From positions 942,081-1,006,080 of the forward strand of contig JAMPDC010000001.1 of assembly GCA_023665865.1 (NCBI GenBank): DNA of 64,000 nt, given 5' to 3'. The notes below the pieces were generated by a model that was given only the letters and a program-made list of their open reading frames with translations, searched no databases and was not told the origin of the DNA. The first letter of the stretch is position 1. Every line of letters starts with the position of its first letter. The position numbers and the translations under genes were made by a program. This document shows, piece after piece, positions 1 to 64,000 of the stretch. The DNA comes from Staphylococcus sp. GTDB lineage: Bacteria > Bacteroidota > Bacteroidia > Bacteroidales > Muribaculaceae.

Positions 1-68
1 ACCGTCTCGCCGCCCTCGGCTTCACTGTCAAGGACACCAAGGACGGAGTGGAATGGACACTCAACTAA
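1..68 (+). CDS. cysS: Cysteinyl-tRNA synthetase, C-terminal end (partial)
   Basis: The reading frame is open from the window edge to a TAA at 66-68 and encodes about 22 residues, RLAALGFTVKDTKDGVEWTL plus Asn. The pattern of a final helix followed by 'KDTKDGVEW' is what the extreme C-terminus of bacterial CysRS looks like. CysRS charges tRNA-Cys in the cytoplasm. Only the tail is visible, so the call rests on this short motif and on the strong terminator that follows about 40 bp later. The rest of the gene lies upstream of the window. Confidence 0.55.
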   Translation, partial: RLAALGFTVKDTKDGVEWTLN

Positions 69-110
69 GCGCACCGGTGTAAAAAAACACTTGTAAAAGT
101 AAAAACCTCG

Positions 111-160
111 GAGAGGCGTCGTGTGGATCCGTCCACGCGACGCCTCTCCTCTGTATTTTT
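111..160 (+). terminator. Rho-independent terminator after the cysS end
   Basis: The arms GAGAGGCGTCG (111-121) and CGACGCCTCTC (138-148) pair perfectly. An inner stem GTGGA/TCCAC (123-127/132-136) continues the hairpin, and a T-rich tail ends at 160. It would end transcription of the gene entering from the left. Confidence 0.85.
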
Positions 161-509
161 AAGAAATCCATGACGGCTAAACACACAAACGAGAAGATGA
201 TATCACATCGTCTTCTCGCTTAGATAATAAACCAATCATTATCACATTTCTTGCAATGGAAAAAGTAATTTTGCTATGTACTTATAAAACGCTCCCCACC
301 CCGAATGGTTCGACCAAAATCGAAAAAATATTTATTTTATTCTAATTTTTTTGCCAACATTCTGAAAAATAGCTATCTTAGCAATCTGAAAATTAAGAGC
401 GAAAGTTGTCTTCTTAACATAGTTTCACTTACCTGTGACAACTTTATGCACACCATCCGCCTTAAATTTGCATAGTTAATCATTGTAACATAACAACATC
501 CACATAAAT
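161..509. other. Intergenic region upstream of recA
   Basis: About 350 bp without a gene. A second hairpin is seen at 190-218 (CGAGAAGA pairing with TCTTCTCG) with no T-run after it. From about 300 the sequence is very AT-rich. A Bacteroidota -7 element TAAATTTG lies at 463-470, about 40 bp before the recA start; no clear -33 TTG is seen at the usual distance. I see no LexA-type palindrome that I could defend. Confidence 0.5.
463..470 (+). promoter_or_regulatory. Candidate -7 promoter element for recA
   Basis: TAAATTTG matches the Bacteroidota housekeeping-sigma -7 consensus TAnnTTTG and is followed by GC, as is common. It lies 40 bp upstream of the recA ATG, giving an expected leader of about 33 nt. 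The -33 half is not recognisable. Confidence 0.55.
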
Positions 510-1715
510 ATGGCAAAAAAAGAATCAAGCATAAAGGCTTCCAAAGATAAGGAAACCGACACCGCGAAAGCCAAACTCAATGCGTTGGCACAGGCTCTCG
601 GCAACATTGAGAAAAACTTCGGCCGTGGCGCTATCATGAAGCTCGGCGACGAAAATGTCGAGAATGTCGAAGTCATCCCGACAGGCTCCATCGGCCTCAA
701 CCACGCTCTCGGCGTCGGAGGCTATCCCCGTGGCCGCATCATCGAGATCTATGGCCCGGAATCGTCAGGTAAGACAACACTTGCCATCCATGCCATCGCA
801 GAGGCGCAGAAAGCCGGAGGTATCGCTGCGATCATCGATGCAGAACACGCCTTTGACCGCTTCTATGCCGAAAAACTCGGTGTGGACGTCAACAATCTTC
901 TCATGGCCCAGCCCGACAACGGCGAGCAGGCACTTGAGATCGCAGAGCAACTCATCCGCTCGTCGGCCATCGACATCCTCGTGGTCGATTCTGTAGCCGC
1001 CCTCACTCCCAAGAGCGAAATCGACGGCGATATGGGCGACAAAAATGTCGGTGTCCAGGCCAGGCTCATGTCGCAGGCCATGCGTAAGCTCACAGGCACC
1101 ATCTCGCGCACAAACACCACCTGTATCTTCATCAACCAGCTCCGCGAGAAGATCGGCGTGATGTTTGGCCCCTCGGAGACTACCACCGGCGGCAATGCGC
1201 TCAAATTCTACGCCTCAGTCCGCATCGACATCCGCCCCAGCACTGCTGTCAAGGACGGCGACGAAGTGCTCGGCAAACTCACAAAGGTGAAAGTAGTCAA
1301 AAATAAGGTCGCGCCTCCATTCAAGCGTGCCGAATTCGACATCATGTTTGGCGAAGGTATCTCGCGCAGCGGCGAGATCGTAGACCTTGGCGTTGAGCTT
1401 GGCATCATCAAGAAGAGCGGATCATGGTTCTCCTACAATGACTCCAAACTTGCCCAGGGACGCGACGCAGCCAAGCGCGTGATCCAGGACAATCCCGAGC
1501 TCGCCGATGAACTCGAAGCCCTCATCATGGAAGCTCTCCGTGAGAAAGACGGCACCCGCAACAACAAGAAAGAGCCTGCCAAGAAGAAAGATGCTCCGGC
1601 CGCAGCTGCAGCTCCGGCCAACGAGCCTACGGCTGACGACATCAAGGCTGTCGACGACTCTCTCTTCGACGATGAGGATCTCCCCGACGATTTCTCTATC
1701 GAGGAAGACCTTTGA
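510..1715 (+). CDS. recA: Recombinase RecA
   Basis: RecA coats single-stranded DNA and catalyses ATP-dependent strand exchange in recombinational repair; it also triggers LexA-type cleavage where an SOS response exists. The 401-residue product has the Walker A GPESSGKT (82-89), the DNA-binding loop region around [20 protein letters not shown], and the C-terminal core typical of RecA. Residues from about 355 onward form a Lys/Ala/Pro linker and a very acidic tail ([15 protein letters not shown]), longer than in E. coli RecA (353 residues) but usual in Bacteroidota. It is a single-gene transcription unit with its own promoter region and a strong terminator shared with purN. Confidence 0.98.
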
Positions 1716-1742
1716 TAGCAGAATCGCACCTTACATACCACA

Positions 1743-1803
1743 ACGGTTCCCGGAGTTGCGCCGTTTTTATCAGACCGCAACTTCGGGAACCGTCGTTTTT
1801 TCT
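1743..1803. terminator. Terminator between convergent recA and purN
   Basis: ACGGTTCCCGGAGTTGCG (1743-1760) pairs with CGCAACTTCGGGAACCGT (1776-1793), with one G-T wobble, and is followed by a run of T on the + strand (1796-1801). It ends recA. The purN stop is at 1820, so it may also stop purN transcripts, although the minus-strand T-run is poor. Confidence 0.85.
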
Positions 1804-1819
1804 CATCAGACCCCTGCGT

Positions 1820-2389
1820 CTACCGGCAGAAAGTCTCCTCTATGACGCGCGCGAAGTGCTCGCGCTCAAGACCGTGGACCTTCGCCTCCACCTCTTCCGG
1901 GCCATCGGTCGGCTCAAGCCGGACTGAAGCTTGGAAGATGACATCGCCACCGTCGCAGGTCTCCGTGACGTGATGGATCGTGATTCCCGTTTCCTTTTCT
2001 CCGGCCGCGACGACAGCCTCATGGACATGACGCCCATACATACCCTTCCCGCCATATTTAGGCAGCAGTGACGGATGGATATTGACGATGCGCCCGTCGT
2101 AACGCTTCAGAAGAAACTCCGGCACCATAAGCAGGAAGCCGGCGAGTACGATCACATCGACCTTATAGCTGTCGAGCAGCCCCTGCATCACAGCCTCGTC
2201 ATTGATTTCAGCACGCGAGAGCACCTTTGCGTCCACACCGAGCCTCCCGGCGCGAACGAGCACACCGGCGCCGGGCCTGTTGCAGACGACGAGCACCACC
2301 TCGCCACCGCGGCAACCCGACTGAAAGTGACTGATAATGTTTTCGGCATTGCTCCCTGCCCCGGAAGCGAAGATTGCGATTCTTTTCAT
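1820..2389 (-). CDS. purN: Phosphoribosylglycinamide formyltransferase
   Basis: PurN transfers a formyl group from 10-formyltetrahydrofolate to GAR in the third step of purine synthesis. The start chosen at 2389 gives MKRIAIFASGAGSNAE, the conserved N-terminal strand and phosphate loop, and a 189-residue product, the usual family size. The frame stays open to 3061, but that extension is antisense to sufE and has no homologous character. Catalytic residues are in place: N103 and H105 (in IVNIHPSLLP) and D146 (in TCDGGDV). It is divergent from sufE, with 90 bp between the two starts. Confidence 0.96.
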   Translation of the reverse strand: MKRIAIFASGAGSNAENIISHFQSGCRGGEVVLVVCNRPGAGVLVRAGRLGVDAKVLSRAEINDEAVMQGLLDSYKVDVIVLAGFLLMVPEFLLKRYDGRIVNIHPSLLPKYGGKGMYGRHVHEAVVAAGEKETGITIHHVTETCDGGDVIFQASVRLEPTDGPEEVEAKVHGLEREHFARVIEETFCR

Positions 2390-2449
2390 AATTTGAACGG
2401 TCATTTCATTTCTGAGGCGTGAAGTTAAGAATTTTAGGCAAGAATTTTG

Positions 2450-2457
2450 TATTTTTG
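2450..2457 (+). promoter_or_regulatory. Candidate -7 promoter element for the sufE-trmB-mrp operon
   Basis: TATTTTTG, followed by C, fits TAnnTTTG and lies 22 bp before the sufE ATG at 2480. A upstream-reading ORF start at 2447 would place this element inside the coding region, which supports the downstream start. Confidence 0.6.
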
Positions 2458-2479
2458 CGCACATAAAAATGCTACATCT

Positions 2480-2911
2480 ATGACTATCGACCAGATACAA
2501 CACGACATTGTCGAAGAATTTACCGACGTGGAGGACTGGATGGACCGCTACGCCATGATCATCGACCTCGGCAACAATCTCCCGGAGATCGACGAGAAAT
2601 ACAAGACCCCTGACCATCTCATCGAGGGTTGCCAGAGCCGAGTGTGGCTCAACGCCGAGCTCACACCCGACGGAAAAGTACACTATACCGCCGACTCCGA
2701 CGCCATAATAGTCAAGGGCATCATATCGCTCCTGATCCAGGTGCTCGACAACCAGACCCCAGACGACATCCTTAACTCCGACCTCCACTTCATCAACGAT
2801 ATCGGCCTCGCCGAGCATCTGTCGCCCACCCGTTCCAACGGCCTGCTCGCCATGGTGAAACAGATGCGCCTCTATGCCCTCGCATTCCAGGCTAAACAAA
2901 ACATGCAATAA
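2480..2911 (+). CDS. sufE: SufE family sulfur-acceptor protein
   Basis: SufE accepts persulfide sulfur from the cysteine desulfurase SufS and passes it on for Fe-S cluster assembly. The product is 143 residues. The diagnostic LIEGCQSRVWL motif places the catalytic cysteine at residue 51. The start at 2480 (MTIDQIQHDI) is preferred over 2447 because the promoter element lies between them. It is first in an operon with trmB (18 bp downstream) and mrp. The Mrp protein is also linked to Fe-S cluster handling, so two of the three genes share a theme. Confidence 0.92.
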   Translation: MTIDQIQHDIVEEFTDVEDWMDRYAMIIDLGNNLPEIDEKYKTPDHLIEGCQSRVWLNAELTPDGKVHYTADSDAIIVKGIISLLIQVLDNQTPDDILNSDLHFINDIGLAEHLSPTRSNGLLAMVKQMRLYALAFQAKQNMQ

Positions 2912-2929
2912 GCCCACCACCTCAAACAG

Positions 2930-3691
2930 ATGGGAAAAAACAAACTCAAGAAATTTGCCGAGATGGAAACCCTCGGCTGTGTCTATCAATATCCCCTCAA
3001 CGTGCTCCGCGATGAAGGGGAGTGTCCCCTCCGTGGCAAGTGGGGCCGGGAAGTGTTCCACAACTCCAACCCCATCGTGCTCGAGCTCGGATGCGGCAAG
3101 GGTGAATATGCCGTCGGGATGGGCAAACTATATCCCGACAAAAACTTCATCGGCATCGACATCAAAGGCGCCCGTATGTGGACCGGCGCGAAGGAAGTAG
3201 ACTCGCTCGGGATGACCAACGTGGCCTTCCTGCGCACGTCGATCCATCTCCTCTCCGATTTCTTTGCTCCGGGCGAGATATCCGAGATCTGGATCACCTT
3301 CCCCGACCCACAGATGAAAAAGGTCAACAAGCGTCTGACAGGCACACACTTCCTCGACATCTACCGCCGTGTGCTCGCTCCCGGCGGAGTGATCCATCTG
3401 AAGACCGACAGCCCCTTTCTCTATGCCTACACTTCGGCCATGCTCGCCCACAACTCCATCGAGCCTATCCACGCCACAGCCGACCTCTATGCCTCAGAGC
3501 TCAACGCCATTGTCCCCCCCATACGCACCTACTATGAGCAGCAATGGCTCGGACGAGGCATCCCGAGCAAATATCTCGCCTGGCAACTCCCCGACGGCGA
3601 GCTCTCGGAACCGAACGTGGACATCGAGCCCGACACCTACCGCTCATTCGGGCGCGGCATACTCCAGTCGTCATCCGAATTTCAAAGTTGA
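2930..3691 (+). CDS. trmB: tRNA (guanine-N7-)-methyltransferase
   Basis: TrmB methylates G46 in the variable loop of tRNAs using S-adenosylmethionine. The 253-residue protein has the SAM-binding loop LELGCGKGEY (51-60), an acidic end of strand 2 (FIGIDIKGARMW), and the family signature WITFPDPQMKKVNKR around residues 125-140. The C-terminus contains EQQWLGRGIPSKYLAW, typical of the Bacteroidota members. It is the middle gene of the sufE-trmB-mrp operon with short spacers on both sides. Confidence 0.95.
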   Translation: MGKNKLKKFAEMETLGCVYQYPLNVLRDEGECPLRGKWGREVFHNSNPIVLELGCGKGEYAVGMGKLYPDKNFIGIDIKGARMWTGAKEVDSLGMTNVAFLRTSIHLLSDFFAPGEISEIWITFPDPQMKKVNKRLTGTHFLDIYRRVLAPGGVIHLKTDSPFLYAYTSAMLAHNSIEPIHATADLYASELNAIVPPIRTYYEQQWLGRGIPSKYLAWQLPDGELSEPNVDIEPDTYRSFGRGILQSSSEFQS

Positions 3692-3727
3692 TCCTCACTC
3701 CATAAACCCAATAACCCCACCCCAATA

Positions 3728-4825
3728 ATGCAACTCTATCCCGCACTCATCACCGACGCGCTCAAGACCGTCCGCTATCCCGGTAATGGCAAAACACTTG
3801 TCGAGGACGGCATGGTCGAGGACGATATCCGCATTGACGGCGACAGCGTCAGCTTCTCGCTCATTTTCGACAAACCGACCGATCCCTTCATCAAGTCGAT
3901 GGTCAGAGCTGCCGAAACCGCAATCCATACCTACATTTCTCCCGACGTCAAAGTCACAGTCAATGTGGCCTCACGCCAGCCGGTTGTCCCCAAAAACGCA
4001 CCCGTGCTCCCGGGAGTCAAAAATATCATCGGAGTCTCCTCGGGCAAAGGGGGTGTCGGAAAATCGACCGTAGCCTCCAACCTTGCGGTCGCACTCGCAG
4101 CCGAAGGCTATAAGGTGGGCCTGCTCGACGCCGACATCTTCGGCCCCTCCATGCCCAAGATGTTTGGTATCGAAGACGAGCAGCTCTACATCCACGACGT
4201 CGACGGCCGCCAGCTCATCCTGCCCATCGAACGCTACGGAGTCAAGCTCCTCTCGATCGGTTTTGTCGTCGACAAGGAGAAAGCAGTCCTCTGGCGCGGC
4301 TCCATGGCCTCCAACGCCCTCAAGCAGCTCATCGTCGACGCTGACTGGGGTGAACTCGACTACTTCGTCATCGACATGCCACCGGGCACCAGCGACATCC
4401 ACCTCACCCTTGTCCAGACCCTTCCCATCACAGGAGTGGTCGTGGTCACCACTCCTCAGGAAGTAGCCCTTGCCGATGCCCGCAAAGGCATAGCGATGTT
4501 CCAGGAAGACAAAGTCAATGTCCCCATCCTCGGACTTGTCGAAAACATGGCCTACTTCACCCCGGCCGAGCATCCTGACGAGCGCTACTATATCTTCGGT
4601 AAAGAAGGTGGCGTCCGTCTTGCCGACAAACTCGGCGTCAGACTTCTGGCCCAGATCCCGCTCGTCGCATCCATCGCCGACGGTGGCGACGCAGGCACCC
4701 CGGTCGCATTGACCAACACTATCACCGGCCATGCCTTCACCCACCTTGCCCACGAGGTGATCGATGCTGTCGCAGAGCGCAACCGCGACCTTCCCCCCAC
4801 CCACAAAGTGGAACTCAAACATTGA
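3728..4825 (+). CDS. Mrp/NBP35-type P-loop ATPase (iron-sulfur carrier family)
   Basis: This family (ApbC, Mrp, NBP35) binds and hands over Fe-S clusters. An N-terminal DUF59-like domain (about 1-85) is followed by the deviant Walker A SGKGGVGKST (105-114), a DADIFGPSMPKMF segment and DMPPGTSDIHLTL, all characteristic. The 365-residue length is normal. The segment where many Mrp proteins carry a CxxC cluster ligand reads ENMAYFTPAEHPDERYY here, without cysteines. The gene lies 36 bp after trmB, in the operon that starts with sufE, and is ended by a strong bidirectional terminator. Confidence 0.93.
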   Translation: MQLYPALITDALKTVRYPGNGKTLVEDGMVEDDIRIDGDSVSFSLIFDKPTDPFIKSMVRAAETAIHTYISPDVKVTVNVASRQPVVPKNAPVLPGVKNIIGVSSGKGGVGKSTVASNLAVALAAEGYKVGLLDADIFGPSMPKMFGIEDEQLYIHDVDGRQLILPIERYGVKLLSIGFVVDKEKAVLWRGSMASNALKQLIVDADWGELDYFVIDMPPGTSDIHLTLVQTLPITGVVVVTTPQEVALADARKGIAMFQEDKVNVPILGLVENMAYFTPAEHPDERYYIFGKEGGVRLADKLGVRLLAQIPLVASIADGGDAGTPVALTNTITGHAFTHLAHEVIDAVAERNRDLPPTHKVELKH

Positions 4826-4846
4826 CCTCCGGACACATACATAGCT

Positions 4847-4893
4847 AAAAAAGCAACGGGAGCCGACCAGACGTCAGCTCCCGTTGCTTTTTT
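4847..4893. terminator. Bidirectional terminator between mrp and panB
   Basis: AAAAAAGCAACGGGAGC (from 4847) mirrors GCTCCCGTTGCTTTTTT (ending 4893). The hairpin has an A-run on the left and a T-run on the right, so it works for both convergent genes. Confidence 0.92.
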
Positions 4894-4909
4894 CAATATC
4901 CTTACAGCA

Positions 4910-5731
4910 TCAATACTGCTCCGATTCGTTAGGGAAGTCGGAACTCTTGACATCCTTGATGTAGTTGCCGACAGCATCCTCGATGATGGTGCCGAGATCG
5001 GCATAGCGACGGAGGAAACGGGGAGAGAAACCCTTGTTGACTCCAAGCATATCCTGCATCACGAGCACCTGGCCGTCGCAACCGTTACCGGCACCGATGC
5101 CGATGGTAGGAACCGACAGACTCTCCGACACCTTGGTGGCGAGCGACGCCGGGATTTTCTCGAGAACGATGGCGAAACAGCCGAGGCTCTCCAGGAGCTT
5201 GGCGTCTTCGAGCAGCTTGGCAGCCTCAGCCTCCTCACGCGCACGGACGTTGTATGTGCCAAACTTATTGATGCTCTGGGGAGTCAGGCCAAGATGTCCC
5301 ATCACGGGAATACCGGCAGAGATGATGCGCTCGATCGACTCCGCGATCTCAGCGCCACCTTCCATCTTGACCGCCTCGGCGCCACTCTCCTTCATGATGC
5401 GGATAGCGGAGGCAAGAGCCTGCTTCGAGTTGCCCTGGTAGGTGCCGAAAGGCATATCGCAGACCACAAGCGCACGCTTGACACCGCGGGTGACACACTG
5501 CGCATGATAGATCATTTGGTCGAGAGTGATGGGAAGAGTGGTGGGATAGCCGGCCATAACATTTGCGGCTGAATCGCCGACAAGGATCGCATCCATACCG
5601 GCATCATCGATCAGACGCGCCATCGAGTAGTCGTAGGCGGTCAGCATGGCGATTTTCTCACCTTTGGTTTTCATTTCCATCAGGCGACGGGTGGTCACCT
5701 TACGGGGATCTTCAACTGTATATGTTGACAT
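4910..5731 (-). CDS. panB: 3-methyl-2-oxobutanoate hydroxymethyltransferase
   Basis: PanB makes ketopantoate from 2-oxoisovalerate and 5,10-methylenetetrahydrofolate, the first committed step of pantothenate and coenzyme A synthesis. The 273-residue product shows the family motifs [17 protein letters not shown] near the N-terminus, [14 protein letters not shown] (metal and substrate binding), VKMEGG, and [20 protein letters not shown] near residues 220-240. Length matches the usual 260-280. It stands alone here, with its own promoter about 100 bp upstream and a shared terminator downstream. Confidence 0.97.
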
Positions 5732-5827
5732 GTCGTAAACTTTAAGTATTAAGATTAAAGCGATTGATTATTCAGTGCAAAAAGCCACGGGGCCACCCAC
5801 TGCGGCAACCGCATCCTTTTGACGGGA

Positions 5828-5857
5828 CAAAGTTATTAAGTTTATTCCAACCGACAA
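5828..5857 (-). promoter_or_regulatory. Promoter for panB
   Basis: On the minus strand a TTG (5855-5857) is followed 19 bp later by TAACTTTG (5828-5835), an exact TAnnTTTG match. The predicted leader before the panB ATG at 5731 is about 90 nt. Confidence 0.65.
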
Positions 5858-5913
5858 TGACTTTAGCTTTAAATCGACATGCCGCCCGGCATCCGCCACC
5901 CGACTGCCCATTA

Positions 5914-6258
5914 TCAATAATTCTCGTAAAGGTCTTTAATCAGTGGCTCTAAGACGGGAATATCGTCAGTTATTGTCATCCATAATTGTTCAGGGCGAAT
6001 CGCATAATATCCATGAACCAACACATGTCTCATACCCTCGATAACCTCCCACTCTATCTCCGGATGATCGGCACGGAAATCTTTGGTCAACTTATAGACG
6101 GCCTCGCCAATAATCTCTATATGCTTTACAAAACCAAAGAATACGATAGGATCTGATATAACGACATCATAAGAATATTTATCCTTATTGTCCAAAATTA
6201 CCCTTATGGCATCCAAAATATGGCCGAGACGTGCCCTATCGCTGAGTTTATCTCTCAT
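5914..6258 (-). CDS. HepT-like ribonuclease toxin (DUF86)
   Basis: HepT proteins are HEPN-domain RNases that act as the toxin in MntA/HepT systems. The 114-residue helical protein carries the HEPN motif Rx4HxY exactly: R77-HVLV-H82-G-Y84 (in GMRHVLVHGYY). In the studied Shewanella system the nucleotidyltransferase partner inactivates HepT by adding AMP to this tyrosine. The start codon overlaps the end of the upstream partner gene by 11 bp, so the two are translated from one message. It is AT-richer than the neighbouring panB. It could be one of the less toxic DUF86 homologues; activity cannot be judged from sequence. Confidence 0.88.
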   Translation of the reverse strand: MRDKLSDRARLGHILDAIRVILDNKDKYSYDVVISDPIVFFGFVKHIEIIGEAVYKLTKDFRADHPEIEWEVIEGMRHVLVHGYYAIRPEQLWMTITDDIPVLEPLIKDLYENY

Positions 6259-6550
6259 ATATCAATATCTTGTCATGGTTTGCTGACGGTTGGGCAAAAG
6301 GCTTCAGGCGTCCTTCCTCAACGATATCCACCCGCCGCCCCGCAATCTTGGATAGAGTACATATCATACGGGAGATGGTCATGAGTGAAATTCGGCTTTG
6401 AGGATCGTAAGTCACCAGAATATCCATATCACTATCGGCTCTCTCTTCTCCACGCGAACAGGATCCAAACAACCATGCCTTGACAATCGGCTGCGTGGAC
6501 ATAAAATCTCTTATGAGAGGCAAGATATTTGTAATTGAGGCGCTAATCAT
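6248..6550 (-). CDS. MntA-like nucleotidyltransferase antitoxin
   Basis: A minimal nucleotidyltransferase (MNT fold) of 100 residues. The hallmark GSx10DxD is intact: G29-S30, then ten residues, D41-M-D43, and a third acidic residue D75 follows in RRVDIVEE. Known MntA proteins AMPylate and silence HepT. I chose the ATG at 6550 rather than the one at 6577, because a promoter -7 element (6575-6582) lies just upstream of 6550 and would overlap the longer form. The gene precedes and overlaps the HepT gene by 11 bp, the standard order for this pair. Confidence 0.88.
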   Translation of the reverse strand: MISASITNILPLIRDFMSTQPIVKAWLFGSCSRGEERADSDMDILVTYDPQSRISLMTISRMICTLSKIAGRRVDIVEEGRLKPFAQPSANHDKILIYER

Positions 6551-6574
6551 ATAAATATAACAATATGACCGGGA

Positions 6575-6604
6575 CAAATATAGCTAATTTCCATTTATTT
6601 TCAA
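6575..6604 (-). promoter_or_regulatory. Promoter for the MntA/HepT pair
   Basis: Minus strand TTG (6602-6604), 19 bp, then TATATTTG (6575-6582). The predicted start of transcription leaves a leader of under 20 nt before the ATG at 6550. It is divergent from the HIT-gene promoter, whose TTG begins at 6621. Confidence 0.7.
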
Positions 6605-6620
6605 AACTAATCGAAAAGCG

Positions 6621-6651
6621 TTGGTTGTGATTGGCGAATTTGTTAATTTTG
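6621..6651 (+). promoter_or_regulatory. Promoter for the HIT-family gene
   Basis: TTG (6621-6623), 20 bp, then TAATTTTG (6644-6651), followed by a leader of about 50 nt to the ATG at 6708. Confidence 0.65.
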
Positions 6652-6707
6652 TGAGTAGAAAACTATTTAATCACCAATCTATCACCAACGAAAATACTTA
6701 CAGAACA

Positions 6708-7142
6708 ATGAAAAGTGATCCCAAAGACTGTCTCTACTGCACCAACAACGAGACCCTCCACAATCTGATGATCGAAATCACACCCCTCGAAGTGTCGAGA
6801 GTGTTTCTCTTCAAGGAGCAGACCTACCGCGGCCGCTGTCTCGTGGCCTACAACGGCCATGTCAATGATCTCTTCGAGCTCAGCGACGAGGAGCGCAATG
6901 CTTTCATGAAAGACGTCACCCGCGTCACCCGCGCCATGGACAAGGTGTTCAATCCTGAGAAAATCAACTATGGAGCCTACAGCGACAAGCTCTCACATCT
7001 CCACTTCCACCTCGCGCCCAAATATGTCGACGGACCCGACTACGGAGGCACCTTCCGCATGAACCCCGGCGAGGTCTATCTCACCGACGAGGAGTATGCC
7101 GAAATGGTAGGAAAAATGCAGGCCGCTTTGCAGGAAATTTAA
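6708..7142 (+). CDS. HIT family hydrolase
   Basis: HIT proteins are nucleotide hydrolases or transferases acting on adenosine phosphates such as Ap4A or AMP-lysine conjugates. The 144-residue product has the triad motif H97-L-H99-F-H101-L (HLHFHLAP) and an N-terminal CLYC pair, a zinc-binding feature of many members. An upstream in-frame ATG at 6621 was rejected because it lies inside the promoter. The 3' end runs to 7142, next to the promoter of the cotransporter gene. The exact substrate cannot be inferred. Confidence 0.9.
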   Translation: MKSDPKDCLYCTNNETLHNLMIEITPLEVSRVFLFKEQTYRGRCLVAYNGHVNDLFELSDEERNAFMKDVTRVTRAMDKVFNPEKINYGAYSDKLSHLHFHLAPKYVDGPDYGGTFRMNPGEVYLTDEEYAEMVGKMQAALQEI

Positions 7143-7160
7143 AATTTCTCTGTATATTTG
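7128..7160 (+). promoter_or_regulatory. Promoter for the Na/phosphate cotransporter gene
   Basis: TTG (7128-7130), 22 bp, then TATATTTG (7153-7160). The -33 half lies in the last codons of the HIT gene. The leader is about 70 nt and contains an imperfect hairpin (CGGGGCTT near 7173 against AAACCCCG near 7198). Confidence 0.6.
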
Positions 7161-7237
7161 CATCGGAGAAACCGGGGCTTTCATCAACAGTATTGGAAAC
7201 CCCGCTTTCTTCGATTTTTCACGTTTAATAAAAGAAG

Positions 7238-9058
7238 ATGACTTACAGCTTACTTGACCTACTTTGTCTACTCGGTTCAGTAGCAATGTTCCTTTATGGA
7301 ATGAAAGTAATGAGTGAAGGCCTACAGAAGGCTGCCGGCGACCGTCTGCGCAACATTCTATCGGCCATGACCCGCAACCGATTCACCGGCATGCTCACCG
7401 GTATAGTCATCACCGCCCTCATCCAGAGTTCATCGGCCTCCACCGTGATGGTGGTCAGCTTCGTCAACGCAGGCCTCATGACACTCGCCCAGTCAATGGC
7501 AGTCATCTTCGGTGCCAACGTCGGCACAACCTTCACGGCATGGATCATAGCGCTGTTCGGCTTCAAGGTCGACACCTCGGCTTTCATCCTCCCGGTCATA
7601 GCCTGCGCCGTCCCCCTGCTCTTCGCCAAAGCCAGCCGAAAGAAATCGATCGGTGAATTTCTCATTGGTTTCGCCCTCATGTTTATGGGCCTCGATCTCA
7701 TTAGCGACTATGTACCTGACCTCCAGAGCAATCCGGAGATGTTTGCCTTCCTCGAACGCTATGCTTCGATGGGCTTTATATCTGTTCTGCTATTCGTGCT
7801 TGTCGGCATTATCCTCACAGGCATCATCCAATCGTCGGCTGCGACCTTCGCCATCGTCCTCATCATGTGTACCAAAGGCTGGATCTCCTTCGATCTCGCC
7901 TGTGCGGTGGTTCTCGGAAGCAATATCGGTACGACCATCACCCCGCTCCTCGCATCAATGAGCGGAAATGTCGCTGCAAAGCGCACCGCGATGGGCCATC
8001 TCCTCTTCAACCTCTTCGGCATCCTCTGGACCCTTGCGGTCTTCTATCCATTCGTGCGTCTCAACGTCTCGATCACCGAATGGCTCGGACAGGGCAACCC
8101 CAACAATATTTTCGGCTTTGTCAACGAGCTCGAGGCTTCCGACCCGAAGCTCTACAACAGCATCTTTGACAACAGTCTGCCGGCCGGCCATCCCGTCCTC
8201 GCCAAGATAGCCCAGATGCAGTTCAGCGTATCCTTCGGTCTGTCGATGTTCCACACCGTCTTCAACCTCATCAACGTCGCGCTGATGATATGGCTCACGG
8301 GTTTCTACGTCAAAGTTGTCGAGAAGCTCGTCCCCGCCAAGCACACCGGCGACGAGGAGTTCCAGCTCAAGTTTATCTCCGGCGGTCTCATGAGCGCATC
8401 CGAGCTCAACATAGCCCAGGCCGAGAAAGAAATCGTCGTCTACGCCCAGCGCGTACAGCGCATGATAGCGATGGCTCAGAATATAGTCCACAACCCCAGC
8501 GGCAACGAGTTTACAAAACAATTCTCACGCATTGAAAAGTATGAGGAGATATCCGACCGCATGGAGATCGAGATCGCCAACTATCTCAACCGCTGTTCGG
8601 AGGGACGCCTTTCAAACGACGGTAAACACCGTATCGCCGCCATGCTCCGCATCGTCAGCGAGATCGAGAGCATAGCCGACTGCTGCTATGGAGTGGCAAA
8701 AATCCTCATCCGCAAGCAGGAAAGCCACGTCGAGTTCAACGACGAGATTTCAAACAACATCGACTCGATGTTCATATCAGTCGAGGCAGCCATGACCAAC
8801 ATGCTCCTGCTCCTGCGCAACTTCGAGGCTGCCGACCAGGCCGACATCATCGTCTCCTACAATCACGAACGCGAAATCAACAATCTGCGCAACCAGCTCC
8901 GCGTGGCAAATGTCGAGAACATCAACGAACACCACTACGAGTATCAGGCCGGCATCTACTATATGGACATCATCGGCTCGCTCGAAAAGATCGGCGACTA
9001 TATCATCAACGTAGTCGACGAAGTCAAGGAGCAGTACCGCCAGAAAGCCGTCAGCTGA
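7238..9058 (+). CDS. Na/phosphate cotransporter family protein with PhoU-like C-terminus
   Basis: An inner-membrane carrier of the NptA/YjbB type, moving phosphate with sodium. The 606-residue protein begins with a membrane segment (LLDLLCLLGSVAMFLYGMKV). It has two copies of the signature repeat: QSSSASTVMVVSFVNAGLM near residue 67 and QSSAATFAIVLIMCTKGW near 197. These are the paired QSSS/QSSA half-domains of the family. Residues from about 390 to the end are soluble, helical and charged, resembling PhoU, and may sense phosphate or bind partners. It has its own promoter. The DUF389 gene follows after 72 bp without an evident terminator. Confidence 0.92.
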   Translation: MTYSLLDLLCLLGSVAMFLYGMKVMSEGLQKAAGDRLRNILSAMTRNRFTGMLTGIVITALIQSSSASTVMVVSFVNAGLMTLAQSMAVIFGANVGTTFTAWIIALFGFKVDTSAFILPVIACAVPLLFAKASRKKSIGEFLIGFALMFMGLDLISDYVPDLQSNPEMFAFLERYASMGFISVLLFVLVGIILTGIIQSSAATFAIVLIMCTKGWISFDLACAVVLGSNIGTTITPLLASMSGNVAAKRTAMGHLLFNLFGILWTLAVFYPFVRLNVSITEWLGQGNPNNIFGFVNELEASDPKLYNSIFDNSLPAGHPVLAKIAQMQFSVSFGLSMFHTVFNLINVALMIWLTGFYVKVVEKLVPAKHTGDEEFQLKFISGGLMSASELNIAQAEKEIVVYAQRVQRMIAMAQNIVHNPSGNEFTKQFSRIEKYEEISDRMEIEIANYLNRCSEGRLSNDGKHRIAAMLRIVSEIESIADCCYGVAKILIRKQESHVEFNDEISNNIDSMFISVEAAMTNMLLLLRNFEAADQADIIVSYNHEREINNLRNQLRVANVENINEHHYEYQAGIYYMDIIGSLEKIGDYIINVVDEVKEQYRQKAVS

Positions 9059-9130
9059 TCCTCCACGGTCGGCATCACTCTCCTCTATATCATATCTGCA
9101 AGCCGGACACGCACACATTCATTGTAACCC

Positions 9131-10525
9131 ATGGCATCATCTATCAAAAACTATCTTGTCAGGTATTTCACCCTGACCGACGATTTGCTTCCGCAGGCCG
9201 ATGCCGAAAGCACGATACGCGACGGTGTCTCCTTCAAGGGGACAAACATGCTTATCCTCATACTTGCGATCTTCATCGCCTCGCTGGGTCTCAACACCAA
9301 CTCCACCGCCGTCATCATAGGCGCCATGCTCATCTCTCCGCTCATGGGCCCCATCATCGGCATAGGGCTCGGTGTGGGCATCCAGGACTTTGAGCTCCTC
9401 AAGCGATCGCTGCGCAACCTCGTCATGGCAGCCGCCTTCAGTGTGCTCACCTCCACCATCTACTTCCTCATCTCCCCCGTCAGCGAAGGCCACAGTGAGC
9501 TTCTGGCCCGCACATCGCCCACTATCTACGACGTCCTCATCGGTTTCTTCGGCGGAGGTGCCGGCATCGTAGCCATAGGTTCAAAATCAAAGGGCAACGT
9601 GATCCCCGGCGTCGCCATCGCCACCGCACTCATGCCCCCGCTCTGCACCGCGGGCTACGGCATAGCCACCTGGCAGTTCAACTACTTCCTCGGAGCCTTC
9701 TACCTCTTCCTCATCAACTCCATCTTCATCGGGCTCTCGACCTTCATCGGCGTCAAGCTGATGCACTACAAGCCCGTGGTCTCTGTCAACCCCGAGCGCT
9801 CCCGCAAGGTGCGCCACATCGTCTATACCGTCTCCATCCTCACCCTCCTCCCCTCGCTCTACCTCACCTACAACATGCTCCGTCAGTCGCGCTTCTCAGC
9901 CAACGCCGACCGCTTCATCTCGCAGCAGTTCAACTTCCCCTCAACCCAGGTGCTCAGCCATAGCGCCACCATCGCCCACGGCGACAGGGTCATCACCGTC
10001 ACCCTCATCGGCAAGGTGCTCCCCACCGACTCTCTCCGGATCGCAATGGCCTCGCAACTCAAAAACTACGGCCTCGAAGGCGCACGCCTCCACATCATCC
10101 AGGGAGACTCCCCCGACCTCTCAGAGCTCAAAAACGGTCTGCCCTCCATGAACGACATCTATGAGTTCGCACGCACATCCATCTCCGCCCAGCAAGTCAC
10201 CATCGACTCCCTCAGGAGCATCATAGCGCTGAGCCGGATCAACGACACAATCTCGGGGCGGATCGCGCCCGAGGTCAAAATCCTGTTCCCGCAGATCGAA
10301 GAGCTTGCGATCACAAGATCGGTCTTCGGCAATATATCGACCCAGCGGCTGGACACCATCAACATCGTCCTTGTCAAATATGGCTCGTCACTCCCGAAAG
10401 GGAAAGAGCCTGAGTTTGTCAAGTATCTCGAGGCACGTCTTCAACTACCTAACCTGCAACTTGTCAACATCGGCAATCAGGTATCTTTTGATAAAAACAC
10501 GCCACACACACAATCGAAAAAATGA
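9131..10525 (+). CDS. DUF389 family membrane protein
   Basis: The 464-residue protein carries the DUF389 (TIGR00341-like) core in its first half: ADAESTIRDGVSFKGTNM, then hydrophobic segments including STAVIIGAMLISPLMGPI and GFFGGGAGIVAIGSKSKG. About six membrane spans are visible between residues 35 and 250. The C-terminal 200 residues are soluble and appear to form repeated alpha/beta strands. The function of the family is not established. Its stop codon overlaps the glycosyltransferase start (ATGA), so the two are probably translationally coupled. Confidence 0.88.
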   Translation: MASSIKNYLVRYFTLTDDLLPQADAESTIRDGVSFKGTNMLILILAIFIASLGLNTNSTAVIIGAMLISPLMGPIIGIGLGVGIQDFELLKRSLRNLVMAAAFSVLTSTIYFLISPVSEGHSELLARTSPTIYDVLIGFFGGGAGIVAIGSKSKGNVIPGVAIATALMPPLCTAGYGIATWQFNYFLGAFYLFLINSIFIGLSTFIGVKLMHYKPVVSVNPERSRKVRHIVYTVSILTLLPSLYLTYNMLRQSRFSANADRFISQQFNFPSTQVLSHSATIAHGDRVITVTLIGKVLPTDSLRIAMASQLKNYGLEGARLHIIQGDSPDLSELKNGLPSMNDIYEFARTSISAQQVTIDSLRSIIALSRINDTISGRIAPEVKILFPQIEELAITRSVFGNISTQRLDTINIVLVKYGSSLPKGKEPEFVKYLEARLQLPNLQLVNIGNQVSFDKNTPHTQSKK

Positions 10526-11889
10526 ATTCATCACACAGCGACAATCCCGACACCGTCATCCCCACCCTCCCTGCCAACCTCAAGGGCAAGAAGGTGGTGC
10601 TTGTCAACCATTCCGACACACTCGGCGGGGCTGCCGTCGTCACCTTCCGTCTATTGCAGGCATTACGCCAGCAGGGAGTGGACGCACGCATGGTCGTCTA
10701 CACCAAAACATCTGAAGAAGAAAGCATCTCGACAATCTCCACCCGCTTCTTCCGCGCCCTCGTCTTCTGCCTCGAGCGCCTGCGTCTGCTGCCGGCAATC
10801 AGTTTCAACTACGACAACCTCTATAAGATATCGACCGGCGACTTCGCCCTCAACGTCCACAGACATCCCTGGATCAAGGAAGCCGACATCGTCTGCCTCA
10901 GCTGGATCAACCAGGGACTCATGAACATCAAAGGCATCCGCAAGCTCCACCAGATGGGCAAGAAAATCGTGTGGACACTCCACGACATGTGGGCCATGAC
11001 AGGAATCTGTCACCACGCATATGAGTGTGACCACTATCTCGGAGAGTGTGGAAACTGCCCCTTCCTTGCCCACGGAGGCTCGGCCAATGACATCTCACAC
11101 AAATACTGGCTCAAAAAGCAGAAGCTCTACAGCGAGGTGCCTATCCATTACGTCACCGTCAGCCACTGGCTGGAGAAAATAGCCCAGAAATCATCTCTGC
11201 TCAAGGGTCACGATATCCGCACCATCCACAATCCCTTCCCGATAGACCAATTCTACATCACTCCGCCACGCGAGCTATACGACATACTGACCAACCAGAA
11301 ACCCAACATCATCCTCTTCGGCGCCGCCAGGGTCGACGATCCGATCAAGGGTCTCGACTACACTATCGACGCTCTCAACTATATCTTCGACAACCATCCC
11401 GAGATAGCGAGCACGACTGCCATCTATTTCTTCGGCAATCTGAAGAATCCGCAGGTGCTCGACCGTCTGCGGTTCTCCCACAGAAGCTTCGGTCTCATCA
11501 CCGACTTCAAGATCATACGCTATCTCTACTCAACAGCCACCGTCGTCCTCTCCACCTCGCTCTATGAGACGCTCGGCGGGACGCTTGTCGAAGGTCAGGC
11601 AGGTGGAGCCATACCGGTCACTTTCGGCATTGATGGACGTGCGGATGTGGTCAAACACCTCAAAAACGGCTACATTGCCCGCTACAAAGACTACCGCGAT
11701 GTGGCTGAAGGCATCCTTTGGGCACTCAAAGCGAAATTATCGCGTCAGGAACTCCACGACTCCGTCAAGCAACGCTTCGCCTCTCCCGCGATAGCCGCAA
11801 AATATATCCAGCTCTTCTCTGAAATCATCGACGAGGAGACCAAGGCAGCAACGCCAGCCACTGACACTAACCAAACAGACAGCAAATGA
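10522..11889 (+). CDS. Glycosyltransferase, GT4-like
   Basis: A GT-B fold glycosyltransferase of 455 residues that probably adds a sugar to a surface glycan. The N-terminal domain begins KKVVLVNHSDTLGGAAVVTF, the donor-side loop typical of GT4. A cysteine-bearing block follows the HDMWAMTG motif (CHHAYECDHYLGECGNCPF), seen in Bacteroidota GT4 enzymes. The C-terminal nucleotide-sugar region has STSLYETLGGTLVEGQAGG with the conserved acidic residue (E in LVEGQA). The gene overlaps its neighbours on both sides by 4 bp. The sugar and acceptor are unknown. Confidence 0.88.
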   Translation: MNSSHSDNPDTVIPTLPANLKGKKVVLVNHSDTLGGAAVVTFRLLQALRQQGVDARMVVYTKTSEEESISTISTRFFRALVFCLERLRLLPAISFNYDNLYKISTGDFALNVHRHPWIKEADIVCLSWINQGLMNIKGIRKLHQMGKKIVWTLHDMWAMTGICHHAYECDHYLGECGNCPFLAHGGSANDISHKYWLKKQKLYSEVPIHYVTVSHWLEKIAQKSSLLKGHDIRTIHNPFPIDQFYITPPRELYDILTNQKPNIILFGAARVDDPIKGLDYTIDALNYIFDNHPEIASTTAIYFFGNLKNPQVLDRLRFSHRSFGLITDFKIIRYLYSTATVVLSTSLYETLGGTLVEGQAGGAIPVTFGIDGRADVVKHLKNGYIARYKDYRDVAEGILWALKAKLSRQELHDSVKQRFASPAIAAKYIQLFSEIIDEETKAATPATDTNQTDSK

Positions 11890-12890
11890 AGGTATTAATC
11901 GTCGGTGCCGGAGGATTTATCGGTGGTTTCATCGCCCGCGAAGCCCTCTCGCGCGGCTACGAGACCTGGTGTGGGGTCCGCGAGTCAACCTCACGCCGCT
12001 ATCTCACAGATCCGGCACTCAAGTTCGTCACTCTCGACTATGACGACCCCGCGAAACTCCGCGAGGCGCTCGAAGGCCATGACTGGGACTATATCGTCTA
12101 CAATCTCGGCGCGACAAAATGTGTCAACTTCAGTGACTTCAACCATATTAACTTCACCTATCTGCGCAACTTCTGCGAAGCGCTGAAAGACAATGGCCAA
12201 CTGCCCCGGCGATTCGTCTACATGTCATCGCTCTCCGCACTCGGTCCCGGCGACGAGAAGACCTACGCCCCGCTCAACGGATCGATGATCCCTCAGCCGA
12301 ACACGCGCTACGGTCTGTCGAAAATCAAGGCCGAGACCTATCTCCAGACCCTCCCGGCCGACTTCCCCTGGATCATTCTGCGTCCGACCGGTGTCTACGG
12401 CCCTCACGAACAGGACTATCTGATGATGATCAAGACGATCGACGCCCACTTTGACTTCGGTGTCGGCTTCCGCCGCCAGATGCTCACCTTCATCTATGTC
12501 GAAGACCTCGCCCGGGCAATCTTCGACGCTCTCGAGCACGCTCCCGTCCATAAGAAATATATCATCTCCGAACCGCGCGCATACTCACAGAGCGAATTCC
12601 GACGCATAGTGGCCCGCGAGCTCGGCCGCAAACTCGTGGTCCCCGTCCGTCTGCCATTGTGGGCACTGAAGATTGCATGCAAGGTCTCAGAGAAATATGG
12701 TGCGGCAAAAATGCAAGCCGTCACTCTCAACTCTGACAAATACAATATCATGGCCCAGCGCAACTGGAACTGCGACACCTCCGATGCCGAGCGCGATTTC
12801 GGCTTCACCGCACGGATAGATCTCGAGGAAGGCATCCGCCGCACGGTCAGAGCCTACCGCAACGAACTCAACGACAAAAAATCCAAGTGA
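11886..12890 (+). CDS. NAD(P)-dependent sugar epimerase/dehydratase-like protein
   Basis: An extended short-chain dehydrogenase of 334 residues. The Rossmann loop GAGGFIGGFI is at residues 7-16. The active-site triad is recognisable: a serine in MSSLSALG (about 113-120) and the YxxxK of RYGLSKIKAE (about 141-150). LRPTGVYGPHEQDY is typical of NAD-dependent epimerases acting on nucleotide sugars. It starts inside the glycosyltransferase stop codon (ATGA), which suggests that both serve one glycan pathway. The exact substrate is unknown. Confidence 0.88.
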   Translation: MKVLIVGAGGFIGGFIAREALSRGYETWCGVRESTSRRYLTDPALKFVTLDYDDPAKLREALEGHDWDYIVYNLGATKCVNFSDFNHINFTYLRNFCEALKDNGQLPRRFVYMSSLSALGPGDEKTYAPLNGSMIPQPNTRYGLSKIKAETYLQTLPADFPWIILRPTGVYGPHEQDYLMMIKTIDAHFDFGVGFRRQMLTFIYVEDLARAIFDALEHAPVHKKYIISEPRAYSQSEFRRIVARELGRKLVVPVRLPLWALKIACKVSEKYGAAKMQAVTLNSDKYNIMAQRNWNCDTSDAERDFGFTARIDLEEGIRRTVRAYRNELNDKKSK

Positions 12891-12897
12891 CACCACC

Positions 12898-13176
12898 ATG
12901 CCCGAAAGACCACCGATATGGATGACCGCAGTCGTCATCATCTTCCTCCTCCCGGTATTCTCCTTCCCACTGCTGCTGGCCAACATCCCCTCAGGCGATG
13001 AAGCCGTCAAGACCTTCGTGTGGATCTATCCTTTCTACATGCTCCTCTCGGCATGGCTCGCCTGGAACGCTTATCCCCGCCGATCATACGTCAGCTGGAT
13101 ACTCCTCCTGCTCATGGCGCTCTCGACAGTGGCTGTCTGGACTCTCGAACTCCACCCGATGGACGTGAGTCTCTGA
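12898..13176 (+). CDS. Small membrane protein of unknown function
   Basis: A 92-residue protein with three hydrophobic segments: about 9-28 (TAVVIIFLLPVFSFPLLL), 41-58 and 66-84. There are no catalytic motifs. It lies 7 bp after the epimerase gene and shares its direction and codon use, so it is a real gene in the run. I do not recognise the family. Confidence 0.75.
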   Translation: MPERPPIWMTAVVIIFLLPVFSFPLLLANIPSGDEAVKTFVWIYPFYMLLSAWLAWNAYPRRSYVSWILLLLMALSTVAVWTLELHPMDVSL

Positions 13177-13229
13177 CCCCTACCCACGGAAAAGAAATCA
13201 AACACGCACACATAATAACTTATTTCACA

Positions 13230-13652
13230 GTGAAACTACTTATCATCAACGGCCCCAACCTCAATCTCCTCGGCACCCGCGAACCTGAGATCTACGGCTC
13301 GCGCACGTTTGAATCATATCTCGTCGAACTCCGTGAAATGCTCGACGGTGTCGACGTCGAATACCTCCAGTCAAACCACGAGGGGGATATCATCGACTTC
13401 CTCCACAACACCGACGCCGACGGTGTGATCCTCAACGCCGGCGCATATACCCACACCTCACTGGCGATAGCCGATGCTATCTCAGGCATACAGACTCCCG
13501 TCATCGAGGTGCATATCTCCAACACAGCCTCGCGCGAGGCCATACGCCACACCTCATACATAGCTCCCGTATGCCGCGGCACCATCACCGGCTTCGGTCT
13601 CAACTCATATTTCCTCGCGGCGCAAGCCTTCATCATGGGCCATGTCAGATAG
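13230..13652 (+). CDS. aroQ: 3-dehydroquinate dehydratase, type II
   Basis: AroQ removes water from 3-dehydroquinate in the shikimate pathway. With a GTG start at 13230 the product is 140 residues and begins MKLLIINGPNLNLLGTREPEIYG, the classic type II N-terminus holding the catalytic loop with R18 and Y23. The other motifs are present: QSNHEGDIIDFLH, VILNAGAYTHTS and EVHISN. No ATG gives this N-terminus; the frame extends upstream into non-homologous sequence. The 3' end overlaps the methyltransferase start by 11 bp. Confidence 0.95.
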   Translation: MKLLIINGPNLNLLGTREPEIYGSRTFESYLVELREMLDGVDVEYLQSNHEGDIIDFLHNTDADGVILNAGAYTHTSLAIADAISGIQTPVIEVHISNTASREAIRHTSYIAPVCRGTITGFGLNSYFLAAQAFIMGHVR

Positions 13653-14274
13653 TCTCGACCAATACATCCTCGACCATATCTCTCCCGAGCCGGAACATCT
13701 GCGCCGGCTCTACCGCCGCACGCACCTGCGCCACCTCTACCCGCGCATGTGCTCCGGTCATCTGCAGGGGAGACTTCTCAGCATGCTCGCCTCGATGATC
13801 AAACCCCGCCGTGTGCTCGAACTCGGCGCCTATACAGGCTATTCGGCCCTCTGTCTCGCCGAGGGGCTTGCCGACGACGGCCGTCTCCACACCATTGAGG
13901 TCGACGACGAGATGGAGGATGAACTCCTCGAACTCTTCGCAACCGCTCCGGGGGGCGACCGCATCACGCTGCATATCGGCGATGCCGAGCAACTAATCCC
14001 GACCATAGACGAAGTCTGGGATCTCGTCTATATCGACGCCAACAAGCGGCGCTATGTAGAGTATCTCGACCTCGTGATCCCCCGCCTCTGCCAAGGAGGT
14101 TTCATCATCGCTGACAATACACTCTGGGACGGCAAAGTCACGGACACCGTCGCTAACCACGATGCCCAGACCGTGGCCCTCGACCGTTTCAACGCCTACG
14201 TCGCCTCAAGAACCGATCTCGAAACCGTCATTCTCCCCCTCCGCGACGGTCTGACACTCATACGGCGATTGTAG
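13642..14274 (+). CDS. O-methyltransferase, class I SAM-dependent (family 3)
   Basis: A 210-residue cytoplasmic methyltransferase of the catechol/caffeoyl-CoA O-methyltransferase type. The SAM loop LELGAYTGYSALCLAEGL is near residues 55-72. The acidic strand end is HTIEVDDE and the metal-binding region is VYIDANKRRYVEYLD with IIADNTLWDG. The start codon lies inside the end of aroQ, so translation is coupled. The stop codon sits in the left arm of a perfect 13-bp hairpin. The methyl acceptor is unknown. Confidence 0.9.
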   Translation: MSDSLDQYILDHISPEPEHLRRLYRRTHLRHLYPRMCSGHLQGRLLSMLASMIKPRRVLELGAYTGYSALCLAEGLADDGRLHTIEVDDEMEDELLELFATAPGGDRITLHIGDAEQLIPTIDEVWDLVYIDANKRRYVEYLDLVIPRLCQGGFIIADNTLWDGKVTDTVANHDAQTVALDRFNAYVASRTDLETVILPLRDGLTLIRRL

Positions 14275-14301
14275 TGACGCACTGTAGCGCGTCACTACAA
14301 T
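14268..14301 (+). terminator. Hairpin spanning the methyltransferase stop codon
   Basis: ATTGTAGTGACGC (14268-14280) and GCGTCACTACAAT (14289-14301) pair over 13 bp around an 8-nt loop. The TAG stop (14272-14274) is in the left arm. There is no T-run, so it may be a 3'-end stabiliser or a weak terminator rather than a classic one. Confidence 0.5.
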
Positions 14302-14392
14302 GTTTCAGAAAGAAGTTATTAGCATTATTATCCAATAAAATGGTCAAAAAGTAAAAAAAACAATTATGTTTTTTATTGTTGTTATAAATGCG

Positions 14393-14400
14393 TAAATTTG
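14393..14400 (+). promoter_or_regulatory. Candidate -7 element for the Cys-rich protein/TonB receptor unit
   Basis: TAAATTTG followed by C, 35 bp before the ATG at 14436. The upstream sequence is a T/A-rich tract without a clear TTG at 19-20 bp. Confidence 0.55.
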
Positions 14401-14435
14401 CCGAATAAAACAATAAAAATCTACAATAAGTATAG

Positions 14436-14753
14436 ATGCGTTTTCTCTCGATTTTACTGACAATCTTCGTGATGTTCATGTGCACAGCTCCTGCATTTGA
14501 ACACGATGATTGTATGCTGAGAGATGCATGTTGTCTGTGTCAGGCTGATGGCACTGCAGATGAGGATTGCGATTGTGAGACATGCTCTCCGTTCATATCC
14601 TGTGCCACATGTACTGGATTCATTCCTTCTCTGGAGGTCAGGACCACTGTTGTGACGATCAGCAAACGTCCTGTATTTCAATTCCCACCCTTGCCTGCAA
14701 TTCCCGATGTATTTCTGCAAATAAACACACCTCCCCCCATTTTCGTTGCCTGA
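14436..14753 (+). CDS. Small Cys-rich secreted protein (DUF6660-like)
   Basis: A 105-residue protein with a hydrophobic N-terminal export signal (about 1-20). The mature part has many cysteines and acidic residues: CMLRDACCLCQADG, DEDCDCETC and CSPFISCATC, ten or more Cys between residues 26 and 60. The end is proline-rich. The layout (short signal, Cys cluster, Pro-containing C-terminus, TonB receptor next door) fits the Bacteroidota family I know as DUF6660, but this is from memory. Metal binding is plausible but inferred. Codon use is AT-richer than that of the surrounding genes. Confidence 0.7.
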   Translation: MRFLSILLTIFVMFMCTAPAFEHDDCMLRDACCLCQADGTADEDCDCETCSPFISCATCTGFIPSLEVRTTVVTISKRPVFQFPPLPAIPDVFLQINTPPPIFVA

Positions 14754-14939
14754 GTTTTGCTTTGGTCCGCACGGTTCCGATATAATACGGTGCGGACGGT
14801 AGAGCTATTGACGGTTTAAGTTATCCGGACCATGTTTCAGTCCCTGCCAATAGAGACTGTCAAATAATGGTCTTATAGGTTGCACATAAAGTATTTGTGT
14901 ATGACCTATAAAGTTCGTATAATCATCAAAAAACAAGCA
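14754..14939 (+). other. Spacer between Cys-rich gene and TonB receptor, with hairpin
   Basis: GTCCGCAC (14765-14772) pairs with GTGCGGAC (14790-14797). No T-run follows. I see no TAnnTTTG element at a good distance from the receptor start, so the two genes may be co-transcribed through this spacer. I could not match it to a riboswitch class. Confidence 0.4.
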
Positions 14940-17117
14940 ATGAAAAATTTATTTATAATAATGGCGGTATTATTGTCGCCATTCTACAGTTATGCCCAAA
15001 ATGTATTCAAGGCAAAAATAATTGACGGAGATTGCGGAGAAACCCTCGTCGGGGCGACCGCTCAGATAAAGGGGACATCCATTGGAGGTGTCGCCGATGG
15101 TGAAGGAATCGTTGTCATTACAGGTATTCCTGACGGAGAATTCACCATTGTATTCTCTTGTACCGGATATGAGACTGAGGATAAGAAATTTACCTTCCCT
15201 ATGGCCAATGTGGAGACTCCGGTGGTGATTTCACTTGAAGAGGAGGAAAATGAGCTTGAGGAAGTGGTAGTTACAGCAACGCGCGGTACCCGTACGTTCA
15301 AAGATCTTCCGACACGTGTTGAATTTATCGGATCGGAGGAACTTGAAGAGAAAAATCTCATGAAGCCGGGCGACATCCGTATGCTTCTGAGCGAGAGTAC
15401 CGGTATCCAGACCCAGCAGACTTCAGCAATCTCAGGCAATGCGCTTATAAAAATCCAAGGTCTCGACGGTCGTTACACACAGATTCTGAAGGATGGTTTC
15501 CCTGCTTTCGCAGGTGCGGCTGCAGGTTTAGGTCTGCTCCAGACACCTCCGCTTGATTTGAAACAGGTGGAGATTATAAAAGGCTCTTCAAGTACGCTCT
15601 ATGGCGGCGGTGCGATAGCCGGTCTTGTGAACCTCGTGTCGAAAACTCCGGAAGAAAAACGCGACTTTCAGGTCCAGCTAAATGGAACTACGGCAAAAGG
15701 ATTGGATGCAAACGCGTTCTTTGGACAACGTTTCGGCAAGGTGGGTACTACTGTTTTCGCTTCATATAACAGGAATTGGGCTTATGATCCATCCGACATA
15801 GGTTTCACTGCCATTCCTGAGTTTGATAGATTCACGCTTAACCCGACTCTTTTCCTTTATCCCGATGAAAAGACCACGGCAAGTTTTGGAATTGAGTCAA
15901 TGGTGGAGGACCGTCTGGGCGGTGACATGCATTATATTTCTCACGGTCACACGGAGGACCATCCTTATTTCGAGCGGAACCGTTCACAGCGATATTCCAC
16001 AAAACTGCTCTTTGAGCATAGATTGGATGACAGCAGAAAGTTTAATGTAAAAAACAGTGTGACCTTATTCAAACGTAAGATAGATATTCCAGACTATCGT
16101 TTTGATGGGGACCAATGGTCAACATTCAGCGAAGTGTCATATCTGCAGTCTCACGAGCGCACAGAATGGATTTTTGGAGCTAATGTATGGACTGAAAAAT
16201 TTTCTGAAAAAAAACTGACCTCCGTTCCAGCCAGGGATTTCTCACTTAATACCTTTGGCGCTTTCGTCCAGAACACCACTAATATAGGAGAAAAATTGGT
16301 CCTTGAGTCAGGTTTGCGAGGCGACTATGTCCATGACTATGGTTTTGCCATTTTGCCACGAGTTTCTGCTTTGTATCGGGTTAATGAAAAATTCTCAACC
16401 CGTATCGGTGGTGGGTTCGGTTATAAGCCACCGTCCATTTTCACAGAGGAAAGTGAACGATTGCAATTTGAAAACGTATTGCCTATCGATAGCAAGTTCA
16501 ATAAACTTGAACGAAGCTATGGCGGTAATATTGATTTCAATTACCGGACATCGTTTGCCGATGGGAAAGTAATATTTACTGTCAATCAACTATTTTTCTA
16601 TACATATCTTCGCCATCCGATAGAACTTAAGCGAGAGGACGACGGGCTTTACCGCTTCTACAATATCACCGGCAATATGCATAGTAAAGGTGCTGAAACC
16701 AACATGAAAATCAAGTATTCAGATTTCAGCCTTTTTGTGGGCTACACCTTCACTGATGCCAGAGTGAAAGAAAATGGTCTTTCGCATAAAAAGACACTTA
16801 CACCTCAACATCGTGTAAATTCCATGCTTATGTATGAGGTTGAGGACAGTTGGAGAATCGGTTATGAATTATATTATGTCGGGAAGCAGCATCTCACCGA
16901 TGGACTAATGGGTAAAGATTATATCACTATGGGCTTTATGATTCAAAAAATATGGGAACATATATCCGTATATGCGAACTTTGAGAATTTTACCGATCGC
17001 CGACAGACCCGCTTTGACACAATCTACACCGGCAGCGTGACAAATCCTGAATTCCGTGATATATATGCACCATTGGATGGTTTTGTAGCGAATGCAGGTA
17101 TCATATTGAAGTTTTAA
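14940..17117 (+). CDS. TonB-dependent outer-membrane receptor
   Basis: An outer-membrane beta-barrel of 725 residues for energised uptake of a scarce ligand. The start at 14940 gives a normal signal peptide (MKNLFIIMAVLLSPFYSYAQ). Then come a carboxypeptidase-like regulatory domain (about 21-105), a TonB-box-like stretch EEVVVTATRG (about 115), and a plug domain (about 125-240) with IKIQGLDGRYTQILKDG and EIIKGSSSTLYGGGAIAG. The rest is barrel, ending in a C-terminal phenylalanine (ILKF). The Cys-rich secreted protein upstream suggests a metal or metal-chelate ligand, but this is an inference. The gene uses many A/T-ending codons, unlike its neighbours. Confidence 0.93.
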   Translation: MKNLFIIMAVLLSPFYSYAQNVFKAKIIDGDCGETLVGATAQIKGTSIGGVADGEGIVVITGIPDGEFTIVFSCTGYETEDKKFTFPMANVETPVVISLEEEENELEEVVVTATRGTRTFKDLPTRVEFIGSEELEEKNLMKPGDIRMLLSESTGIQTQQTSAISGNALIKIQGLDGRYTQILKDGFPAFAGAAAGLGLLQTPPLDLKQVEIIKGSSSTLYGGGAIAGLVNLVSKTPEEKRDFQVQLNGTTAKGLDANAFFGQRFGKVGTTVFASYNRNWAYDPSDIGFTAIPEFDRFTLNPTLFLYPDEKTTASFGIESMVEDRLGGDMHYISHGHTEDHPYFERNRSQRYSTKLLFEHRLDDSRKFNVKNSVTLFKRKIDIPDYRFDGDQWSTFSEVSYLQSHERTEWIFGANVWTEKFSEKKLTSVPARDFSLNTFGAFVQNTTNIGEKLVLESGLRGDYVHDYGFAILPRVSALYRVNEKFSTRIGGGFGYKPPSIFTEESERLQFENVLPIDSKFNKLERSYGGNIDFNYRTSFADGKVIFTVNQLFFYTYLRHPIELKREDDGLYRFYNITGNMHSKGAETNMKIKYSDFSLFVGYTFTDARVKENGLSHKKTLTPQHRVNSMLMYEVEDSWRIGYELYYVGKQHLTDGLMGKDYITMGFMIQKIWEHISVYANFENFTDRRQTRFDTIYTGSVTNPEFRDIYAPLDGFVANAGIILKF

Positions 17118-17130
17118 TTCAAACAAATAG

Positions 17131-17180
17131 AAAAAGTGAAGATAGCTACTATCTCGATAGTATCCATCTTCACTTTTTTC
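17131..17180 (+). terminator. Terminator after the TonB receptor
   Basis: AAAAGTGAAGAT...ACTATC pairs with GATAGT...ATCTTCACTTTTTT: a stem of about 18 bp with two mismatches and a T-run ending near 17179. Confidence 0.85.
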
Positions 17181-17302
17181 TTGTCATTTTGACGGATGGT
17201 GAATTTTTTTCAAAAAAATTTCATCACCCCATGCAGTCTTTTGACATTTTTCCACTCTTTATAGTAGTAAATCATCTCTCAAACTACTTTAATTCAGAAA
17301 AA

Positions 17303-18073
17303 ATGAGACAGTTTAACCTAATCAGAAACATAGTGCTTACCTGTGTTCTCGCCGTGACCGGCGGGGCTGCAATGACATCGTGCTCAGACGCCGACGAGCC
17401 AGTTTTCGACCGGAATTTTTCGCGCTCCCTGACCGACGGAACCGAGTCGGTAACCTATAAGCGTAAATCACTCCGTCTCTACGACCAGAATTCCCTGACA
17501 AACGGAAAATGGAAAGAGGTGGATCTGTCGGAATATTGCGGATGGCAACCGACATCGACAGAGACCATCATCATCCAGGACGGCAAGGCATGGACCAACT
17601 ACAGCACATTCTCGTCAGCTTCAGGCCCGACACTCATCGGACGCATCTGGAATGCCTATCTCTACTCCACACGCCAGAACCTGAAACTCCTGCTCTGCCG
17701 TGATTTCGCCATCAACGAGGAGGACAACACCGTGGTCATCGACCTCGCGCAGTTTACCGTCGGTCACATCGACAAAAGCTCTTTCAGCCTCATCTACTTT
17801 TCGGGATACTTCGGCGGAGAAAGTGGAAAAGGAGGCACGCACAAGGAAGTGAGCGAATATGAAGCCGTGGCCCACAACCGCATCGACGACAGCGTAGTGG
17901 CCTTTGACAGCGAGGAGCAACTGCTTCGCGGCGTCATTGACCTCGCCAGACAGCATTTCGGCGACGTCATCGATCTCAACAAAGTGTATGCCGGAGTGGC
18001 CATATTTGATCGTCCCGAATCACAGATCATAGACCTCGACTGGGCTGCAACCCAACTCGGCGTCGGAGAATAA
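17303..18073 (+). CDS. Lipoprotein of unknown function
   Basis: The start at 17303 gives a lipoprotein signal (MRQFNLIRNIVLTCVLAVTG) with a lipobox ending in C24 (AAMTSC), so the protein is probably anchored to the envelope. The mature part of about 230 residues is soluble with no motif I recognise. It contains several Tyr/Trp-rich strands (DLSEYCGWQPTSTET, GRIWNAYLYSTRQN) and a C-terminal alpha/beta portion. An upstream in-frame ATG (17189) would put the signal peptide internally, so I rejected it. The gene is flanked by terminators on both sides and so is transcribed alone. Confidence 0.8.
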   Translation: MRQFNLIRNIVLTCVLAVTGGAAMTSCSDADEPVFDRNFSRSLTDGTESVTYKRKSLRLYDQNSLTNGKWKEVDLSEYCGWQPTSTETIIIQDGKAWTNYSTFSSASGPTLIGRIWNAYLYSTRQNLKLLLCRDFAINEEDNTVVIDLAQFTVGHIDKSSFSLIYFSGYFGGESGKGGTHKEVSEYEAVAHNRIDDSVVAFDSEEQLLRGVIDLARQHFGDVIDLNKVYAGVAIFDRPESQIIDLDWAATQLGVGE

Positions 18074-18092
18074 GCCTACTGTACTGAAAAAT

Positions 18093-18125
18093 AAAAAAAG
18101 AGCCTCTCACTGGAGGCTCTTTTTT
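18093..18125. terminator. Bidirectional terminator overlapping the ribF 3' end
   Basis: A-run 18093-18099, stem AGAGCCTC (18099-18106) with GAGGCTCT (18113-18120), T-run 18120-18125. It serves the lipoprotein gene from the left and ribF from the right. The ribF stop codon (18107-18109) is in the loop. Confidence 0.92.
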
Positions 18126-19033
18126 GCGTTTGCGGCGTCGCGGTCAAGTTGCTCGCGCAGTTTATCGAGCGAGGCGAAGCGCTGTTCCGGTCTTAGGAAG
18201 TCGACGAACTCGACCGTGACCTCCTCATCGTAGAGATAGCCGGTGTAGTCAAATATGTGGGCCTCGATAGAGATCTGTCCCTGGCCCTCAGGCTCGCTGA
18301 CAGTCGGGCGGAAACCTATATTGACCATGGCGCGGCGACGCTCACCGTCGGGAGTGTAGACATGGCCGGCATAGACTCCCGGCTTCGGTATGAGAATCTC
18401 CTTGTCGGCAGGTCGGAGATTGGCTGTGGGATAGCCGATGGTGCGGCCAAGCTGCTCGCCGTGGACCACAGTGGCACGCAGCCCGTAGGGATGACCGAGA
18501 GCCTCGGCAGCCTTGGCCGGACTGCCCGACAGGAGATGATTGCGTATGATTGAAGAGCTGACCGGCGCTCCGGCCCCGCGATATTCGGGCGCGGAGATGA
18601 CCTCCACACCGAGTTCCTCGCCTATCTTGCGGTAGTCATCGACCGACTGCGGGCGGTCATGTCCGAAACGGTTGTTGAAACCGATGACGAGAGCGTCGAT
18701 GCCGTAGGAATGGTGGAGCATCGAGAGGAAATCGCGTGCGCTCTTGTAGCGCAGACGGTCGTTGAAGGTCAGGATGACGATATCCTCCGCCCCGGCTGCA
18801 TCGAGAGCGCGCAGACGGTCTTCGAGCGATGTGAGCAGTCCGGGAGCCTCGAGCGGACGGACGACAGACAGCGGATGGCGCGAAAAGGTGATGACCGAGG
18901 GCGTCAGTCCCCGTGTCCCCGCCTCAAGACGGAGATAGTCAATCAGAAACTTATGGCCGGCGTGGACGCCGTCATACATTCCCACCGCCGCGATGCGTCG
19001 CCGCGATGTGTCGCTCTTGGTTATTATTCTCAT
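18107..19033 (-). CDS. ribF: Bifunctional riboflavin kinase / FAD synthetase
   Basis: RibF phosphorylates riboflavin to FMN and adenylates FMN to FAD. The N-terminal FAD-synthetase domain has GMYDGVHAGHKFLI (the HxGH nucleotidyltransferase motif, H24-A-G-H27). VIGFNNRFGHDR is near residue 125 and SSSIIRNHLLSG near 165. The C-terminal kinase domain (about 185-305) shows GRTIGYPTANL and a YAGHV strand. The 308-residue length is standard. The last codons form one arm of the terminator hairpin. A HAD phosphatase gene lies upstream on the same strand. Confidence 0.96.
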   Translation of the reverse strand: MRIITKSDTSRRRIAAVGMYDGVHAGHKFLIDYLRLEAGTRGLTPSVITFSRHPLSVVRPLEAPGLLTSLEDRLRALDAAGAEDIVILTFNDRLRYKSARDFLSMLHHSYGIDALVIGFNNRFGHDRPQSVDDYRKIGEELGVEVISAPEYRGAGAPVSSSIIRNHLLSGSPAKAAEALGHPYGLRATVVHGEQLGRTIGYPTANLRPADKEILIPKPGVYAGHVYTPDGERRRAMVNIGFRPTVSEPEGQGQISIEAHIFDYTGYLYDEEVTVEFVDFLRPEQRFASLDKLREQLDRDAANAKKSLQ

Positions 19034-19098
19034 GAATCCTTTGTTGGGTTAGCTTGGTAATATGTAAACACCGGTCGGCGCGATGAGGTTTTCCTGTC

Positions 19099-19719
19099 CT
19101 ATGCCTCAAAGCCGCTCAGCAGGGCGGCAAACTCATCGCCCGGCTTCACGAGCACAGCCTTGAAACCGTAGGAACGGGCGGCATCGACATTGGCCTGCGA
19201 GTCGTCGAAAAACAGCGTCTCCTCCGGCACCAGCCCTCCCTCTTTCGCAGCATAGTCGAAGATGGCTTTGCCGGGCTTGCAGCACTTAGCCTCATACGAG
19301 GTGAAGATGCCGTCGAAATAGTCGGTCATCTCACGCCCCTCCTTGCGGAACTCCTCGGGGATCTTGCCCTCCATCATGATGGGATTGGTGTTGGAGAGCA
19401 GATAGATGCCATAGTCTTTCCTGAGCTCGCGCAGAGCCTCGAGACGATGGGCGGGAATCCCGATAAGAAACTGATTGAACGCGGTGTCAATCTCAGCATC
19501 GGTCACGTCCGGACGGTCTATCATCGGCCTTACAGCCTCATGAAACTCACCGGCCCCGATCTCGCCCGATTCGAGAGCAAGGAATGCCCCCTTCTGTCCG
19601 TAGACTCCAAGAAAATCGTCGGCATCCTTCATGCCGAGCGCCTCAAACGCCCTGACACAGCGGTCACGGTCAAGATCCATGATGACGCCGCCGAGGTCGA
19701 AAAGCAGATTCTTTATCAT
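19099..19719 (-). CDS. HAD superfamily phosphatase (YihX-like)
   Basis: A 206-residue haloacid-dehalogenase-fold hydrolase. The N-terminal motif I reads LLFDLGGVIMDLD, the variant in which D8 is the nucleophile and GGV replaces the second Asp region, as in YihX-type sugar phosphatases. Motif II is LLSNTNP (near 110). Motif III is a lysine in KPGKAIFDYA (near 146) and motif IV is LFFDDSQANVDAARSYG (near 170). It precedes ribF by 65 bp on the same strand and may be co-transcribed. A link to flavin phosphate metabolism is possible but unproven. Confidence 0.9.
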   Translation of the reverse strand: MIKNLLFDLGGVIMDLDRDRCVRAFEALGMKDADDFLGVYGQKGAFLALESGEIGAGEFHEAVRPMIDRPDVTDAEIDTAFNQFLIGIPAHRLEALRELRKDYGIYLLSNTNPIMMEGKIPEEFRKEGREMTDYFDGIFTSYEAKCCKPGKAIFDYAAKEGGLVPEETLFFDDSQANVDAARSYGFKAVLVKPGDEFAALLSGFEA

Positions 19720-19776
19720 TTGTCGCTTTATACTTGGATTTTTTACAAAAAGTTTAAATCAATTCATTATGCAAGG

Positions 19777-19815
19777 CAAAATTAAGAAAATATCCCCGAT
19801 TTTTTTGTAATTTTG
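19777..19815. promoter_or_regulatory. Divergent promoter elements for the HAD gene and pyrG
   Basis: The minus strand carries TAATTTTG (19777-19784), 57 bp before the HAD start. The plus strand carries TAATTTTG followed by GC (19808-19815), 53 bp before the pyrG start. The two -7 elements are only 23 bp apart, so their -33 regions must overlap. The -33 halves are not clear. Confidence 0.6.
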
Positions 19816-19865
19816 CGTTTTAATTATCGTCACACGTAATTGAAGTTTACCTATCATATCATTGA

Positions 19866-21488
<1,623 letters not shown>

Positions 21489-21535
21489 TAAAAAGAATAC
21501 ATATACCCTAAAAAAATCATCTGTAAAACCCGGAC

Positions 21536-23623
21536 ATGGACAGAAACTCACTCATCGGGCTCCTTCTGATGGGCCTCATCATCTTTGGTTTCACCTATCT
21601 CAACCGCCCCTCGCCCGAGGAACTCGAACGCCAGCGTATCGAGCGCGAGCAGATGGAAGCTCAGGAAGCAGCCAAGTCAGCCGACACAGGCGCCCTGAAA
21701 TTTGACTCCATCACCTCGGCTGAAGTAGCCACTATCAAAAGCACTGTGCGCGAACTCGGTGTGACCGACTCTATCTCAGGAATCTCAACACTCAAACTCG
21801 ACAAAGTTGACCTGCGTCTCAGCGCCGACAACACTCTCTCGGGCACCGTCGATGCCGATGGCCGCATAGTCCCCGTCGAAGATATCGTCAGCAATTCATC
21901 CGCGCTCCCGGTGACCGTGGGCATACCTGCCACCAACAATCTTCGTCAGGCCCTCGCAACCATAGCCCGCTACCGTGGTTTCGCCCGCCACATCACCGGC
22001 GACAGCACAACCGTCAAACTTGAGAACAAGGTGCTCAGCCTCGAGATCTCAAACAAGGGCGGTGTCATCTCCCGCGCCACTCTCCGCGACTACAACAGCT
22101 ACGACTCCACCAAAGTCGCAATGCTCTCGCCGGAGACCGACCTCTACAGCTTCACCCTCACCTCGGCCACACAGCGCTTTGAGACACGCGAATTCTACTT
22201 CACTCCCGTGCAGCTAAGCGACAGCTCCGTGCTCATGCAGCTTGACCTCGGCGACGGAGCCAAGTGGGGTATCAGATATACCCTCCCTGCCGACGGCTAT
22301 CTCGTTGACGTAGACATAGTCCAGGAAGGCATGCAGAACATCATCCCCTCATCGGTCGCATCAATGGACTTCAACTGGCATCAGAAGATGCGCCGCAACG
22401 AAGCCGGACGAGTGTTTGAGGAACGAAACTCCGCCCTCTACTATATGTATATCGACGGTGACGTGGACAATCTCAGCGAGAGCGGTGACGACGAGGAGGA
22501 AATCAACCAGCGCCTCAAGTGGATCAGCTGCAAAAACCAGTTCTTCTCGGCCGTCATGATGGCCCGCACCAACTTCTCTGGCGGTCAGCTCTCAAGCACC
22601 GAACTCAAAAACGACCCCGACTTCATCAAGGAGATGAACCTCAACATGACGCTCGAATACTCCGCGTCGGCTGCCAATCCGGCCTCCTTCGTCATGTATC
22701 TCGGCCCCAACTCCTATCCGGTGATGAAATCCGTGGAGAAAAACATCTTCCCCGAGGAAAACATGCACCTCACCAAGCTCATCCCCCTCGGCTGGCCCAT
22801 CTTCCGCTGGATCAACACCTGGGTCATCATCCCAGTCTTCACCATCCTCGGAAGCTTCATCTCCAACTACGGTATCATCATCCTTATCCTCACGCTCTTC
22901 ATCAAGCTCATCCTCTTCCCCTTCACCTACAAGAGCATGATGTCGCAGGCGCGCATGCGTCTCCTCGCTCCTGAGATCAAAGCCATCAACGACAAGTATC
23001 CCGGCAACGAGAACGCTATGAAACGCCAGCAGGAGACCATGGCACTCTACTCGCGTGCGGGAGCCAACCCCCTCTCAGGCTGTCTGCCGATGCTCCTCCA
23101 GATGCCTATCCTCGTGGCCATGTTCTGGTTCTTCCCCTCAGCCATCGAACTGCGCGGCGAATCTTTCCTCTGGGCCAAAGACCTCTCCGCTCCCGACGCC
23201 ATCATCTCGTGGACCACAAACATCCCCTTCATCTCAAGCACCTTCGGCAACCACATAAGCCTCTTCTGCTTGCTCATGACTGTGGTCAACGTCATCTACA
23301 CACGCATCAACATGCAGACCCAGAACTCAGCCGGCATGCCGGGCATGAAATGGATGATGTATCTGATGCCTGTGATGTTCCTCTTCATCTTCAACAACTA
23401 TGCCGCAGGTCTGAGCTACTACTATCTGCTCTCGCTCCTCATCACCATCATCCAGACCTACATCTTCCGCAAATGTGTCTCTGAAGAGAAGATGCGCGCC
23501 AAAATGGCCGAGGCTGCCAGGAAACCTAAAAAGAAATCAGGCTTCATGGCTCGTCTGGAAGAAGCCCAGCGCAAGCAGCAGCAGATGCTCCGCGAACAGC
23601 AGAAGCGCCAGGGCAAAAGATAA
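21536..23623 (+). CDS. yidC: Membrane protein insertase
   Basis: YidC inserts and folds inner-membrane proteins with or without SecYEG. The 695-residue protein has the N-terminal membrane anchor (about 5-22), a large periplasmic beta-rich domain (about 60-410), and the conserved insertase core with five membrane segments (about 420-655). These include IILILTLFIKLILFPFTYKS, LPMLLQMPILVAMFWFFP and MYLMPVMFLFIFNNYAAGL. The C-terminal tail is basic (KPKKKSGFM..., ending KRQGKR), suited to ribosome contact. It is probably co-transcribed with pyrG and ends at a strong terminator. Confidence 0.97.
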   Translation: MDRNSLIGLLLMGLIIFGFTYLNRPSPEELERQRIEREQMEAQEAAKSADTGALKFDSITSAEVATIKSTVRELGVTDSISGISTLKLDKVDLRLSADNTLSGTVDADGRIVPVEDIVSNSSALPVTVGIPATNNLRQALATIARYRGFARHITGDSTTVKLENKVLSLEISNKGGVISRATLRDYNSYDSTKVAMLSPETDLYSFTLTSATQRFETREFYFTPVQLSDSSVLMQLDLGDGAKWGIRYTLPADGYLVDVDIVQEGMQNIIPSSVASMDFNWHQKMRRNEAGRVFEERNSALYYMYIDGDVDNLSESGDDEEEINQRLKWISCKNQFFSAVMMARTNFSGGQLSSTELKNDPDFIKEMNLNMTLEYSASAANPASFVMYLGPNSYPVMKSVEKNIFPEENMHLTKLIPLGWPIFRWINTWVIIPVFTILGSFISNYGIIILILTLFIKLILFPFTYKSMMSQARMRLLAPEIKAINDKYPGNENAMKRQQETMALYSRAGANPLSGCLPMLLQMPILVAMFWFFPSAIELRGESFLWAKDLSAPDAIISWTTNIPFISSTFGNHISLFCLLMTVVNVIYTRINMQTQNSAGMPGMKWMMYLMPVMFLFIFNNYAAGLSYYYLLSLLITIIQTYIFRKCVSEEKMRAKMAEAARKPKKKSGFMARLEEAQRKQQQMLREQQKRQGKR

Positions 23624-23650
23624 CAGACCATAACTTCATCCTCCATATCG

Positions 23651-23688
23651 GGACCGCACCATGAATCCGTGGTGCGGTCCTTCTTTTT
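23651..23688 (+). terminator. Terminator after yidC
   Basis: GGACCGCACC (23651-23660) and GGTGCGGTCC (23671-23680) pair perfectly around a 10-nt loop and are followed by TTCTTTTT. Confidence 0.92.
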
Positions 23689-23840
23689 GCCTAAACCGCT
23701 GATATGACTGATACTACACCACAAATCCACCGGGACTTCCGTCACACAGCTACATTCGAAACTGACCAAAAAAACAGAGTTTTAGTAAAATTTTTCTGTT
23801 AAAAAGTGTATATTCACTTTCGTATGTCGGGGGTTAGGGC

Positions 23841-23848
23841 TACCTTTG
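23841..23848 (+). promoter_or_regulatory. Candidate -7 element for the FadL-type porin gene
   Basis: TACCTTTG followed by C, with TTTCG near 23818-23822 as a degenerate -33. The leader to the ATG at 23930 is about 75 nt. Confidence 0.55.
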
Positions 23849-23929
23849 CCGACGATTTTAAGAAAAATATAGCAGTGAGACCCTGTGGCGACACAACCGT
23901 CTCACCCACCAATCATTCACTTTCTATCT

Positions 23930-25336
23930 ATGAAGAAATTTATTGTTTCGGCACTTGCCGCCGCAGCAGTCTGCGGCACAGCTATGGCCGAAGGTTACCA
24001 GATCAATTCATTGTCGGCCAAACAGATCGGCATGGGCCATACCGGTATCGCCCTCAAGCTCGGAGGCGAAAGCATGTTTTTCAACCCCGCAGGCATGGCC
24101 TATATGGACAAGACTCTCGATCTGTCAGGTTCAGTGACCGGCATCATGCCCACCTGCACCGCCACTGTCGACGGTAAGGAATATGTCACCGACAATGGCA
24201 TCGCCACTCCTATCGGAGTGCACGGAGCGTTCTCGATCTACGACAATCTCAAAGGTGGTATAGCGTTCTATACGCCCTACGGTTCGTCAATCAACTGGAC
24301 CGACAACTGGCCCGGTGCCGTCCTCAACCAGAACGTAAGTCTCAAGGTGTTTACTATCCAGCCCACCCTCTCCTGGGCCATCACCCCGAAATTTTCAATC
24401 GGAGCCGGCGCCATGATCTCGTGGGGCACCGTCGACCTCAACAAAGGTCTCGTGACAGCCGCTACCACCGATAAAGCTATCGCCGCTCTCAAAGCCATCC
24501 AGCAACTTCCCGCCGAGACACCCGCCTTCGGCAATACCACTCCGGCCTCTGTCAATCTCAACGGCAAAGCCGACATGGTCGTCGGTTTCAACGTCGGAGC
24601 CATGTATAACATCTCTGACCAATGGACCGTCGGCGCCTCCTACCGCTCTAAGATGGCCATGAAAGTCAAGGCAGGCAATGCCAGCGTTAAATATGCCAAC
24701 GCAGTGGCCCAGGGTCTTCTCGGAGAGACTCTCGACCTCATCAACGACGCCAACTTCAAGGCCGAGATGCCTTGCCCCTGGGTGCTCGGTCTCGGTGTGT
24801 CATACAAACCCGTCAGCCGCCTCACTCTCGCTTTTGACGCCCGTCTGACCGGATGGCATGCCTACAAGCGCCTCGACATCGAATTTCTTGCCGAGCAGCT
24901 CACTCCCTACAATCAGAACATAACCAAGAGCTACAAGAACTCATGGTGCTACTCGGTCGGTGCAGAGTATGCGGTCACAGACCGTTTCGACGCCCGCCTC
25001 GGCCTCATGGTCGATACATCGCCTGTCGACAAGAAATATTACAATCCCGAAACCCCGGGCATGACCAAGATCGAGCCTACTGTCGGTCTCTCCTTCCGCC
25101 CCATCCCCTCGCTCTCGATCGACCTCGGCTTCATGTATGTTGCCGGTCTGGGCGTGAAAAACACCTCATGTGAATACAGCGACCTCCTCGGAGCCACAAT
25201 GATCCAGAAACTCACCGCTGCCGGAGTCCCCTCGCAGATGATCGAAAGCTTCGGCTTCCAGCCCACAGGTACCTTCAAGGCTGACTATAAACTCCACGCC
25301 TTCACTCCCTCGATCGGCATAAGCTACAGCTTCTGA
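23930..25336 (+). CDS. FadL/OMPP1/TodX family outer-membrane porin
   Basis: A 14-stranded outer-membrane channel family for hydrophobic molecules such as fatty acids. The start at 23930 gives a signal peptide (MKKFIVSALAAAAVCGTAMA, cleavage after AMA). The mature protein opens with EGYQINSLSAKQIGMGHTGI and ESMFFNPAGMAY, the conserved plug-like start of FadL proteins. The barrel ends in SIGISYSF with a terminal Phe. The 468-residue length is typical. It is monocistronic between two hairpin terminators. Confidence 0.93.
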   Translation: MKKFIVSALAAAAVCGTAMAEGYQINSLSAKQIGMGHTGIALKLGGESMFFNPAGMAYMDKTLDLSGSVTGIMPTCTATVDGKEYVTDNGIATPIGVHGAFSIYDNLKGGIAFYTPYGSSINWTDNWPGAVLNQNVSLKVFTIQPTLSWAITPKFSIGAGAMISWGTVDLNKGLVTAATTDKAIAALKAIQQLPAETPAFGNTTPASVNLNGKADMVVGFNVGAMYNISDQWTVGASYRSKMAMKVKAGNASVKYANAVAQGLLGETLDLINDANFKAEMPCPWVLGLGVSYKPVSRLTLAFDARLTGWHAYKRLDIEFLAEQLTPYNQNITKSYKNSWCYSVGAEYAVTDRFDARLGLMVDTSPVDKKYYNPETPGMTKIEPTVGLSFRPIPSLSIDLGFMYVAGLGVKNTSCEYSDLLGATMIQKLTAAGVPSQMIESFGFQPTGTFKADYKLHAFTPSIGISYSF

Positions 25337-25385
25337 TCTACTGACCGAACCGACAATTTCCTACGGTAAAATATCATACTTTTTT

Positions 25386-25435
25386 CCGGCTGACACCGAA
25401 GTGAGCAACACCACTATCGTTGTCAGCCGGTTTTT
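25386..25435 (+). terminator. Terminator after the FadL-type porin gene
   Basis: CCGGCTGACA (25386-25395) pairs with TGTCAGCCGG (25421-25430), then TTTTT. Confidence 0.85.
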
Positions 25436-25465
25436 CACATATCCGTCTGCAATCTGTGAATAATA

Positions 25466-25497
25466 TTTGCCATTAAGTATTTTTTTGTGTAATTTTG
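25466..25497 (+). promoter_or_regulatory. Promoter for the DUF3078 gene
   Basis: TTTG (25466-25469), 20 bp, TAATTTTG (25490-25497), then a leader of about 68 nt to the ATG at 25572. Confidence 0.7.
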
Positions 25498-25571
25498 CAT
25501 ATAATTAACAGTTTAGGCCGTCAACTATCACATCATGGACGGTCTTTCAAGTAATGATATAGTAACCAATC

Positions 25572-26978
25572 ATGAGTTTCAGGACATTTCTAACAGGATT
25601 ATTTGCCGGAATCGTTGGCATCGCCCAGCTCCACGGCCAGAGTATCAACCTCTTCGGAACGCCCTCTTCACGTTCGGAAATCTACAACTATACCATCCCT
25701 GAGCATGTGGACATCTACGATGAATTTTTTGACTTCTCCACTGCCCCGGACGATGTCCCCTCTGATTCGTTGCGCATCTTCCCTCTGTCGGTCGACAGTC
25801 TGCTCAACACGATGTATGTCCCGACCACCCCTATGCCACGCTACTATTTCCGCCCGGTGGTTTTCGACTCCTATCAGCTTCTCGACTCGCTGCGTCTCAA
25901 CAGCGGCGCGGATTTCATGTCGCTCAACGACCCGACCTACGGCTGGCTTGCCACCGACGCCTACCATGCCAACCTCATGCGCCACGCCAAGCAGGCCTTC
26001 ATCATCAACTCGCCCGGCATGGTGCGCTACAATGAGGCTGACCTCCCCGAACCTCCACGCAAATTCGAGGCTAAAGTCGACCCATCGACAGCCAAGATCG
26101 TCATAGCCGAAGTGGTCCCGACCGTCGCTCCCAAAAAGGAGATGTCGGCACAGTTCGAGCGCCGCCACTGGTTGCAGACATTCAACGCATCGCTCCATTT
26201 CTCGCAGGCCTACGTGTCGCCAAACTGGTATCAGGGTGGCAACAGCAATCTCAACATCCTGACCAACCTCTTCTATAATCTCAAACTCAACCCGGCCTTC
26301 CACAAGCAGACCCTGTTTGAGATGACACTGCAATATAAACTCGGCCTCAACGACGCTCCCGACGATTCGATCAGAAACTACTCCATCTCCGACGATCTCT
26401 TCCAGTTCAACATGCTCGCCGGCTACAAGGCATCGAAACATTGGTATTACTCGACCAACGTGATGTTCAAGACTCAGCTGATGCAAAACTACAAGTCAAA
26501 CACCCGCGACCTCAAAGGCGCTTTCCTCTCGCCGGGTGAGCTCAACGTCGGTGTCGGTATGACCTACAATTTCGCCAACCCGAAGAAGACATTTACCATC
26601 GACGCGTCAATCTCACCCTTCTCATGGAACATGAAGACCTGCATCAACCACAGGATGAACGAGACAGCCTATGGCATCAAGGAAGGACGCCGCTCAGTCA
26701 GCGAGTTCGGTTCCAACGCCGAAGGAAACCTATACTGGGCCATGTGTGACAACATCAACATCCGTTCGCGCCTCTTTGTCTTCACCGACTATACATACGC
26801 CTACGGCAACTGGGAAAACACCATCTCCTTTGCCATCAACCGCTTCCTGACGACACAGATCTACGTCAACATGCGCTACGACACCTCAACCTCCGGATCA
26901 GAAGACTCCGGTTGGCACAAACTCCAGCTCAAAGAGATCCTCTCGTTCGGTTTCTCATATAAATTTGCCAACATCTAA
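25572..26978 (+). CDS. DUF3078 outer-membrane protein
   Basis: A 468-residue protein with an export signal (about 1-23, ending QLHGQ). The C-terminal half (about 195-468) is a predicted beta-barrel. It contains SPNWYQGGNSNLNILTNLFYN, which matches the W-x-Q-G-G-N pattern I associate with DUF3078, and many alternating aromatic strands, finishing with SFGFSYKFANI. The N-terminal half is Ser/Asp/Pro-rich and may lie in the periplasm. The function of the family is unknown. It is followed by a degenerate heptamer repeat and three small genes in the same direction. Confidence 0.8.
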   Translation: MSFRTFLTGLFAGIVGIAQLHGQSINLFGTPSSRSEIYNYTIPEHVDIYDEFFDFSTAPDDVPSDSLRIFPLSVDSLLNTMYVPTTPMPRYYFRPVVFDSYQLLDSLRLNSGADFMSLNDPTYGWLATDAYHANLMRHAKQAFIINSPGMVRYNEADLPEPPRKFEAKVDPSTAKIVIAEVVPTVAPKKEMSAQFERRHWLQTFNASLHFSQAYVSPNWYQGGNSNLNILTNLFYNLKLNPAFHKQTLFEMTLQYKLGLNDAPDDSIRNYSISDDLFQFNMLAGYKASKHWYYSTNVMFKTQLMQNYKSNTRDLKGAFLSPGELNVGVGMTYNFANPKKTFTIDASISPFSWNMKTCINHRMNETAYGIKEGRRSVSEFGSNAEGNLYWAMCDNINIRSRLFVFTDYTYAYGNWENTISFAINRFLTTQIYVNMRYDTSTSGSEDSGWHKLQLKEILSFGFSYKFANI

Positions 26979-26987
26979 CGACCCCCA

Positions 26988-27029
26988 ACTCTCGACTCTC
27001 AATTCTCGACTCTCGATTCTCAATTCCCA
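26988..27029 (+). repeat. Six degenerate heptamers abutting a start codon
   Basis: Units of 7 bp with pattern A(C/T)TCTC(A/G): ACTCTCG, ACTCTCA, ATTCTCG, ACTCTCG, ATTCTCA, ATTCCCA. They fill the spacer between the DUF3078 gene and the next gene, and the last A is the first base of the ATG at 27029. Confidence 0.9.
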
Positions 27030-27670
27030 TGCCCTCTCTCCTCCGGCTCGCAACACTCCTATGTCTCCTGCCCCTGCTGGCCTCAGCCACGCCGCCGGCC
27101 AAGGGACTCGACAAGAAAATGATCGACGGCATCCCGCAGTCGTCCGAGATATTGGACGGATATGACAACACCGAAGATATCACGCGCCGCATGAGCGCCC
27201 TGCCGCTCCACCCTGTCGAGGGAATCTGGCGCTTTGCCGCCGAAGGCACCCTCATGGCGATCGAACGTACCGACAACCATGAACTCAGCGCCGACGAAGC
27301 CGGAACGACGCTCTACCGCATGGTAGTCGTCCGCGCCGTAGACCACACTCTCCGTCCGGGCACCGTCATGGGCTACCTCTCCCCGACCGCCAAACGCGGA
27401 GTCTATGACGCCCGGATCTATTCCGGACAAAACGATGCCGGGACAAAACTACATTCGCCGACAAAGACGTTTACTCTCACGCTCGGCGACAGTGACAGCC
27501 GTCTCGTCATCAGCAACTACGGCAAGTCACTGCGGTTCAACTGGTGGAGACTCTTCCCCTACATGTATCGCTACATCTTCACCCGCAAAGAGAAAAGTCC
27601 CGGAGAGATCAACGGCTGTCTGCGCGTCTACCCTGCCCCGGCGATACCGGCAAGTCCACGCTATCTCTAA
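27029..27670 (+). CDS. Secreted protein of unknown function
   Basis: A 213-residue protein with a signal peptide (MPSLLRLATLLCLLPLLASA). The mature part has a beta-rich middle, including EGIWRFAAEGTLMAIER, MVVVRAVDHTLRPGTVMGYL and LRFNWWRLFPYMYRYI near the C-terminus. I do not recognise a family. It is preceded directly by the heptamer repeat and followed after 27 bp by another secreted-protein gene, so these small genes probably form an operon. The TAAATTTG at 26960-26967 inside the previous gene could be a promoter. Confidence 0.75.
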   Translation: MPSLLRLATLLCLLPLLASATPPAKGLDKKMIDGIPQSSEILDGYDNTEDITRRMSALPLHPVEGIWRFAAEGTLMAIERTDNHELSADEAGTTLYRMVVVRAVDHTLRPGTVMGYLSPTAKRGVYDARIYSGQNDAGTKLHSPTKTFTLTLGDSDSRLVISNYGKSLRFNWWRLFPYMYRYIFTRKEKSPGEINGCLRVYPAPAIPASPRYL

Positions 27671-27697
27671 CCCATCTGCTCCCGCCAACATACATCC

Positions 27698-28201
27698 ATG
27701 AGTCTGACCCTCCGCCATCTATGTCTATTGCTGACTATCCTCATCGGTTGCCAGCCCTTGGCTGCCGACAAGACTCTGCGGGGGAAACTCCGGCCCGACA
27801 AGAGCGCGCTGGACAAGAAGAGCGCTCCACATGAGGCGGAAGTCTCTCCGCCCGACACTGTCGCCTTTCCTCCACCCGACGACGTGAAGCTCGCAGGCTA
27901 CGACAAACCTCTCACCTCACGCACGGAGAGCCTGTTTGTCAGCAACAACACCGGCCGCGATATCACAGAGATCACCATCCTCCTCACCTACACAGACATG
28001 CAGGGGCGCACTCTCCATGAGCGCACACAGAGCGTGAGGACATTCATCCCGCGAGGCTCAACGCGACGCATTTCTTTCCGCTCGTGGGACAGCCAGAATT
28101 CATTCTTCTATCACAAAGGAAAGAAACCGCGGACCAATAATGTCACGCCATTCGACGTCAAATGTCAGGTGACCCGCTGCGTAACCCCCGCAAACAAATA
28201 A
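27698..28201 (+). CDS. Secreted protein of unknown function
   Basis: A 167-residue protein with a hydrophobic N-terminus (about 5-22). A Cys at residue 18 (LIGCQPLAA) could be a lipobox, although the context is not ideal. A Lys/Pro-rich linker (about 25-65) leads to a small beta domain with ESLFVSNNTGRDITEITILLTYTDMQGR, which looks like a fibronectin- or immunoglobulin-type fold. The ending is SFFYHKGKKPRTNNVTPFDVKC. The 3' end is 38 bp before the DUF4491 gene. Confidence 0.72.
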   Translation: MSLTLRHLCLLLTILIGCQPLAADKTLRGKLRPDKSALDKKSAPHEAEVSPPDTVAFPPPDDVKLAGYDKPLTSRTESLFVSNNTGRDITEITILLTYTDMQGRTLHERTQSVRTFIPRGSTRRISFRSWDSQNSFFYHKGKKPRTNNVTPFDVKCQVTRCVTPANK

Positions 28202-28239
28202 AAAAACATAACCACAACGCAATCCAACACACAATCCAC

Positions 28240-28572
28240 ATGAGCGAAATACTCTCACAACACCATCTGCTCGGTCTCGTGATCGGCGTATGCACCTTTC
28301 TCATCATCGGCATCTTCCATCCGGTAACCATCAAATGCGAATACTATTTCGGCACCTCCTGCTGGTGGTTCTTCCTCTTGCTCGGCATCGGCGGCATAGC
28401 TGCGACACTGCTCGTCGACGACGTCTTCTGGTCGTCGCTTCTCGGAGTATTCTCCTTCTCATCATTCTGGACTATCGGAGAAATATTCGAGCAGGAAAAG
28501 CGGGTGGCCCGAGGGTGGTTTCCCGCCAATCCTGCCCGTAAGGGAAAGAAAGTGAAGAGCGAACTTGACTGA
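28240..28572 (+). CDS. DUF4491 family membrane protein
   Basis: A 110-residue inner-membrane protein. HHLLGLVIGVCTFLIIGIFHPVTIKCEYYFGTSCWW and the C-terminal SFWTIGEIFEQEKRVARGWFPANPAR segment are what I remember of DUF4491, a Bacteroidota family of unknown function with three membrane segments. I chose the ATG at 28240; the upstream in-frame ATG at 28162 lies inside the preceding gene and adds residues without family character. It faces the SGNH hydrolase gene, whose stop is 6 bp away. Confidence 0.85.
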   Translation: MSEILSQHHLLGLVIGVCTFLIIGIFHPVTIKCEYYFGTSCWWFFLLLGIGGIAATLLVDDVFWSSLLGVFSFSSFWTIGEIFEQEKRVARGWFPANPARKGKKVKSELD

Positions 28573-28577
28573 AGCGA

Positions 28578-29282
28578 CTACTTCAGACGCGCACCGACCT
28601 GGGCGGCGATCTGCTCCATGCCTTTGACTGTCGGATGGCCGGCCTTCTTGTCGATATCCTCAAGCCTGATGGCCTCGACGCCGTGGCGCTTGCAGAGTGT
28701 GACAACTGACTCTGTGATCTCGGGACGCAACTCCGTGTTCACAATAAAATATATATCTGTCCCCGGATAGTAGTCAACGAGAGTCTCCAGCATCCTGTCG
28801 AGCGCAGGGCGGAAGGTATAGAAATCAGGCTCCGAACCGTCGGCAGCCTTGCCATCCTCCCGAGGATATTCACCGGCATCCACGCCGGCCCACGAATCGT
28901 TGGTCGCACCGAAGACAAGGATCACGTCGGGCGACCCCAACTCCTTGGCACGGGTCAGAAACGAGCGGTCGGAATAGTCCTCGCCGCGATAGCCACGGTG
29001 AGAGATGGTAGCGCCTGAAAACGAATTGTTGACCACAAGACGCAGACCCTTCTCGCGTATCAGGCGGTTCCACCAAAGCTGGCTGACATCGCTGACATCA
29101 GTCAGATCGGGACGTGGAGCCTTGAAATACCACACGGCATTGGTGTCGGGACTCACATGTCCCTCAAACGTCGAATAGGAATCACCGAGGATCGACACCC
29201 CGGCACGCGGCGACAGCGCCGAGACCGAAAACAGCGGGAGCGACAGCAACCCGACCACGAGCATTGTTAAGATTTTACGCAT
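28578..29282 (-). CDS. Secreted SGNH/GDSL hydrolase
   Basis: An esterase or acylhydrolase of 234 residues with a signal peptide (about 1-22). All four blocks are visible: GDSYS with S35 as nucleophile, the block II glycine in NNSFSGATISHRGYRG, GATNDSW for block III (G and N), and the block V Asp/His pair in DKKAGHPTVKG. Such proteins often remove acetyl groups from glycans, but the substrate cannot be read. It is monocistronic and converges with the DUF4491 gene. Confidence 0.87.
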   Translation of the reverse strand: MRKILTMLVVGLLSLPLFSVSALSPRAGVSILGDSYSTFEGHVSPDTNAVWYFKAPRPDLTDVSDVSQLWWNRLIREKGLRLVVNNSFSGATISHRGYRGEDYSDRSFLTRAKELGSPDVILVFGATNDSWAGVDAGEYPREDGKAADGSEPDFYTFRPALDRMLETLVDYYPGTDIYFIVNTELRPEITESVVTLCKRHGVEAIRLEDIDKKAGHPTVKGMEQIAAQVGARLK

Positions 29283-29587
29283 CGTTTCTGACAGGTAATT
29301 TAAGATTGATAATAATGGGCGGAAAAAAACGTTTATTGTTAAAACGCAGGAGCCCGAAACAATATTACACCCCCGTCGGGCATTTTCTTGGCATTTTTTC
29401 GACTTTTTTCACTCATTTTTCATTGGTTGAAACATGATTTTCAACCCGTTCATTTTGAATTAAATGGAATTTATCGTACTTTTGTGCGTTAATTCCGTGT
29501 AGCCTCTCGCCATGCGGAGCCTTATTTCGGCCAATGACGACAATTTTAACCTTAATTTGAAAAAATCAAATTCATCTAAACATACTA
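29283..29587. other. Intergenic region with the ppiD promoter
   Basis: About 305 bp between divergent genes. A weak hairpin GCCCGA (29352-29357)/TCGGGC (29376-29381) followed by ATTTTC is seen. A good promoter for the downstream gene lies at 29455-29484. Otherwise the sequence is AT-rich and unremarkable. Confidence 0.5.
29455..29484 (+). promoter_or_regulatory. Promoter for the PpiD-like gene
   Basis: TTG (29455-29457), 19 bp, TACTTTTG (29477-29484). The leader is about 97 nt to the ATG at 29588. Confidence 0.7.
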
Positions 29588-31660
29588 ATGGCAACTTTAG
29601 AAAAAATCCGTAGCAAGTCAGCCCTCTTGCTCATCATCGTGGGAGCCGGCCTGCTGGCTTTTATCATTGGTGACTTCTTTACGTCCGGCCGCACTCTGTT
29701 CGGCACCGGCACTACCATTGCAAAAGTCGACGGTACGAAGATCGACATCCAGGAATTCCAGCGTCGTGTACAGGAAGCCTCCCAGCAGGCTCAGAGCCAG
29801 AACCAGCGCATGGACAACGCCGTGCTCCAGCAGCAGGTGCTCAACTCCATGATCGCTGAAAAGCTCTTCGACCAGGAGATCAAAGACCTCGGCCTCACCG
29901 TCACTGACCAGGAACTTACCGACATGATGGTAGGAAAAAATTCGCAATATGTCGACCGCATGGTCCAGCAGCAGCTCGGTGTGCCCGATGCAAAGACTGC
30001 ACACGACATGGCTTTCAACCCGACAAAATACGGCATGCAGCAGGCTCAGGCCCAGCAGCTCCAGGCCTACTGGCTTGACCTCGAGAAATCAGTGGAACGC
30101 ATGCTCCTCCAGCAGAAATTCCAGAACCTCTTCGCAGGTACTCTCGTGGCCAACGAACTCGACGCCAAAGCGCTCTATGACGACAACGCCGCCACCGCCC
30201 ACATCATCTACGCCAAAAAAGACTTCTCAAGCCTCAAGGATGAAGACTTTGAAGTGAGCGAAAGCGATATCAACGCTATCTACGACAAGCAGAAAGGCCG
30301 CTATATCCTCACAGAGCCCACCCGCACCATCAACTACATCGCTGTCAACATCGTCCCCTCTGAAGCTGACATCCTCGCCGGCCAGAAGAAAGTTGAGGAT
30401 GCTATCGCAGCGCTCAACAATGCTCCTGAACTCCAGGGTCTCGCAGACATGCCCGAATTTGTGGCTGACCGTCGCAAACTCACCCAGAACGACGTCAACA
30501 AGGAAAGCCGCCTCAAGGCTGCCGTCGACTCTCTCTCTGTCGGCCGCGCTACCCTCGTCAGCAAAAACGGCAATGACTACACCATCGCCAAACTCCTCGG
30601 CAAGAACCAGGAATCGGCAAGCGTCAAGATCGACTTCCTCGCAGTCCAGGGCACCAAAGCTCAGGTTGACTCTCTCGTCAGTGCCCTCAACTCAGGCGTA
30701 GCTTTCGACAGCATCTCAGCTTCACCCCTCGTGGCCCAGTCACAGAAAGACATGGAGATCTCACTCCTCGATGCCAACTACACTCCCATCAAGGAAATCA
30801 TCGCTGACCGCGCAACCGGTGTCTACTTCACTCCCGATACCATCGCCGACGGTGGCCGCATCTTCCGTGTGAGCGAGCGTCCCGCGCCTGTAACCGTCTA
30901 TGACCTCGCAAGCATCACTTTCACCACCGAACCCTCCAACGCTACCATCAACGATCTCGACGCCGCTCTCCGCGACTATGTTGAGAAAAACAAAACATCA
31001 AAGGAATTTACCGACAACGCTCAGGAAGCAGGCTACACCACCTTCCCCGCAACCATTTCGGCTTCAACCCCGATGGTCGGCAACCTCAACGACTCTCACT
31101 CAGCTGTCGCTTGGGTGATGGACGCTAAGAAGGGCCAGGTTTCACCCGTCTTCGGCGACGTCCAGTCTGGCCGCTTCCTCGCTGTAGCTGTCAACGATAT
31201 CTATGACGGCGACTATGTTCCCGCCCGTGATCCCCAGATCCACGCCATGCTCACCACAGAAGCCCGCAACAATAAGAAAGCTGAGAAACTTCTCGCCGAC
31301 TATCAGGGCAAGGCTAAAGACGTGGCCGGCTATGCAAACCTCATGAGCGTGTCAGTCGACACTACAACCGTCAACTTCGGTCAGTATATGATCCCCGGTC
31401 TCGGCATGACTGAAAGCGCCGTCCAGGGTAAGACTGCCAATGCCGACAAGGGAGCTCTCGTAGGCCCCATGAAAGCCAACAACTCTGTCATCGTTCTTCA
31501 GGTTACTGAAATCGACAAGGAAGGCCGTCCCTACGACTTCCAGGAAAATGCAGTCCGCTTCAACCAGCAGCGTGGTGCATCCCGCATGATGAACAGCCTT
31601 GACCGCATCCTCCTCGGCAACAAGAAAGTCACAAACAACATCAACACCTTCTATAAATAA
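29588..31660 (+). CDS. PpiD-like periplasmic folding factor (SurA N-like, parvulin-type)
   Basis: A membrane-anchored chaperone/peptidyl-prolyl isomerase acting on proteins leaving the Sec translocon. The 690-residue protein has one N-terminal membrane segment (about 13-31, LLLIIVGAGLLAFIIGDFF). A SurA-N/PpiD chaperone region follows (about 40-200) with KVDGTKIDIQEFQRRVQEA and AEKLFDQEIKDLGLTVTDQEL. Then come parvulin-like segments (about 235-460, for example SVKIDFLAVQGTKAQVDSLV). The length and order match Bacteroidota PpiD. It is monocistronic and ended by a 17-bp hairpin. Confidence 0.9.
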   Translation: MATLEKIRSKSALLLIIVGAGLLAFIIGDFFTSGRTLFGTGTTIAKVDGTKIDIQEFQRRVQEASQQAQSQNQRMDNAVLQQQVLNSMIAEKLFDQEIKDLGLTVTDQELTDMMVGKNSQYVDRMVQQQLGVPDAKTAHDMAFNPTKYGMQQAQAQQLQAYWLDLEKSVERMLLQQKFQNLFAGTLVANELDAKALYDDNAATAHIIYAKKDFSSLKDEDFEVSESDINAIYDKQKGRYILTEPTRTINYIAVNIVPSEADILAGQKKVEDAIAALNNAPELQGLADMPEFVADRRKLTQNDVNKESRLKAAVDSLSVGRATLVSKNGNDYTIAKLLGKNQESASVKIDFLAVQGTKAQVDSLVSALNSGVAFDSISASPLVAQSQKDMEISLLDANYTPIKEIIADRATGVYFTPDTIADGGRIFRVSERPAPVTVYDLASITFTTEPSNATINDLDAALRDYVEKNKTSKEFTDNAQEAGYTTFPATISASTPMVGNLNDSHSAVAWVMDAKKGQVSPVFGDVQSGRFLAVAVNDIYDGDYVPARDPQIHAMLTTEARNNKKAEKLLADYQGKAKDVAGYANLMSVSVDTTTVNFGQYMIPGLGMTESAVQGKTANADKGALVGPMKANNSVIVLQVTEIDKEGRPYDFQENAVRFNQQRGASRMMNSLDRILLGNKKVTNNINTFYK

Positions 31661-31684
31661 TTATAATCAGGTGTTTACAACATA

Positions 31685-31726
31685 AGCAGGGGTGCGGTTC
31701 CGGGAACCGCACCCCTGCTTCTATTT
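31685..31726. terminator. Hairpin between convergent ppiD-like gene and TonB-receptor-like gene
   Basis: AGCAGGGGTGCGGTTCC (31685-31701) and its exact complement (31703-31719) form a 17-bp stem. A T-containing tail (TCTATTTT) follows on the plus strand. It can act in both directions. Confidence 0.8.
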
Positions 31727-31751
31727 TGACATACTGTGATTTCGGTCTCCC

Positions 31752-34664
31752 CTACTTCTTCGGGCGGATGTTGAGGCGATACTGGACGGAGAACATCACG
31801 TATCTCGGCAGCGCATTGGTATAGCTCACCGTGCGGCCTGAGGCATTCACCGCATAGTTGACATTAGACAGCTGGTGGAGCATATCGAAACCGTCGACCA
31901 TAAACACCCAGTGGCTGCGCTTAGGCGCGTAGGTCAGACGCAGATTCCAGATGGCATCGGTAGTGTCGAGTTCCTTCACACCGTAGCCACGGCGGGCATA
32001 GAAGGTGAAATCCGTGCTTATGCCAAATCCGGCAGGCAGACGGAACTGGCCGTTCACTCCGTAGCTGAAATGCTTGGCGTTGATCGCGTTGAAATCCTCG
32101 CGGGTCGACGTCGTGTGGCGCAGAGTCCCGCTACCGTTGAGCGAGATCTGTTGATTCCCTATCTGCCAGCTGAAACTCAGCTTCTCGGTGAGATTGTCAG
32201 ACTTCACCGTCGACTTCTGAGGCTCTTCAAGGTTGACACCGATCATGTCGGCATAGTGTGTACGGTTGGCAGTGGTGGTAGAGCTTAAAGTGAACTGCTC
32301 TTTCCGGCCGAATTGCATCTTGAAATAGTCCTCGGCCGTAAACGAATGGTTACCGTCAACGTTATAGGTCTTGTTGCGGCGCACACCGGTGGCAGTGTCG
32401 TAGGTGTAACCGCGCACAAGAGCATTAGTCGTATATTCATAGGTACCGGCAACCATGTTTGAGAGATTTTTACCCTTTGGAGTGAAATTCCAGTTAAGAG
32501 TATGGCTGATGACATGGGCATTTTTCAGATCCGGATTGCCGAGAGCGATATTCAGAGGGTCAGTATCGTCGATGACATCAATCAGATGGGTCAACTCAGG
32601 AGTTTTCGTATCCATCTTGAATGAGTATTCAAGTGTATGGGTGTGTTGTCGTCCATCTTTATCCTGAGCCCCCAGACTATACTCCACAAACGCCCCATAG
32701 TTGCCCATTTTTGTCAGAAATGAGCCACGGCTGACGAGATACGAGCGGTTGGCACGCCAGTAGTCGTAATGCTGGTGCAGGAGCGAGAGTTTAGGACTGA
32801 GGATGATAAAAATCCTGTTATTGTTCTGGAAACTTCTCACATAAGTCAACCTTGGAATAATGTCGTGGCGGTTCTCTATCAGGCGGGAGGTATAGCTGTT
32901 GGCTGGATCAAAGGTGTCCAGATAACCCGCGGGAAGAGTACCGTAGTTACCCATGTCGGCCAGACGGTCGAGGGCATACATGTATGAGTCCTTGTTTTGA
33001 TCGCGGAAACGGTAAGAGTACAGCACGTTGAAGCCAACTCCACTATTAAAATTTGTATTGTATGAAGCCGTGGCGTCCACGGTGAGATTATGATTGGGCG
33101 AATTGTCGAAATACTGGCGGCGGCGCACTGCCGGAATCGGATCAGCACCATAGTTAATGTTATAGTCCTGCCAGCGATCCTCCTTTGAATCCTTGTATAT
33201 CACACTTGCATCAAAGGTGATACGGTCAGGAGTGCCGGGAATCTTGTATCTCATCCCCGGACTGAATTCCACCTTGCTCTCATGACGGCTGCCATCGCTG
33301 CGGGTGATCGAACGGTTGACCACCGCGTCAAGCATCTCCGGACTCCCGTCGCTATAGAGAGCCTCGATCGCCCGGACGGTGATTTCCTTCTGCTCCTCGT
33401 TGAAAGTGGCAGACAGAGCATTGGATGAATTGGTAACCTTTGTGTAGCGGCCACCCCATATACCACCCCACCAGAACTTGTCAGAGTAATTGTTGACGAA
33501 ATTGTTGGTCTCTATCTTCAGATTCTTATTCTTTCCGCGGCTGAAAGAGTAGTCGTAGGTATTGCCTCCGGCAAGAAAATTGGTGCGGTCGAGAGTGGTG
33601 AGATTATTGCTGCTTGATTCCTCATAGACCACAGAGCCTCTATATCCCTTGGTTTCGTTGAGATTCTGGTAATCGTAGTTGAAAGCCGCCTGCTTGTATG
33701 TGCGGGTGCCCGAAGGCATCTTTTCAGGAGTCCATGTGTCGCTCTTGCCCGGTTTGCGGTTGTCGTTGAGATTGTTGGCATTGGCGATGAAGGTCAGTTT
33801 GGTCGTCGGGGTGAAGAGTGAGGCGAAGAGACGGCCTGAATACCTGTCCTTGGTGCCCAGACCACCCTGCGCGTTGACGATCCATCCCCGGTTATACTCA
33901 CGTTTGAGCTTCACGTCCATCGTCAGATGCTTGACGGCATTCGGGTCACCCTCCCACTTCTCACGCTGAGTCTGTCCCTTATAAATCTCCACGTTTTTCA
34001 CCGTATAGGCAGCGATGTTTTCAATCATAAGCTGATTGTTGCCGTCAAGAAAATCCTTGCCGTTGAGCAGCAGCGACTCCACCTTCTCGCCATTGACCTT
34101 TATCTCGCCATCATCGTTGAGCTCAACGCCGGGCAGCTGCGCGATGAGCGCATCGAGCATCGACCCTTCCGCGAGCTGAAAGGCATCGGCGTTGTAGACT
34201 ATGGTGTCACCTTTATTATAAAACTTGATTTTAGAAGCCGTCACAGTCACCTCACCGAGCTGACGGGGTGCCTTCTCGAGAAGTATCTGCGGCAGATCGC
34301 GGTAAGTCTCACGTTTGCCCGGTTTCTCAAGGCGATAGGTCACCGTCTGAGTCTTGTAGCCGGGACAACTGACATCAAAGATGATGGTCGAGTCGCGCCG
34401 GGGCACGCTAAAAGAGAAATAGGCAAGCTGCACACGCTCTCCGTCTCTGAAAGCCATTCCTTTATTGGCCTGGATTGAATCGATAAGATTTCCCTTTTCA
34501 TCATAGCGGTAAACCATGGCATCGGTAAGATCGACGCGTGTGATGAGATCTTTGACTCTACCTGAAAGGGAGATTTCATCATCTTTTCCCGAGGCATCGA
34601 GAGCAAAGATATTGGACAGCAGCGTGATAATAAGTACAATAACTGCAACGCGGTTAGATTTCAT
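31752..34664 (-). CDS. TonB-dependent receptor-like outer-membrane beta-barrel protein
   Basis: A 970-residue outer-membrane protein. Signal segment (about 5-24), then a carboxypeptidase-regulatory-like domain (about 30-130), then a plug-like domain (about 135-235) with LGEVTVTASKIKFYNKGDTI, LIAQLPGVELNDDGEIKVNG and NVEIYKGQ. The rest is a long barrel ending SVQYRLNIRPKK. This type is common in Bacteroidota, often without a SusD partner, and none is present here. The ligand is unknown. It has a very good promoter and stands alone. Confidence 0.88.
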   Translation of the reverse strand: MKSNRVAVIVLIITLLSNIFALDASGKDDEISLSGRVKDLITRVDLTDAMVYRYDEKGNLIDSIQANKGMAFRDGERVQLAYFSFSVPRRDSTIIFDVSCPGYKTQTVTYRLEKPGKRETYRDLPQILLEKAPRQLGEVTVTASKIKFYNKGDTIVYNADAFQLAEGSMLDALIAQLPGVELNDDGEIKVNGEKVESLLLNGKDFLDGNNQLMIENIAAYTVKNVEIYKGQTQREKWEGDPNAVKHLTMDVKLKREYNRGWIVNAQGGLGTKDRYSGRLFASLFTPTTKLTFIANANNLNDNRKPGKSDTWTPEKMPSGTRTYKQAAFNYDYQNLNETKGYRGSVVYEESSSNNLTTLDRTNFLAGGNTYDYSFSRGKNKNLKIETNNFVNNYSDKFWWGGIWGGRYTKVTNSSNALSATFNEEQKEITVRAIEALYSDGSPEMLDAVVNRSITRSDGSRHESKVEFSPGMRYKIPGTPDRITFDASVIYKDSKEDRWQDYNINYGADPIPAVRRRQYFDNSPNHNLTVDATASYNTNFNSGVGFNVLYSYRFRDQNKDSYMYALDRLADMGNYGTLPAGYLDTFDPANSYTSRLIENRHDIIPRLTYVRSFQNNNRIFIILSPKLSLLHQHYDYWRANRSYLVSRGSFLTKMGNYGAFVEYSLGAQDKDGRQHTHTLEYSFKMDTKTPELTHLIDVIDDTDPLNIALGNPDLKNAHVISHTLNWNFTPKGKNLSNMVAGTYEYTTNALVRGYTYDTATGVRRNKTYNVDGNHSFTAEDYFKMQFGRKEQFTLSSTTTANRTHYADMIGVNLEEPQKSTVKSDNLTEKLSFSWQIGNQQISLNGSGTLRHTTSTREDFNAINAKHFSYGVNGQFRLPAGFGISTDFTFYARRGYGVKELDTTDAIWNLRLTYAPKRSHWVFMVDGFDMLHQLSNVNYAVNASGRTVSYTNALPRYVMFSVQYRLNIRPKK

Positions 34665-34740
34665 AAGGTAGTGAGGCTAAAAAGGATTTATTAAACGTGA
34701 GGATGAAGCACTAATTTATAATAATCGGTATTATATCCTG

Positions 34741-34770
34741 CAAAATTAGTCAATTAATTTTACCATCCAA
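34741..34770 (-). promoter_or_regulatory. Promoter for the TonB-receptor-like gene
   Basis: Minus strand TTG (34768-34770), 19 bp, TAATTTTG (34741-34748), with a leader of about 70 nt before the ATG at 34664. Confidence 0.7.
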
Positions 34771-34840
34771 CATCTAACGACTTCTTCACCTATAATTTTA
34801 AGCAATATTAACTCTATAAATCAGCTATTGTACTGAGCTC

Positions 34841-36661
34841 TCATCCCAAAGTCAGGCCGAGGTCATCCATAAATCCCTTGAAAGCAGGAATATTTTCAAG
34901 CATGTGGTTAAGAACCTCGCGCTCATTCCACGTGTGGGGCGAGGCCGCGCCCTGATTCATCTCGACCTTCAATTCAAAATGGTCATTTCCAAGAGCATCA
35001 CGCACAAATCCGAGTAGCTCCTGGGTCTTCTGTTCGATGATGTTGAGTTGCATCTCGTTTTCGACCATCATCTTGTAGACATGCCCCTCCACAGGTGCCG
35101 GAAACGATGCCCTCATGGTGTTGATGAGTATATGTTCAGTTGGATGGTTGCCTATGAATTCCTGCCACGCCTTGTTGAGCTGTTCGCGTGTATATGTACC
35201 ATTTCTAAGCTCGCGGACAACCGTCTGCGCGGTCGCCGTCTCAGTCTGGGCCGAGTTTTTCGAATGGTTGATTGAAAATGTCGACACAGGACGCTTCAGT
35301 GGCCTCTTCTGAGGCATCGGAGCCGGAGCGGGCGCAACGTATGGCGACGCCGGCGACGAGGCGACAGGAGCCGGCTGTGGCGTCTGTGGGGCATAGGCAT
35401 TCGGCTGCGGCTGCGCAGGTGCCGGGGAGGGAGACGGACTTGCCGGTTGAGCCTGTGGAGCAGCGGGCCGAGGTTGAGATGGTGACGGTGATTGAGGAGT
35501 CGTTGCAGCAGGCTGTATCTTCTGTAACCGCCCCTCTCCTGCTGCTGCACTGTCGCTATTGTGGGAGGGGCTTAGTAATTGGCATATTTTTGCGAGCGTG
35601 AGCTCTATGAGAAATTGCTTGTTGGAAGCAGTGCGATAGTTAAGATCAGCCTCATTGCAGAGATTCATCGCCCGGTAGATGAAATCGGGCGAACACTTGA
35701 CGGCCGTCTGCGCCATCGCTTTGCGGGCCTCATCGTCTGCCTCGAGAAGCACGATGGTCGACGGATCGCGCGCCACCATGAGGTCTCTCATATAGTCGGC
35801 GAGACCATTGATGAAGAAATGCGAATCAAACCCCCTGTCGCGGATATCCTTATAGATAAGCCACGATTCCAGGACCTTCCCGCCGAGGAAACAATCAAGC
35901 AGACGGTTATAGTAATTGTAGTCGAGCACGTTAAGGTTGTCGATGGCGCTCTGATAGGTGATGTTGCCACGCGATGAAGCCGCTACCTGATCGAAGATCG
36001 ATAGCGCATCGCGCATCGCACCGTCAGCCTTGCGGGCGATCACACTGAGAGCCGCAGGATCGGCCGAAATACCCTCCTGCGAGGCGACATAGGCCAGATG
36101 ATCAACCATATCACGCACTGTGATGCGCTTGAAATCATAGATCTGACAGCGCGAGAGAATAGTCGGTATGATCTTGTGTTTCTCGGTGGTGGCAAGGATG
36201 AAGATCACGTATGACGGCGGCTCTTCAAGAGTCTTGAGAAAAGCATTGAAAGCGGCCGACGACAGCATGTGGACCTCATCGACGATAAACACACGGTAGC
36301 GCCCCTGCGATGGAGGAATCTGTACCTGCTCGACAAGCTGACGGATGTCTTCAACGCCATTGTTTGAGGCGGCGTCAAGCTCGATGATGTTGAGCGATGT
36401 CCCCTCGTTGAAAGCCCGGCAGCTGTCACACTCATTGCAGGCCTCCCCTTCAGGCGTAGGGTTGCTACAGTTGATTGTCTTGGCAAAAATGCGCGCGCAA
36501 GAAGTCTTGCCGACTCCCCTGGAGCCACAAAATAGATAGCTGTGGGCCAATCGCTGAGTGGCTATCGCGTTTTTCAGCGTCGCCGTCAGAGCCTTCTGGC
36601 CGACCACGCTGTCGAAGGTCGACGGACGATATTTACGTGCCGAGACAATATAATGTTCCAT
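34841..36661 (-). CDS. dnaX: DNA polymerase III subunit gamma/tau
   Basis: DnaX is the ATPase of the clamp loader and tethers the replicative polymerases. I use the ATG at 36661 (MEHYIVSARKYRPSTFDSVV), giving 606 residues. The ATG at 36703 adds 14 non-conserved residues. Walker A GSRGVGKT (46-53), zinc-binding cysteines 65, 75, 78 and 81, VDEVHMLS (127-134) and the SRC sensor LSRCQIYDF are present. Residues from about 380 to 470 are a Pro/Gln/Ala/Ser-rich linker. The C-terminal domain (about 480-606) is tau-like. I see no clear slippery site for a programmed frameshift to gamma. Confidence 0.96.
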   Translation of the reverse strand: MEHYIVSARKYRPSTFDSVVGQKALTATLKNAIATQRLAHSYLFCGSRGVGKTSCARIFAKTINCSNPTPEGEACNECDSCRAFNEGTSLNIIELDAASNNGVEDIRQLVEQVQIPPSQGRYRVFIVDEVHMLSSAAFNAFLKTLEEPPSYVIFILATTEKHKIIPTILSRCQIYDFKRITVRDMVDHLAYVASQEGISADPAALSVIARKADGAMRDALSIFDQVAASSRGNITYQSAIDNLNVLDYNYYNRLLDCFLGGKVLESWLIYKDIRDRGFDSHFFINGLADYMRDLMVARDPSTIVLLEADDEARKAMAQTAVKCSPDFIYRAMNLCNEADLNYRTASNKQFLIELTLAKICQLLSPSHNSDSAAAGEGRLQKIQPAATTPQSPSPSQPRPAAPQAQPASPSPSPAPAQPQPNAYAPQTPQPAPVASSPASPYVAPAPAPMPQKRPLKRPVSTFSINHSKNSAQTETATAQTVVRELRNGTYTREQLNKAWQEFIGNHPTEHILINTMRASFPAPVEGHVYKMMVENEMQLNIIEQKTQELLGFVRDALGNDHFELKVEMNQGAASPHTWNEREVLNHMLENIPAFKGFMDDLGLTLG

Positions 36662-36765
36662 ATCCACAAATTTACTAACAATTCCCCGCATTTCCAAAAC
36701 CATCTTCCACTTTATAAAAAATCTAAAATTTGTATTATCGCACTATTCTTACCGAAGATAATTTG

Positions 36766-36773
36766 TATTTTTG
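36766..36773 (+). promoter_or_regulatory. Candidate -7 element for the DUF4230 pair
   Basis: TATTTTTG, 28 bp before the ATG at 36802. The -33 half is not clear. Confidence 0.5.
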
Positions 36774-36801
36774 TAGTGAAACCTTATCACGACCCAAAAC
36801 T

Positions 36802-37398
36802 ATGAGAATGAAGAAATCACTGACAAGAATCATCACAGGCCTCACTCTCCCGCTTCTGGCTGCCGGATGTGCCCAGAAACAGGAGGTAAGCATTGTCCAC
36901 GAGCTCCACGATGTGCAGAAACTCGTGCTTGCCGAGATGACCATCAACAAGGTCGGCAAAATCAGCGACGATGGCGCCAAGGGCATACATGCGATTGTCA
37001 ACAACCTTAAGGTCGGCAAGCGCATTGCCGCCTACTCTTTCCAGACTTATATCGAAGCCTATATAGACCTCAGCGAACTCAATGACGCCAATGTCGTCGT
37101 CGACGAGACCTCGAAGACAGTCACTCTTACCCTCCCCCCTGTCAGGACCCAATATCTCGGACGCGACCTCGGTGTGACCGAAGAGCATTACCGCGTCAGC
37201 GGTCTCCGCTCCAACATCACTGCAGAGGAACGCGCGGCGCTCAAGGAGGAGATGAACAAGTCGCTCAAGGAGGATGTCAGAAACAACGACGAATACCGCT
37301 CCATGCTCGTCGCGGAAGCCCAAAAGAAGGCCCGCGGTTTCTTCTCCATCCTCCTCAGAGACCGTGGCTATAAATCAAACATTAATTTCAGAGACTGA
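36802..37398 (+). CDS. DUF4230 lipoprotein
   Basis: A 198-residue lipoprotein with a signal peptide ending LPLLAAGC (lipid-modified Cys at about residue 19). The DUF4230 domain follows: HDVQKLVLAEMTINKVGKI, then YSFQTYIEAYIDLSELNDANV and VTLTLPPVRTQYLGRD. A charged helical C-terminus resembles the end of band-7 proteins. Function is unknown. It is 5 bp upstream of a second DUF4230 gene. The ATG at 36802 is preferred; another in-frame ATG is at 36808. Confidence 0.87.
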   Translation: MRMKKSLTRIITGLTLPLLAAGCAQKQEVSIVHELHDVQKLVLAEMTINKVGKISDDGAKGIHAIVNNLKVGKRIAAYSFQTYIEAYIDLSELNDANVVVDETSKTVTLTLPPVRTQYLGRDLGVTEEHYRVSGLRSNITAEERAALKEEMNKSLKEDVRNNDEYRSMLVAEAQKKARGFFSILLRDRGYKSNINFRD

Positions 37399-37403
37399 CC
37401 GCT

Positions 37404-37985
37404 ATGATTAAACGCTATATCACACTGATCATCACCATCGTGATCATCGCCGGAGTCGCAGCCATCATCTTGTGGCGTTCGACCGCCGCCTCCACCAACA
37501 TGTCTGTTTCCGAGACAAAGCTGTCGGAAATCAAGGAGATGGTGAAGCTGTGCTCGCTTGAAGTCCGCGACGACGTGGCCATCAAAGACTCGATCAACGG
37601 AAAATGGATCTTTGCAAAGAATACCGTCAACGGCTACATCCGTTTTGACCTCGAAAAACTCGACTATCAGACCCGCAATGACTCCGTCATCATCTTCCTA
37701 CCGCCGGAGGAGATCGAGATCTATGAATCTAACTCAGATGGCGCATACGAGGTCATCGACACATGGAACGAATCTCTGCTGGATCTCCGCACTCTCACCG
37801 CAGCAGAGGAATCGGCAATCAAACGCCGGATGGCTGAACGCTACCGCAAATCGTTTTACACCAAAGGCTATGTCAGTCGTGCGCGCCGCTCCGCCGTCGA
37901 GACTCTCTCGCAGCTCGTCTCGGTCATGGACGATAAAATCACCATCGTCGACCTCCACCCTCAGGGTTTCAATGCTCCCGAATGA
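37404..37985 (+). CDS. DUF4230 membrane-anchored protein
   Basis: A 193-residue paralogue of the preceding protein, but with an uncleaved N-terminal membrane segment (about 5-24, ITLIITIVIIAGVAAIILW) instead of a lipobox. The shared layout is recognisable: VKLCSLEVRDDVAIKDSING, GYIRFDLEKLDYQTRNDSVI and FLPPEEIEIYES, then a basic helix (AIKRRMAERYRKSFYTKGYV). The pair probably works as a unit at the inner membrane and envelope. A strong bidirectional terminator follows. Confidence 0.87.
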   Translation: MIKRYITLIITIVIIAGVAAIILWRSTAASTNMSVSETKLSEIKEMVKLCSLEVRDDVAIKDSINGKWIFAKNTVNGYIRFDLEKLDYQTRNDSVIIFLPPEEIEIYESNSDGAYEVIDTWNESLLDLRTLTAAEESAIKRRMAERYRKSFYTKGYVSRARRSAVETLSQLVSVMDDKITIVDLHPQGFNAPE

Positions 37986-38000
37986 GTTGTCAACGCATAA

Positions 38001-38040
38001 GAAAAAGCGAAAGACTCCGGGCGGAGTCTTTCGCTTTTTC
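38001..38040. terminator. Bidirectional terminator between DUF4230 and OmpA-family genes
   Basis: GAAAAAGCGAAAGACTCCG (from 38001) mirrors CGGAGTCTTTCGCTTTTTC (ending 38040), giving a nearly perfect palindrome with an A-run on the left and a T-run on the right. Confidence 0.92.
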
Positions 38041-38072
38041 TTTGTCTTGTTTATATCAGAACTACATCATTA

Positions 38073-38933
38073 TCACTCAGCATCTTTCGGAGCCTGATCG
38101 ATGAGATCGAGGAACTGGTCGAGCTTGGGAGTGATGATGATCTCGGTGCGGCGGTTGCGCTGACGTCCGAGCTCCGAAGAGTTGTCGGCGATAGGATTAA
38201 ACTCGCCGCGTCCGGCAGCTGTAAGGCGCGAGGGATTGATGCCGAAATCGTTCTGAAGCACCTGGACAATAGAACTTGCACGGAGGGCACTGAGATCCCA
38301 GTTGTTGCGGATGTTTGTACGGCTGATGGGCACAGGATCAGTGTTGCCTTCGACGAGCACGTCATAGTCACCATAGTCCTTGATGATCTTGGCGATCTTG
38401 CCGAGAGTCTCCATGGCACGGGCGTTGACCTCATAGCTACCCGACTGGAAGAGCATATTGTCGGCCAGCGAGATATAGACCACACCCTTGAGCACCTTGA
38501 CGTTGACCTCCTGCATCTCGTTGTTGTCGAGCGAACGGGTCAGCTTGGTTGTCAAGGCAAGGTTGAGCGAGTCAGACTTTGATTTGGCCTGCACGAGCTG
38601 CTTGATATAGCGGTTAGAGGCATTAATCTCGTCAACAAGCTTGGAAATGTTAACATTGCCCTGGGTATTCTGGCTGATACTGTTGTCAAGCGACTTCTGG
38701 AGAGCGGCATAGTTGCGTTTGAGCTCCTCATTGTTGGCCTTGGCCTGAGCGAGAAGAGTCTCGAGGCTCTTGCCGTTGGCACGGCTCTCGGCGAGGGCAA
38801 CCTGCGAGGCGGTATAGTCCTGCTTCAAAGCGTCGTGTTCTGTCTGAAGAGCCGCAAATTTCTTGTTGCTGACACATCCTGACAGCGCTATCAGCGCTGC
38901 CGCGCTTGCTAATGTAATGGCGCGTAGTCTCAT
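38073..38933 (-). CDS. OmpA family lipoprotein
   Basis: An envelope protein that binds peptidoglycan through its C-terminus. The signal peptide ends in a lipobox (LIALSGC, Cys at about residue 20). A long coiled-coil-like helix follows (about 25-130, rich in A/L/E/K/Q). The OmpA-like domain (about 150-275) contains FQSGSYEVNARAMETLGKI, VEGNTDPVPISRTNIRNNWD and LSALRASSIVQ. It also has AAGRGEFNPIADNSSELGRQ followed by NRRTEI, including the Asp and Arg that bind diaminopimelate. The length is 286 residues. It is a single gene. Confidence 0.93.
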   Translation of the reverse strand: MRLRAITLASAAALIALSGCVSNKKFAALQTEHDALKQDYTASQVALAESRANGKSLETLLAQAKANNEELKRNYAALQKSLDNSISQNTQGNVNISKLVDEINASNRYIKQLVQAKSKSDSLNLALTTKLTRSLDNNEMQEVNVKVLKGVVYISLADNMLFQSGSYEVNARAMETLGKIAKIIKDYGDYDVLVEGNTDPVPISRTNIRNNWDLSALRASSIVQVLQNDFGINPSRLTAAGRGEFNPIADNSSELGRQRNRRTEIIITPKLDQFLDLIDQAPKDAE

Positions 38934-39070
38934 AACTGTTAACGTTTTAAAAGAATTGATTGTATTTGATTATAATTTACGTATAGTCAATATCTCTATA
39001 TTGATTAGAGTCGGCCCGGGGCCGGAGGTTTAACAGCGTCAGCGAAAAAAAATTTTTTCGCCCGACACAA

Positions 39071-41107
39071 TCACTTGACAGGACGGGGAGTTTCGTTTTC
39101 TTTCTCGGCAGGACGGCGCTTGGCAAGATTGTCGGAGAAAACCTTGAGGTCTATAGCTCCGTTTTTGACAGCCGAACGCATGACGCGGCGGTTGCTCTGC
39201 TCGCTATACGAACCCTTGGCGCGCCAGATGAGGTCGACAAAAAGAAGAGCCTTCTCGTTGGTAGCACGTCCGCGCACAGCGAAATAGTCATTGTTGGCCA
39301 CGGCATCAATATCGCCGGCCTGGATTGCCTCGATGAGCGACTTGCCCATACCGCTCTGCAACTTCGCCACTTCCCAGACGGGATATGAGTTGAGGTACTC
39401 GGCATCGGCCTGCTCTTCAGGCGTCATGGCGACCGGTGCAGGTGCCGCGTCAGCACCATCGCCACCTTCGGCCAGCTGCTCGGCCGGTGCGGGATCGTCG
39501 GCACTGCCGGTATATTGCGGACCGAAAAGCAGATAGGCTCCGACAGCGAGGATCACTACAAGTCCGACCCACAGGAAGACCGAACGCTTCGAACGGCCAC
39601 CGGATGGTGCGTCATCCTCATCCATCGGATCGTCATCGCTGTCATAGTCCGGAGTCTGGATGGTGGGCTGCTCATAGCCCGGACGCTCCTCCTTTTCCTC
39701 ACGCTTCTCAGATGTGGGCAGAGTCGTGTCGACCTTCGGACGCTCGGGCTTGTTATCTTCCGACACATTCTCAAACACCGGGGCCAGATGGGCCGGCTCC
39801 CCACCCTCCTCGCTGCTGCGCGAACTCTCGAAGTTGGGAGCCACGGGGCGGCTGGTGATGCGGACATCTACGTTGTAGACCTCGCTGTCATCCTGGGTGA
39901 CCTGACGGTGGGCACGGAAACCATGGAAGTTTCCGGAGTGTAGACGGTTGTATTCGGGAGTGTTCTTTTCAATGGAAATCTGCTGCTCAAACACTCGTCC
40001 GTCACCGAAGTCGAGACGGAGTGTCACCCCCTGCTCCACCGGCTGCATCACCAGTTCCATCTCCTCGGTGACGAGCATCTCGGCAGCAGTCTTCTTGAGT
40101 TTGAGCGGACGATAGTTGTTGGACTGCACGATGATCTCCACATCGCTGTCATCCTTGACGTCCTTCTCAAGCAATTCGATGTAGGGATCCATCGTGTTGA
40201 CCGAGCGGCCGTTGATAGTTATGGTATAGCCCTTCAGAGGCCCACCCTTGGCCGAGAGCACCTTGACGGGGATACGGCGCTCAAAGCGGATGCCGGTCTG
40301 CGAGGCCGGACGCACAGCTATCGTTGAGCCTTCATATTTGGTGTAGGCCGACGGAGTGCCGACAACCACCGTCTCCTTATGGGTGTTGAAACCCTCCTTG
40401 GAAAACGACAATTCCAGTCTGTCGCCGTCATAGACTTGCGTGCACGATGCACTCACACCCTCCGGACACACCACCGAATAGAGCTTGCGTATCGGAGCCG
40501 TCAGCCTCGGCATCTTGACCCCCGGACGGAGCGAGGTCGTGGCCGATACGACGATGATGCAGCGGTAGTCTCTATATTCGGGCTGCCCGGGGAAGGAGAA
40601 GATTGACTCGAGTTCCTGCTGGGAGATGAAAGTGCGGTAGGCTGCCTCGGCAAGCTGATGACCCTCTTCGGGCGCATGATATGTCCATGCGTCGAGTCTG
40701 ACCGGCTCGTCGGTGACAGCGGCCTGTAGACAAGCCTCTTCAACGCCCTCGTCAGTGAGATTATCCTCCTCGACAAATGTCTTCTTGAGATTGGAGAAGA
40801 GATTCATAAGCTGACGGCCTGTCAGCGCACAGCCACTCTCGACGAGCACTGAGATCATCATATAGCCACGCTCGGGATTCACCGTATTGCGGGTGATGAG
40901 CGAGAAATAGTGGCCGAGAGGCGAAGACTGCAGGACATAGCACTCTGTCGCGTTGAGAAAACGCTTGATGGCCGCACCGGGCTCGACCATTGTCGAACTC
41001 CAGCGCGGATCAATGACGCTTTCTGATGAGGGATATGAATAGATTGTCTGTGTGACTCCCTGGACCTCACCTCGGAGCGCCACATGGAGATATGAATATC
41101 GGGACAT
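39071..41107 (-). CDS. Large single-span membrane protein of unknown function
   Basis: A 678-residue protein I cannot assign. Residues 1-190 form a globular alpha/beta N-terminal domain (starting MSRYSYLHVALRGEVQGVTQ, with ERGYMMISVLVESGCALTG). Residues about 190-425 look like serial beta domains. One contains PVKVLSAKGGPLKGYTITIN and VEIIVQSNNYRPLKLK, resembling a PEGA or carboxypeptidase-regulatory fold. Residues 430-515 are acidic and Pro/Glu-rich, so probably disordered. One membrane span follows (about 517-535, FLWVGLVVILAVGAYLLFG). A C-terminal soluble region of about 140 residues mentions repeated helices (NSYPVWEVAKLQSGMGKSLI). There is no signal peptide, so the large N-terminal part is probably cytoplasmic. 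Confidence 0.85.
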   Translation of the reverse strand: MSRYSYLHVALRGEVQGVTQTIYSYPSSESVIDPRWSSTMVEPGAAIKRFLNATECYVLQSSPLGHYFSLITRNTVNPERGYMMISVLVESGCALTGRQLMNLFSNLKKTFVEEDNLTDEGVEEACLQAAVTDEPVRLDAWTYHAPEEGHQLAEAAYRTFISQQELESIFSFPGQPEYRDYRCIIVVSATTSLRPGVKMPRLTAPIRKLYSVVCPEGVSASCTQVYDGDRLELSFSKEGFNTHKETVVVGTPSAYTKYEGSTIAVRPASQTGIRFERRIPVKVLSAKGGPLKGYTITINGRSVNTMDPYIELLEKDVKDDSDVEIIVQSNNYRPLKLKKTAAEMLVTEEMELVMQPVEQGVTLRLDFGDGRVFEQQISIEKNTPEYNRLHSGNFHGFRAHRQVTQDDSEVYNVDVRITSRPVAPNFESSRSSEEGGEPAHLAPVFENVSEDNKPERPKVDTTLPTSEKREEKEERPGYEQPTIQTPDYDSDDDPMDEDDAPSGGRSKRSVFLWVGLVVILAVGAYLLFGPQYTGSADDPAPAEQLAEGGDGADAAPAPVAMTPEEQADAEYLNSYPVWEVAKLQSGMGKSLIEAIQAGDIDAVANNDYFAVRGRATNEKALLFVDLIWRAKGSYSEQSNRRVMRSAVKNGAIDLKVFSDNLAKRRPAEKENETPRPVK

Positions 41108-41208
41108 AAAATTTTTTCAGCGTTTTGGGGAATGTAATCAACTACAAAAGTAATAAAAATCTCCATGCCCGCAAAACCGCAGGATGACCTTAGTCAATTA
41201 TGCCCGTC

Positions 41209-41469
41209 TCACCATCCCCAGCCCGGACCACCGGGAGGAGGGCCGCCGGGACCACCCGGTCCGCCGGGAGGTGGTGGAGGAGGCGGTGTGGCCGGGCCTC
41301 CGATCGGGCCGGAGATACCTAAGTCAATCCCAAATCCACCCGGTTGCGTGAAGTTGAAGTCTGTGCCGGTGCTCATCCAGAGACCTTCGCAGGAACTGAG
41401 AGCTCCCGAAAGTGACAGTCCGACAGCGGCTGCCAGGCAAAGACGAAGTGTGTGCGTGTTCTTTTTCAT
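41209..41469 (-). CDS. Small Pro/Gly-rich lipoprotein
   Basis: An 86-residue protein from the ATG at 41469 (MKKNTHTLRLCLAAAVGLSL). A lipobox ends at the Cys of SGALSSC (about residue 27). The mature part is short: EGLWMSTGTDFNFTQPGGFGI, then a C-terminal run of prolines and glycines (PPPPPPPGGPGGPGGPPPG, finishing GWGW). The frame extends upstream to 41517, but that would bury the signal. A tandem GGN/CCN-type sequence is present in the DNA. I do not recognise the family; it could be a surface-exposed small lipoprotein. Confidence 0.72.
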   Translation of the reverse strand: MKKNTHTLRLCLAAAVGLSLSGALSSCEGLWMSTGTDFNFTQPGGFGIDLGISGPIGGPATPPPPPPPGGPGGPGGPPPGGPGWGW

Positions 41470-41560
41470 AGTCGGAGTGTCTTTGATGTTCATAAGTAAT
41501 AACACTCCGCGGCTCAAAAGGTTAGCCGGCAGAAGGCGGTATTATTTCAAACGACAGCTT

Positions 41561-42364
41561 TCACCACTGACGTCTGAGAGTCGCCACGCGGGCCAGAATA
41601 TAGGCCCCCGTCATCGTCAGGACTATCAGGGCAGAGCAGGGGACATCAATGACCGTGGCCAGCATCAGTCCCGCCACACTACAAGCGAGCGAAACAGTTA
41701 TCGAGAGCAGCAGCATCGACTTGAAACGATGGCAGAACATCTCAGCTATCATCTGTGGCAACGCGAGCATCGACATCAGCAGCATCACACCGACAAGACG
41801 GATAGTCAGGACTATGCACACTGCCACCAGCACAGTCATCATCGTGGTGATGAAAGTCACCGGCAGATGGCGGACGGCGGCAAAGTCGGGATCAAAGGCG
41901 CAGATGACTATCTTGCGGAAGAAGCAGGCAAAAAAGATGAGCAGTATCACCGTGAATATCCCGAAAGCCCACAGATCGGACCGAGTGATCGTCAGTATAT
42001 TGCCAAACAGGAAAGCATTCAGCTCAGGGACATAGCCTGGGGTGAGGAAGATGAAGAGGGTGCCGAGCGCCATGCCGAGCGCCCAGATGACGGCAATAGC
42101 GGAGTCCTCGCGCACGCGGTGGTGCTTGGCCATCCACTGCACGCCGAGCGACGACGCCACAGCAAACACCGCTGCCATCGCCACTGGGTTAAGACCGAGA
42201 AAATATCCGAGGCCGAGCCCCCCGAAGCAGGCATGGGTGACACCACCGGAGATCGACACCAGGCGGCGGGTCACAATGTAGGTTCCTATTATAGCCGACG
42301 CAACACTCAGCAGGAGGATTCCTATCAGGGAGTTGCGAAAAAAATCATACGCAAGTATCTCCAC
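41561..42364 (-). CDS. Metal ABC transporter permease (ZnuB/ABC-3 family)
   Basis: Inner-membrane permease of a zinc/manganese/iron-type ABC importer. The 267-residue protein has about eight hydrophobic segments. It shows the family features SISGGVTHACFGGLGLGYFLG (about 38-58), WALGMALGTLFIFLTPGY, and the cytoplasmic loop with RLVGVMLLMSMLALPQMIAEM (about 187-207), which contacts the ATPase. No ATPase or binding-protein gene is adjacent, so partners must be elsewhere. It lies after a small membrane-anchored protein gene on the same strand. Confidence 0.92.
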   Translation of the reverse strand: MEILAYDFFRNSLIGILLLSVASAIIGTYIVTRRLVSISGGVTHACFGGLGLGYFLGLNPVAMAAVFAVASSLGVQWMAKHHRVREDSAIAVIWALGMALGTLFIFLTPGYVPELNAFLFGNILTITRSDLWAFGIFTVILLIFFACFFRKIVICAFDPDFAAVRHLPVTFITTMMTVLVAVCIVLTIRLVGVMLLMSMLALPQMIAEMFCHRFKSMLLLSITVSLACSVAGLMLATVIDVPCSALIVLTMTGAYILARVATLRRQW

Positions 42365-42413
42365 TTCAACAAGCGATTAATTACAAGAGATTAGTTAAAC
42401 GTCCAGATATCGT

Positions 42414-42821
42414 CTACTGTTTATCGCCGGCAAGCATCAGCCACTCGTCGCGCAGCTGTCCGGGCATAGCGATGCCCCTTTGGGTGAGCGAGACTCCCCA
42501 GGGATAGACATCGGCGGGGAGAAGCGTGTAGAGCACCTCACGAAACTCCTCGATCTCACCGTCGGCATAGTCCTCCGGCTCTCGTCCGGCAAAACGGTCA
42601 AGCTCCTCATCGTCAAAATAGACTGGAGAGAGAGCAGGGGAGAGGCCCTTCTCACAGACGGCATGGAGACCGCAACACACCTCACTTTCAGCCTCATGAG
42701 GCAGAGTGGGGGAGTCGGATCCATCACTCCCCGACTTCACTTCCCCGTCGGGCCGATGGGTGAGATAGAGTATCAGGCCCGTCAGCAGCGTGACAGCCAA
42801 TATGATCAGTGCACCAATCAC
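42414..42821 (-). CDS. Small membrane-anchored protein of unknown function
   Basis: A 135-residue protein with one N-terminal membrane segment (about 2-20, IGALIILAVTLLTGLILYL), a Ser/Asp/Gly linker, then a compact conserved-looking domain. This contains ESEVCCGLHAVCEKG (three Cys, one His), FDDEELDRFAGREPEDY and EFREVLYTLLPADVYPW, ending LRDEWLMLAGD. The Cys/His cluster could bind metal, which is an inference. It sits between aroA (12 bp upstream) and the ABC permease (49 bp downstream), all in one direction. Confidence 0.78.
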   Translation of the reverse strand: MIGALIILAVTLLTGLILYLTHRPDGEVKSGSDGSDSPTLPHEAESEVCCGLHAVCEKGLSPALSPVYFDDEELDRFAGREPEDYADGEIEEFREVLYTLLPADVYPWGVSLTQRGIAMPGQLRDEWLMLAGDKQ

Positions 42822-42833
42822 AGTCGCAACCGT

Positions 42834-44096
42834 TTAAGAGACACCCGGGATGGCAGCATCTCCGTCGAGAATGATAAATCCGGCTTCACGGAGCTGTGTC
42901 CAGAAGCTGGGATAGGATTTGGCGACAACCTCCATGTCGTTTATGACGATACCTGGTATAAAGATAGAGATAGGCGCAAGACACATGGCCATGCGATGGT
43001 CGTCATACGTATCGAAACGGGGCAGGGTGGTGAAGGGGCAGCGCTGACCTTCCCATCCGAGCGCGCCGTTGCCTTCGGGCTGGAGCAGGATTCCGATTTT
43101 TGCAAGCTCGGTGGTTATTGCCGCCACGCGATCGGTCTCCTTGATGGCAAGGGTCGACAATCCGGTGAAATGGAAGGGAATACCAAGCATCGCACAGGTG
43201 ACTATGGCATAAAGGGCAAGATCAGGGGTCTCCGAGAAGTCGACACGCAGACGGGCATCCTGATCGGGAGATGCGATGAGGTCTGAGCCGCCGTTCTCAC
43301 CCTCCCACTCTGTGTCCACACCGAGACGGGCAAAGATGTCGGCCAGCTTGCGGTCTCCCTGACATGATTCCTGAGCCAGATTATCGATTGTGACGGCACC
43401 CGAAGAGATGGCCTCGATCTCATACCATGCGGCAGCCGAACTCCAGTCACCCTCGATCTTGAAATCATAGGGACTGTAGGTCTGGGGATGGATGGTGATG
43501 ACATCCTCGAAATAGTCGCTCTCTATGCCGGCATCCTCCATCATCTTGAGAGTCATGAGGATATACGGACGCGAGACAGTCTCGCCAAGCAGCGACAGTT
43601 TCAGTCCCTCGGCCATCGTGGGAGCTATCATGAGGAGTGCGGAGATGTATTGCGAGCTGACACTCGCATCGAGCGAGAGCTCCCCGCCCTTGAGTTTGCG
43701 GCCACGGATGCGCAGGGGAGGAAAGCCCTCCTCTCCGGCATACTCGATATCGGCGCCAAGCTCACGCAGGGCATCGACAAGCACACCGATGGGGCGGTGA
43801 CGCATACGTTCGCTGCCGTCAAGCGTCACTTCGCAACCTTCCTTGACAGCATAATAGGCAGTCAGGAAGCGCATTGTCGTACCGGCAGGGCCGATATTGA
43901 TATCTTTAGTGCCCGGAGGCGAAGCGAGAGCCTCGAGCATGGCGGCAGTGTCGTTGCACACGGCAAGTTCTTTCAACTGGGAGGCACCCGGAGTGAGGGC
44001 GTTTATGATGAGAGCGCGGTTGCTCATGCTTTTGGAGAGCGGAAGTGTCACTCGCGCTTCCAGGAAGCTGTCGGGGGGGAGAATTCTGAGGTTCAA
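42834..44096 (-). CDS. aroA: 3-phosphoshikimate 1-carboxyvinyltransferase (EPSP synthase)
   Basis: AroA joins shikimate-3-phosphate and phosphoenolpyruvate in the shikimate pathway. Conserved sites are present: LPLSKSMSNRALI near the N-terminus, NIGPAGTTMRFLTAYYA, SSQYISALLMIAP, AIKETDRVAAI and YDDHRMAM. The start is uncertain. The frame is open to an ATG at 44198, which overlaps the upstream gene by 47 bp and adds a non-homologous lead. A TTG at 44096 gives 420 residues, starting MNLRILPPDSFLEARVTLP, close to normal family length, and I prefer it. The other shikimate gene here is aroQ, at a distance. Confidence 0.93.
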   Translation of the reverse strand: MNLRILPPDSFLEARVTLPLSKSMSNRALIINALTPGASQLKELAVCNDTAAMLEALASPPGTKDINIGPAGTTMRFLTAYYAVKEGCEVTLDGSERMRHRPIGVLVDALRELGADIEYAGEEGFPPLRIRGRKLKGGELSLDASVSSQYISALLMIAPTMAEGLKLSLLGETVSRPYILMTLKMMEDAGIESDYFEDVITIHPQTYSPYDFKIEGDWSSAAAWYEIEAISSGAVTIDNLAQESCQGDRKLADIFARLGVDTEWEGENGGSDLIASPDQDARLRVDFSETPDLALYAIVTCAMLGIPFHFTGLSTLAIKETDRVAAITTELAKIGILLQPEGNGALGWEGQRCPFTTLPRFDTYDDHRMAMCLAPISIFIPGIVINDMEVVAKSYPSFWTQLREAGFIILDGDAAIPGVS

Positions 44097-44151
44097 ATCT
44101 ATAGGATGGTTAATGAGTTTTTTTAATCTATATCTTGTAGTTTGATTCCGA

Positions 44152-44688
44152 TCACTGCCGTGGCGAGAACGATACGAGAATCGTGTTTGAGGCACCACGC
44201 CAGGGGAGAGTGCCGTAATATTTCTTACAGGTGATGGTGACCGGATGGCCCGTGCCCTGATACTGCTGGAGCTTGCGGGCTATGGAATCGTCGGGGATAC
44301 TGAAATATATGTCACGCGAATAGACCCGGCCTGTGTCTGCAAGCTGAGCCTCGCTGACCATCTCACCTTCAAATGTCTTGAAAATTATGCCCCGTTTCTC
44401 GACGAGAGTCACATAGCCTGTCACCTGCGACTCGGTGATGTAGGGGACAAAATAGCGTATCCCCACCGTGGCTGAAAGAGCAAGAAAGAGGATGAGGAAG
44501 AATATCACCCACCCTTTGCGGCTTTTTCGGCGGCGTGGAGCCGGAGACTGAGCTTGACCATCCCCGCTACTGAAGTCAAACGAGGGTGAAGTCTGCTGCG
44601 GACCGAACTGTGGAGCCTCGGCATCCGCCTCGGGATCATTCTTGAAATCGTGGAGAAAGTAATCCTTATCGCTGTCGTCTAAATTCAT
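44152..44688 (-). CDS. Single-span membrane protein of unknown function
   Basis: A 178-residue protein. The N-terminal 55 residues are acidic and low in complexity, followed by a basic stretch (PRRRKSRKG) and one membrane span (about 59-77, WVIFFLILFLALSATVGIRY). The C-terminal 95 residues form a beta-rich domain outside (VTGYVTLVEKRGIIFKTFEG, TGRVYSRDIYFSIPDD). Orientation by the positive-inside rule puts the N-terminus in the cytoplasm. Its ATG overlaps the stop of the next upstream gene (ATGA), so the two are translationally coupled. Confidence 0.8.
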   Translation of the reverse strand: MNLDDSDKDYFLHDFKNDPEADAEAPQFGPQQTSPSFDFSSGDGQAQSPAPRRRKSRKGWVIFFLILFLALSATVGIRYFVPYITESQVTGYVTLVEKRGIIFKTFEGEMVSEAQLADTGRVYSRDIYFSIPDDSIARKLQQYQGTGHPVTITCKKYYGTLPWRGASNTILVSFSPRQ

Positions 44689-45755
44689 TTTAGATTCTTC
44701 TTGTTACGGTGGTTCAACAAAGCTATGCACCCGAAGGTGAAGAGACCCTGGAGTATAAGCATGAGTGTCTGCACCCCCATGACCATATTGGCGAAGGTCA
44801 GCGCGTATTCATGCGTCAGCCCCGGGATGTCAGCCGAAAAGAGGCTGATACCGAATATCATGGCCCATTGATAGGGACCGATGCCGCCGTTTGACGGCAC
44901 ACCCATCGAGATACTCGTGAAAACAAAACATACGGCCAGCGCCGTCAGTCCGTGGACCGAAAGCATCTCTGCCGTCAGTGGGAATGAGCGCAGCATGCAA
45001 TAGAGCGACAAGATGTAGCACCCCCACAGGCAGATTGTGTAAAGCAACCATCGACCTTTGCCGGGCATCGTGACAACTACTGCGAAACCCTTCCACAACC
45101 CATGCCAGATACGCTTGACGCTGACCACTATGCGATGGGTAGGGAACTTGACAAATAGCCAGACCACAGCTATCAGCGTAGCTATGACACATCCCCAGAC
45201 CACCGGAGAGCCAAGAAGACCGAGTAGCTTGGCCACCATGCCGCCATTCTGTCCGAAATAGGCCGCAATCTGGGAGCCGGCCGGAATCAACGTCAGCAAC
45301 AGGAGCAGAAACACGGTCAGAGTGTCAGTCAGACGGTCAGCTATCATCGAGCCGAAGACGGTGGTAAACGGTGCCTTCTCACGGGAAGCTATGTAGCCTG
45401 TACGCCACACCTCACCGAGACGTGGGAAGACCAGATTGACAGAATATGTGCCGAGGATACTGAGCACAAGCTCAAAAAACGTCGGACGTATCGAAAGCGC
45501 GCTCAGCTGGATCTGCCAGCGCGCCGCACGGAAAATCTGGGCGAGAAACACAAAGAGAATGTTGAGACCAACCCACGCGAAATCACACTCCGAGCAGACA
45601 ATCTCCCACATACGGCTCAGACTCATGCCATCGCCCCGAAACAGTAACCAACACAGACCCACCGAAATAACGAGAGGGACCCCGTATTTCAACAGGTAGA
45701 CAAAAAAGCGCTTTCCGGCGCCACCCGATGTCTGACTGTCAGTCTTGCGTGCCAT
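44685..45755 (-). CDS. Lysylphosphatidylglycerol synthase TM-region family protein (UPF0104-like)
   Basis: A 356-residue polytopic membrane protein, about eight spans, resembling the flippase-like transmembrane part of MprF and the AglD family. Features seen are a span near 15-32 (VYLLKYGVPLVISVGLCWLL), the SLRPTF-like loop (ALSIRPTFFELVLSILGTYS), the LGEVWRTGYIASREKAPF segment, typical of the family's conserved EvxR/G region, and MGVPSNGGIGPYQWAM near 290. The ATG at 45755 (MARKTDSQTSGG) is preferred over 45779. The lipid substrate is unknown. It is coupled to the 178-residue membrane protein downstream. Confidence 0.88.
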   Translation of the reverse strand: MARKTDSQTSGGAGKRFFVYLLKYGVPLVISVGLCWLLFRGDGMSLSRMWEIVCSECDFAWVGLNILFVFLAQIFRAARWQIQLSALSIRPTFFELVLSILGTYSVNLVFPRLGEVWRTGYIASREKAPFTTVFGSMIADRLTDTLTVFLLLLLTLIPAGSQIAAYFGQNGGMVAKLLGLLGSPVVWGCVIATLIAVVWLFVKFPTHRIVVSVKRIWHGLWKGFAVVVTMPGKGRWLLYTICLWGCYILSLYCMLRSFPLTAEMLSVHGLTALAVCFVFTSISMGVPSNGGIGPYQWAMIFGISLFSADIPGLTHEYALTFANMVMGVQTLMLILQGLFTFGCIALLNHRNKKNLK

Positions 45756-45860
45756 AATAATCGTCAATGGAATCTTCAACTTACAAAGTTACAAACTTTT
45801 TCCAATAAATTATAGCCGCTGACTTAATAATTAAATATACAGTTTATATTCCTGCAAATA

Positions 45861-46760
45861 TCAATATTTCATCCTTATAGTTTTCAGGATAGCGATATCA
45901 GCTTTGATGCGAAGAATGGCGTCGTAACTTTCGAAAGCCAATGATGATTTCAGAATATTCTGCTCAAAATCAACCCCACTCCCTCCACACAATTTTTTAC
46001 CTATGGAAACCAATGAGTTATACAGACAATGACCACGGACATAGAGATAGACATTATCCTGCGTAAGTCCTTTTTGAGCGTAACGGGCCATCTCATCCTC
46101 CAGATTAAAATCGCAACTCTCTGCAACCGACCCGGCAAGCTGAGTGACAGCAGAATCAAGACGGTTCAAAAATGCTCTGCCATTTTCAAGCTCGTCACCC
46201 TTACGATATTGCAATGATATCAGAGTTTTGAACATGTCACGCGTGAAATCCGTCAGTCCGTTGCGTTCCTGATAGAGCATCAACAGAAAGGGGAGATATA
46301 GAATCCGGGAATAATCATGCAAAAAACTCACGAAATCAAAATCCGTATCTCTCCCTGTCACTTCTTCAAAAGCCTCTTGGAGCCTCTCCGCGTAGGCATA
46401 ATGATTTTCCCAAGAATATGTATAGGTCTGCAATATACCATTTTGTGCTGATATATCCTCATCAAGCATATATCTCAAATCACTGTCTATGCAAATGAAG
46501 AATTTTTGTGAAAGGTAATTGCGATATTTCAGGCATTGTGTACAACCGGTTGTACTGCTGCCACTTTCGTTTGTAGTCGCACGCAAAAATTTGTAGCGTC
46601 CGGGACGATATTTTGAAATCAATCTACTCCAGAACTCTATGTCATCCTTATCTTCGACATGAACGACTGAATCCACACGATATAACAAAGTAGAGACAGC
46701 ATGTCTTCTGGCAGCCGATTCAAAATAAGCCGATTTGCTATCATCCATCCCATCCATCAT
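45861..46760 (-). CDS. DUF4435 protein, TOPRIM-like nuclease candidate (AriB-like)
   Basis: DUF4435 proteins are TOPRIM-related; the best studied is AriB, the effector of the PARIS anti-phage system. In this 299-residue protein the TOPRIM-like residues can be placed: E36 in VVHVEDKDDIEFW, D92-x-D94 in FFICIDSDLRYM, and YSWENHYAYAE (E118-N119) typical of DUF4435. A Cys pair C73/C76 is in TTGCTQCLKYRN. The C-terminal half is helical. The ATG overlaps the stop of the ATPase gene (ATGA), so the two are co-translated. A/T-ending codons dominate, unlike the flanking genes, which suggests transfer. Confidence 0.88.
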   Translation of the reverse strand: MMDGMDDSKSAYFESAARRHAVSTLLYRVDSVVHVEDKDDIEFWSRLISKYRPGRYKFLRATTNESGSSTTGCTQCLKYRNYLSQKFFICIDSDLRYMLDEDISAQNGILQTYTYSWENHYAYAERLQEAFEEVTGRDTDFDFVSFLHDYSRILYLPFLLMLYQERNGLTDFTRDMFKTLISLQYRKGDELENGRAFLNRLDSAVTQLAGSVAESCDFNLEDEMARYAQKGLTQDNVYLYVRGHCLYNSLVSIGKKLCGGSGVDFEQNILKSSLAFESYDAILRIKADIAILKTIRMKY

Positions 46761-47533
46761 CTTAAGAGATCCTGCATGAACACAATCTTATCCTCCCATC
46801 CGTCGGCAAAAATGTTAGGAGAGTGAGTGGTAAGTATCAACTGACAGTTGGGATTAAGTTCACGCATCATTCCAAGCAGTTTGTCTTGCCAGGTGATATG
46901 CAATGAGATCTCAGGCTCATCCATAAGCAAAACATTCGGTTCCTCTTCCTGAAGAAACACAGTCATGAGAATCAACAGTATCTGCTTTTCTCCCGACGAC
47001 AGCTGATCAAGCTGAATTTTCTGGTGACTTTCATTGATAGAGAACACCAGATTGTTATTATTCCTGTCAATCATCATTTCCTTGCCAGTCTCACTGAAGA
47101 TTGAATTTACAAGTTTGAAAAACGTATCTATCCTCGCATTGATTTTTTCAGTCAACTCAGGATAATTGACCATTTTCATTCTATAGTCAAAGAAAGATGT
47201 CCCTTCCCCGTTCTGATAAAACTTATACTTCAATTCCTGGAGCAACATACTCTCACTTTTCTTTTTAACATTGGCAGGAACATCAAACGAGCGGATGTAC
47301 GTGACAGGGCTGGTGATATCAGTGCCTGACATCGATTCCGCCACAGTATTTTTCCGTGATTTCTGTCCTGAAGGATTGTAATAGTCATACATAAGATTGA
47401 GCAACGTCGTCTTTCCACAACCGTTGATACCCACAAGGATATTGACATCCTTATGAATATTATCCCAGTTGACATTGACTCTGCCCCACATCTTGCAGAC
47501 ATCAAAGCGAGCTATATATTCACATTTATCCAT
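46757..47533 (-). CDS. ABC-type AAA ATPase of an anti-phage-like pair (AriA/OLD-like)
   Basis: A compact 258-residue SMC/ABC-class ATPase. Walker A is GINGCGKT (35-42), the signature LSSGEKQ is at 178-184, Walker B with the catalytic acid is VLLMDEPE (201-208), and the H-loop is TTHSP (235-239). All are intact. The middle (about 85-175) is a helical insertion. In OLD and PARIS systems an ATPase of this class holds and controls a TOPRIM partner. This protein has no nuclease domain of its own, and the DUF4435 gene follows with a 4-bp overlap. It is shorter than the AriA proteins I know of, so the exact family is uncertain. Confidence 0.88.
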   Translation of the reverse strand: MDKCEYIARFDVCKMWGRVNVNWDNIHKDVNILVGINGCGKTTLLNLMYDYYNPSGQKSRKNTVAESMSGTDITSPVTYIRSFDVPANVKKKSESMLLQELKYKFYQNGEGTSFFDYRMKMVNYPELTEKINARIDTFFKLVNSIFSETGKEMMIDRNNNNLVFSINESHQKIQLDQLSSGEKQILLILMTVFLQEEEPNVLLMDEPEISLHITWQDKLLGMMRELNPNCQLILTTHSPNIFADGWEDKIVFMQDLLR

Positions 47534-47552
47534 GAAATCTTCTTTTATCTCA

Positions 47553-47582
47553 CAAAATTACCTCTTTTTCGGTAATAAACAA
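47553..47582 (-). promoter_or_regulatory. Promoter for the ATPase/DUF4435 pair
   Basis: Minus strand TTG (47580-47582), 19 bp, TAATTTTG (47553-47560). The leader before the ATG at 47533 is only about 13 nt. Confidence 0.7.
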
Positions 47583-47658
47583 CAAACCCTTAGTCTCCGA
47601 CGTTAGAAAAATATAAATTCTCTCACGCTTTTTTCAACTTTCATCGCCCTATCTAATT

Positions 47659-48162
47659 ATGTCGACAGCATCACCCCTCATCATAGCCATCCTCGTAGTC
47701 AGTATTCTTCTGCTCATCGGCGGCATTGTCCTGACTTTCATGTCAAACCGTTGGGCCATACTCTCGGCTTTCGCCGGAATGTGTGGCGTCTCGTGCTCGA
47801 TCGTCTACGACCACACTGACTCCCTGATTTTCTGGGGTGTGGCCGCAGTCATAGTCATCGCCCTCCAATATCTCCTGCCGCGCAACGTCGTGGAGTCGCG
47901 CCGCGGGGTCGGCTATATGGCCGGAGCAGCCCTTGCCGGAGCCTTCGTAGGGATGGTGATTTCCCACGGATGGATGGTTGTCGGCGCTGTCATCGGAGCG
48001 GTTCTCGGCGCCATTGCCTACAGCCGCACTCCCGTAGGAAAAATGATGGAATTTCCTTCTTCCAAATTTTTAAACTATCTTTGTGCCAAGGGACTCCCGG
48101 CTGTCATCACAATGTGTATTGTCGGGACAACTGTCTTGTGGCTCACAAGCATGCTTCCCTGA
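47659..48162 (+). CDS. Polytopic membrane protein of unknown function
   Basis: A 167-residue protein with about five hydrophobic segments: about 6-27, 33-50, 56-72, 85-113 (GYMAGAALAGAFVGMVISHGW, then VVGAVIGAVLGAIAY) and 142-163. The Gly/Ala-rich segments with small residues every four positions look like a glycine-zipper pair. There is no catalytic motif. It is followed after 40 bp by the DUF4919 gene. A TATCTTTG (48076-48083) inside its 3' end may be a promoter for that gene. Confidence 0.75.
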   Translation: MSTASPLIIAILVVSILLLIGGIVLTFMSNRWAILSAFAGMCGVSCSIVYDHTDSLIFWGVAAVIVIALQYLLPRNVVESRRGVGYMAGAALAGAFVGMVISHGWMVVGAVIGAVLGAIAYSRTPVGKMMEFPSSKFLNYLCAKGLPAVITMCIVGTTVLWLTSMLP

Positions 48163-48202
48163 CATCACTTCTTCTCCCACCCACAACCAGCGTCTCATAT
48201 AG

Positions 48203-48922
48203 ATGAAAACATTAGTTAAAACCCGTATATTCATAGCATTAATCATAGCTTTACTCTCCATTCCGGCCATCTCCGCACAGGGTATCAACAAACTCAAACG
48301 CGAGAAACCGGACCTGGAGAAAATACGCCTCGAGACCCTCGACAGCAAGTCGCCCTACTACTATCCGCGGCTCATGCAGGAATTTCAACGCAACGATACC
48401 CTGATGAAGATAGACAAGTACCGTCATCTATATCTCGGCTACATGTTTCAGGAGGACTACAATCCCTACCGCTCCTCGCAGCGCGACATCCACTACTATG
48501 CCAAGCGCTCGCAGAAACTGACCCGTCAGGAGTGTGACTCCATCATTGCCTACTCAGAGAAGGCCCTTGCCGACAATCCCTTCAATCTCGGAGAGATGGT
48601 GATGCTAATCAACGCCCTCCGCGAGAAAGGCAAGACAAACCTTGCCAACATCTGGCAATACAAACTCAACTATCTCCTGATGGCCATCGTCTCCACAGGC
48701 ACAGGGCTCGACGAGGAAAACGCATGGTATGTCATCGAGCCTCAGCATGAATACGTGTTGCTCAATATGATGGACTATACCGTGGACGACCACGTGTTCT
48801 ACGACCCCTCCTACGAATATATCACCGTCAAGGACGCCGGAGGCAAGTCGAAAGGGGGCTACTATTTCAACATCGGGCCGCTCCTCAAGGAATATTACCG
48901 CAAGCATCCCGACGAACTCTAA
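48203..48922 (+). CDS. DUF4919 secreted protein
   Basis: A 239-residue exported protein with a signal peptide (about 1-25, ending SIPAISAQ). The mature protein shows YRHLYLGYMFQEDYNPYR (about 73-90) and ALADNPFNLGEMVMLINAL, which I recognise as typical of DUF4919. This Bacteroidota family has a helical, TPR-like look and unknown function. It is flanked by a membrane-protein gene 40 bp upstream and the GH3 gene 36 bp downstream in the same direction. Confidence 0.85.
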   Translation: MKTLVKTRIFIALIIALLSIPAISAQGINKLKREKPDLEKIRLETLDSKSPYYYPRLMQEFQRNDTLMKIDKYRHLYLGYMFQEDYNPYRSSQRDIHYYAKRSQKLTRQECDSIIAYSEKALADNPFNLGEMVMLINALREKGKTNLANIWQYKLNYLLMAIVSTGTGLDEENAWYVIEPQHEYVLLNMMDYTVDDHVFYDPSYEYITVKDAGGKSKGGYYFNIGPLLKEYYRKHPDEL

Positions 48923-48958
48923 CCCGCCCACTTCAACCAACCGACATAATCACCACAG

Positions 48959-50479
48959 ATGGATTTCACACCACTTGCACGCCCTTGGTTCCGCCACCGT
49001 GTGGAGGCAGCCCGTTCATGGATCGGCCACACCCGCGAGACTCAGCTCGCGGAGCTTGACCGTCTGCTGTCCTCACTGCGCCGGACGCGCTGGGCTGCCG
49101 AAAACGGGTTGGTGGAGGTCAGGGACTACGACGGTTTCCGTCGCGCACTCCCGACGACAGTGCCCTACTCCGACCTGCGCCCCTGGGTCATGAGGATGAT
49201 CAACGGTGAGAAGGATCTGCTATGGCCGGGAGTCACGAGAAACTTCGCCCAATCCTCAGGCACCTCAGACGGAAAGAGCAAATATATCCCGGTGACACCC
49301 GAATCGTTCAGCCGCTCCCACTACCGCGGCGGTGCCGACGTGGTAGCCCACTATCTCAACCTGTATCCCGACAGCCACATCTTCTCGGGCAAGAGCTTCA
49401 TACTCGGTGGCAGCTTCGCCAACGAACTATCACTGCCTCACGGAGTTAAAGTTGGTGATCTCTCAGCCAATCTCATCGACAGCATCAACCCTGTTGCCAA
49501 TCTCTTCCGTGTGCCCTCGCGCAAGATCGCGCTCATGGAGGACTGGGCGGTCAAACTTCCGGCTCTCGTCGAGGCAGCCGCCCACCGGAACATCACCAAC
49601 ATCTCCGGCGTCCCCTCATGGTTTCTCACCGTACTGAAAGAAACCATCCGGACCATGGGTGCCACGACCATCCACGACGTCTGGCCCAATCTCGAGGTCT
49701 TTTTCCACGGTGGTATCTCCATGGCCCCTTATCGTGAGCAATACAGCCACATCACCTCCCCCTCGATGCGCTATCTGGAATGTTACAACGCCTCCGAGGG
49801 ATTTTTCGCTCTACAAAACGAAATATCCGACCGCTCGCTTCTGCTCCTGCTCGACTGTGGTACATTTTTTGAATTCATACGGGCCGACGAAGCCGACAGC
49901 GACCGTCCTGAGATCATCCCGGCATGGGAAGTGGAGGAAGGTGAGATCTACGCCATGGTCATCACTTCCTGCAACGGCCTCTGGCGCTACCCCCTCGGCG
50001 ACACTGTCAGGATTGAATCGGTCGACCCGCTTAAAATCACAATCTCAGGCCGCACAAAGAGCTATATCAATGCCTTTGGCGAGGAACTGATGGTGCAGAA
50101 CGCCGAAGCCGCCCTGAGCAAAGTGTGCAGAAGCCTTGACTGCGAGATAGCAAACTATACCGCCGCTCCGGTCTATGCCTCCGACCATTCACGCGGACGC
50201 CACGAATGGCTCATCGAGTTCAACCGCGAGCCCGCCTCGCTCGAGGACTTTGCCGACGCTCTCGACCTCGCCCTGCAGAACGAGAACAGCGACTATGAAG
50301 CCAAACGCAGTCACGGCATATTCCTCGACCGACTGACGGTGGTCAAGGGATCGCAAGGAGTCTTCGACCGATGGCTGGCATCGACCGGCAAACTCGGAGG
50401 TCAACGCAAAGTACCGAGACTCTCCAACACCCGCCATCCGATGGACGAGATTCTGAAATTCAACGAAATAAATCAATAA
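48959..50479 (+). CDS. GH3 family adenylate-forming enzyme
   Basis: The 506-residue protein matches the GH3 fold first known from plant enzymes that join acids such as indole-acetate to amino acids. The ATP-binding block reads FAQSSGTSDGKSKYIPVT (about 96-113), followed by YRGGADVVAHYLNLYPDSH and FSGKSFILGGSF. LRYLECYNASEGFFALQNE is the second nucleotide site (E near 282) and YRLGD-type sequence appears as LWRYPLGDTVRIES. Bacteroidota homologues are widespread but their substrates are unknown. It may be co-transcribed with the DUF4919 gene. Confidence 0.9.
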   Translation: MDFTPLARPWFRHRVEAARSWIGHTRETQLAELDRLLSSLRRTRWAAENGLVEVRDYDGFRRALPTTVPYSDLRPWVMRMINGEKDLLWPGVTRNFAQSSGTSDGKSKYIPVTPESFSRSHYRGGADVVAHYLNLYPDSHIFSGKSFILGGSFANELSLPHGVKVGDLSANLIDSINPVANLFRVPSRKIALMEDWAVKLPALVEAAAHRNITNISGVPSWFLTVLKETIRTMGATTIHDVWPNLEVFFHGGISMAPYREQYSHITSPSMRYLECYNASEGFFALQNEISDRSLLLLLDCGTFFEFIRADEADSDRPEIIPAWEVEEGEIYAMVITSCNGLWRYPLGDTVRIESVDPLKITISGRTKSYINAFGEELMVQNAEAALSKVCRSLDCEIANYTAAPVYASDHSRGRHEWLIEFNREPASLEDFADALDLALQNENSDYEAKRSHGIFLDRLTVVKGSQGVFDRWLASTGKLGGQRKVPRLSNTRHPMDEILKFNEINQ

Positions 50480-50501
50480 CCATTCAATACCATACCGACT
50501 A

Positions 50502-51893
50502 ATGAAACACAGATTTATCACCTCGATCGCAGCCTTAGCAGCTGCATGCTCGCTCTTCGCAGCCGGACCAAAATATATCTTCTACTACATCGGCGACGGC
50601 ATGGGCATGGGACAGGTCATGGGCGCTGAAGCCTACAACCGCACTGTCCTCAACAACAATGACCCTCTGCTGATGATGCAGTTTCCTGTCAATTCCGTCT
50701 GCACAACCTATTCCAACTCATCGCCCGTGACCGACTCAGCCGCAGCCGGCACAGCCCTTGCCTGCGGACACAAGACCAACAACGGCATGCTCGGCGTGAC
50801 CCCCGACACCACTGCTGTCGTCTCCATAGCCAAGCAGCTCTATGACGAGGGCTACGGCATCGGCCTCGTCACCTCAGTCTATCCCGACGACGCCACTCCT
50901 GGAGCTTTCTACACCCACGTGCCATCGCGCTCGATGTACTATGAGATCGGCAAGGATGCAGCCTCATGTGGCTATGACTTCATCGGCGGCTCCAACCTCC
51001 GTGGCATCAAGAACAAAAAAACCGGTGAAGCCACCGACCTCATGGATATCTTCGCCCGGAATAATGTCCGTGTCATCCGTGGCACCCAGGGTTTCGACAC
51101 CATCACCTCACGCCGCGTGCTCATGCTCTCACCCTTCGAAGACCGCATCTCAAACATAGGCTACACGATCGACTCCATCCCCGGAGCGCTCACACTCAAA
51201 GCCATGACCGAAGCCTGCATGAAGCAGCTTGAGCGCAACGGACGCGACCGCTTCTTCATGATGGTCGAAGGTGGCAACATCGACCATGCAGGCCACGCCA
51301 ACGACGCCGGCACCGTCATCAAGGAAGTGCTCAACTTCCAGGAATCCCTCAAACTCGCTTACGATTTCTATCTCGCTCACCCCGACGAGACTCTGATCGT
51401 GGTCACAGCCGACCACGAGACAGGTGGCATGGGCCTCGGCAACAATGCCGTCGGCTATGACCTCCATCTCGGCTACTACGACTATCAGAAGATTTCAAAA
51501 GATGATTTCTCAGATCTCTGCCGCAGCTGGCTCAAGAGCCGCCGCAACTACACATGGGAAGATATGAAGGAACTCCTTACCGAAAAGCTCGGTTTCTGGA
51601 CCAACGTCCCTGTCAACGAGAAGCAGACCGAAATGCTCCGCAAGGATTTCGAGCGTTGTTTCATCGATCGCCACGGCAAGGATCAAAAAACGCTCTACAA
51701 TGACTTCAACGAGTTTGCTGTCAACGTCTATAGAGTTCTCGACAGCTTCACCGGACTCGGCTGGACCACCAACGGCCACTCCGGAGGCCTCGTGCCGGTC
51801 TATGCAATCGGTGTAGGCGCTGAGAGATTCGCATCGTTCAACGACAATACCCAGCTTCCACGACGCATCATGGAGATCGTCAACGGCAAATAA
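50502..51893 (+). CDS. Alkaline phosphatase
   Basis: A periplasmic phosphomonoesterase of 463 residues with a signal peptide (about 1-21). FYYIGDGMGMGQVM holds the first metal Asp (D32). The nucleophile serine is S79 in VTDSAAAGTALACG, and TSVYPDDATPGAFYTH follows. FFMMVEGGNIDHAGHANDAG and VVTADHETGGMG carry further metal ligands, and the final His is in TNGHSGGLVPVYAIG. It releases phosphate from esters. The Na/phosphate carrier elsewhere in the window could use the product, which is an inference. It is 22 bp after the GH3 gene. Confidence 0.95.
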   Translation: MKHRFITSIAALAAACSLFAAGPKYIFYYIGDGMGMGQVMGAEAYNRTVLNNNDPLLMMQFPVNSVCTTYSNSSPVTDSAAAGTALACGHKTNNGMLGVTPDTTAVVSIAKQLYDEGYGIGLVTSVYPDDATPGAFYTHVPSRSMYYEIGKDAASCGYDFIGGSNLRGIKNKKTGEATDLMDIFARNNVRVIRGTQGFDTITSRRVLMLSPFEDRISNIGYTIDSIPGALTLKAMTEACMKQLERNGRDRFFMMVEGGNIDHAGHANDAGTVIKEVLNFQESLKLAYDFYLAHPDETLIVVTADHETGGMGLGNNAVGYDLHLGYYDYQKISKDDFSDLCRSWLKSRRNYTWEDMKELLTEKLGFWTNVPVNEKQTEMLRKDFERCFIDRHGKDQKTLYNDFNEFAVNVYRVLDSFTGLGWTTNGHSGGLVPVYAIGVGAERFASFNDNTQLPRRIMEIVNGK

Positions 51894-51920
51894 AACCACT
51901 TTACGGATACTTATTGACAG

Positions 51921-51957
51921 AAGGCCGGGAGGAAATTATCCCCCGGCCTTCCTCTTA
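51921..51957 (+). terminator. Terminator after the alkaline phosphatase gene
   Basis: AAGGCCGGG (51921-51929) pairs with CCCGGCCTT (51942-51950), then CCTCTTAT, a modest T-tail. Confidence 0.7.
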
Positions 51958-51991
51958 TCCATCATGGAGATCATGATGTTACCAAAAGATT

Positions 51992-52021
51992 TTGCCGTCA
52001 CATGGAAATTGAGTATTTTTG
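51992..52021 (+). promoter_or_regulatory. Promoter immediately before recF
   Basis: TTG (51992-51994; TTTTG context), 19 bp, TATTTTTG (52014-52021). The recF ATG begins at 52029, only 7 bp after the -7 element, so transcription would begin at or within a few bases of the start codon. Confidence 0.7.
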
Positions 52022-52028
52022 TGGCATT

Positions 52029-53135
52029 ATGAGGCTGGAGGAACTGTCACTTACCAATTTCAAAAACATCCCGGAAGCTCGGCTGGAGTTTTCGGCCAAA
52101 GTCAACTGCTTTCTCGGCAACAACGGCATGGGCAAGAGCAACATGCTCGATGCCATCTACTTCCTGAGCTTCTGCAAAAGCTTCTCCCGTGTGCCCGACA
52201 AGATGCTCATACGCCGTGGCGAGGAGTTTGCCATAGCCAAAGGCCGCTACGTCCGCAAAGGTATCGATGAGGAACTCACTCTCGGACTCTCGACAGCCGC
52301 CCGCCGCAAGACTCTCAAGCGCGGAGGCAAGGAGTATGACCGTCTCAGCGCCCACATCGGGAGCTTTCCGCTGGTGATGGTAGCCCCACAGGACATAGAC
52401 CTGATCCGCGAGAGCGGCGAGGAAAGGCGACACTGGATGGATGTGGTAATCTCCCAGAGCGACCCTCTCTATCTCGACCAGCTCATCCGCTACACCCGCT
52501 CGTTGGAGCAGCGCAACCGGCTCTTGCGCGAGGGGAGCGTCGACGCCAACCTCTACGGCGCACTGGAGGTAGTCATGGACATGGCCGCATCCTATATCCA
52601 CGACGTAAGGACCGCACGCATAGCCGAACTCACCGAAATCTTCGACCGTTACTATCAAGCTATAGCCGGAACAGGCGAGACCGTCTCCATCTCCTATCAA
52701 AGCGGTCTCAACCGCGAGGGTGTCACGATGCAGACACTCCTCAACGAAGCGCGCCGCCATGACGAGATAGTCAAACATACCTCTGTCGGAATCCACCGCG
52801 ATGATCTCGGGATGGAACTCGACGGGATGCCGATGCGCCGCATCGGTTCCCAGGGACAGTGCAAGACCTTCACCATCGCTCTGCGTCTGGCCCAATACGA
52901 CTTCCTGCACCGCGCCACCGGTATGGCCCCAATTCTCCTACTCGACGATATCTTCGACAAGCTCGACGCCTCGCGCGTCGAACGCATCATGGAGCTTGTC
53001 ACATCCGATTCCTTCGGACAGATATTCATCACCGACACCAACCGTACCCATCTCGACGAGATCATGAGCCGCACAGGTGGCGACTACCGCATGTGGAGCG
53101 TCGAAGACGGCATCTTCACACCAACAGGCCGATGA
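52029..53135 (+). CDS. recF: DNA replication and repair protein RecF
   Basis: RecF loads RecA at gaps with RecO and RecR. The 368-residue protein starts MRLEELSLTNFKNIPEARLE and has Walker A FLGNNGMGKSNMLDAIYFLS (about 33-52), the conserved KSF after it, RRHWMDVVISQSDPLYL, the signature SQGQCKTFTIALRLAQ (about 279-294) and Walker B APILLLDDIFDKLD. The ATG at 52002 was rejected because the promoter lies between it and 52029. A DUF721 gene overlaps its stop codon, a pairing seen near recF in many bacteria. Confidence 0.96.
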   Translation: MRLEELSLTNFKNIPEARLEFSAKVNCFLGNNGMGKSNMLDAIYFLSFCKSFSRVPDKMLIRRGEEFAIAKGRYVRKGIDEELTLGLSTAARRKTLKRGGKEYDRLSAHIGSFPLVMVAPQDIDLIRESGEERRHWMDVVISQSDPLYLDQLIRYTRSLEQRNRLLREGSVDANLYGALEVVMDMAASYIHDVRTARIAELTEIFDRYYQAIAGTGETVSISYQSGLNREGVTMQTLLNEARRHDEIVKHTSVGIHRDDLGMELDGMPMRRIGSQGQCKTFTIALRLAQYDFLHRATGMAPILLLDDIFDKLDASRVERIMELVTSDSFGQIFITDTNRTHLDEIMSRTGGDYRMWSVEDGIFTPTGR

Positions 53136-53422
53136 AACGCACTGACCCGAAACAGATAGGAACCCTCGTGGAAGAGGCCCTCGCCAGGGCCGGCCTCACC
53201 GACACGCTCAACGAGCAGCGTGCGGCTGCCGCTTGGGTCGATGTAGTCGGCCCGGCTATCAACCGCTACACCACAAAGCGATTTGTCGACAGCGGCATCC
53301 TCCACGTCTATCTAACCTCCGCTCCACTCAAAAACGAACTATCCTTCAACCGCGATCGGCTCGTCAAGGCTATCAACCGCATGGTCGGCGCGGATGTCAT
53401 AAACGATGTACAGTTTCATTGA
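53132..53422 (+). CDS. DUF721 family protein
   Basis: A 96-residue protein starting MKRTDPKQIGTLVEEALARA. The DUF721 (DciA-like) pattern of a short helix, AAWVDVVGPAINRYT, GILHVYLTSAPLKNELSFNR and a final helix is recognisable. DciA proteins interact with the replicative helicase in many bacteria lacking DnaC; whether this short version does so is unknown. The ATG overlaps the recF stop (ATGA), implying coupled translation and a role near replication or repair. Confidence 0.88.
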   Translation: MKRTDPKQIGTLVEEALARAGLTDTLNEQRAAAAWVDVVGPAINRYTTKRFVDSGILHVYLTSAPLKNELSFNRDRLVKAINRMVGADVINDVQFH

Positions 53423-53450
53423 AAAACTGTCAGTTAAAACACTACACGAA

Positions 53451-53918
53451 ATGAGCACAAACCGTTGCGAAGCGGCCGACGTGAACTTTTTCCGCCACCA
53501 CATGCCGCTACAGATGAGGTTTAACGACATCGACATGCTCGGACACCTCAACAACAGTGTCTATCTTACCTTCATGGACCTCGCCAAAGCCCGCTACTTC
53601 AACGAGGTCAACGGCGCGCCCGTCGACATCAGCAAGATGGGTATTGTCATCGTCAACATCAATGCCAATTTCTGCATCCCGACCTTCTTCAACGAAGAGA
53701 TAGAGGTCGAGACAGCGGCTGTCGCCATCGGCGAGAAGAGCCTGACGCTCGAACAGCGCATCTACTCTGTCCCCGACCGTCAGGTCAAATGCTCATGCCG
53801 CACCGTCATGGCAGGTTTCGATATACGGACCAATACCGGTATGCCCATCCCCCCGGAGTGGGTAGAGAAAATCGAATCCTACGAGGGACGCACCCTGCGC
53901 AAACCGAAAACTGACTGA
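53451..53918 (+). CDS. Acyl-CoA thioesterase, hotdog fold (4-HBT type)
   Basis: A 155-residue thioesterase. QMRFNDIDMLGHLNNSVYLTFMDLAKARYF (read across residues 21-50) holds the family's active-site Asp in DIDMLGHLNN and the long hotdog helix. VNINANFCIPTFFNEEIEVET is the following strand pair. The ATG at 53451 is preferred; the one at 53406 lies inside the DUF721 gene and adds 15 residues. The substrate is not known. It probably belongs to the recF-DUF721 transcription unit. Confidence 0.88.
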   Translation: MSTNRCEAADVNFFRHHMPLQMRFNDIDMLGHLNNSVYLTFMDLAKARYFNEVNGAPVDISKMGIVIVNINANFCIPTFFNEEIEVETAAVAIGEKSLTLEQRIYSVPDRQVKCSCRTVMAGFDIRTNTGMPIPPEWVEKIESYEGRTLRKPKTD

Positions 53919-53940
53919 AAACCACGCCTGCAAAAAATTT

Positions 53941-55320
53941 ATGAAGAAACTACCCGACGATTTCCTCACCATGCTCTCAGGTCTCGGCCTCGGAAAGCTC
54001 GGCGACTGTCTTGCGGAAGGAGAACCCTCGACCTCAATACGCCTAAACCGCTCGCGTGGCGTCACACGTGAGGAGACAGGACTGGCAGGGGAGAGCGTGG
54101 CCTGGTGTCCGGAAGGCATATATCTCGACGAGCGCCCCAAGTTCACCTTTGATCCGCGCCTGCACCAGGGATACTACTATGTGCAGGAAGCATCGTCGAT
54201 GTTCCACAGCCACGTCATAGCCTCGCTCACATCAGACGGCACTCCACTCAGAGTGCTCGACGCCTGCGCCGCCCCCGGAGGCAAAACAACAGCTGTCGCC
54301 GACTCCCTGCCGGCAGGATCGCTCATAGTGGCCAATGAATATGTCCCTGCAAGAGCCGCTGTGCTGCGCGAGAATATCATCAAATGGGGCAATCCTTCGA
54401 CCATAGTCACCCGCGGCGACACCGCAGCTTTCCGGCGTCTGAAAGAGAGCTTCGACATCATCATCGCCGACGTCCCCTGCTCGGGCGAGGGCATGATGCG
54501 CAAGGACGACGAGGCTGTCACACAGTGGTCGCCCGGACTGGTCAGAGAGTGTGTGGAGCGTCAGCGTGAGATTGTCGGTAATCTATGGCCGGCACTGAAA
54601 CCGGGAGGCCTGCTCGTCTACAGCACCTGTACCTTCAACCGTAGTGAAGACGAGGAGATGGTCGAGGAACTGATCCGTGACTACGGTGCAGAGAGCGTCC
54701 CCGTCGGAAATATCGGAGCAGAGTGGGGGATAGCACCCGCCATCGGCTCCGACATCCACTGCTATCGTTTCCTCCCCGACCGTCTGCGTGGCGAGGGTCT
54801 ATTCGTGGCCGTGGTCCGCAAGCCCGGAGAGGCGCGCCGGGAGAAGATCCGCACCGGAAAAGAGAAAGGAAGCGCGAGGAAGGCCTCACAACAATGCTCA
54901 CAAGCTCTCTCCTGGCTCGACAAGGCTGCGGACGGGGATTTCTGTGTCTACGAAGATGAAGACCGCGTGAGCGCCTTTCCTGCAGCCCATGCCGACATGC
55001 TCAAAAAAGTAAAGAAGGAGTTTGATGTCATCCACGAAGGAGTCCTCGTCGGCAATGTCAAGGGGCGCGACCTCATCCCATCACAATCCCTTGCCCTCTC
55101 ACCACTGCTCCGCCGCGGAGCCTTCCCCGAAGTAGACTTAGACCGCCCCGCGGCTCTCGCCTATCTCTCAGGCGAAGCCGTCTCCCTGCCTGAAGGAACA
55201 CCCAAAGGCTTCATCCTCCTCACCTACGGCAAGCGTCCGCTCGGCTTTGTCAAAAATATCGGCAACCGCTCCAATAACCTCTATCCGGCTCCCTGGCGCA
55301 TCAAATCGAAAATAAACTGA
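53941..55320 (+). CDS. RsmB/NOP2/Sun family RNA cytosine-C5 methyltransferase
   Basis: A 459-residue SAM-dependent enzyme that makes 5-methylcytosine in rRNA or tRNA (RsmF-like). SAM loop LDACAAPGGKTTAVADSL near 107-124. The two catalytic cysteines are in DVPCSGEGMMRKDDEAVTQW (C near 180) and VYSTCTFNRSEDEEMVEEL (C near 229). A C-terminal PUA-like extension (about 320-459) matches RsmF-type proteins. It lies 22 bp after the thioesterase gene and 27 bp before trmD, so it belongs to a run of RNA-modification genes. Confidence 0.93.
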   Translation: MKKLPDDFLTMLSGLGLGKLGDCLAEGEPSTSIRLNRSRGVTREETGLAGESVAWCPEGIYLDERPKFTFDPRLHQGYYYVQEASSMFHSHVIASLTSDGTPLRVLDACAAPGGKTTAVADSLPAGSLIVANEYVPARAAVLRENIIKWGNPSTIVTRGDTAAFRRLKESFDIIIADVPCSGEGMMRKDDEAVTQWSPGLVRECVERQREIVGNLWPALKPGGLLVYSTCTFNRSEDEEMVEELIRDYGAESVPVGNIGAEWGIAPAIGSDIHCYRFLPDRLRGEGLFVAVVRKPGEARREKIRTGKEKGSARKASQQCSQALSWLDKAADGDFCVYEDEDRVSAFPAAHADMLKKVKKEFDVIHEGVLVGNVKGRDLIPSQSLALSPLLRRGAFPEVDLDRPAALAYLSGEAVSLPEGTPKGFILLTYGKRPLGFVKNIGNRSNNLYPAPWRIKSKIN

Positions 55321-55347
55321 ACCATCCAACTATAGATCATCCAGACA

Positions 55348-56028
55348 ATGAGAATCGACATACTCACCGTACTCCCCGAAATGATAGAATCGCCCCTCAA
55401 CTGCTCTATACTCAAGCGTGCGCAGGACAAGGGACTGGCTGAAATCGTGGTCCACAATCTACGAGAATACACCACCAACAAGCACCGCAAGGTCGATGAC
55501 TACCCCTTCGGCGGCGAGGCCGGAATGGTGATGCAGATCGAGCCTGTCGACCGTGCCATCGCCGACCTCAAATCGCAGCGTGACTACGATGAGGTGATAT
55601 TCACATCACCCGACGGCGAACAGTTTGACCAGCCGATGGCCAACAGCCTCTCGCTCGCACAGAACCTGATCATCCTCTGCGGCCACTATAAAGGCATAGA
55701 CTACCGCATCCGCGAACACCTCATCACCAAGGAAATCTCCATCGGCGACTATGTGCTCACCGGTGGTGAGATTCCGGCCGTTGTCATAGCGGATGCAATC
55801 ATCCGCCTCATCCCGGGTGCTATAGGCGACGAACAGAGCGCCCTCAGCGATTCTTATCAGGATAATCTTCTCGCACCTCCCGTCTACACCCGTCCTGCCG
55901 AGTATAAAGGCTGGCGTGTCCCCGACATCCTTCTCTCAGGCCACAAAGCCAAGATTGACGACTGGAAACACGAGCAGGCTCTCGAACGCACCCGCCGCCT
56001 CCGCCCCGACCTACTCAAAGGATTGTAA
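55348..56028 (+). CDS. trmD: tRNA (guanine-N1)-methyltransferase
   Basis: TrmD methylates G37 next to the anticodon, which prevents frameshifting. The 226-residue protein starts [20 protein letters not shown]. It has the trefoil-knot SAM site [16 protein letters not shown] (about 111-126), [21 protein letters not shown], and [20 protein letters not shown] near 177-196. The terminal helices contain [11 protein letters not shown]. The length is typical. In other bacteria trmD sits with rpsP/rimM/rplS, but not here. Confidence 0.97.
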
Positions 56029-56052
56029 TAAAAATAATTAACTGTCGCTTGA

Positions 56053-56083
56053 TTGCAATATTTGTTATAATTTTATATCTTTG
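56053..56083 (+). promoter_or_regulatory. Promoter for the small protein/GNAT pair
   Basis: TTG (56053-56055), 20 bp, TATCTTTG (56076-56083), with a leader of about 18 nt before the ATG at 56108. The ORF start at 56081 would lie in the promoter and is rejected. Confidence 0.65.
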
Positions 56084-56107
56084 TATCTTATAAATAATCA
56101 TTCTGAT

Positions 56108-56287
56108 ATGGCAATGACAATCAAGACATCCCCGGAACTTTGGGGAGAAGATGCCCGAAACTTCACTGAAGAAGCTGAGCGAAACGGAAAACTGCCTACG
56201 CCTAAACTTTCAGATTCACAACGCCAAGTGCTGACAACAATGTTGGATAGCGCCAAGAATATTATTTTTCCACCGCGTAAGAACTGA
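56108..56287 (+). CDS. Small protein upstream of a GNAT acetyltransferase (possible antitoxin)
   Basis: A 59-residue acidic/polar protein starting MAMTIKTSPELWGEDARNFTEEA. It has one helix-rich middle and a basic tail (IIFPPRKN). It has no family I can name. It is translated from a good promoter and its stop codon shares a base with the next start (TGATG). This is the layout of toxin-antitoxin pairs in which a small protein binds a GNAT toxin. It lacks an obvious ribbon-helix-helix start. A role as antitoxin is inference only. Confidence 0.7.
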   Translation: MAMTIKTSPELWGEDARNFTEEAERNGKLPTPKLSDSQRQVLTTMLDSAKNIIFPPRKN

Positions 56288-56898
56288 TGCTGATGGCAGA
56301 TTTTGTTTTCGTCGAAAAAACATTCATGGTTCCTTATACAAAAGAGGTTGCAGACTTCTGCGACCCCTTTTCGTGTGGAGACAATGATCTTGATGAATTT
56401 TTCAGCAATGACGTTTTTCTATATGAGAGTGAATTGCTCGGTAAAAGTTTTTGTTGGATCAATCGAGACAATACTAAAGAAATAGTCACCATAGCCACGC
56501 TCTCTTATGATGGTATAAAAACTTATACATTAGACAATCCATCCAAAAATTCCTTACAACGGAAAATCCCTCAGCAAAAACGTCACAGAAGCTATCCTGC
56601 CGTCCTAATAGGAAGATTAGGCGTAAATAAAAAGTTCCAAGGCCACGGACTCAATGCCGGCTCGCAGCTAATGGATGCACTCAAATATTGGTTTATCGAT
56701 GAAAACAACAAAGCAGCCTGCCGCTATATGTTGGTAGATGCCTATAACAGTGAGTCTACAATAAATTACTATCATAAAAATGGCTTTAAACCGCTCTATA
56801 AGACTGAGACAAGTGAAAAAGCAGCCTTTGGAATTCAATCAGATGAGCCACTTAGAAGCCGTATCTATTTTTTTGATCTTAAATTAATCACATCTTAA
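56287..56898 (+). CDS. GNAT family N-acetyltransferase (possible TacT/AtaT-like toxin)
   Basis: A 203-residue GNAT enzyme transferring acetyl from acetyl-CoA. DPFSCGDNDLDEFF near the N-terminus is the 'FxCGxxxLDxFL' start of TacT/AtaT toxins. The motif A core is VLIGRLGVNKKFQGHGLNAG (about 107-125) with Q118-x-H120-G121, and a terminal YYHKNGFKPLY (161-171) is the motif B helix and strand with its catalytic tyrosine region. The gene begins within the stop of the small upstream gene (TGATG). A second in-frame ATG lies 6 bp later. A/T-rich codons suggest recent transfer. It could equally be a housekeeping acetyltransferase. Confidence 0.85.
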   Translation: MLMADFVFVEKTFMVPYTKEVADFCDPFSCGDNDLDEFFSNDVFLYESELLGKSFCWINRDNTKEIVTIATLSYDGIKTYTLDNPSKNSLQRKIPQQKRHRSYPAVLIGRLGVNKKFQGHGLNAGSQLMDALKYWFIDENNKAACRYMLVDAYNSESTINYYHKNGFKPLYKTETSEKAAFGIQSDEPLRSRIYFFDLKLITS

Positions 56899-56922
56899 AA
56901 ATATAACAACCTTTCATCAACC

Positions 56923-57882
56923 ATGCTCAAAAAATATTTTCTGTTATTCACATTGATGCTCGGCTTCATTTCCGCTGCAGGAGTTGAGAAGCACTATGAT
57001 TTCGTCGTCGCGCAAGACGGCAGCGGTGATTTTACCACCGTTCAGGAAGCTATCAATGCCGTCCCCGATTTCCGTAAAGCAAACCGCACAAATATCCTAA
57101 TCAAAAAGGGTATATACAAGGAAAAACTCATCATCCCGGCTTCTAAGATAAAAGTTACACTCACAGGCGAGGATGGAGCCGTGATAACCTACGACGACTA
57201 TGCCTCGAAACTTAACCGTTTCGGGGAGGAAAAGTCGACATCCGGATCAGCATCATGCTATATATATGCTCCCGATTTCACAGCCGAAAATCTTACCTTT
57301 GAAAACTCCTCGGGTCCTGTCGGTCAGGCTGTCGCCTGCTTTGTCAGCGGCGACCGGGCCACCTTCCGCAAATGCCGTTTCCTCGGTTGTCAGGACACTC
57401 TCTACACCTACGGCTACCCCTCGCGCCAATACTATGAGGATTGCTATATCGAAGGGACTGTCGACTTTATCTTCGGTAAGGCTACAGCTGTCTTCAACCG
57501 CTGTCAGATCCACAACCGCGGACGCGGCTATGTGACAGCCCCCGCCACTCCTGAGGACAGCAAATATGGCTACGTGTTCCACGACTGCACTCTGACGGCC
57601 GAAGATGGCGTTGAAGGAGTGCCCTTGTCGCGCCCGTGGCGTCCATTCGCCCAGGCTATATTCATCAACTGCAATCTCGGCAAACACATAGCTTCCAAAG
57701 GCTGGGATAACTGGGGCAAGACGTCAAATGAGGAGACCGTAACCTATGCCGAATACAACAGTACCGGCGAAGGTGCCAACCCTGAAGCTCGCGCCACATA
57801 TTCGCGCCAGCTCTCCGACCCCACGCCCTATTCCATCCACACCGTCCTCGCCGGTGATGACGGTTGGAACCCTCTCTTATAG
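56923..57882 (+). CDS. Pectin methylesterase (carbohydrate esterase family 8)
   Basis: Secreted enzyme that removes methyl esters from homogalacturonan. The 319-residue protein has a signal peptide (about 1-20) and the right-handed beta-helix signature motifs: GQAVA (134-138), QDTLY (157-161, acid D158), DFIFG (181-185, nucleophile D181) and LSRPWRP (about 227-233, substrate Arg). Length is normal for bacterial CE8. No pectate lyase or SusCD pair is nearby. The neighbouring esterase gene, convergent with it, also looks like a glycan esterase. Confidence 0.94.
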   Translation: MLKKYFLLFTLMLGFISAAGVEKHYDFVVAQDGSGDFTTVQEAINAVPDFRKANRTNILIKKGIYKEKLIIPASKIKVTLTGEDGAVITYDDYASKLNRFGEEKSTSGSASCYIYAPDFTAENLTFENSSGPVGQAVACFVSGDRATFRKCRFLGCQDTLYTYGYPSRQYYEDCYIEGTVDFIFGKATAVFNRCQIHNRGRGYVTAPATPEDSKYGYVFHDCTLTAEDGVEGVPLSRPWRPFAQAIFINCNLGKHIASKGWDNWGKTSNEETVTYAEYNSTGEGANPEARATYSRQLSDPTPYSIHTVLAGDDGWNPLL

Positions 57883-57898
57883 TTAATGCCAAAACAAT

Positions 57899-57940
57899 AT
57901 GTAGCCTCGCATATATTAAACCAAATATGCGAGGCTACAT
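57899..57940. terminator. 16-bp perfect inverted repeat between two convergent esterase genes
   Basis: ATGTAGCCTCGCATAT (57899-57914) is the exact complement of the right arm ending at 57940, separated by 10 nt. It lies 17 bp beyond the pectin methylesterase stop. The T-run is weak in both directions. Confidence 0.6.
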
Positions 57941-57961
57941 GTGTTATTGACCGTATTCATT

Positions 57962-58864
57962 TCATATTATACACCTTTCCTTAAGCCAAGATACAAGAAG
58001 GGTAGTCCACAGATTTGTCATACATGGATTATTAGTAAGATTTATCCCATGTCCTCCAGACGGAAATATCTGTAGAGATGAACCTTTAACACCATTGTCT
58101 GTAAGAGATTTGAAATATAATATACTGTTTACACAAGACACCGTACGGTCGTCAGCCGCATGAACGATAAAAGTGGCAGGGGTACTTCCGGTGACATTCT
58201 TCTGACAGGAATAGCGGTCACGCAATTCAGGCTTATCCACAAATTCACCAAGTAGATTCTCACGACTGCTCTTATGTCCATAGTCTCCCATTGATATGAC
58301 AGGAGAGACGAGAATCGCAAAAGCAGGTCTCGTGATTGAATCCGATGAATTTTCCGGCATTGTTGATAGACTGGCCGCAAGATGACCTCCGGCAGAGCAG
58401 CCCCACACTCCGATTTTGTCCGGATCTATACCATATACCGCATGGTTTGCCCTTATCATCTTCATTGCCTGTCTTGCATCTTCCAACGGAACCATGCTGC
58501 GTCTGTCTGTCTTCGATGCGGCAGGCAAACGATACCTCAGAACAAAGGCGGTGACACCAAGCGTATTAAACCATTTCGCTATCTCAAATCCGCTCAGACG
58601 ATATGCCTGATGAGCATAACCGCCACCAGGAATTATAAGTACGGCACTACCATTTCGTGTAAAATCGGATGGAGTGAAGATATGAAGTCCTGGCCTGTTG
58701 ACTTTATATATTATCTCATTATTGAGACTGTCCATCTCTCCCACCCCATCCATTTCAATAAGCTCCTCATCACTCCATAGCGGAACAAAATCCTGTGAAT
58801 AGACCGCAAAGGACGATAACAGAAACAGAAAAACCAATATGGTCAGTCGTTTTTTATTTGACAT
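57962..58864 (-). CDS. Secreted alpha/beta-hydrolase esterase
   Basis: A 300-residue exported hydrolase (signal about 1-23) resembling acetyl-xylan esterases and related glycan deacylases. The oxyanion loop is LIIPGGGYAHQA (77-88), the nucleophile serine is in WGCSAGGHLA (S157), the acid is in VHAADDRTV (about 247-255), and the His is in SGGHGINL (about 272-279). These are the classic triad positions. The gene converges on the pectin methylesterase gene, with only an inverted repeat between. It uses A/T-ending codons more than neighbours. The substrate is unknown. Confidence 0.9.
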   Translation of the reverse strand: MSNKKRLTILVFLFLLSSFAVYSQDFVPLWSDEELIEMDGVGEMDSLNNEIIYKVNRPGLHIFTPSDFTRNGSAVLIIPGGGYAHQAYRLSGFEIAKWFNTLGVTAFVLRYRLPAASKTDRRSMVPLEDARQAMKMIRANHAVYGIDPDKIGVWGCSAGGHLAASLSTMPENSSDSITRPAFAILVSPVISMGDYGHKSSRENLLGEFVDKPELRDRYSCQKNVTGSTPATFIVHAADDRTVSCVNSILYFKSLTDNGVKGSSLQIFPSGGHGINLTNNPCMTNLWTTLLVSWLKERCII

Positions 58865-58892
58865 GATTATTATATTAAGTGAAAATAGTCAG

Positions 58893-58940
58893 AAAAAAGC
58901 AGTCTGTTTCAGCTAATATAAGCCAATTCAGACTGCTTTT
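58893..58940 (-). terminator. Terminator for leuS
   Basis: CAGACTGCTTTT (58929-58940) pairs with AAAAGCAGTCTG (58895-58906); read on the minus strand the hairpin ends in a T-run (58893-58898). It lies 117 bp past the leuS stop. Confidence 0.8.
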
Positions 58941-59056
58941 AATGTTTAAGTCATCTTGTTTGTGGCAATGAAATTATATAATTTCATCTGACATACGAGC
59001 TTCAGCACACATCAACAAGATTCTATGAAATTCCAATATTATAGAAATGAATCAGT

Positions 59057-61831
59057 TCAGCCTACGACAATGTTGACAATCTTGCCGGGGACTACGATGA
59101 TCTTCTTGATAGACTTGCCTTCGAGCCATTTGGCGGAGGATTCGTGGTTGAGCGCGAGCTTCTCCACCTCATCCTTGGGCATATCGGCAGGTACCTGGAT
59201 GGTGAAACGGGCCTTGCCGTTGAACGATACGGCATAGTTGACACTGTTCTCCTTAAGATACTCTTCGTTCCACTCAGGCCACTTGGCATCGTTGACTGTA
59301 GTGTCATGTCCGAGGGCGCTGTGCCAGAGTTCTTCGGCCACATGGGGAGCGAAGGGCGCAAGCACGATCACGAGGGGTTCGAGCACCTCACGGCTGTGAC
59401 ATTTGAGCGACGAAAGCTCGTTGACACAGATCATGAAGGCAGCCACCGAAGTGTTGTAGGAGAAATTCTCAATGTCGCCGGTGACCTTCTTGATGAGCTT
59501 GTGGACCGCTTTAAGCGCTTCTGCCGATGGTTTGCTATCATCGACGAGACAAGTATCACCCTTGTAGAAGAGGCCCCACATTTTCTTTATAAAGCGGTTC
59601 ACACCGTCGATACCATTGGTGTCCCAGGGTTTGCTCTGCTCGATCGGGCCGAGGAACATCTCATAGAGACGCAGGGTGTCGGCACCGTAACGCTCCACTA
59701 TATCGTCGGGGTTGACGACGTTGAACATCGACTTAGACATCTTCTCGACAGCCCAGCCGCATACATATTTGCCATCCTCAAGGATAAACTCTGCATCCTT
59801 GAATTCCGGACGCCATGCGCGGAAGGCTTCAAGATCAAGCACATCGTTGCTGACACGGTTGACATCGACACGGATGGGAGTGGTGTCATACTGGTCTTTG
59901 AGTCCGAGCGACACAAAAGTATTGGTGTCTTTGATACGGTAGACGAAGTTTGTGCGTCCCTGGATCATGCCCTGGTTGATGAGCTTCTTGAACGGCTCCT
60001 GCTCGACAACATAACCGAGGTCATAGAGGAACTTGTTCCAGAAACGAGAGTAGATGAGGTGGCCGGTGGCATGCTCCGTACCTCCGATATAGAGGTCAAC
60101 GTTGCGCCAGTATTCATCGGCTTCCTTCGACACGAGAGCCTCGTTGTTGTCGGGATCCATATAGCGGAGATAGTAGGCCGACGAGCCTGCGAAACCGGGC
60201 ATGGTGTTGAGCTCGATCGGATAGCCTTCGGGAGTGACCCAGTTTTTGGCACGTCCCAGCGGTGGCTCGCCGGTTTCGGTCGGGAGATATTTGTCGACCT
60301 CAGGAAGGAGGAGCGGGAGAGCCGATTCGTCCATGAGGTGTGGGATACCGTCCTTATAATACACGGGGAAAGGCTCACCCCAATAGCGCTGACGGCTGAA
60401 GATGGCGTCGCGCAGACGATAGTTGACCTTTACCTTGCCTATACCCTTCTCGGCGATATATTTTTTGGTGGCGGCAATGGCTTCGGGGACTTCAAGACCG
60501 TTGAGCGAGAAGTCGACCGAGGCAGAGTTGATCATCTTGCCGCTCTTAGCCTCGAAACTCTGCTCCGAGACGTCGCAACCCTCGATGAGGGGGATGATCG
60601 GGAGGTCGAAGTGGCGTGCGAAGGCATAGTCACGGCTATCGTGGGCAGGCACGGCCATGATAGCGCCTGTGCCGTAGCCGGCAAGCACATAGTCGCTGAT
60701 CCAGATAGGTATTTCTTTGCCGGTGAGCGGATTGACGGCATAGCTTCCGGTGAAGACACCGGTCACTTTCTTATCAATCATACGCTCGCGCTCGGTCTTG
60801 TGCTTGATGCTGTCGAGATATTCATCGACAGCCTTGCGCTGCTCGGGAGTTGTCACCTTATCGACATATTCGCTCTCGGGAGCCATCACCATGAAGGTAA
60901 CACCGAAGACGGTGTCGGCACGGGTGGTGAAAATCTCAAGCTCGATATCTGAGCCCACGATAGGGAAGCGCATCTCGGCGCCCTCGGAGCGTCCGATCCA
61001 GTTGCGCTGGGTCTCCTTGAGCGAATCGGTCCAGTCGAGATCATTGAGACCGTCGAGCAGACGCTGTGCGTAGGCAGATACACGCAGACACCACTGATAC
61101 ATCAGCTTCTGCTCCACCGGATAGCCGCCACGGATCGAGAGACCCTCGCTCACCTCGTCGTTGGCAAGCACTGTGCCGAGCTGGGGACACCAGTTGACCA
61201 TAGTGTTGCCGAGATAGGCTATGCGATAGTTCATGAGCACGTCGCTCTTCTCCTTTTCCGACATGGCTTTCCACTGGTCGGCGGTGAAGTCGAGCTCTTC
61301 GGAGCATGCAGCGTGGATCCCCTTCGAACCATCTTTCTCGAAATGGGCCACGAGGTCAGAGATCGGCCGGGCTTTGTCGAGCTTGGTGTCATAGTAGCTC
61401 CCGACCATCTTCATGAAAGCCCACTGTGTCCACTTGTAGAACTTAGGGTCGCAGGTGCGCACCTCTCGGTCCCAGTCATAGCAGAAACCGATGCGGTCAA
61501 GCTGCTGACGGTAGCGCGCGATGTTGTCGGTAGTAGTCTTTTCGGGATGCTGGCCTGTCTGGATGGCATATTGCTCGGCCGGAAGACCGTAGGCATCATA
61601 GCCCATAGGGTGAAGGACGTTGAATCCGCGCAAACGTTTGTAGCGTGAATAGATATCGGAGGCGATGTAGCCTAAGGGGTGTCCGACGTGCAGACCGGCT
61701 CCCGACGGATAGGGGAACATGTCGAGCACATAGTATTTCGGACGAGACTGGTCTACCTCTGTCTTGTAGACCTTGTTTTCACGCCAGAAATTTTGCCAGC
61801 GTGATTCGATGTCTTTATGATTGTATTCCAT
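59057..61831 (-). CDS. leuS: Leucyl-tRNA synthetase
   Basis: LeuRS charges tRNA-Leu and edits misactivated amino acids. The 924-residue protein has the class I signature [17 protein letters not shown] (39-55, HVGH at 48-51), the KMSKS loop in [17 protein letters not shown] (about 697), and an inserted CP1 editing domain (about 225-430) with [19 protein letters not shown]. The C-terminal tRNA-binding domain ends [20 protein letters not shown]. The length is slightly above the E. coli enzyme (860), as usual for Bacteroidota. nadA lies 43 bp upstream on the same strand, so they may form an operon. Confidence 0.98.
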
Positions 61832-61873
61832 AATTGCGGTTGGGTTGTCTGAATTTTTTTTAACGGGTATGCC

Positions 61874-62839
61874 TCAGCTCATCTCGAGCATACGGATGAT
61901 GGGCTTGCGGGCATCGTCGATTATAGCCTCGTCTACAGTCACCTCAGGGAGCTCATAGCGCAGAGTGTTGTAGAGCTTCTCGAGAGTGTTGAGTTTCATA
62001 TATGAGCAGTCGTTGCAGGCACAGGTCGAATCGTTGGGAGGAGCGGGGATAAATTTCTTCTGCGGACACTGGCGGCGCATCTCGTGGAGGATACCGCTCT
62101 CGGTAGCCACGATAAATTCGTCGGCGCTGTCGGCCACGGCAAAGTCGAGCAGGACGGCTGTCGATCCGATCTTATCGGCCACAAGGCGGATCGGCTTCGG
62201 ACACTCGGGGTGGACGAGCACCTTGGCTTCGGGATGGACTTTCTTCAACTCAAGGATTTTCTCAAGCGAGAACTGCTCGTGGACATGGCATGCACCATCC
62301 CATAGCAGCATCTCGCGTCCCGTCTGCGAGTTGATATAGTTGCCGAGGTTGCGGTCAGGGCCGAAGATGATTTTCTCTTCGGCAGGGAGGGCCGAGACAA
62401 CCTTCATCGCATTGCCCGAGGTGACCACTATGTCGGTGTGGGCTTTGACGGCAGCCGAGGTGTTGACGTAGCTGATGACGGTGTGGTCGGGATGGGCCTC
62501 GACAAAAGCCTTGAATCTGTCGGCCGGACAACTGTCGGCGAGCGAACATCCGGCGTTGAGGTCGGGCACAAGCACTTTCTTTCCGGGACAGAGCACCTTG
62601 ACAGTCTCACCCATGAAATGAACGCCACACATCACGATGATGTCATTGTCGAGCTTCTCGGCAATCCGGGCCAGAGCCAGAGAATCGCCGACGAAATCAG
62701 CAAGGTCCTGGATCTTGCCGATGGTGTAGTAGTGAGCGAGAATGACCGCATTCTTTTCCTCCTTGAGTTTCTTGATTTCTTCACTGAGGTCAAGACCGGG
62801 AGCTACCGGGGCTTCGACAAAGCCGTTTTCAACATTCAT
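61874..62839 (-). CDS. nadA: Quinolinate synthase
   Basis: NadA condenses iminoaspartate with dihydroxyacetone phosphate to quinolinate, using a [4Fe-4S] cluster, in NAD synthesis. The 321-residue protein shows AVILAHYYTIGKIQDLADFVGDSL near the N-terminus (read in parts), MCGVHFMGETVKVLCPGKKV (first cluster Cys), VHPECPKP (second), and CACNDCSYMKLNTLEKLY near 278 (third). These match the family triad of ligands. No nadB or nadC is adjacent. It is probably the first gene of a nadA-leuS unit; I cannot define a promoter before it. Confidence 0.97.
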   Translation of the reverse strand: MNVENGFVEAPVAPGLDLSEEIKKLKEEKNAVILAHYYTIGKIQDLADFVGDSLALARIAEKLDNDIIVMCGVHFMGETVKVLCPGKKVLVPDLNAGCSLADSCPADRFKAFVEAHPDHTVISYVNTSAAVKAHTDIVVTSGNAMKVVSALPAEEKIIFGPDRNLGNYINSQTGREMLLWDGACHVHEQFSLEKILELKKVHPEAKVLVHPECPKPIRLVADKIGSTAVLLDFAVADSADEFIVATESGILHEMRRQCPQKKFIPAPPNDSTCACNDCSYMKLNTLEKLYNTLRYELPEVTVDEAIIDDARKPIIRMLEMS

Positions 62840-63372
62840 TTATTTTTATGTTTTTATTTAATGGAAAAAAATTTTTTTCAAAAACTCTCCCAAGAATAAA
62901 TATAGTTGATGTTAATAAGTGAAATAACTTTTCTGCCGTTTTCTTGCATTTATGGGTTATTGAAGTCAGACTTACATTATATTCAAGGTTATTGACATCT
63001 TAAATAGCACTATATTTGATACTTAGCTTAGTTATTAACATTGTGTTAATAATGTGCAAAGTTAAAAACTTTTCATCGTATTTCCAACCGTTTTATGTTG
63101 AAAAGGGTATTGAAAACCGTGTGATAGATTTGTGATAACTTATTTTGTCAGAATGTTTAGGACACTATATCCTGTAGGCGGCAATATATGCAAGAAGAAT
63201 CTTTAAAAAGTCATTGAAATGTTATTGACAGTTTTCAACATTCTTTTCAACATTGTTAATAACTCCCGGGAGAAGGAATTTCCACTCCCCTTTTCCGAAT
63301 AAAAACGACAGCAACCGGGGAAGTCTGTGCATGTATGGGAATAATAGACACAACAGTAAAAAATAGATAATA
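62840..63372. other. AT-rich noncoding region with DnaA-box-like nonamers (candidate oriC)
   Basis: About 530 bp with no convincing ORF. Four copies of TTATTAACA are seen on either strand at 62910-62918 (-), 63032-63040 (+), 63044-63052 (-) and 63254-63262 (-). Three copies of TTTTCAACA are at 63096-63104 (-), 63232-63240 (+) and 63244-63252 (+). Both 9-mers differ at two positions from the E. coli DnaA box TTATCCACA. The cluster in a long AT-rich gap resembles a replication origin, although no dnaA gene is in view. Confidence 0.35.
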
Positions 63373-63911
63373 GTAACAGACTAAGCAAAAGATTTATCCG
63401 AAGACACTCAAAGCCCTGTCGGAGACAGGAAGATTATCTCCAACCCCAGGGCTCGACCTTGATAAAAGCACCAACCTGAAAGTTGTAACATTTATCAAAA
63501 TAGATACAGAATTTATAAAAGTAACAGACTAAGCAAATGATTTATCCGGAGACATTCGAAGCCCTGTCGGAGACAGGAAGATTATCTCCAACCCCAGGGC
63601 TCGACCTTGATAAAAGCACCAACCTGAAAGTTGTAACATTTATCAAAATAGATACAGAATTTATAAAAGTAACAGACTAAGCAAATGATTTATCCGGAGA
63701 CATTCGAAGTCCTGTCTGAGACAGGAAGATTATGCCCAACCCCAGGGCTCGGCCTTGATAAAAGCACCAACCTGAAAGTTGTAACATTTATCAAAAAAGA
63801 TACAGAATTTATAAGAGTAACAGATTAAACAAATGATTTAGCCGGAGAAACTCAAAGCCCTGTCGGAGACAGGAAGATTATTTCCTAACCCCAGGGCTCG
63901 GCCTGGGGATA
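63373..63911. repeat. 148-bp tandem repeat array, three full copies and one partial
   Basis: Units begin with GTAACAGA at 63373, 63521, 63669 and 63817, exactly 148 bp apart. The fourth copy loses similarity after about 63905. Each full unit holds an AGCCC/GGGCT stem (63412-63416 with 63449-63453 in unit 1) enclosing CCTGTC/GACAGG. A second stem TTGATAAA/TTTATCAA (63459-63466 with 63491-63498) has an inner CAAC/GTTG. Copies differ at few positions, and the third keeps the first stem through a G-T pair. No ORF runs through the array. Confidence 0.92.
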
Positions 63912-63964
63912 GGAAGAAAAACAAACGATAGCCCCGGAGGGGCGTCTTGTAAAAGAAGGGGTAC
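63912..63964. other. Short GC-rich palindrome after the repeat array
   Basis: GCCCCGGAGGGGC at 63931-63943 forms a tight hairpin (GCCCC/GGGGC around GGA). The stretch contains no gene. It resembles the short CCCC/GGGG palindromes scattered between genes in Bacteroidales genomes. Confidence 0.5.
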
Positions 63965-63997
63965 AAAAAAAGTGAGGAAGCTTCACAGTTTCCTCAC
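63965..63997 (-). terminator. Terminator on the minus strand for a gene beyond the window
   Basis: GTGAGGAA (63972-63979) pairs with TTCCTCAC (63990-63997), with an A-run at 63965-63971 that becomes a T-run on the minus strand. A minus-strand gene probably ends just past 64,000. Confidence 0.75.
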
Positions 63998-64000
63998 CTA

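Follow-up and report, generated by a model that had tools for sequence, protein, structure and literature searches.

In PARIS, AriB is sequestered in an AriA6:AriB3 complex, and the system is activated by Ocr-like phage proteins. The structures deposited as PDB 8ux9 and 8v45-8v49 are presumably those of the PARIS system of E. coli B185. For the mechanism in E. coli, the account used here is taken from PMC12409363 and from a commentary (PMC11455837). The detection rule for PARIS is that of Rousset 2022 (PMC9122126), in which a gene matching AAA_15 (32 bits) or AAA_21 (27 bits) adjoins a gene matching DUF4435 (27 bits); the same paper reports PARIS in 5.2% of genomes. The locus compared with these systems below is a two-gene unit in the window, the whole stretch of 64,000 nucleotides that was analysed.

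A PARIS-type gene pair

Both genes lie on the minus strand. The first, ariA-like (46757..47533), encodes a 258 aa ABC (OLD-type) ATPase of a compact form, probably the sensor that keeps AriB in check, assigned from Pfam, PADLOC and PDB matches and from its motifs; the second, ariB-like (45861..46760), encodes a 299 aa DUF4435/TOPRIM-type protein, probably a nuclease effector, assigned from Pfam, PADLOC and its residues. An earlier note on this DNA had described two genes with an ATGA overlap, and both ORFs were recovered with an overlap of 4 bp. The note had also likened this ATPase-DUF4435 couple to PARIS/OLD systems and had suggested a search with AriA, AriB and DUF4435 profiles; when this was carried out, both proteins were matched in PADLOC and in Pfam, and the solved AriA structures were matched as well. 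The ATPase scores 89.8 bits against AAA_21 and 67.8 bits against AAA_15, and its partner 72 bits against DUF4435, all above the respective cut-offs, so that with the two genes overlapping the pair is captured by the published rule.

The PADLOC models agree closely with the pair. The ATPase matches the AriA model PDLC04164 over positions 3-251 of 253 (E 4.4e-112), and its partner matches the AriB model PDLC04165 (289 model positions) over nearly its full length (E 1.4e-115). These scores are far above those for PtuA and the other PADLOC models listed, which for AriA are the best 25 of 147. A further model, PDLC02983, is matched both by the window AriB (E 2.5e-24) and by an E. coli-type AriB (E 2e-10). 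The solved structures nearest to the ATPase are the AriA entries 8ux9, 8v45 and 8v46, reached with E 1.8e-18 for 8ux9 by sequence and E 2e-32 for the AriA entries by profile. The relationship to PARIS/OLD is thus supported by the profiles, by the fact that AriA is the closest solved structure to the ATPase and, with weak statistics, by TOPRIM residues that fall into register with an E. coli-type AriB. To judge from these matches, the pair adds another PARIS-type cassette to a subfamily already modelled in PADLOC and is not an unrecognised branch.

The pair is flanked by a gene for an LPG-synthase-TM-type membrane protein and by a divergent upstream gene for a 167-aa protein, the latter without a Pfam match. 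Neither an ORF search nor a Pfam scan of the neighbours recognised a further defence gene beside the pair, no integrase or transposase was found amongst the seven Pfam-scanned proteins at the locus, and the repeats around the pair are short ones only. Elsewhere, the same genome also encodes a 532-aa AriAB fusion (L001:1441-3039; about 1784837-1786333 of G000:C1; PADLOC PDLC02982, E 1.2e-95), a second PARIS-type gene.

The two proteins have diverged together. Sixty-six homologous loci were examined for both genes, which were both present in 59, and 50 were kept for alignment, trees and residue counts. The 16 left out (L017, a duplicate, and L018, L058, L075, L078-L085, L087, L088, L090 and L110) comprised a duplicate, broken and incomplete copies, distantly related loci and a false match. 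Over the 50 retained, the pairwise identities of AriA and AriB are correlated with r = 0.96. Two of the more distant loci, L081 and L082, both from one genus, carry a DUF4435 gene with no ATPase gene within the stretch examined and may be solitary effectors. On a Parabacteroides contig (L018:710-1594), ariB is split into two ORFs and a full ariA call is absent, by decay or by assembly error.

The compact AriA

The nucleotide-binding motifs of the ATPase, which the earlier note had read as intact, are strictly conserved: Walker A (G35, N37, G38, G40, K41), the LSSGEK signature (S179, G181, E182, K183), Walker B (D205/E206) and the H-loop (H237) are invariant in 50 of the 50 AriA proteins counted. 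Residues 6-51 and 277-437 of E. coli AriA align to the window protein. The segment between them, approximately residues 52-276 from Walker A to the signature, is about 225 residues in E. coli and is represented by about 35 residues here. Since most of this segment is absent from the compact AriA, its assembly or its trigger site may differ from that of the E. coli complex, which bears on how so short a protein would detect its trigger and keep the nuclease in check.

The suggestion that the ATPase might be trimmed or belong to a distinct branch can be kept in part. The protein is about 190 residues shorter than E. coli AriA between the Walker A and signature motifs, but its length is normal for a subfamily that PADLOC already models: AriA spans 244-296 aa across 43 loci of the compact subfamily, with 281-475 aa in more distant sister loci. 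An AF2 monomer model of AriA, with a pLDDT of 58.9, was obtained from a seven-sequence alignment, as was that of AriB.

TOPRIM residues of AriB

The acidic residues E36, D92/D94 and E118, earlier taken as TOPRIM-like, are invariant together with D40 and S93 in all 50 AriB proteins counted, and E36, D40, D92, D94 and E118 are also kept in a separate set of 20 AriB proteins that includes seven from the loci left out. The characterised protein was reached by way of L114, a pair from Pseudoalteromonas with an AriB that matches 8ux9_A, the E. coli AriB, at E 6e-70. Through the L114 alignment, window E36 corresponds to E. coli AriB E26, D92 to the Asp and D94 to the Glu of D-R-E, and E118 to the Glu of S-L-E-N; hhalign of the AriB family against E. 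coli-type AriB gives the same placement of E36 and of S-x-E-N at a weak E of 0.068. In PMC12409363, the E26A mutant of E. coli AriB gives neither tRNA cleavage products nor stalled ribosomes, as compared with the wild type.

The distance to E. coli AriB is considerable. No solved AriB was found by sequence when AriB profiles were run against the PDB, one distant relative alone reaching it with E 0.059, and the E. coli-type AriB of L114 misses Pfam DUF4435 at E 0.001, whereas the window AriB matches it. The AF2 model of AriB (pLDDT 71.8, mostly 49-67 over the N-terminal 120 residues) has a strand-helix order that suits TOPRIM, and this model, with its low N-terminal pLDDT, gave no match to PDB folds at E 0.001. 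The assignment of the TOPRIM residues stands, with modest statistical support, as a reading of the alignments. Because AriB is so remote from its E. coli counterpart by profile (hhalign E 0.068), specificity for tRNA may not carry over.

Proposed mode of action

With a probability of roughly 0.7, the two genes make up an abortive-infection cassette of PARIS type with an AriA of the compact subfamily. If it works as PARIS does in E. coli, the ATP-binding AriA would hold AriB inactive. A phage product, either an anti-restriction protein or some other trigger, would then bind AriA and release AriB, which would dimerise and cut host tRNA with a two-metal TOPRIM site, so that translation and phage growth would stop. 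Sequestration, trigger, release and tRNA substrate are thus each carried over from E. coli as probable features of the compact pair.

Occurrence and transfer in the window's genus

Within the window's genus, the pair is patchy. AriB (PDLC04165) was found in four of 27 genomes and is absent in the other 23; in a sample of the family it was found in seven of 247, two of these matches being weak to moderate. A comparison of close relatives at this site, which had been proposed as a check, revealed no conservation of the pair there: only two of the 27 genomes, the window's own and G026, have it at the site, which is half of the four positive genomes. In the other two, G021 and G024, the copy is a divergent one (33-34% identity) that lies amid other genes. 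In three relatives (G001, G025 and G004) the site is bare, the flanking genes being separated by empty stretches of 127, 221 and 218 bp, and in two others (G010 and G006) it holds other genes over about 4 kb. In the rest of the genus, the flanking genes were distant from each other, were not both found, or fell outside the comparison.

The content of the site varies across the genus, a glycoside hydrolase family 2 gene (980-984 aa) occupying it at L050:1475-4417 and L051:1157-4111. A defence hotspot was considered here and dropped, the insert in G010 and G006 being this glycoside hydrolase family 2 protein, accompanied in G010 by a GNAT acetyltransferase. The G006 site also holds a 250-aa ORF.

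Identity between the window and G026 is 70% for AriA, 68% for AriB and 72% for a flanking gene, and the closeness of the first two values to the third fits an old shared copy. In a tree of the flanking gene, a group with support 92/96, less than the tool requires for a star, unites G026 with lineages that lack the pair and leaves the window outside, so that one has to assume either that the pair was lost or that it arrived twice. The nearest other relatives of the pair are on contigs of Parabacteroides, Bacteroides and Phocaeicola/Bacteroidaceae, where they lie between different genes; the neighbours of the pair in Bacteroidaceae and Tannerellaceae are unrelated. In the tree of the pair, the window groups with these nearest relatives in a clade of six loci with support 98/98.

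The composition of the pair also sets it apart. The G+C content of ariA is 40.3% and that of ariB 41.4%, as against 50-58% in five coding neighbours and, for the pair (40-41%), 54% in its surroundings in the window. The gap between pair and surroundings is at least 5 points in five of the six loci of the window clade, the exception being L016. Promoters of the Bacteroidota follow a -33/-7 consensus with the -7 box TAnnTTTG. A promoter-like element of this kind (TTTG, 22 nt, TAATTTTG; 47553..47586, minus strand) lies 19 nt before the ariA ATG. The pattern has 11 matches in the window against 0.52 expected by shuffling, and the -7 box is kept in five of six aligned homologous cassettes.

The AT-richness, the promoter box, the patchy occurrence and the unrelated neighbours elsewhere all argue for a transferred cassette, and in the window's genus the pair looks like a self-contained transferable cassette. 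The earlier note had drawn the same conclusion from a base composition richer in AT than the flanks and from a promoter belonging to the pair itself. The first is borne out and the promoter-like element supports the second, and the conclusion holds within the genus, with its four positives in 27 genomes and its three bare sites, but not for the subfamily as a whole, which eight genera of a related family possess almost without exception and mostly in synteny (see below).

Carriage by phages was sought with no match among 50,697 phage records, and viral sequence scans with the AriA and AriB of the window and with L005 and L013 as queries returned no relative. Viral contigs yielded two remote pairs and plasmid records four remote matches. 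One of the viral contigs has its remote ATPase-DUF4435 pair (L059:3775-5870) in a late-gene cluster of a Mu-like prophage, with a virion morphogenesis gene on one side and genes for the Mu I protein and gpT on the other.

Near-core retention in a related family

Counting weak matches, AriB was detected in 25 of the 295 genomes sampled from the order. One genus that had contributed three of these positives was searched whole and proved positive in eight of eight genomes, and another in three of three. In the family f106, the compact pair is present in 24 of 56 genomes, all of them in eight genera, with none in nine other genera. The counts for the eight genera are 8/8, 6/6, 1/2, 3/3, 1/1, 1/1, 2/2 and 2/2, that is, 24 of 25 genomes. 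A 25th match, a weak one in G581 (E 4e-4) that falls within a sodium/hydrogen exchanger, was left out of the count. In the one genome of these genera without the pair, G554, a contig breaks off within the DUF486 gene that would be expected to adjoin it, which leaves the absence undecided.

These compact pairs (L062-L064 and L089-L109) usually lie beside DUF486 and ruvB, both named by Pfam, or beside another gene. In 18 of the 24 a DUF486 gene is no more than about 4 kb away, in 13 ruvB comes directly after the pair, and 21 have one or the other; G540 has another gene upstream and a contig end just after ariB, and in two g224 genomes the pair is elsewhere. For 15 f106 loci the G+C content of the pair was compared with that of the surrounding DNA, and in 14 of them the difference is no more than 5 points, the exception being L103, whose ariB is 7 points higher. 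In G542, a gene for a 121-aa 23S rRNA-intervening-sequence protein (L093:1017-1382; PF05635, E 2.3e-23) lies between ariA and ariB.

Ratios of dN/dS were estimated by NG86 and were computable for a minority of genome pairs, the others being saturated. In g212 they are 0.004-0.019 for AriA and 0.023-0.048 for AriB (four of ten pairs), as compared with 0.007-0.009 for DUF486 and 0.20-0.27 for the gene on the other side. In g135 they are 0.028 for AriA (one of ten pairs) and 0.037-0.124 for AriB (three of ten), and in g226 0.10 and 0.14 for the two genes (one usable pair). All the usable pairs show purifying selection, but only for AriA in g212 is it very strong. A control search for fused AriAB gave strong matches (E < 1e-100) in two of the 56 f106 genomes, a sporadic occurrence; the other matches of that search were mostly compact AriA or unrelated ATPases with weak scores.

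The compact pair therefore behaves as a long-kept, near-core locus in eight f106 genera, which contrasts with the 5.2% occurrence reported for PARIS and is unusual for a defence gene. Patchy and mobile distribution is customary for PARIS, though it does not define the system. A search for reports of PARIS-type pairs as core genes in Bacteroidales found none in the literature covered, which excluded preprints (bioRxiv) and most subscription papers. An abortive-infection system may be able to persist for long as a core gene, or PARIS may have been domesticated here; the core status in f106 leaves room for a cellular role.

The likeliest of the alternatives takes up this point. The compact pair could be a conserved cellular checkpoint, not chiefly a defence, in which a TOPRIM RNase or nickase is held by the ATPase and set free on some internal stress, and which has spread from core lineages into genera like that of the window. 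The f106 data favour such a role: presence in 24 of 25 genomes of the eight genera, DUF486 or ruvB alongside in 21 of 24, an AriA dN/dS in g212 similar to that of DUF486 and a G+C content near that of the neighbours. There is also a parallel in the archaeal OLD-family ATPase Cran1, which is reported to have an essential cell-cycle role and apparently no antiviral one (PMC12796447). Nevertheless, the pair is missing from 23 of the 27 genomes in the window's genus and from nine f106 genera, so that there is no general need for it. The window clade, moreover, is scattered across families and sites, the dN/dS of the single usable g226 pair is higher, and remote ATPase-DUF4435 pairs occur in a Mu-like prophage and on plasmids. 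A checkpoint is accordingly an improbable reading of the pair. Domestication of the compact pair within a single Bacteroidales family, as a core ATP-gated TOPRIM switch lying next to DUF486 and ruvB in several genera, is likewise unlikely. Mobile copies such as that of the window would in that case be its ancestral defence form or escapees, and PARIS-type modules would span defence and housekeeping.

Target of the nuclease and nature of the module

A defence role of a different kind would follow if the pair acted like class 1 OLD or Gabija, an ATP-gated TOPRIM cutting DNA and not tRNA. The couple of ABC and TOPRIM domains is the same, the OLD and GajA TOPRIM enzymes cut DNA (PMC10568477), and the window AriB is remote from the E. 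coli AriB for which tRNase activity was measured. Opposed to this are the split genes, the DUF4435 partner, the lack of a GajB helicase beside the ATPase-nuclease pair, and AriA and AriB scores in PADLOC far above those of PtuA and the other models listed (for AriA, the best 25 of 147), all of which make cutting of DNA in the manner of OLD or Gabija quite doubtful. That the pair is simply a toxin-antitoxin or selfish maintenance unit, not triggered by phage, is very improbable, for whilst the two-gene operon with its own promoter box, the patchiness in the genus and the term antitoxin used for AriA by the depositors of 8v45/8v46 would suit it, loss of either gene in E. coli is non-toxic (PMC9122126) and the pair in f106 has long been retained on the chromosome under purifying selection.

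Relationship to described systems

The PARIS-type cassette proposed here is closest to the pair modelled by PADLOC PDLC04164 and PDLC04165, with similar lengths (253 and 289 positions) and no difference found. It resembles E. coli B185 PARIS in the order of its genes, an ABC ATPase followed by a DUF4435/TOPRIM gene, and in AriA, which can be aligned in its Walker A part and over the C-terminal ABC half. It departs from the E. coli system in the size of AriA (258 aa here, 464 aa in E. coli) and in an AriB that is only remotely similar, in which D94 takes the place of a Glu in the E. coli type. The fused AriAB of PADLOC PDLC02982 likewise combines ABC and DUF4435, but as a single 532-aa polypeptide of another subfamily, whereas the window pair consists of two genes. 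The ABC half is also similar to that of PtuA of Septu and retron systems (E 3e-30), where the partner is an HNH protein instead of DUF4435. Class 1 OLD and GajA of Gabija share with the pair an ABC ATPase coupled to a TOPRIM nuclease (PMC10568477). There the two activities are joined in one polypeptide, accompanied in the case of GajA by the GajB helicase, whereas in the window the ATPase and the TOPRIM-type protein are encoded by two overlapping genes, with no GajB helicase beside them.
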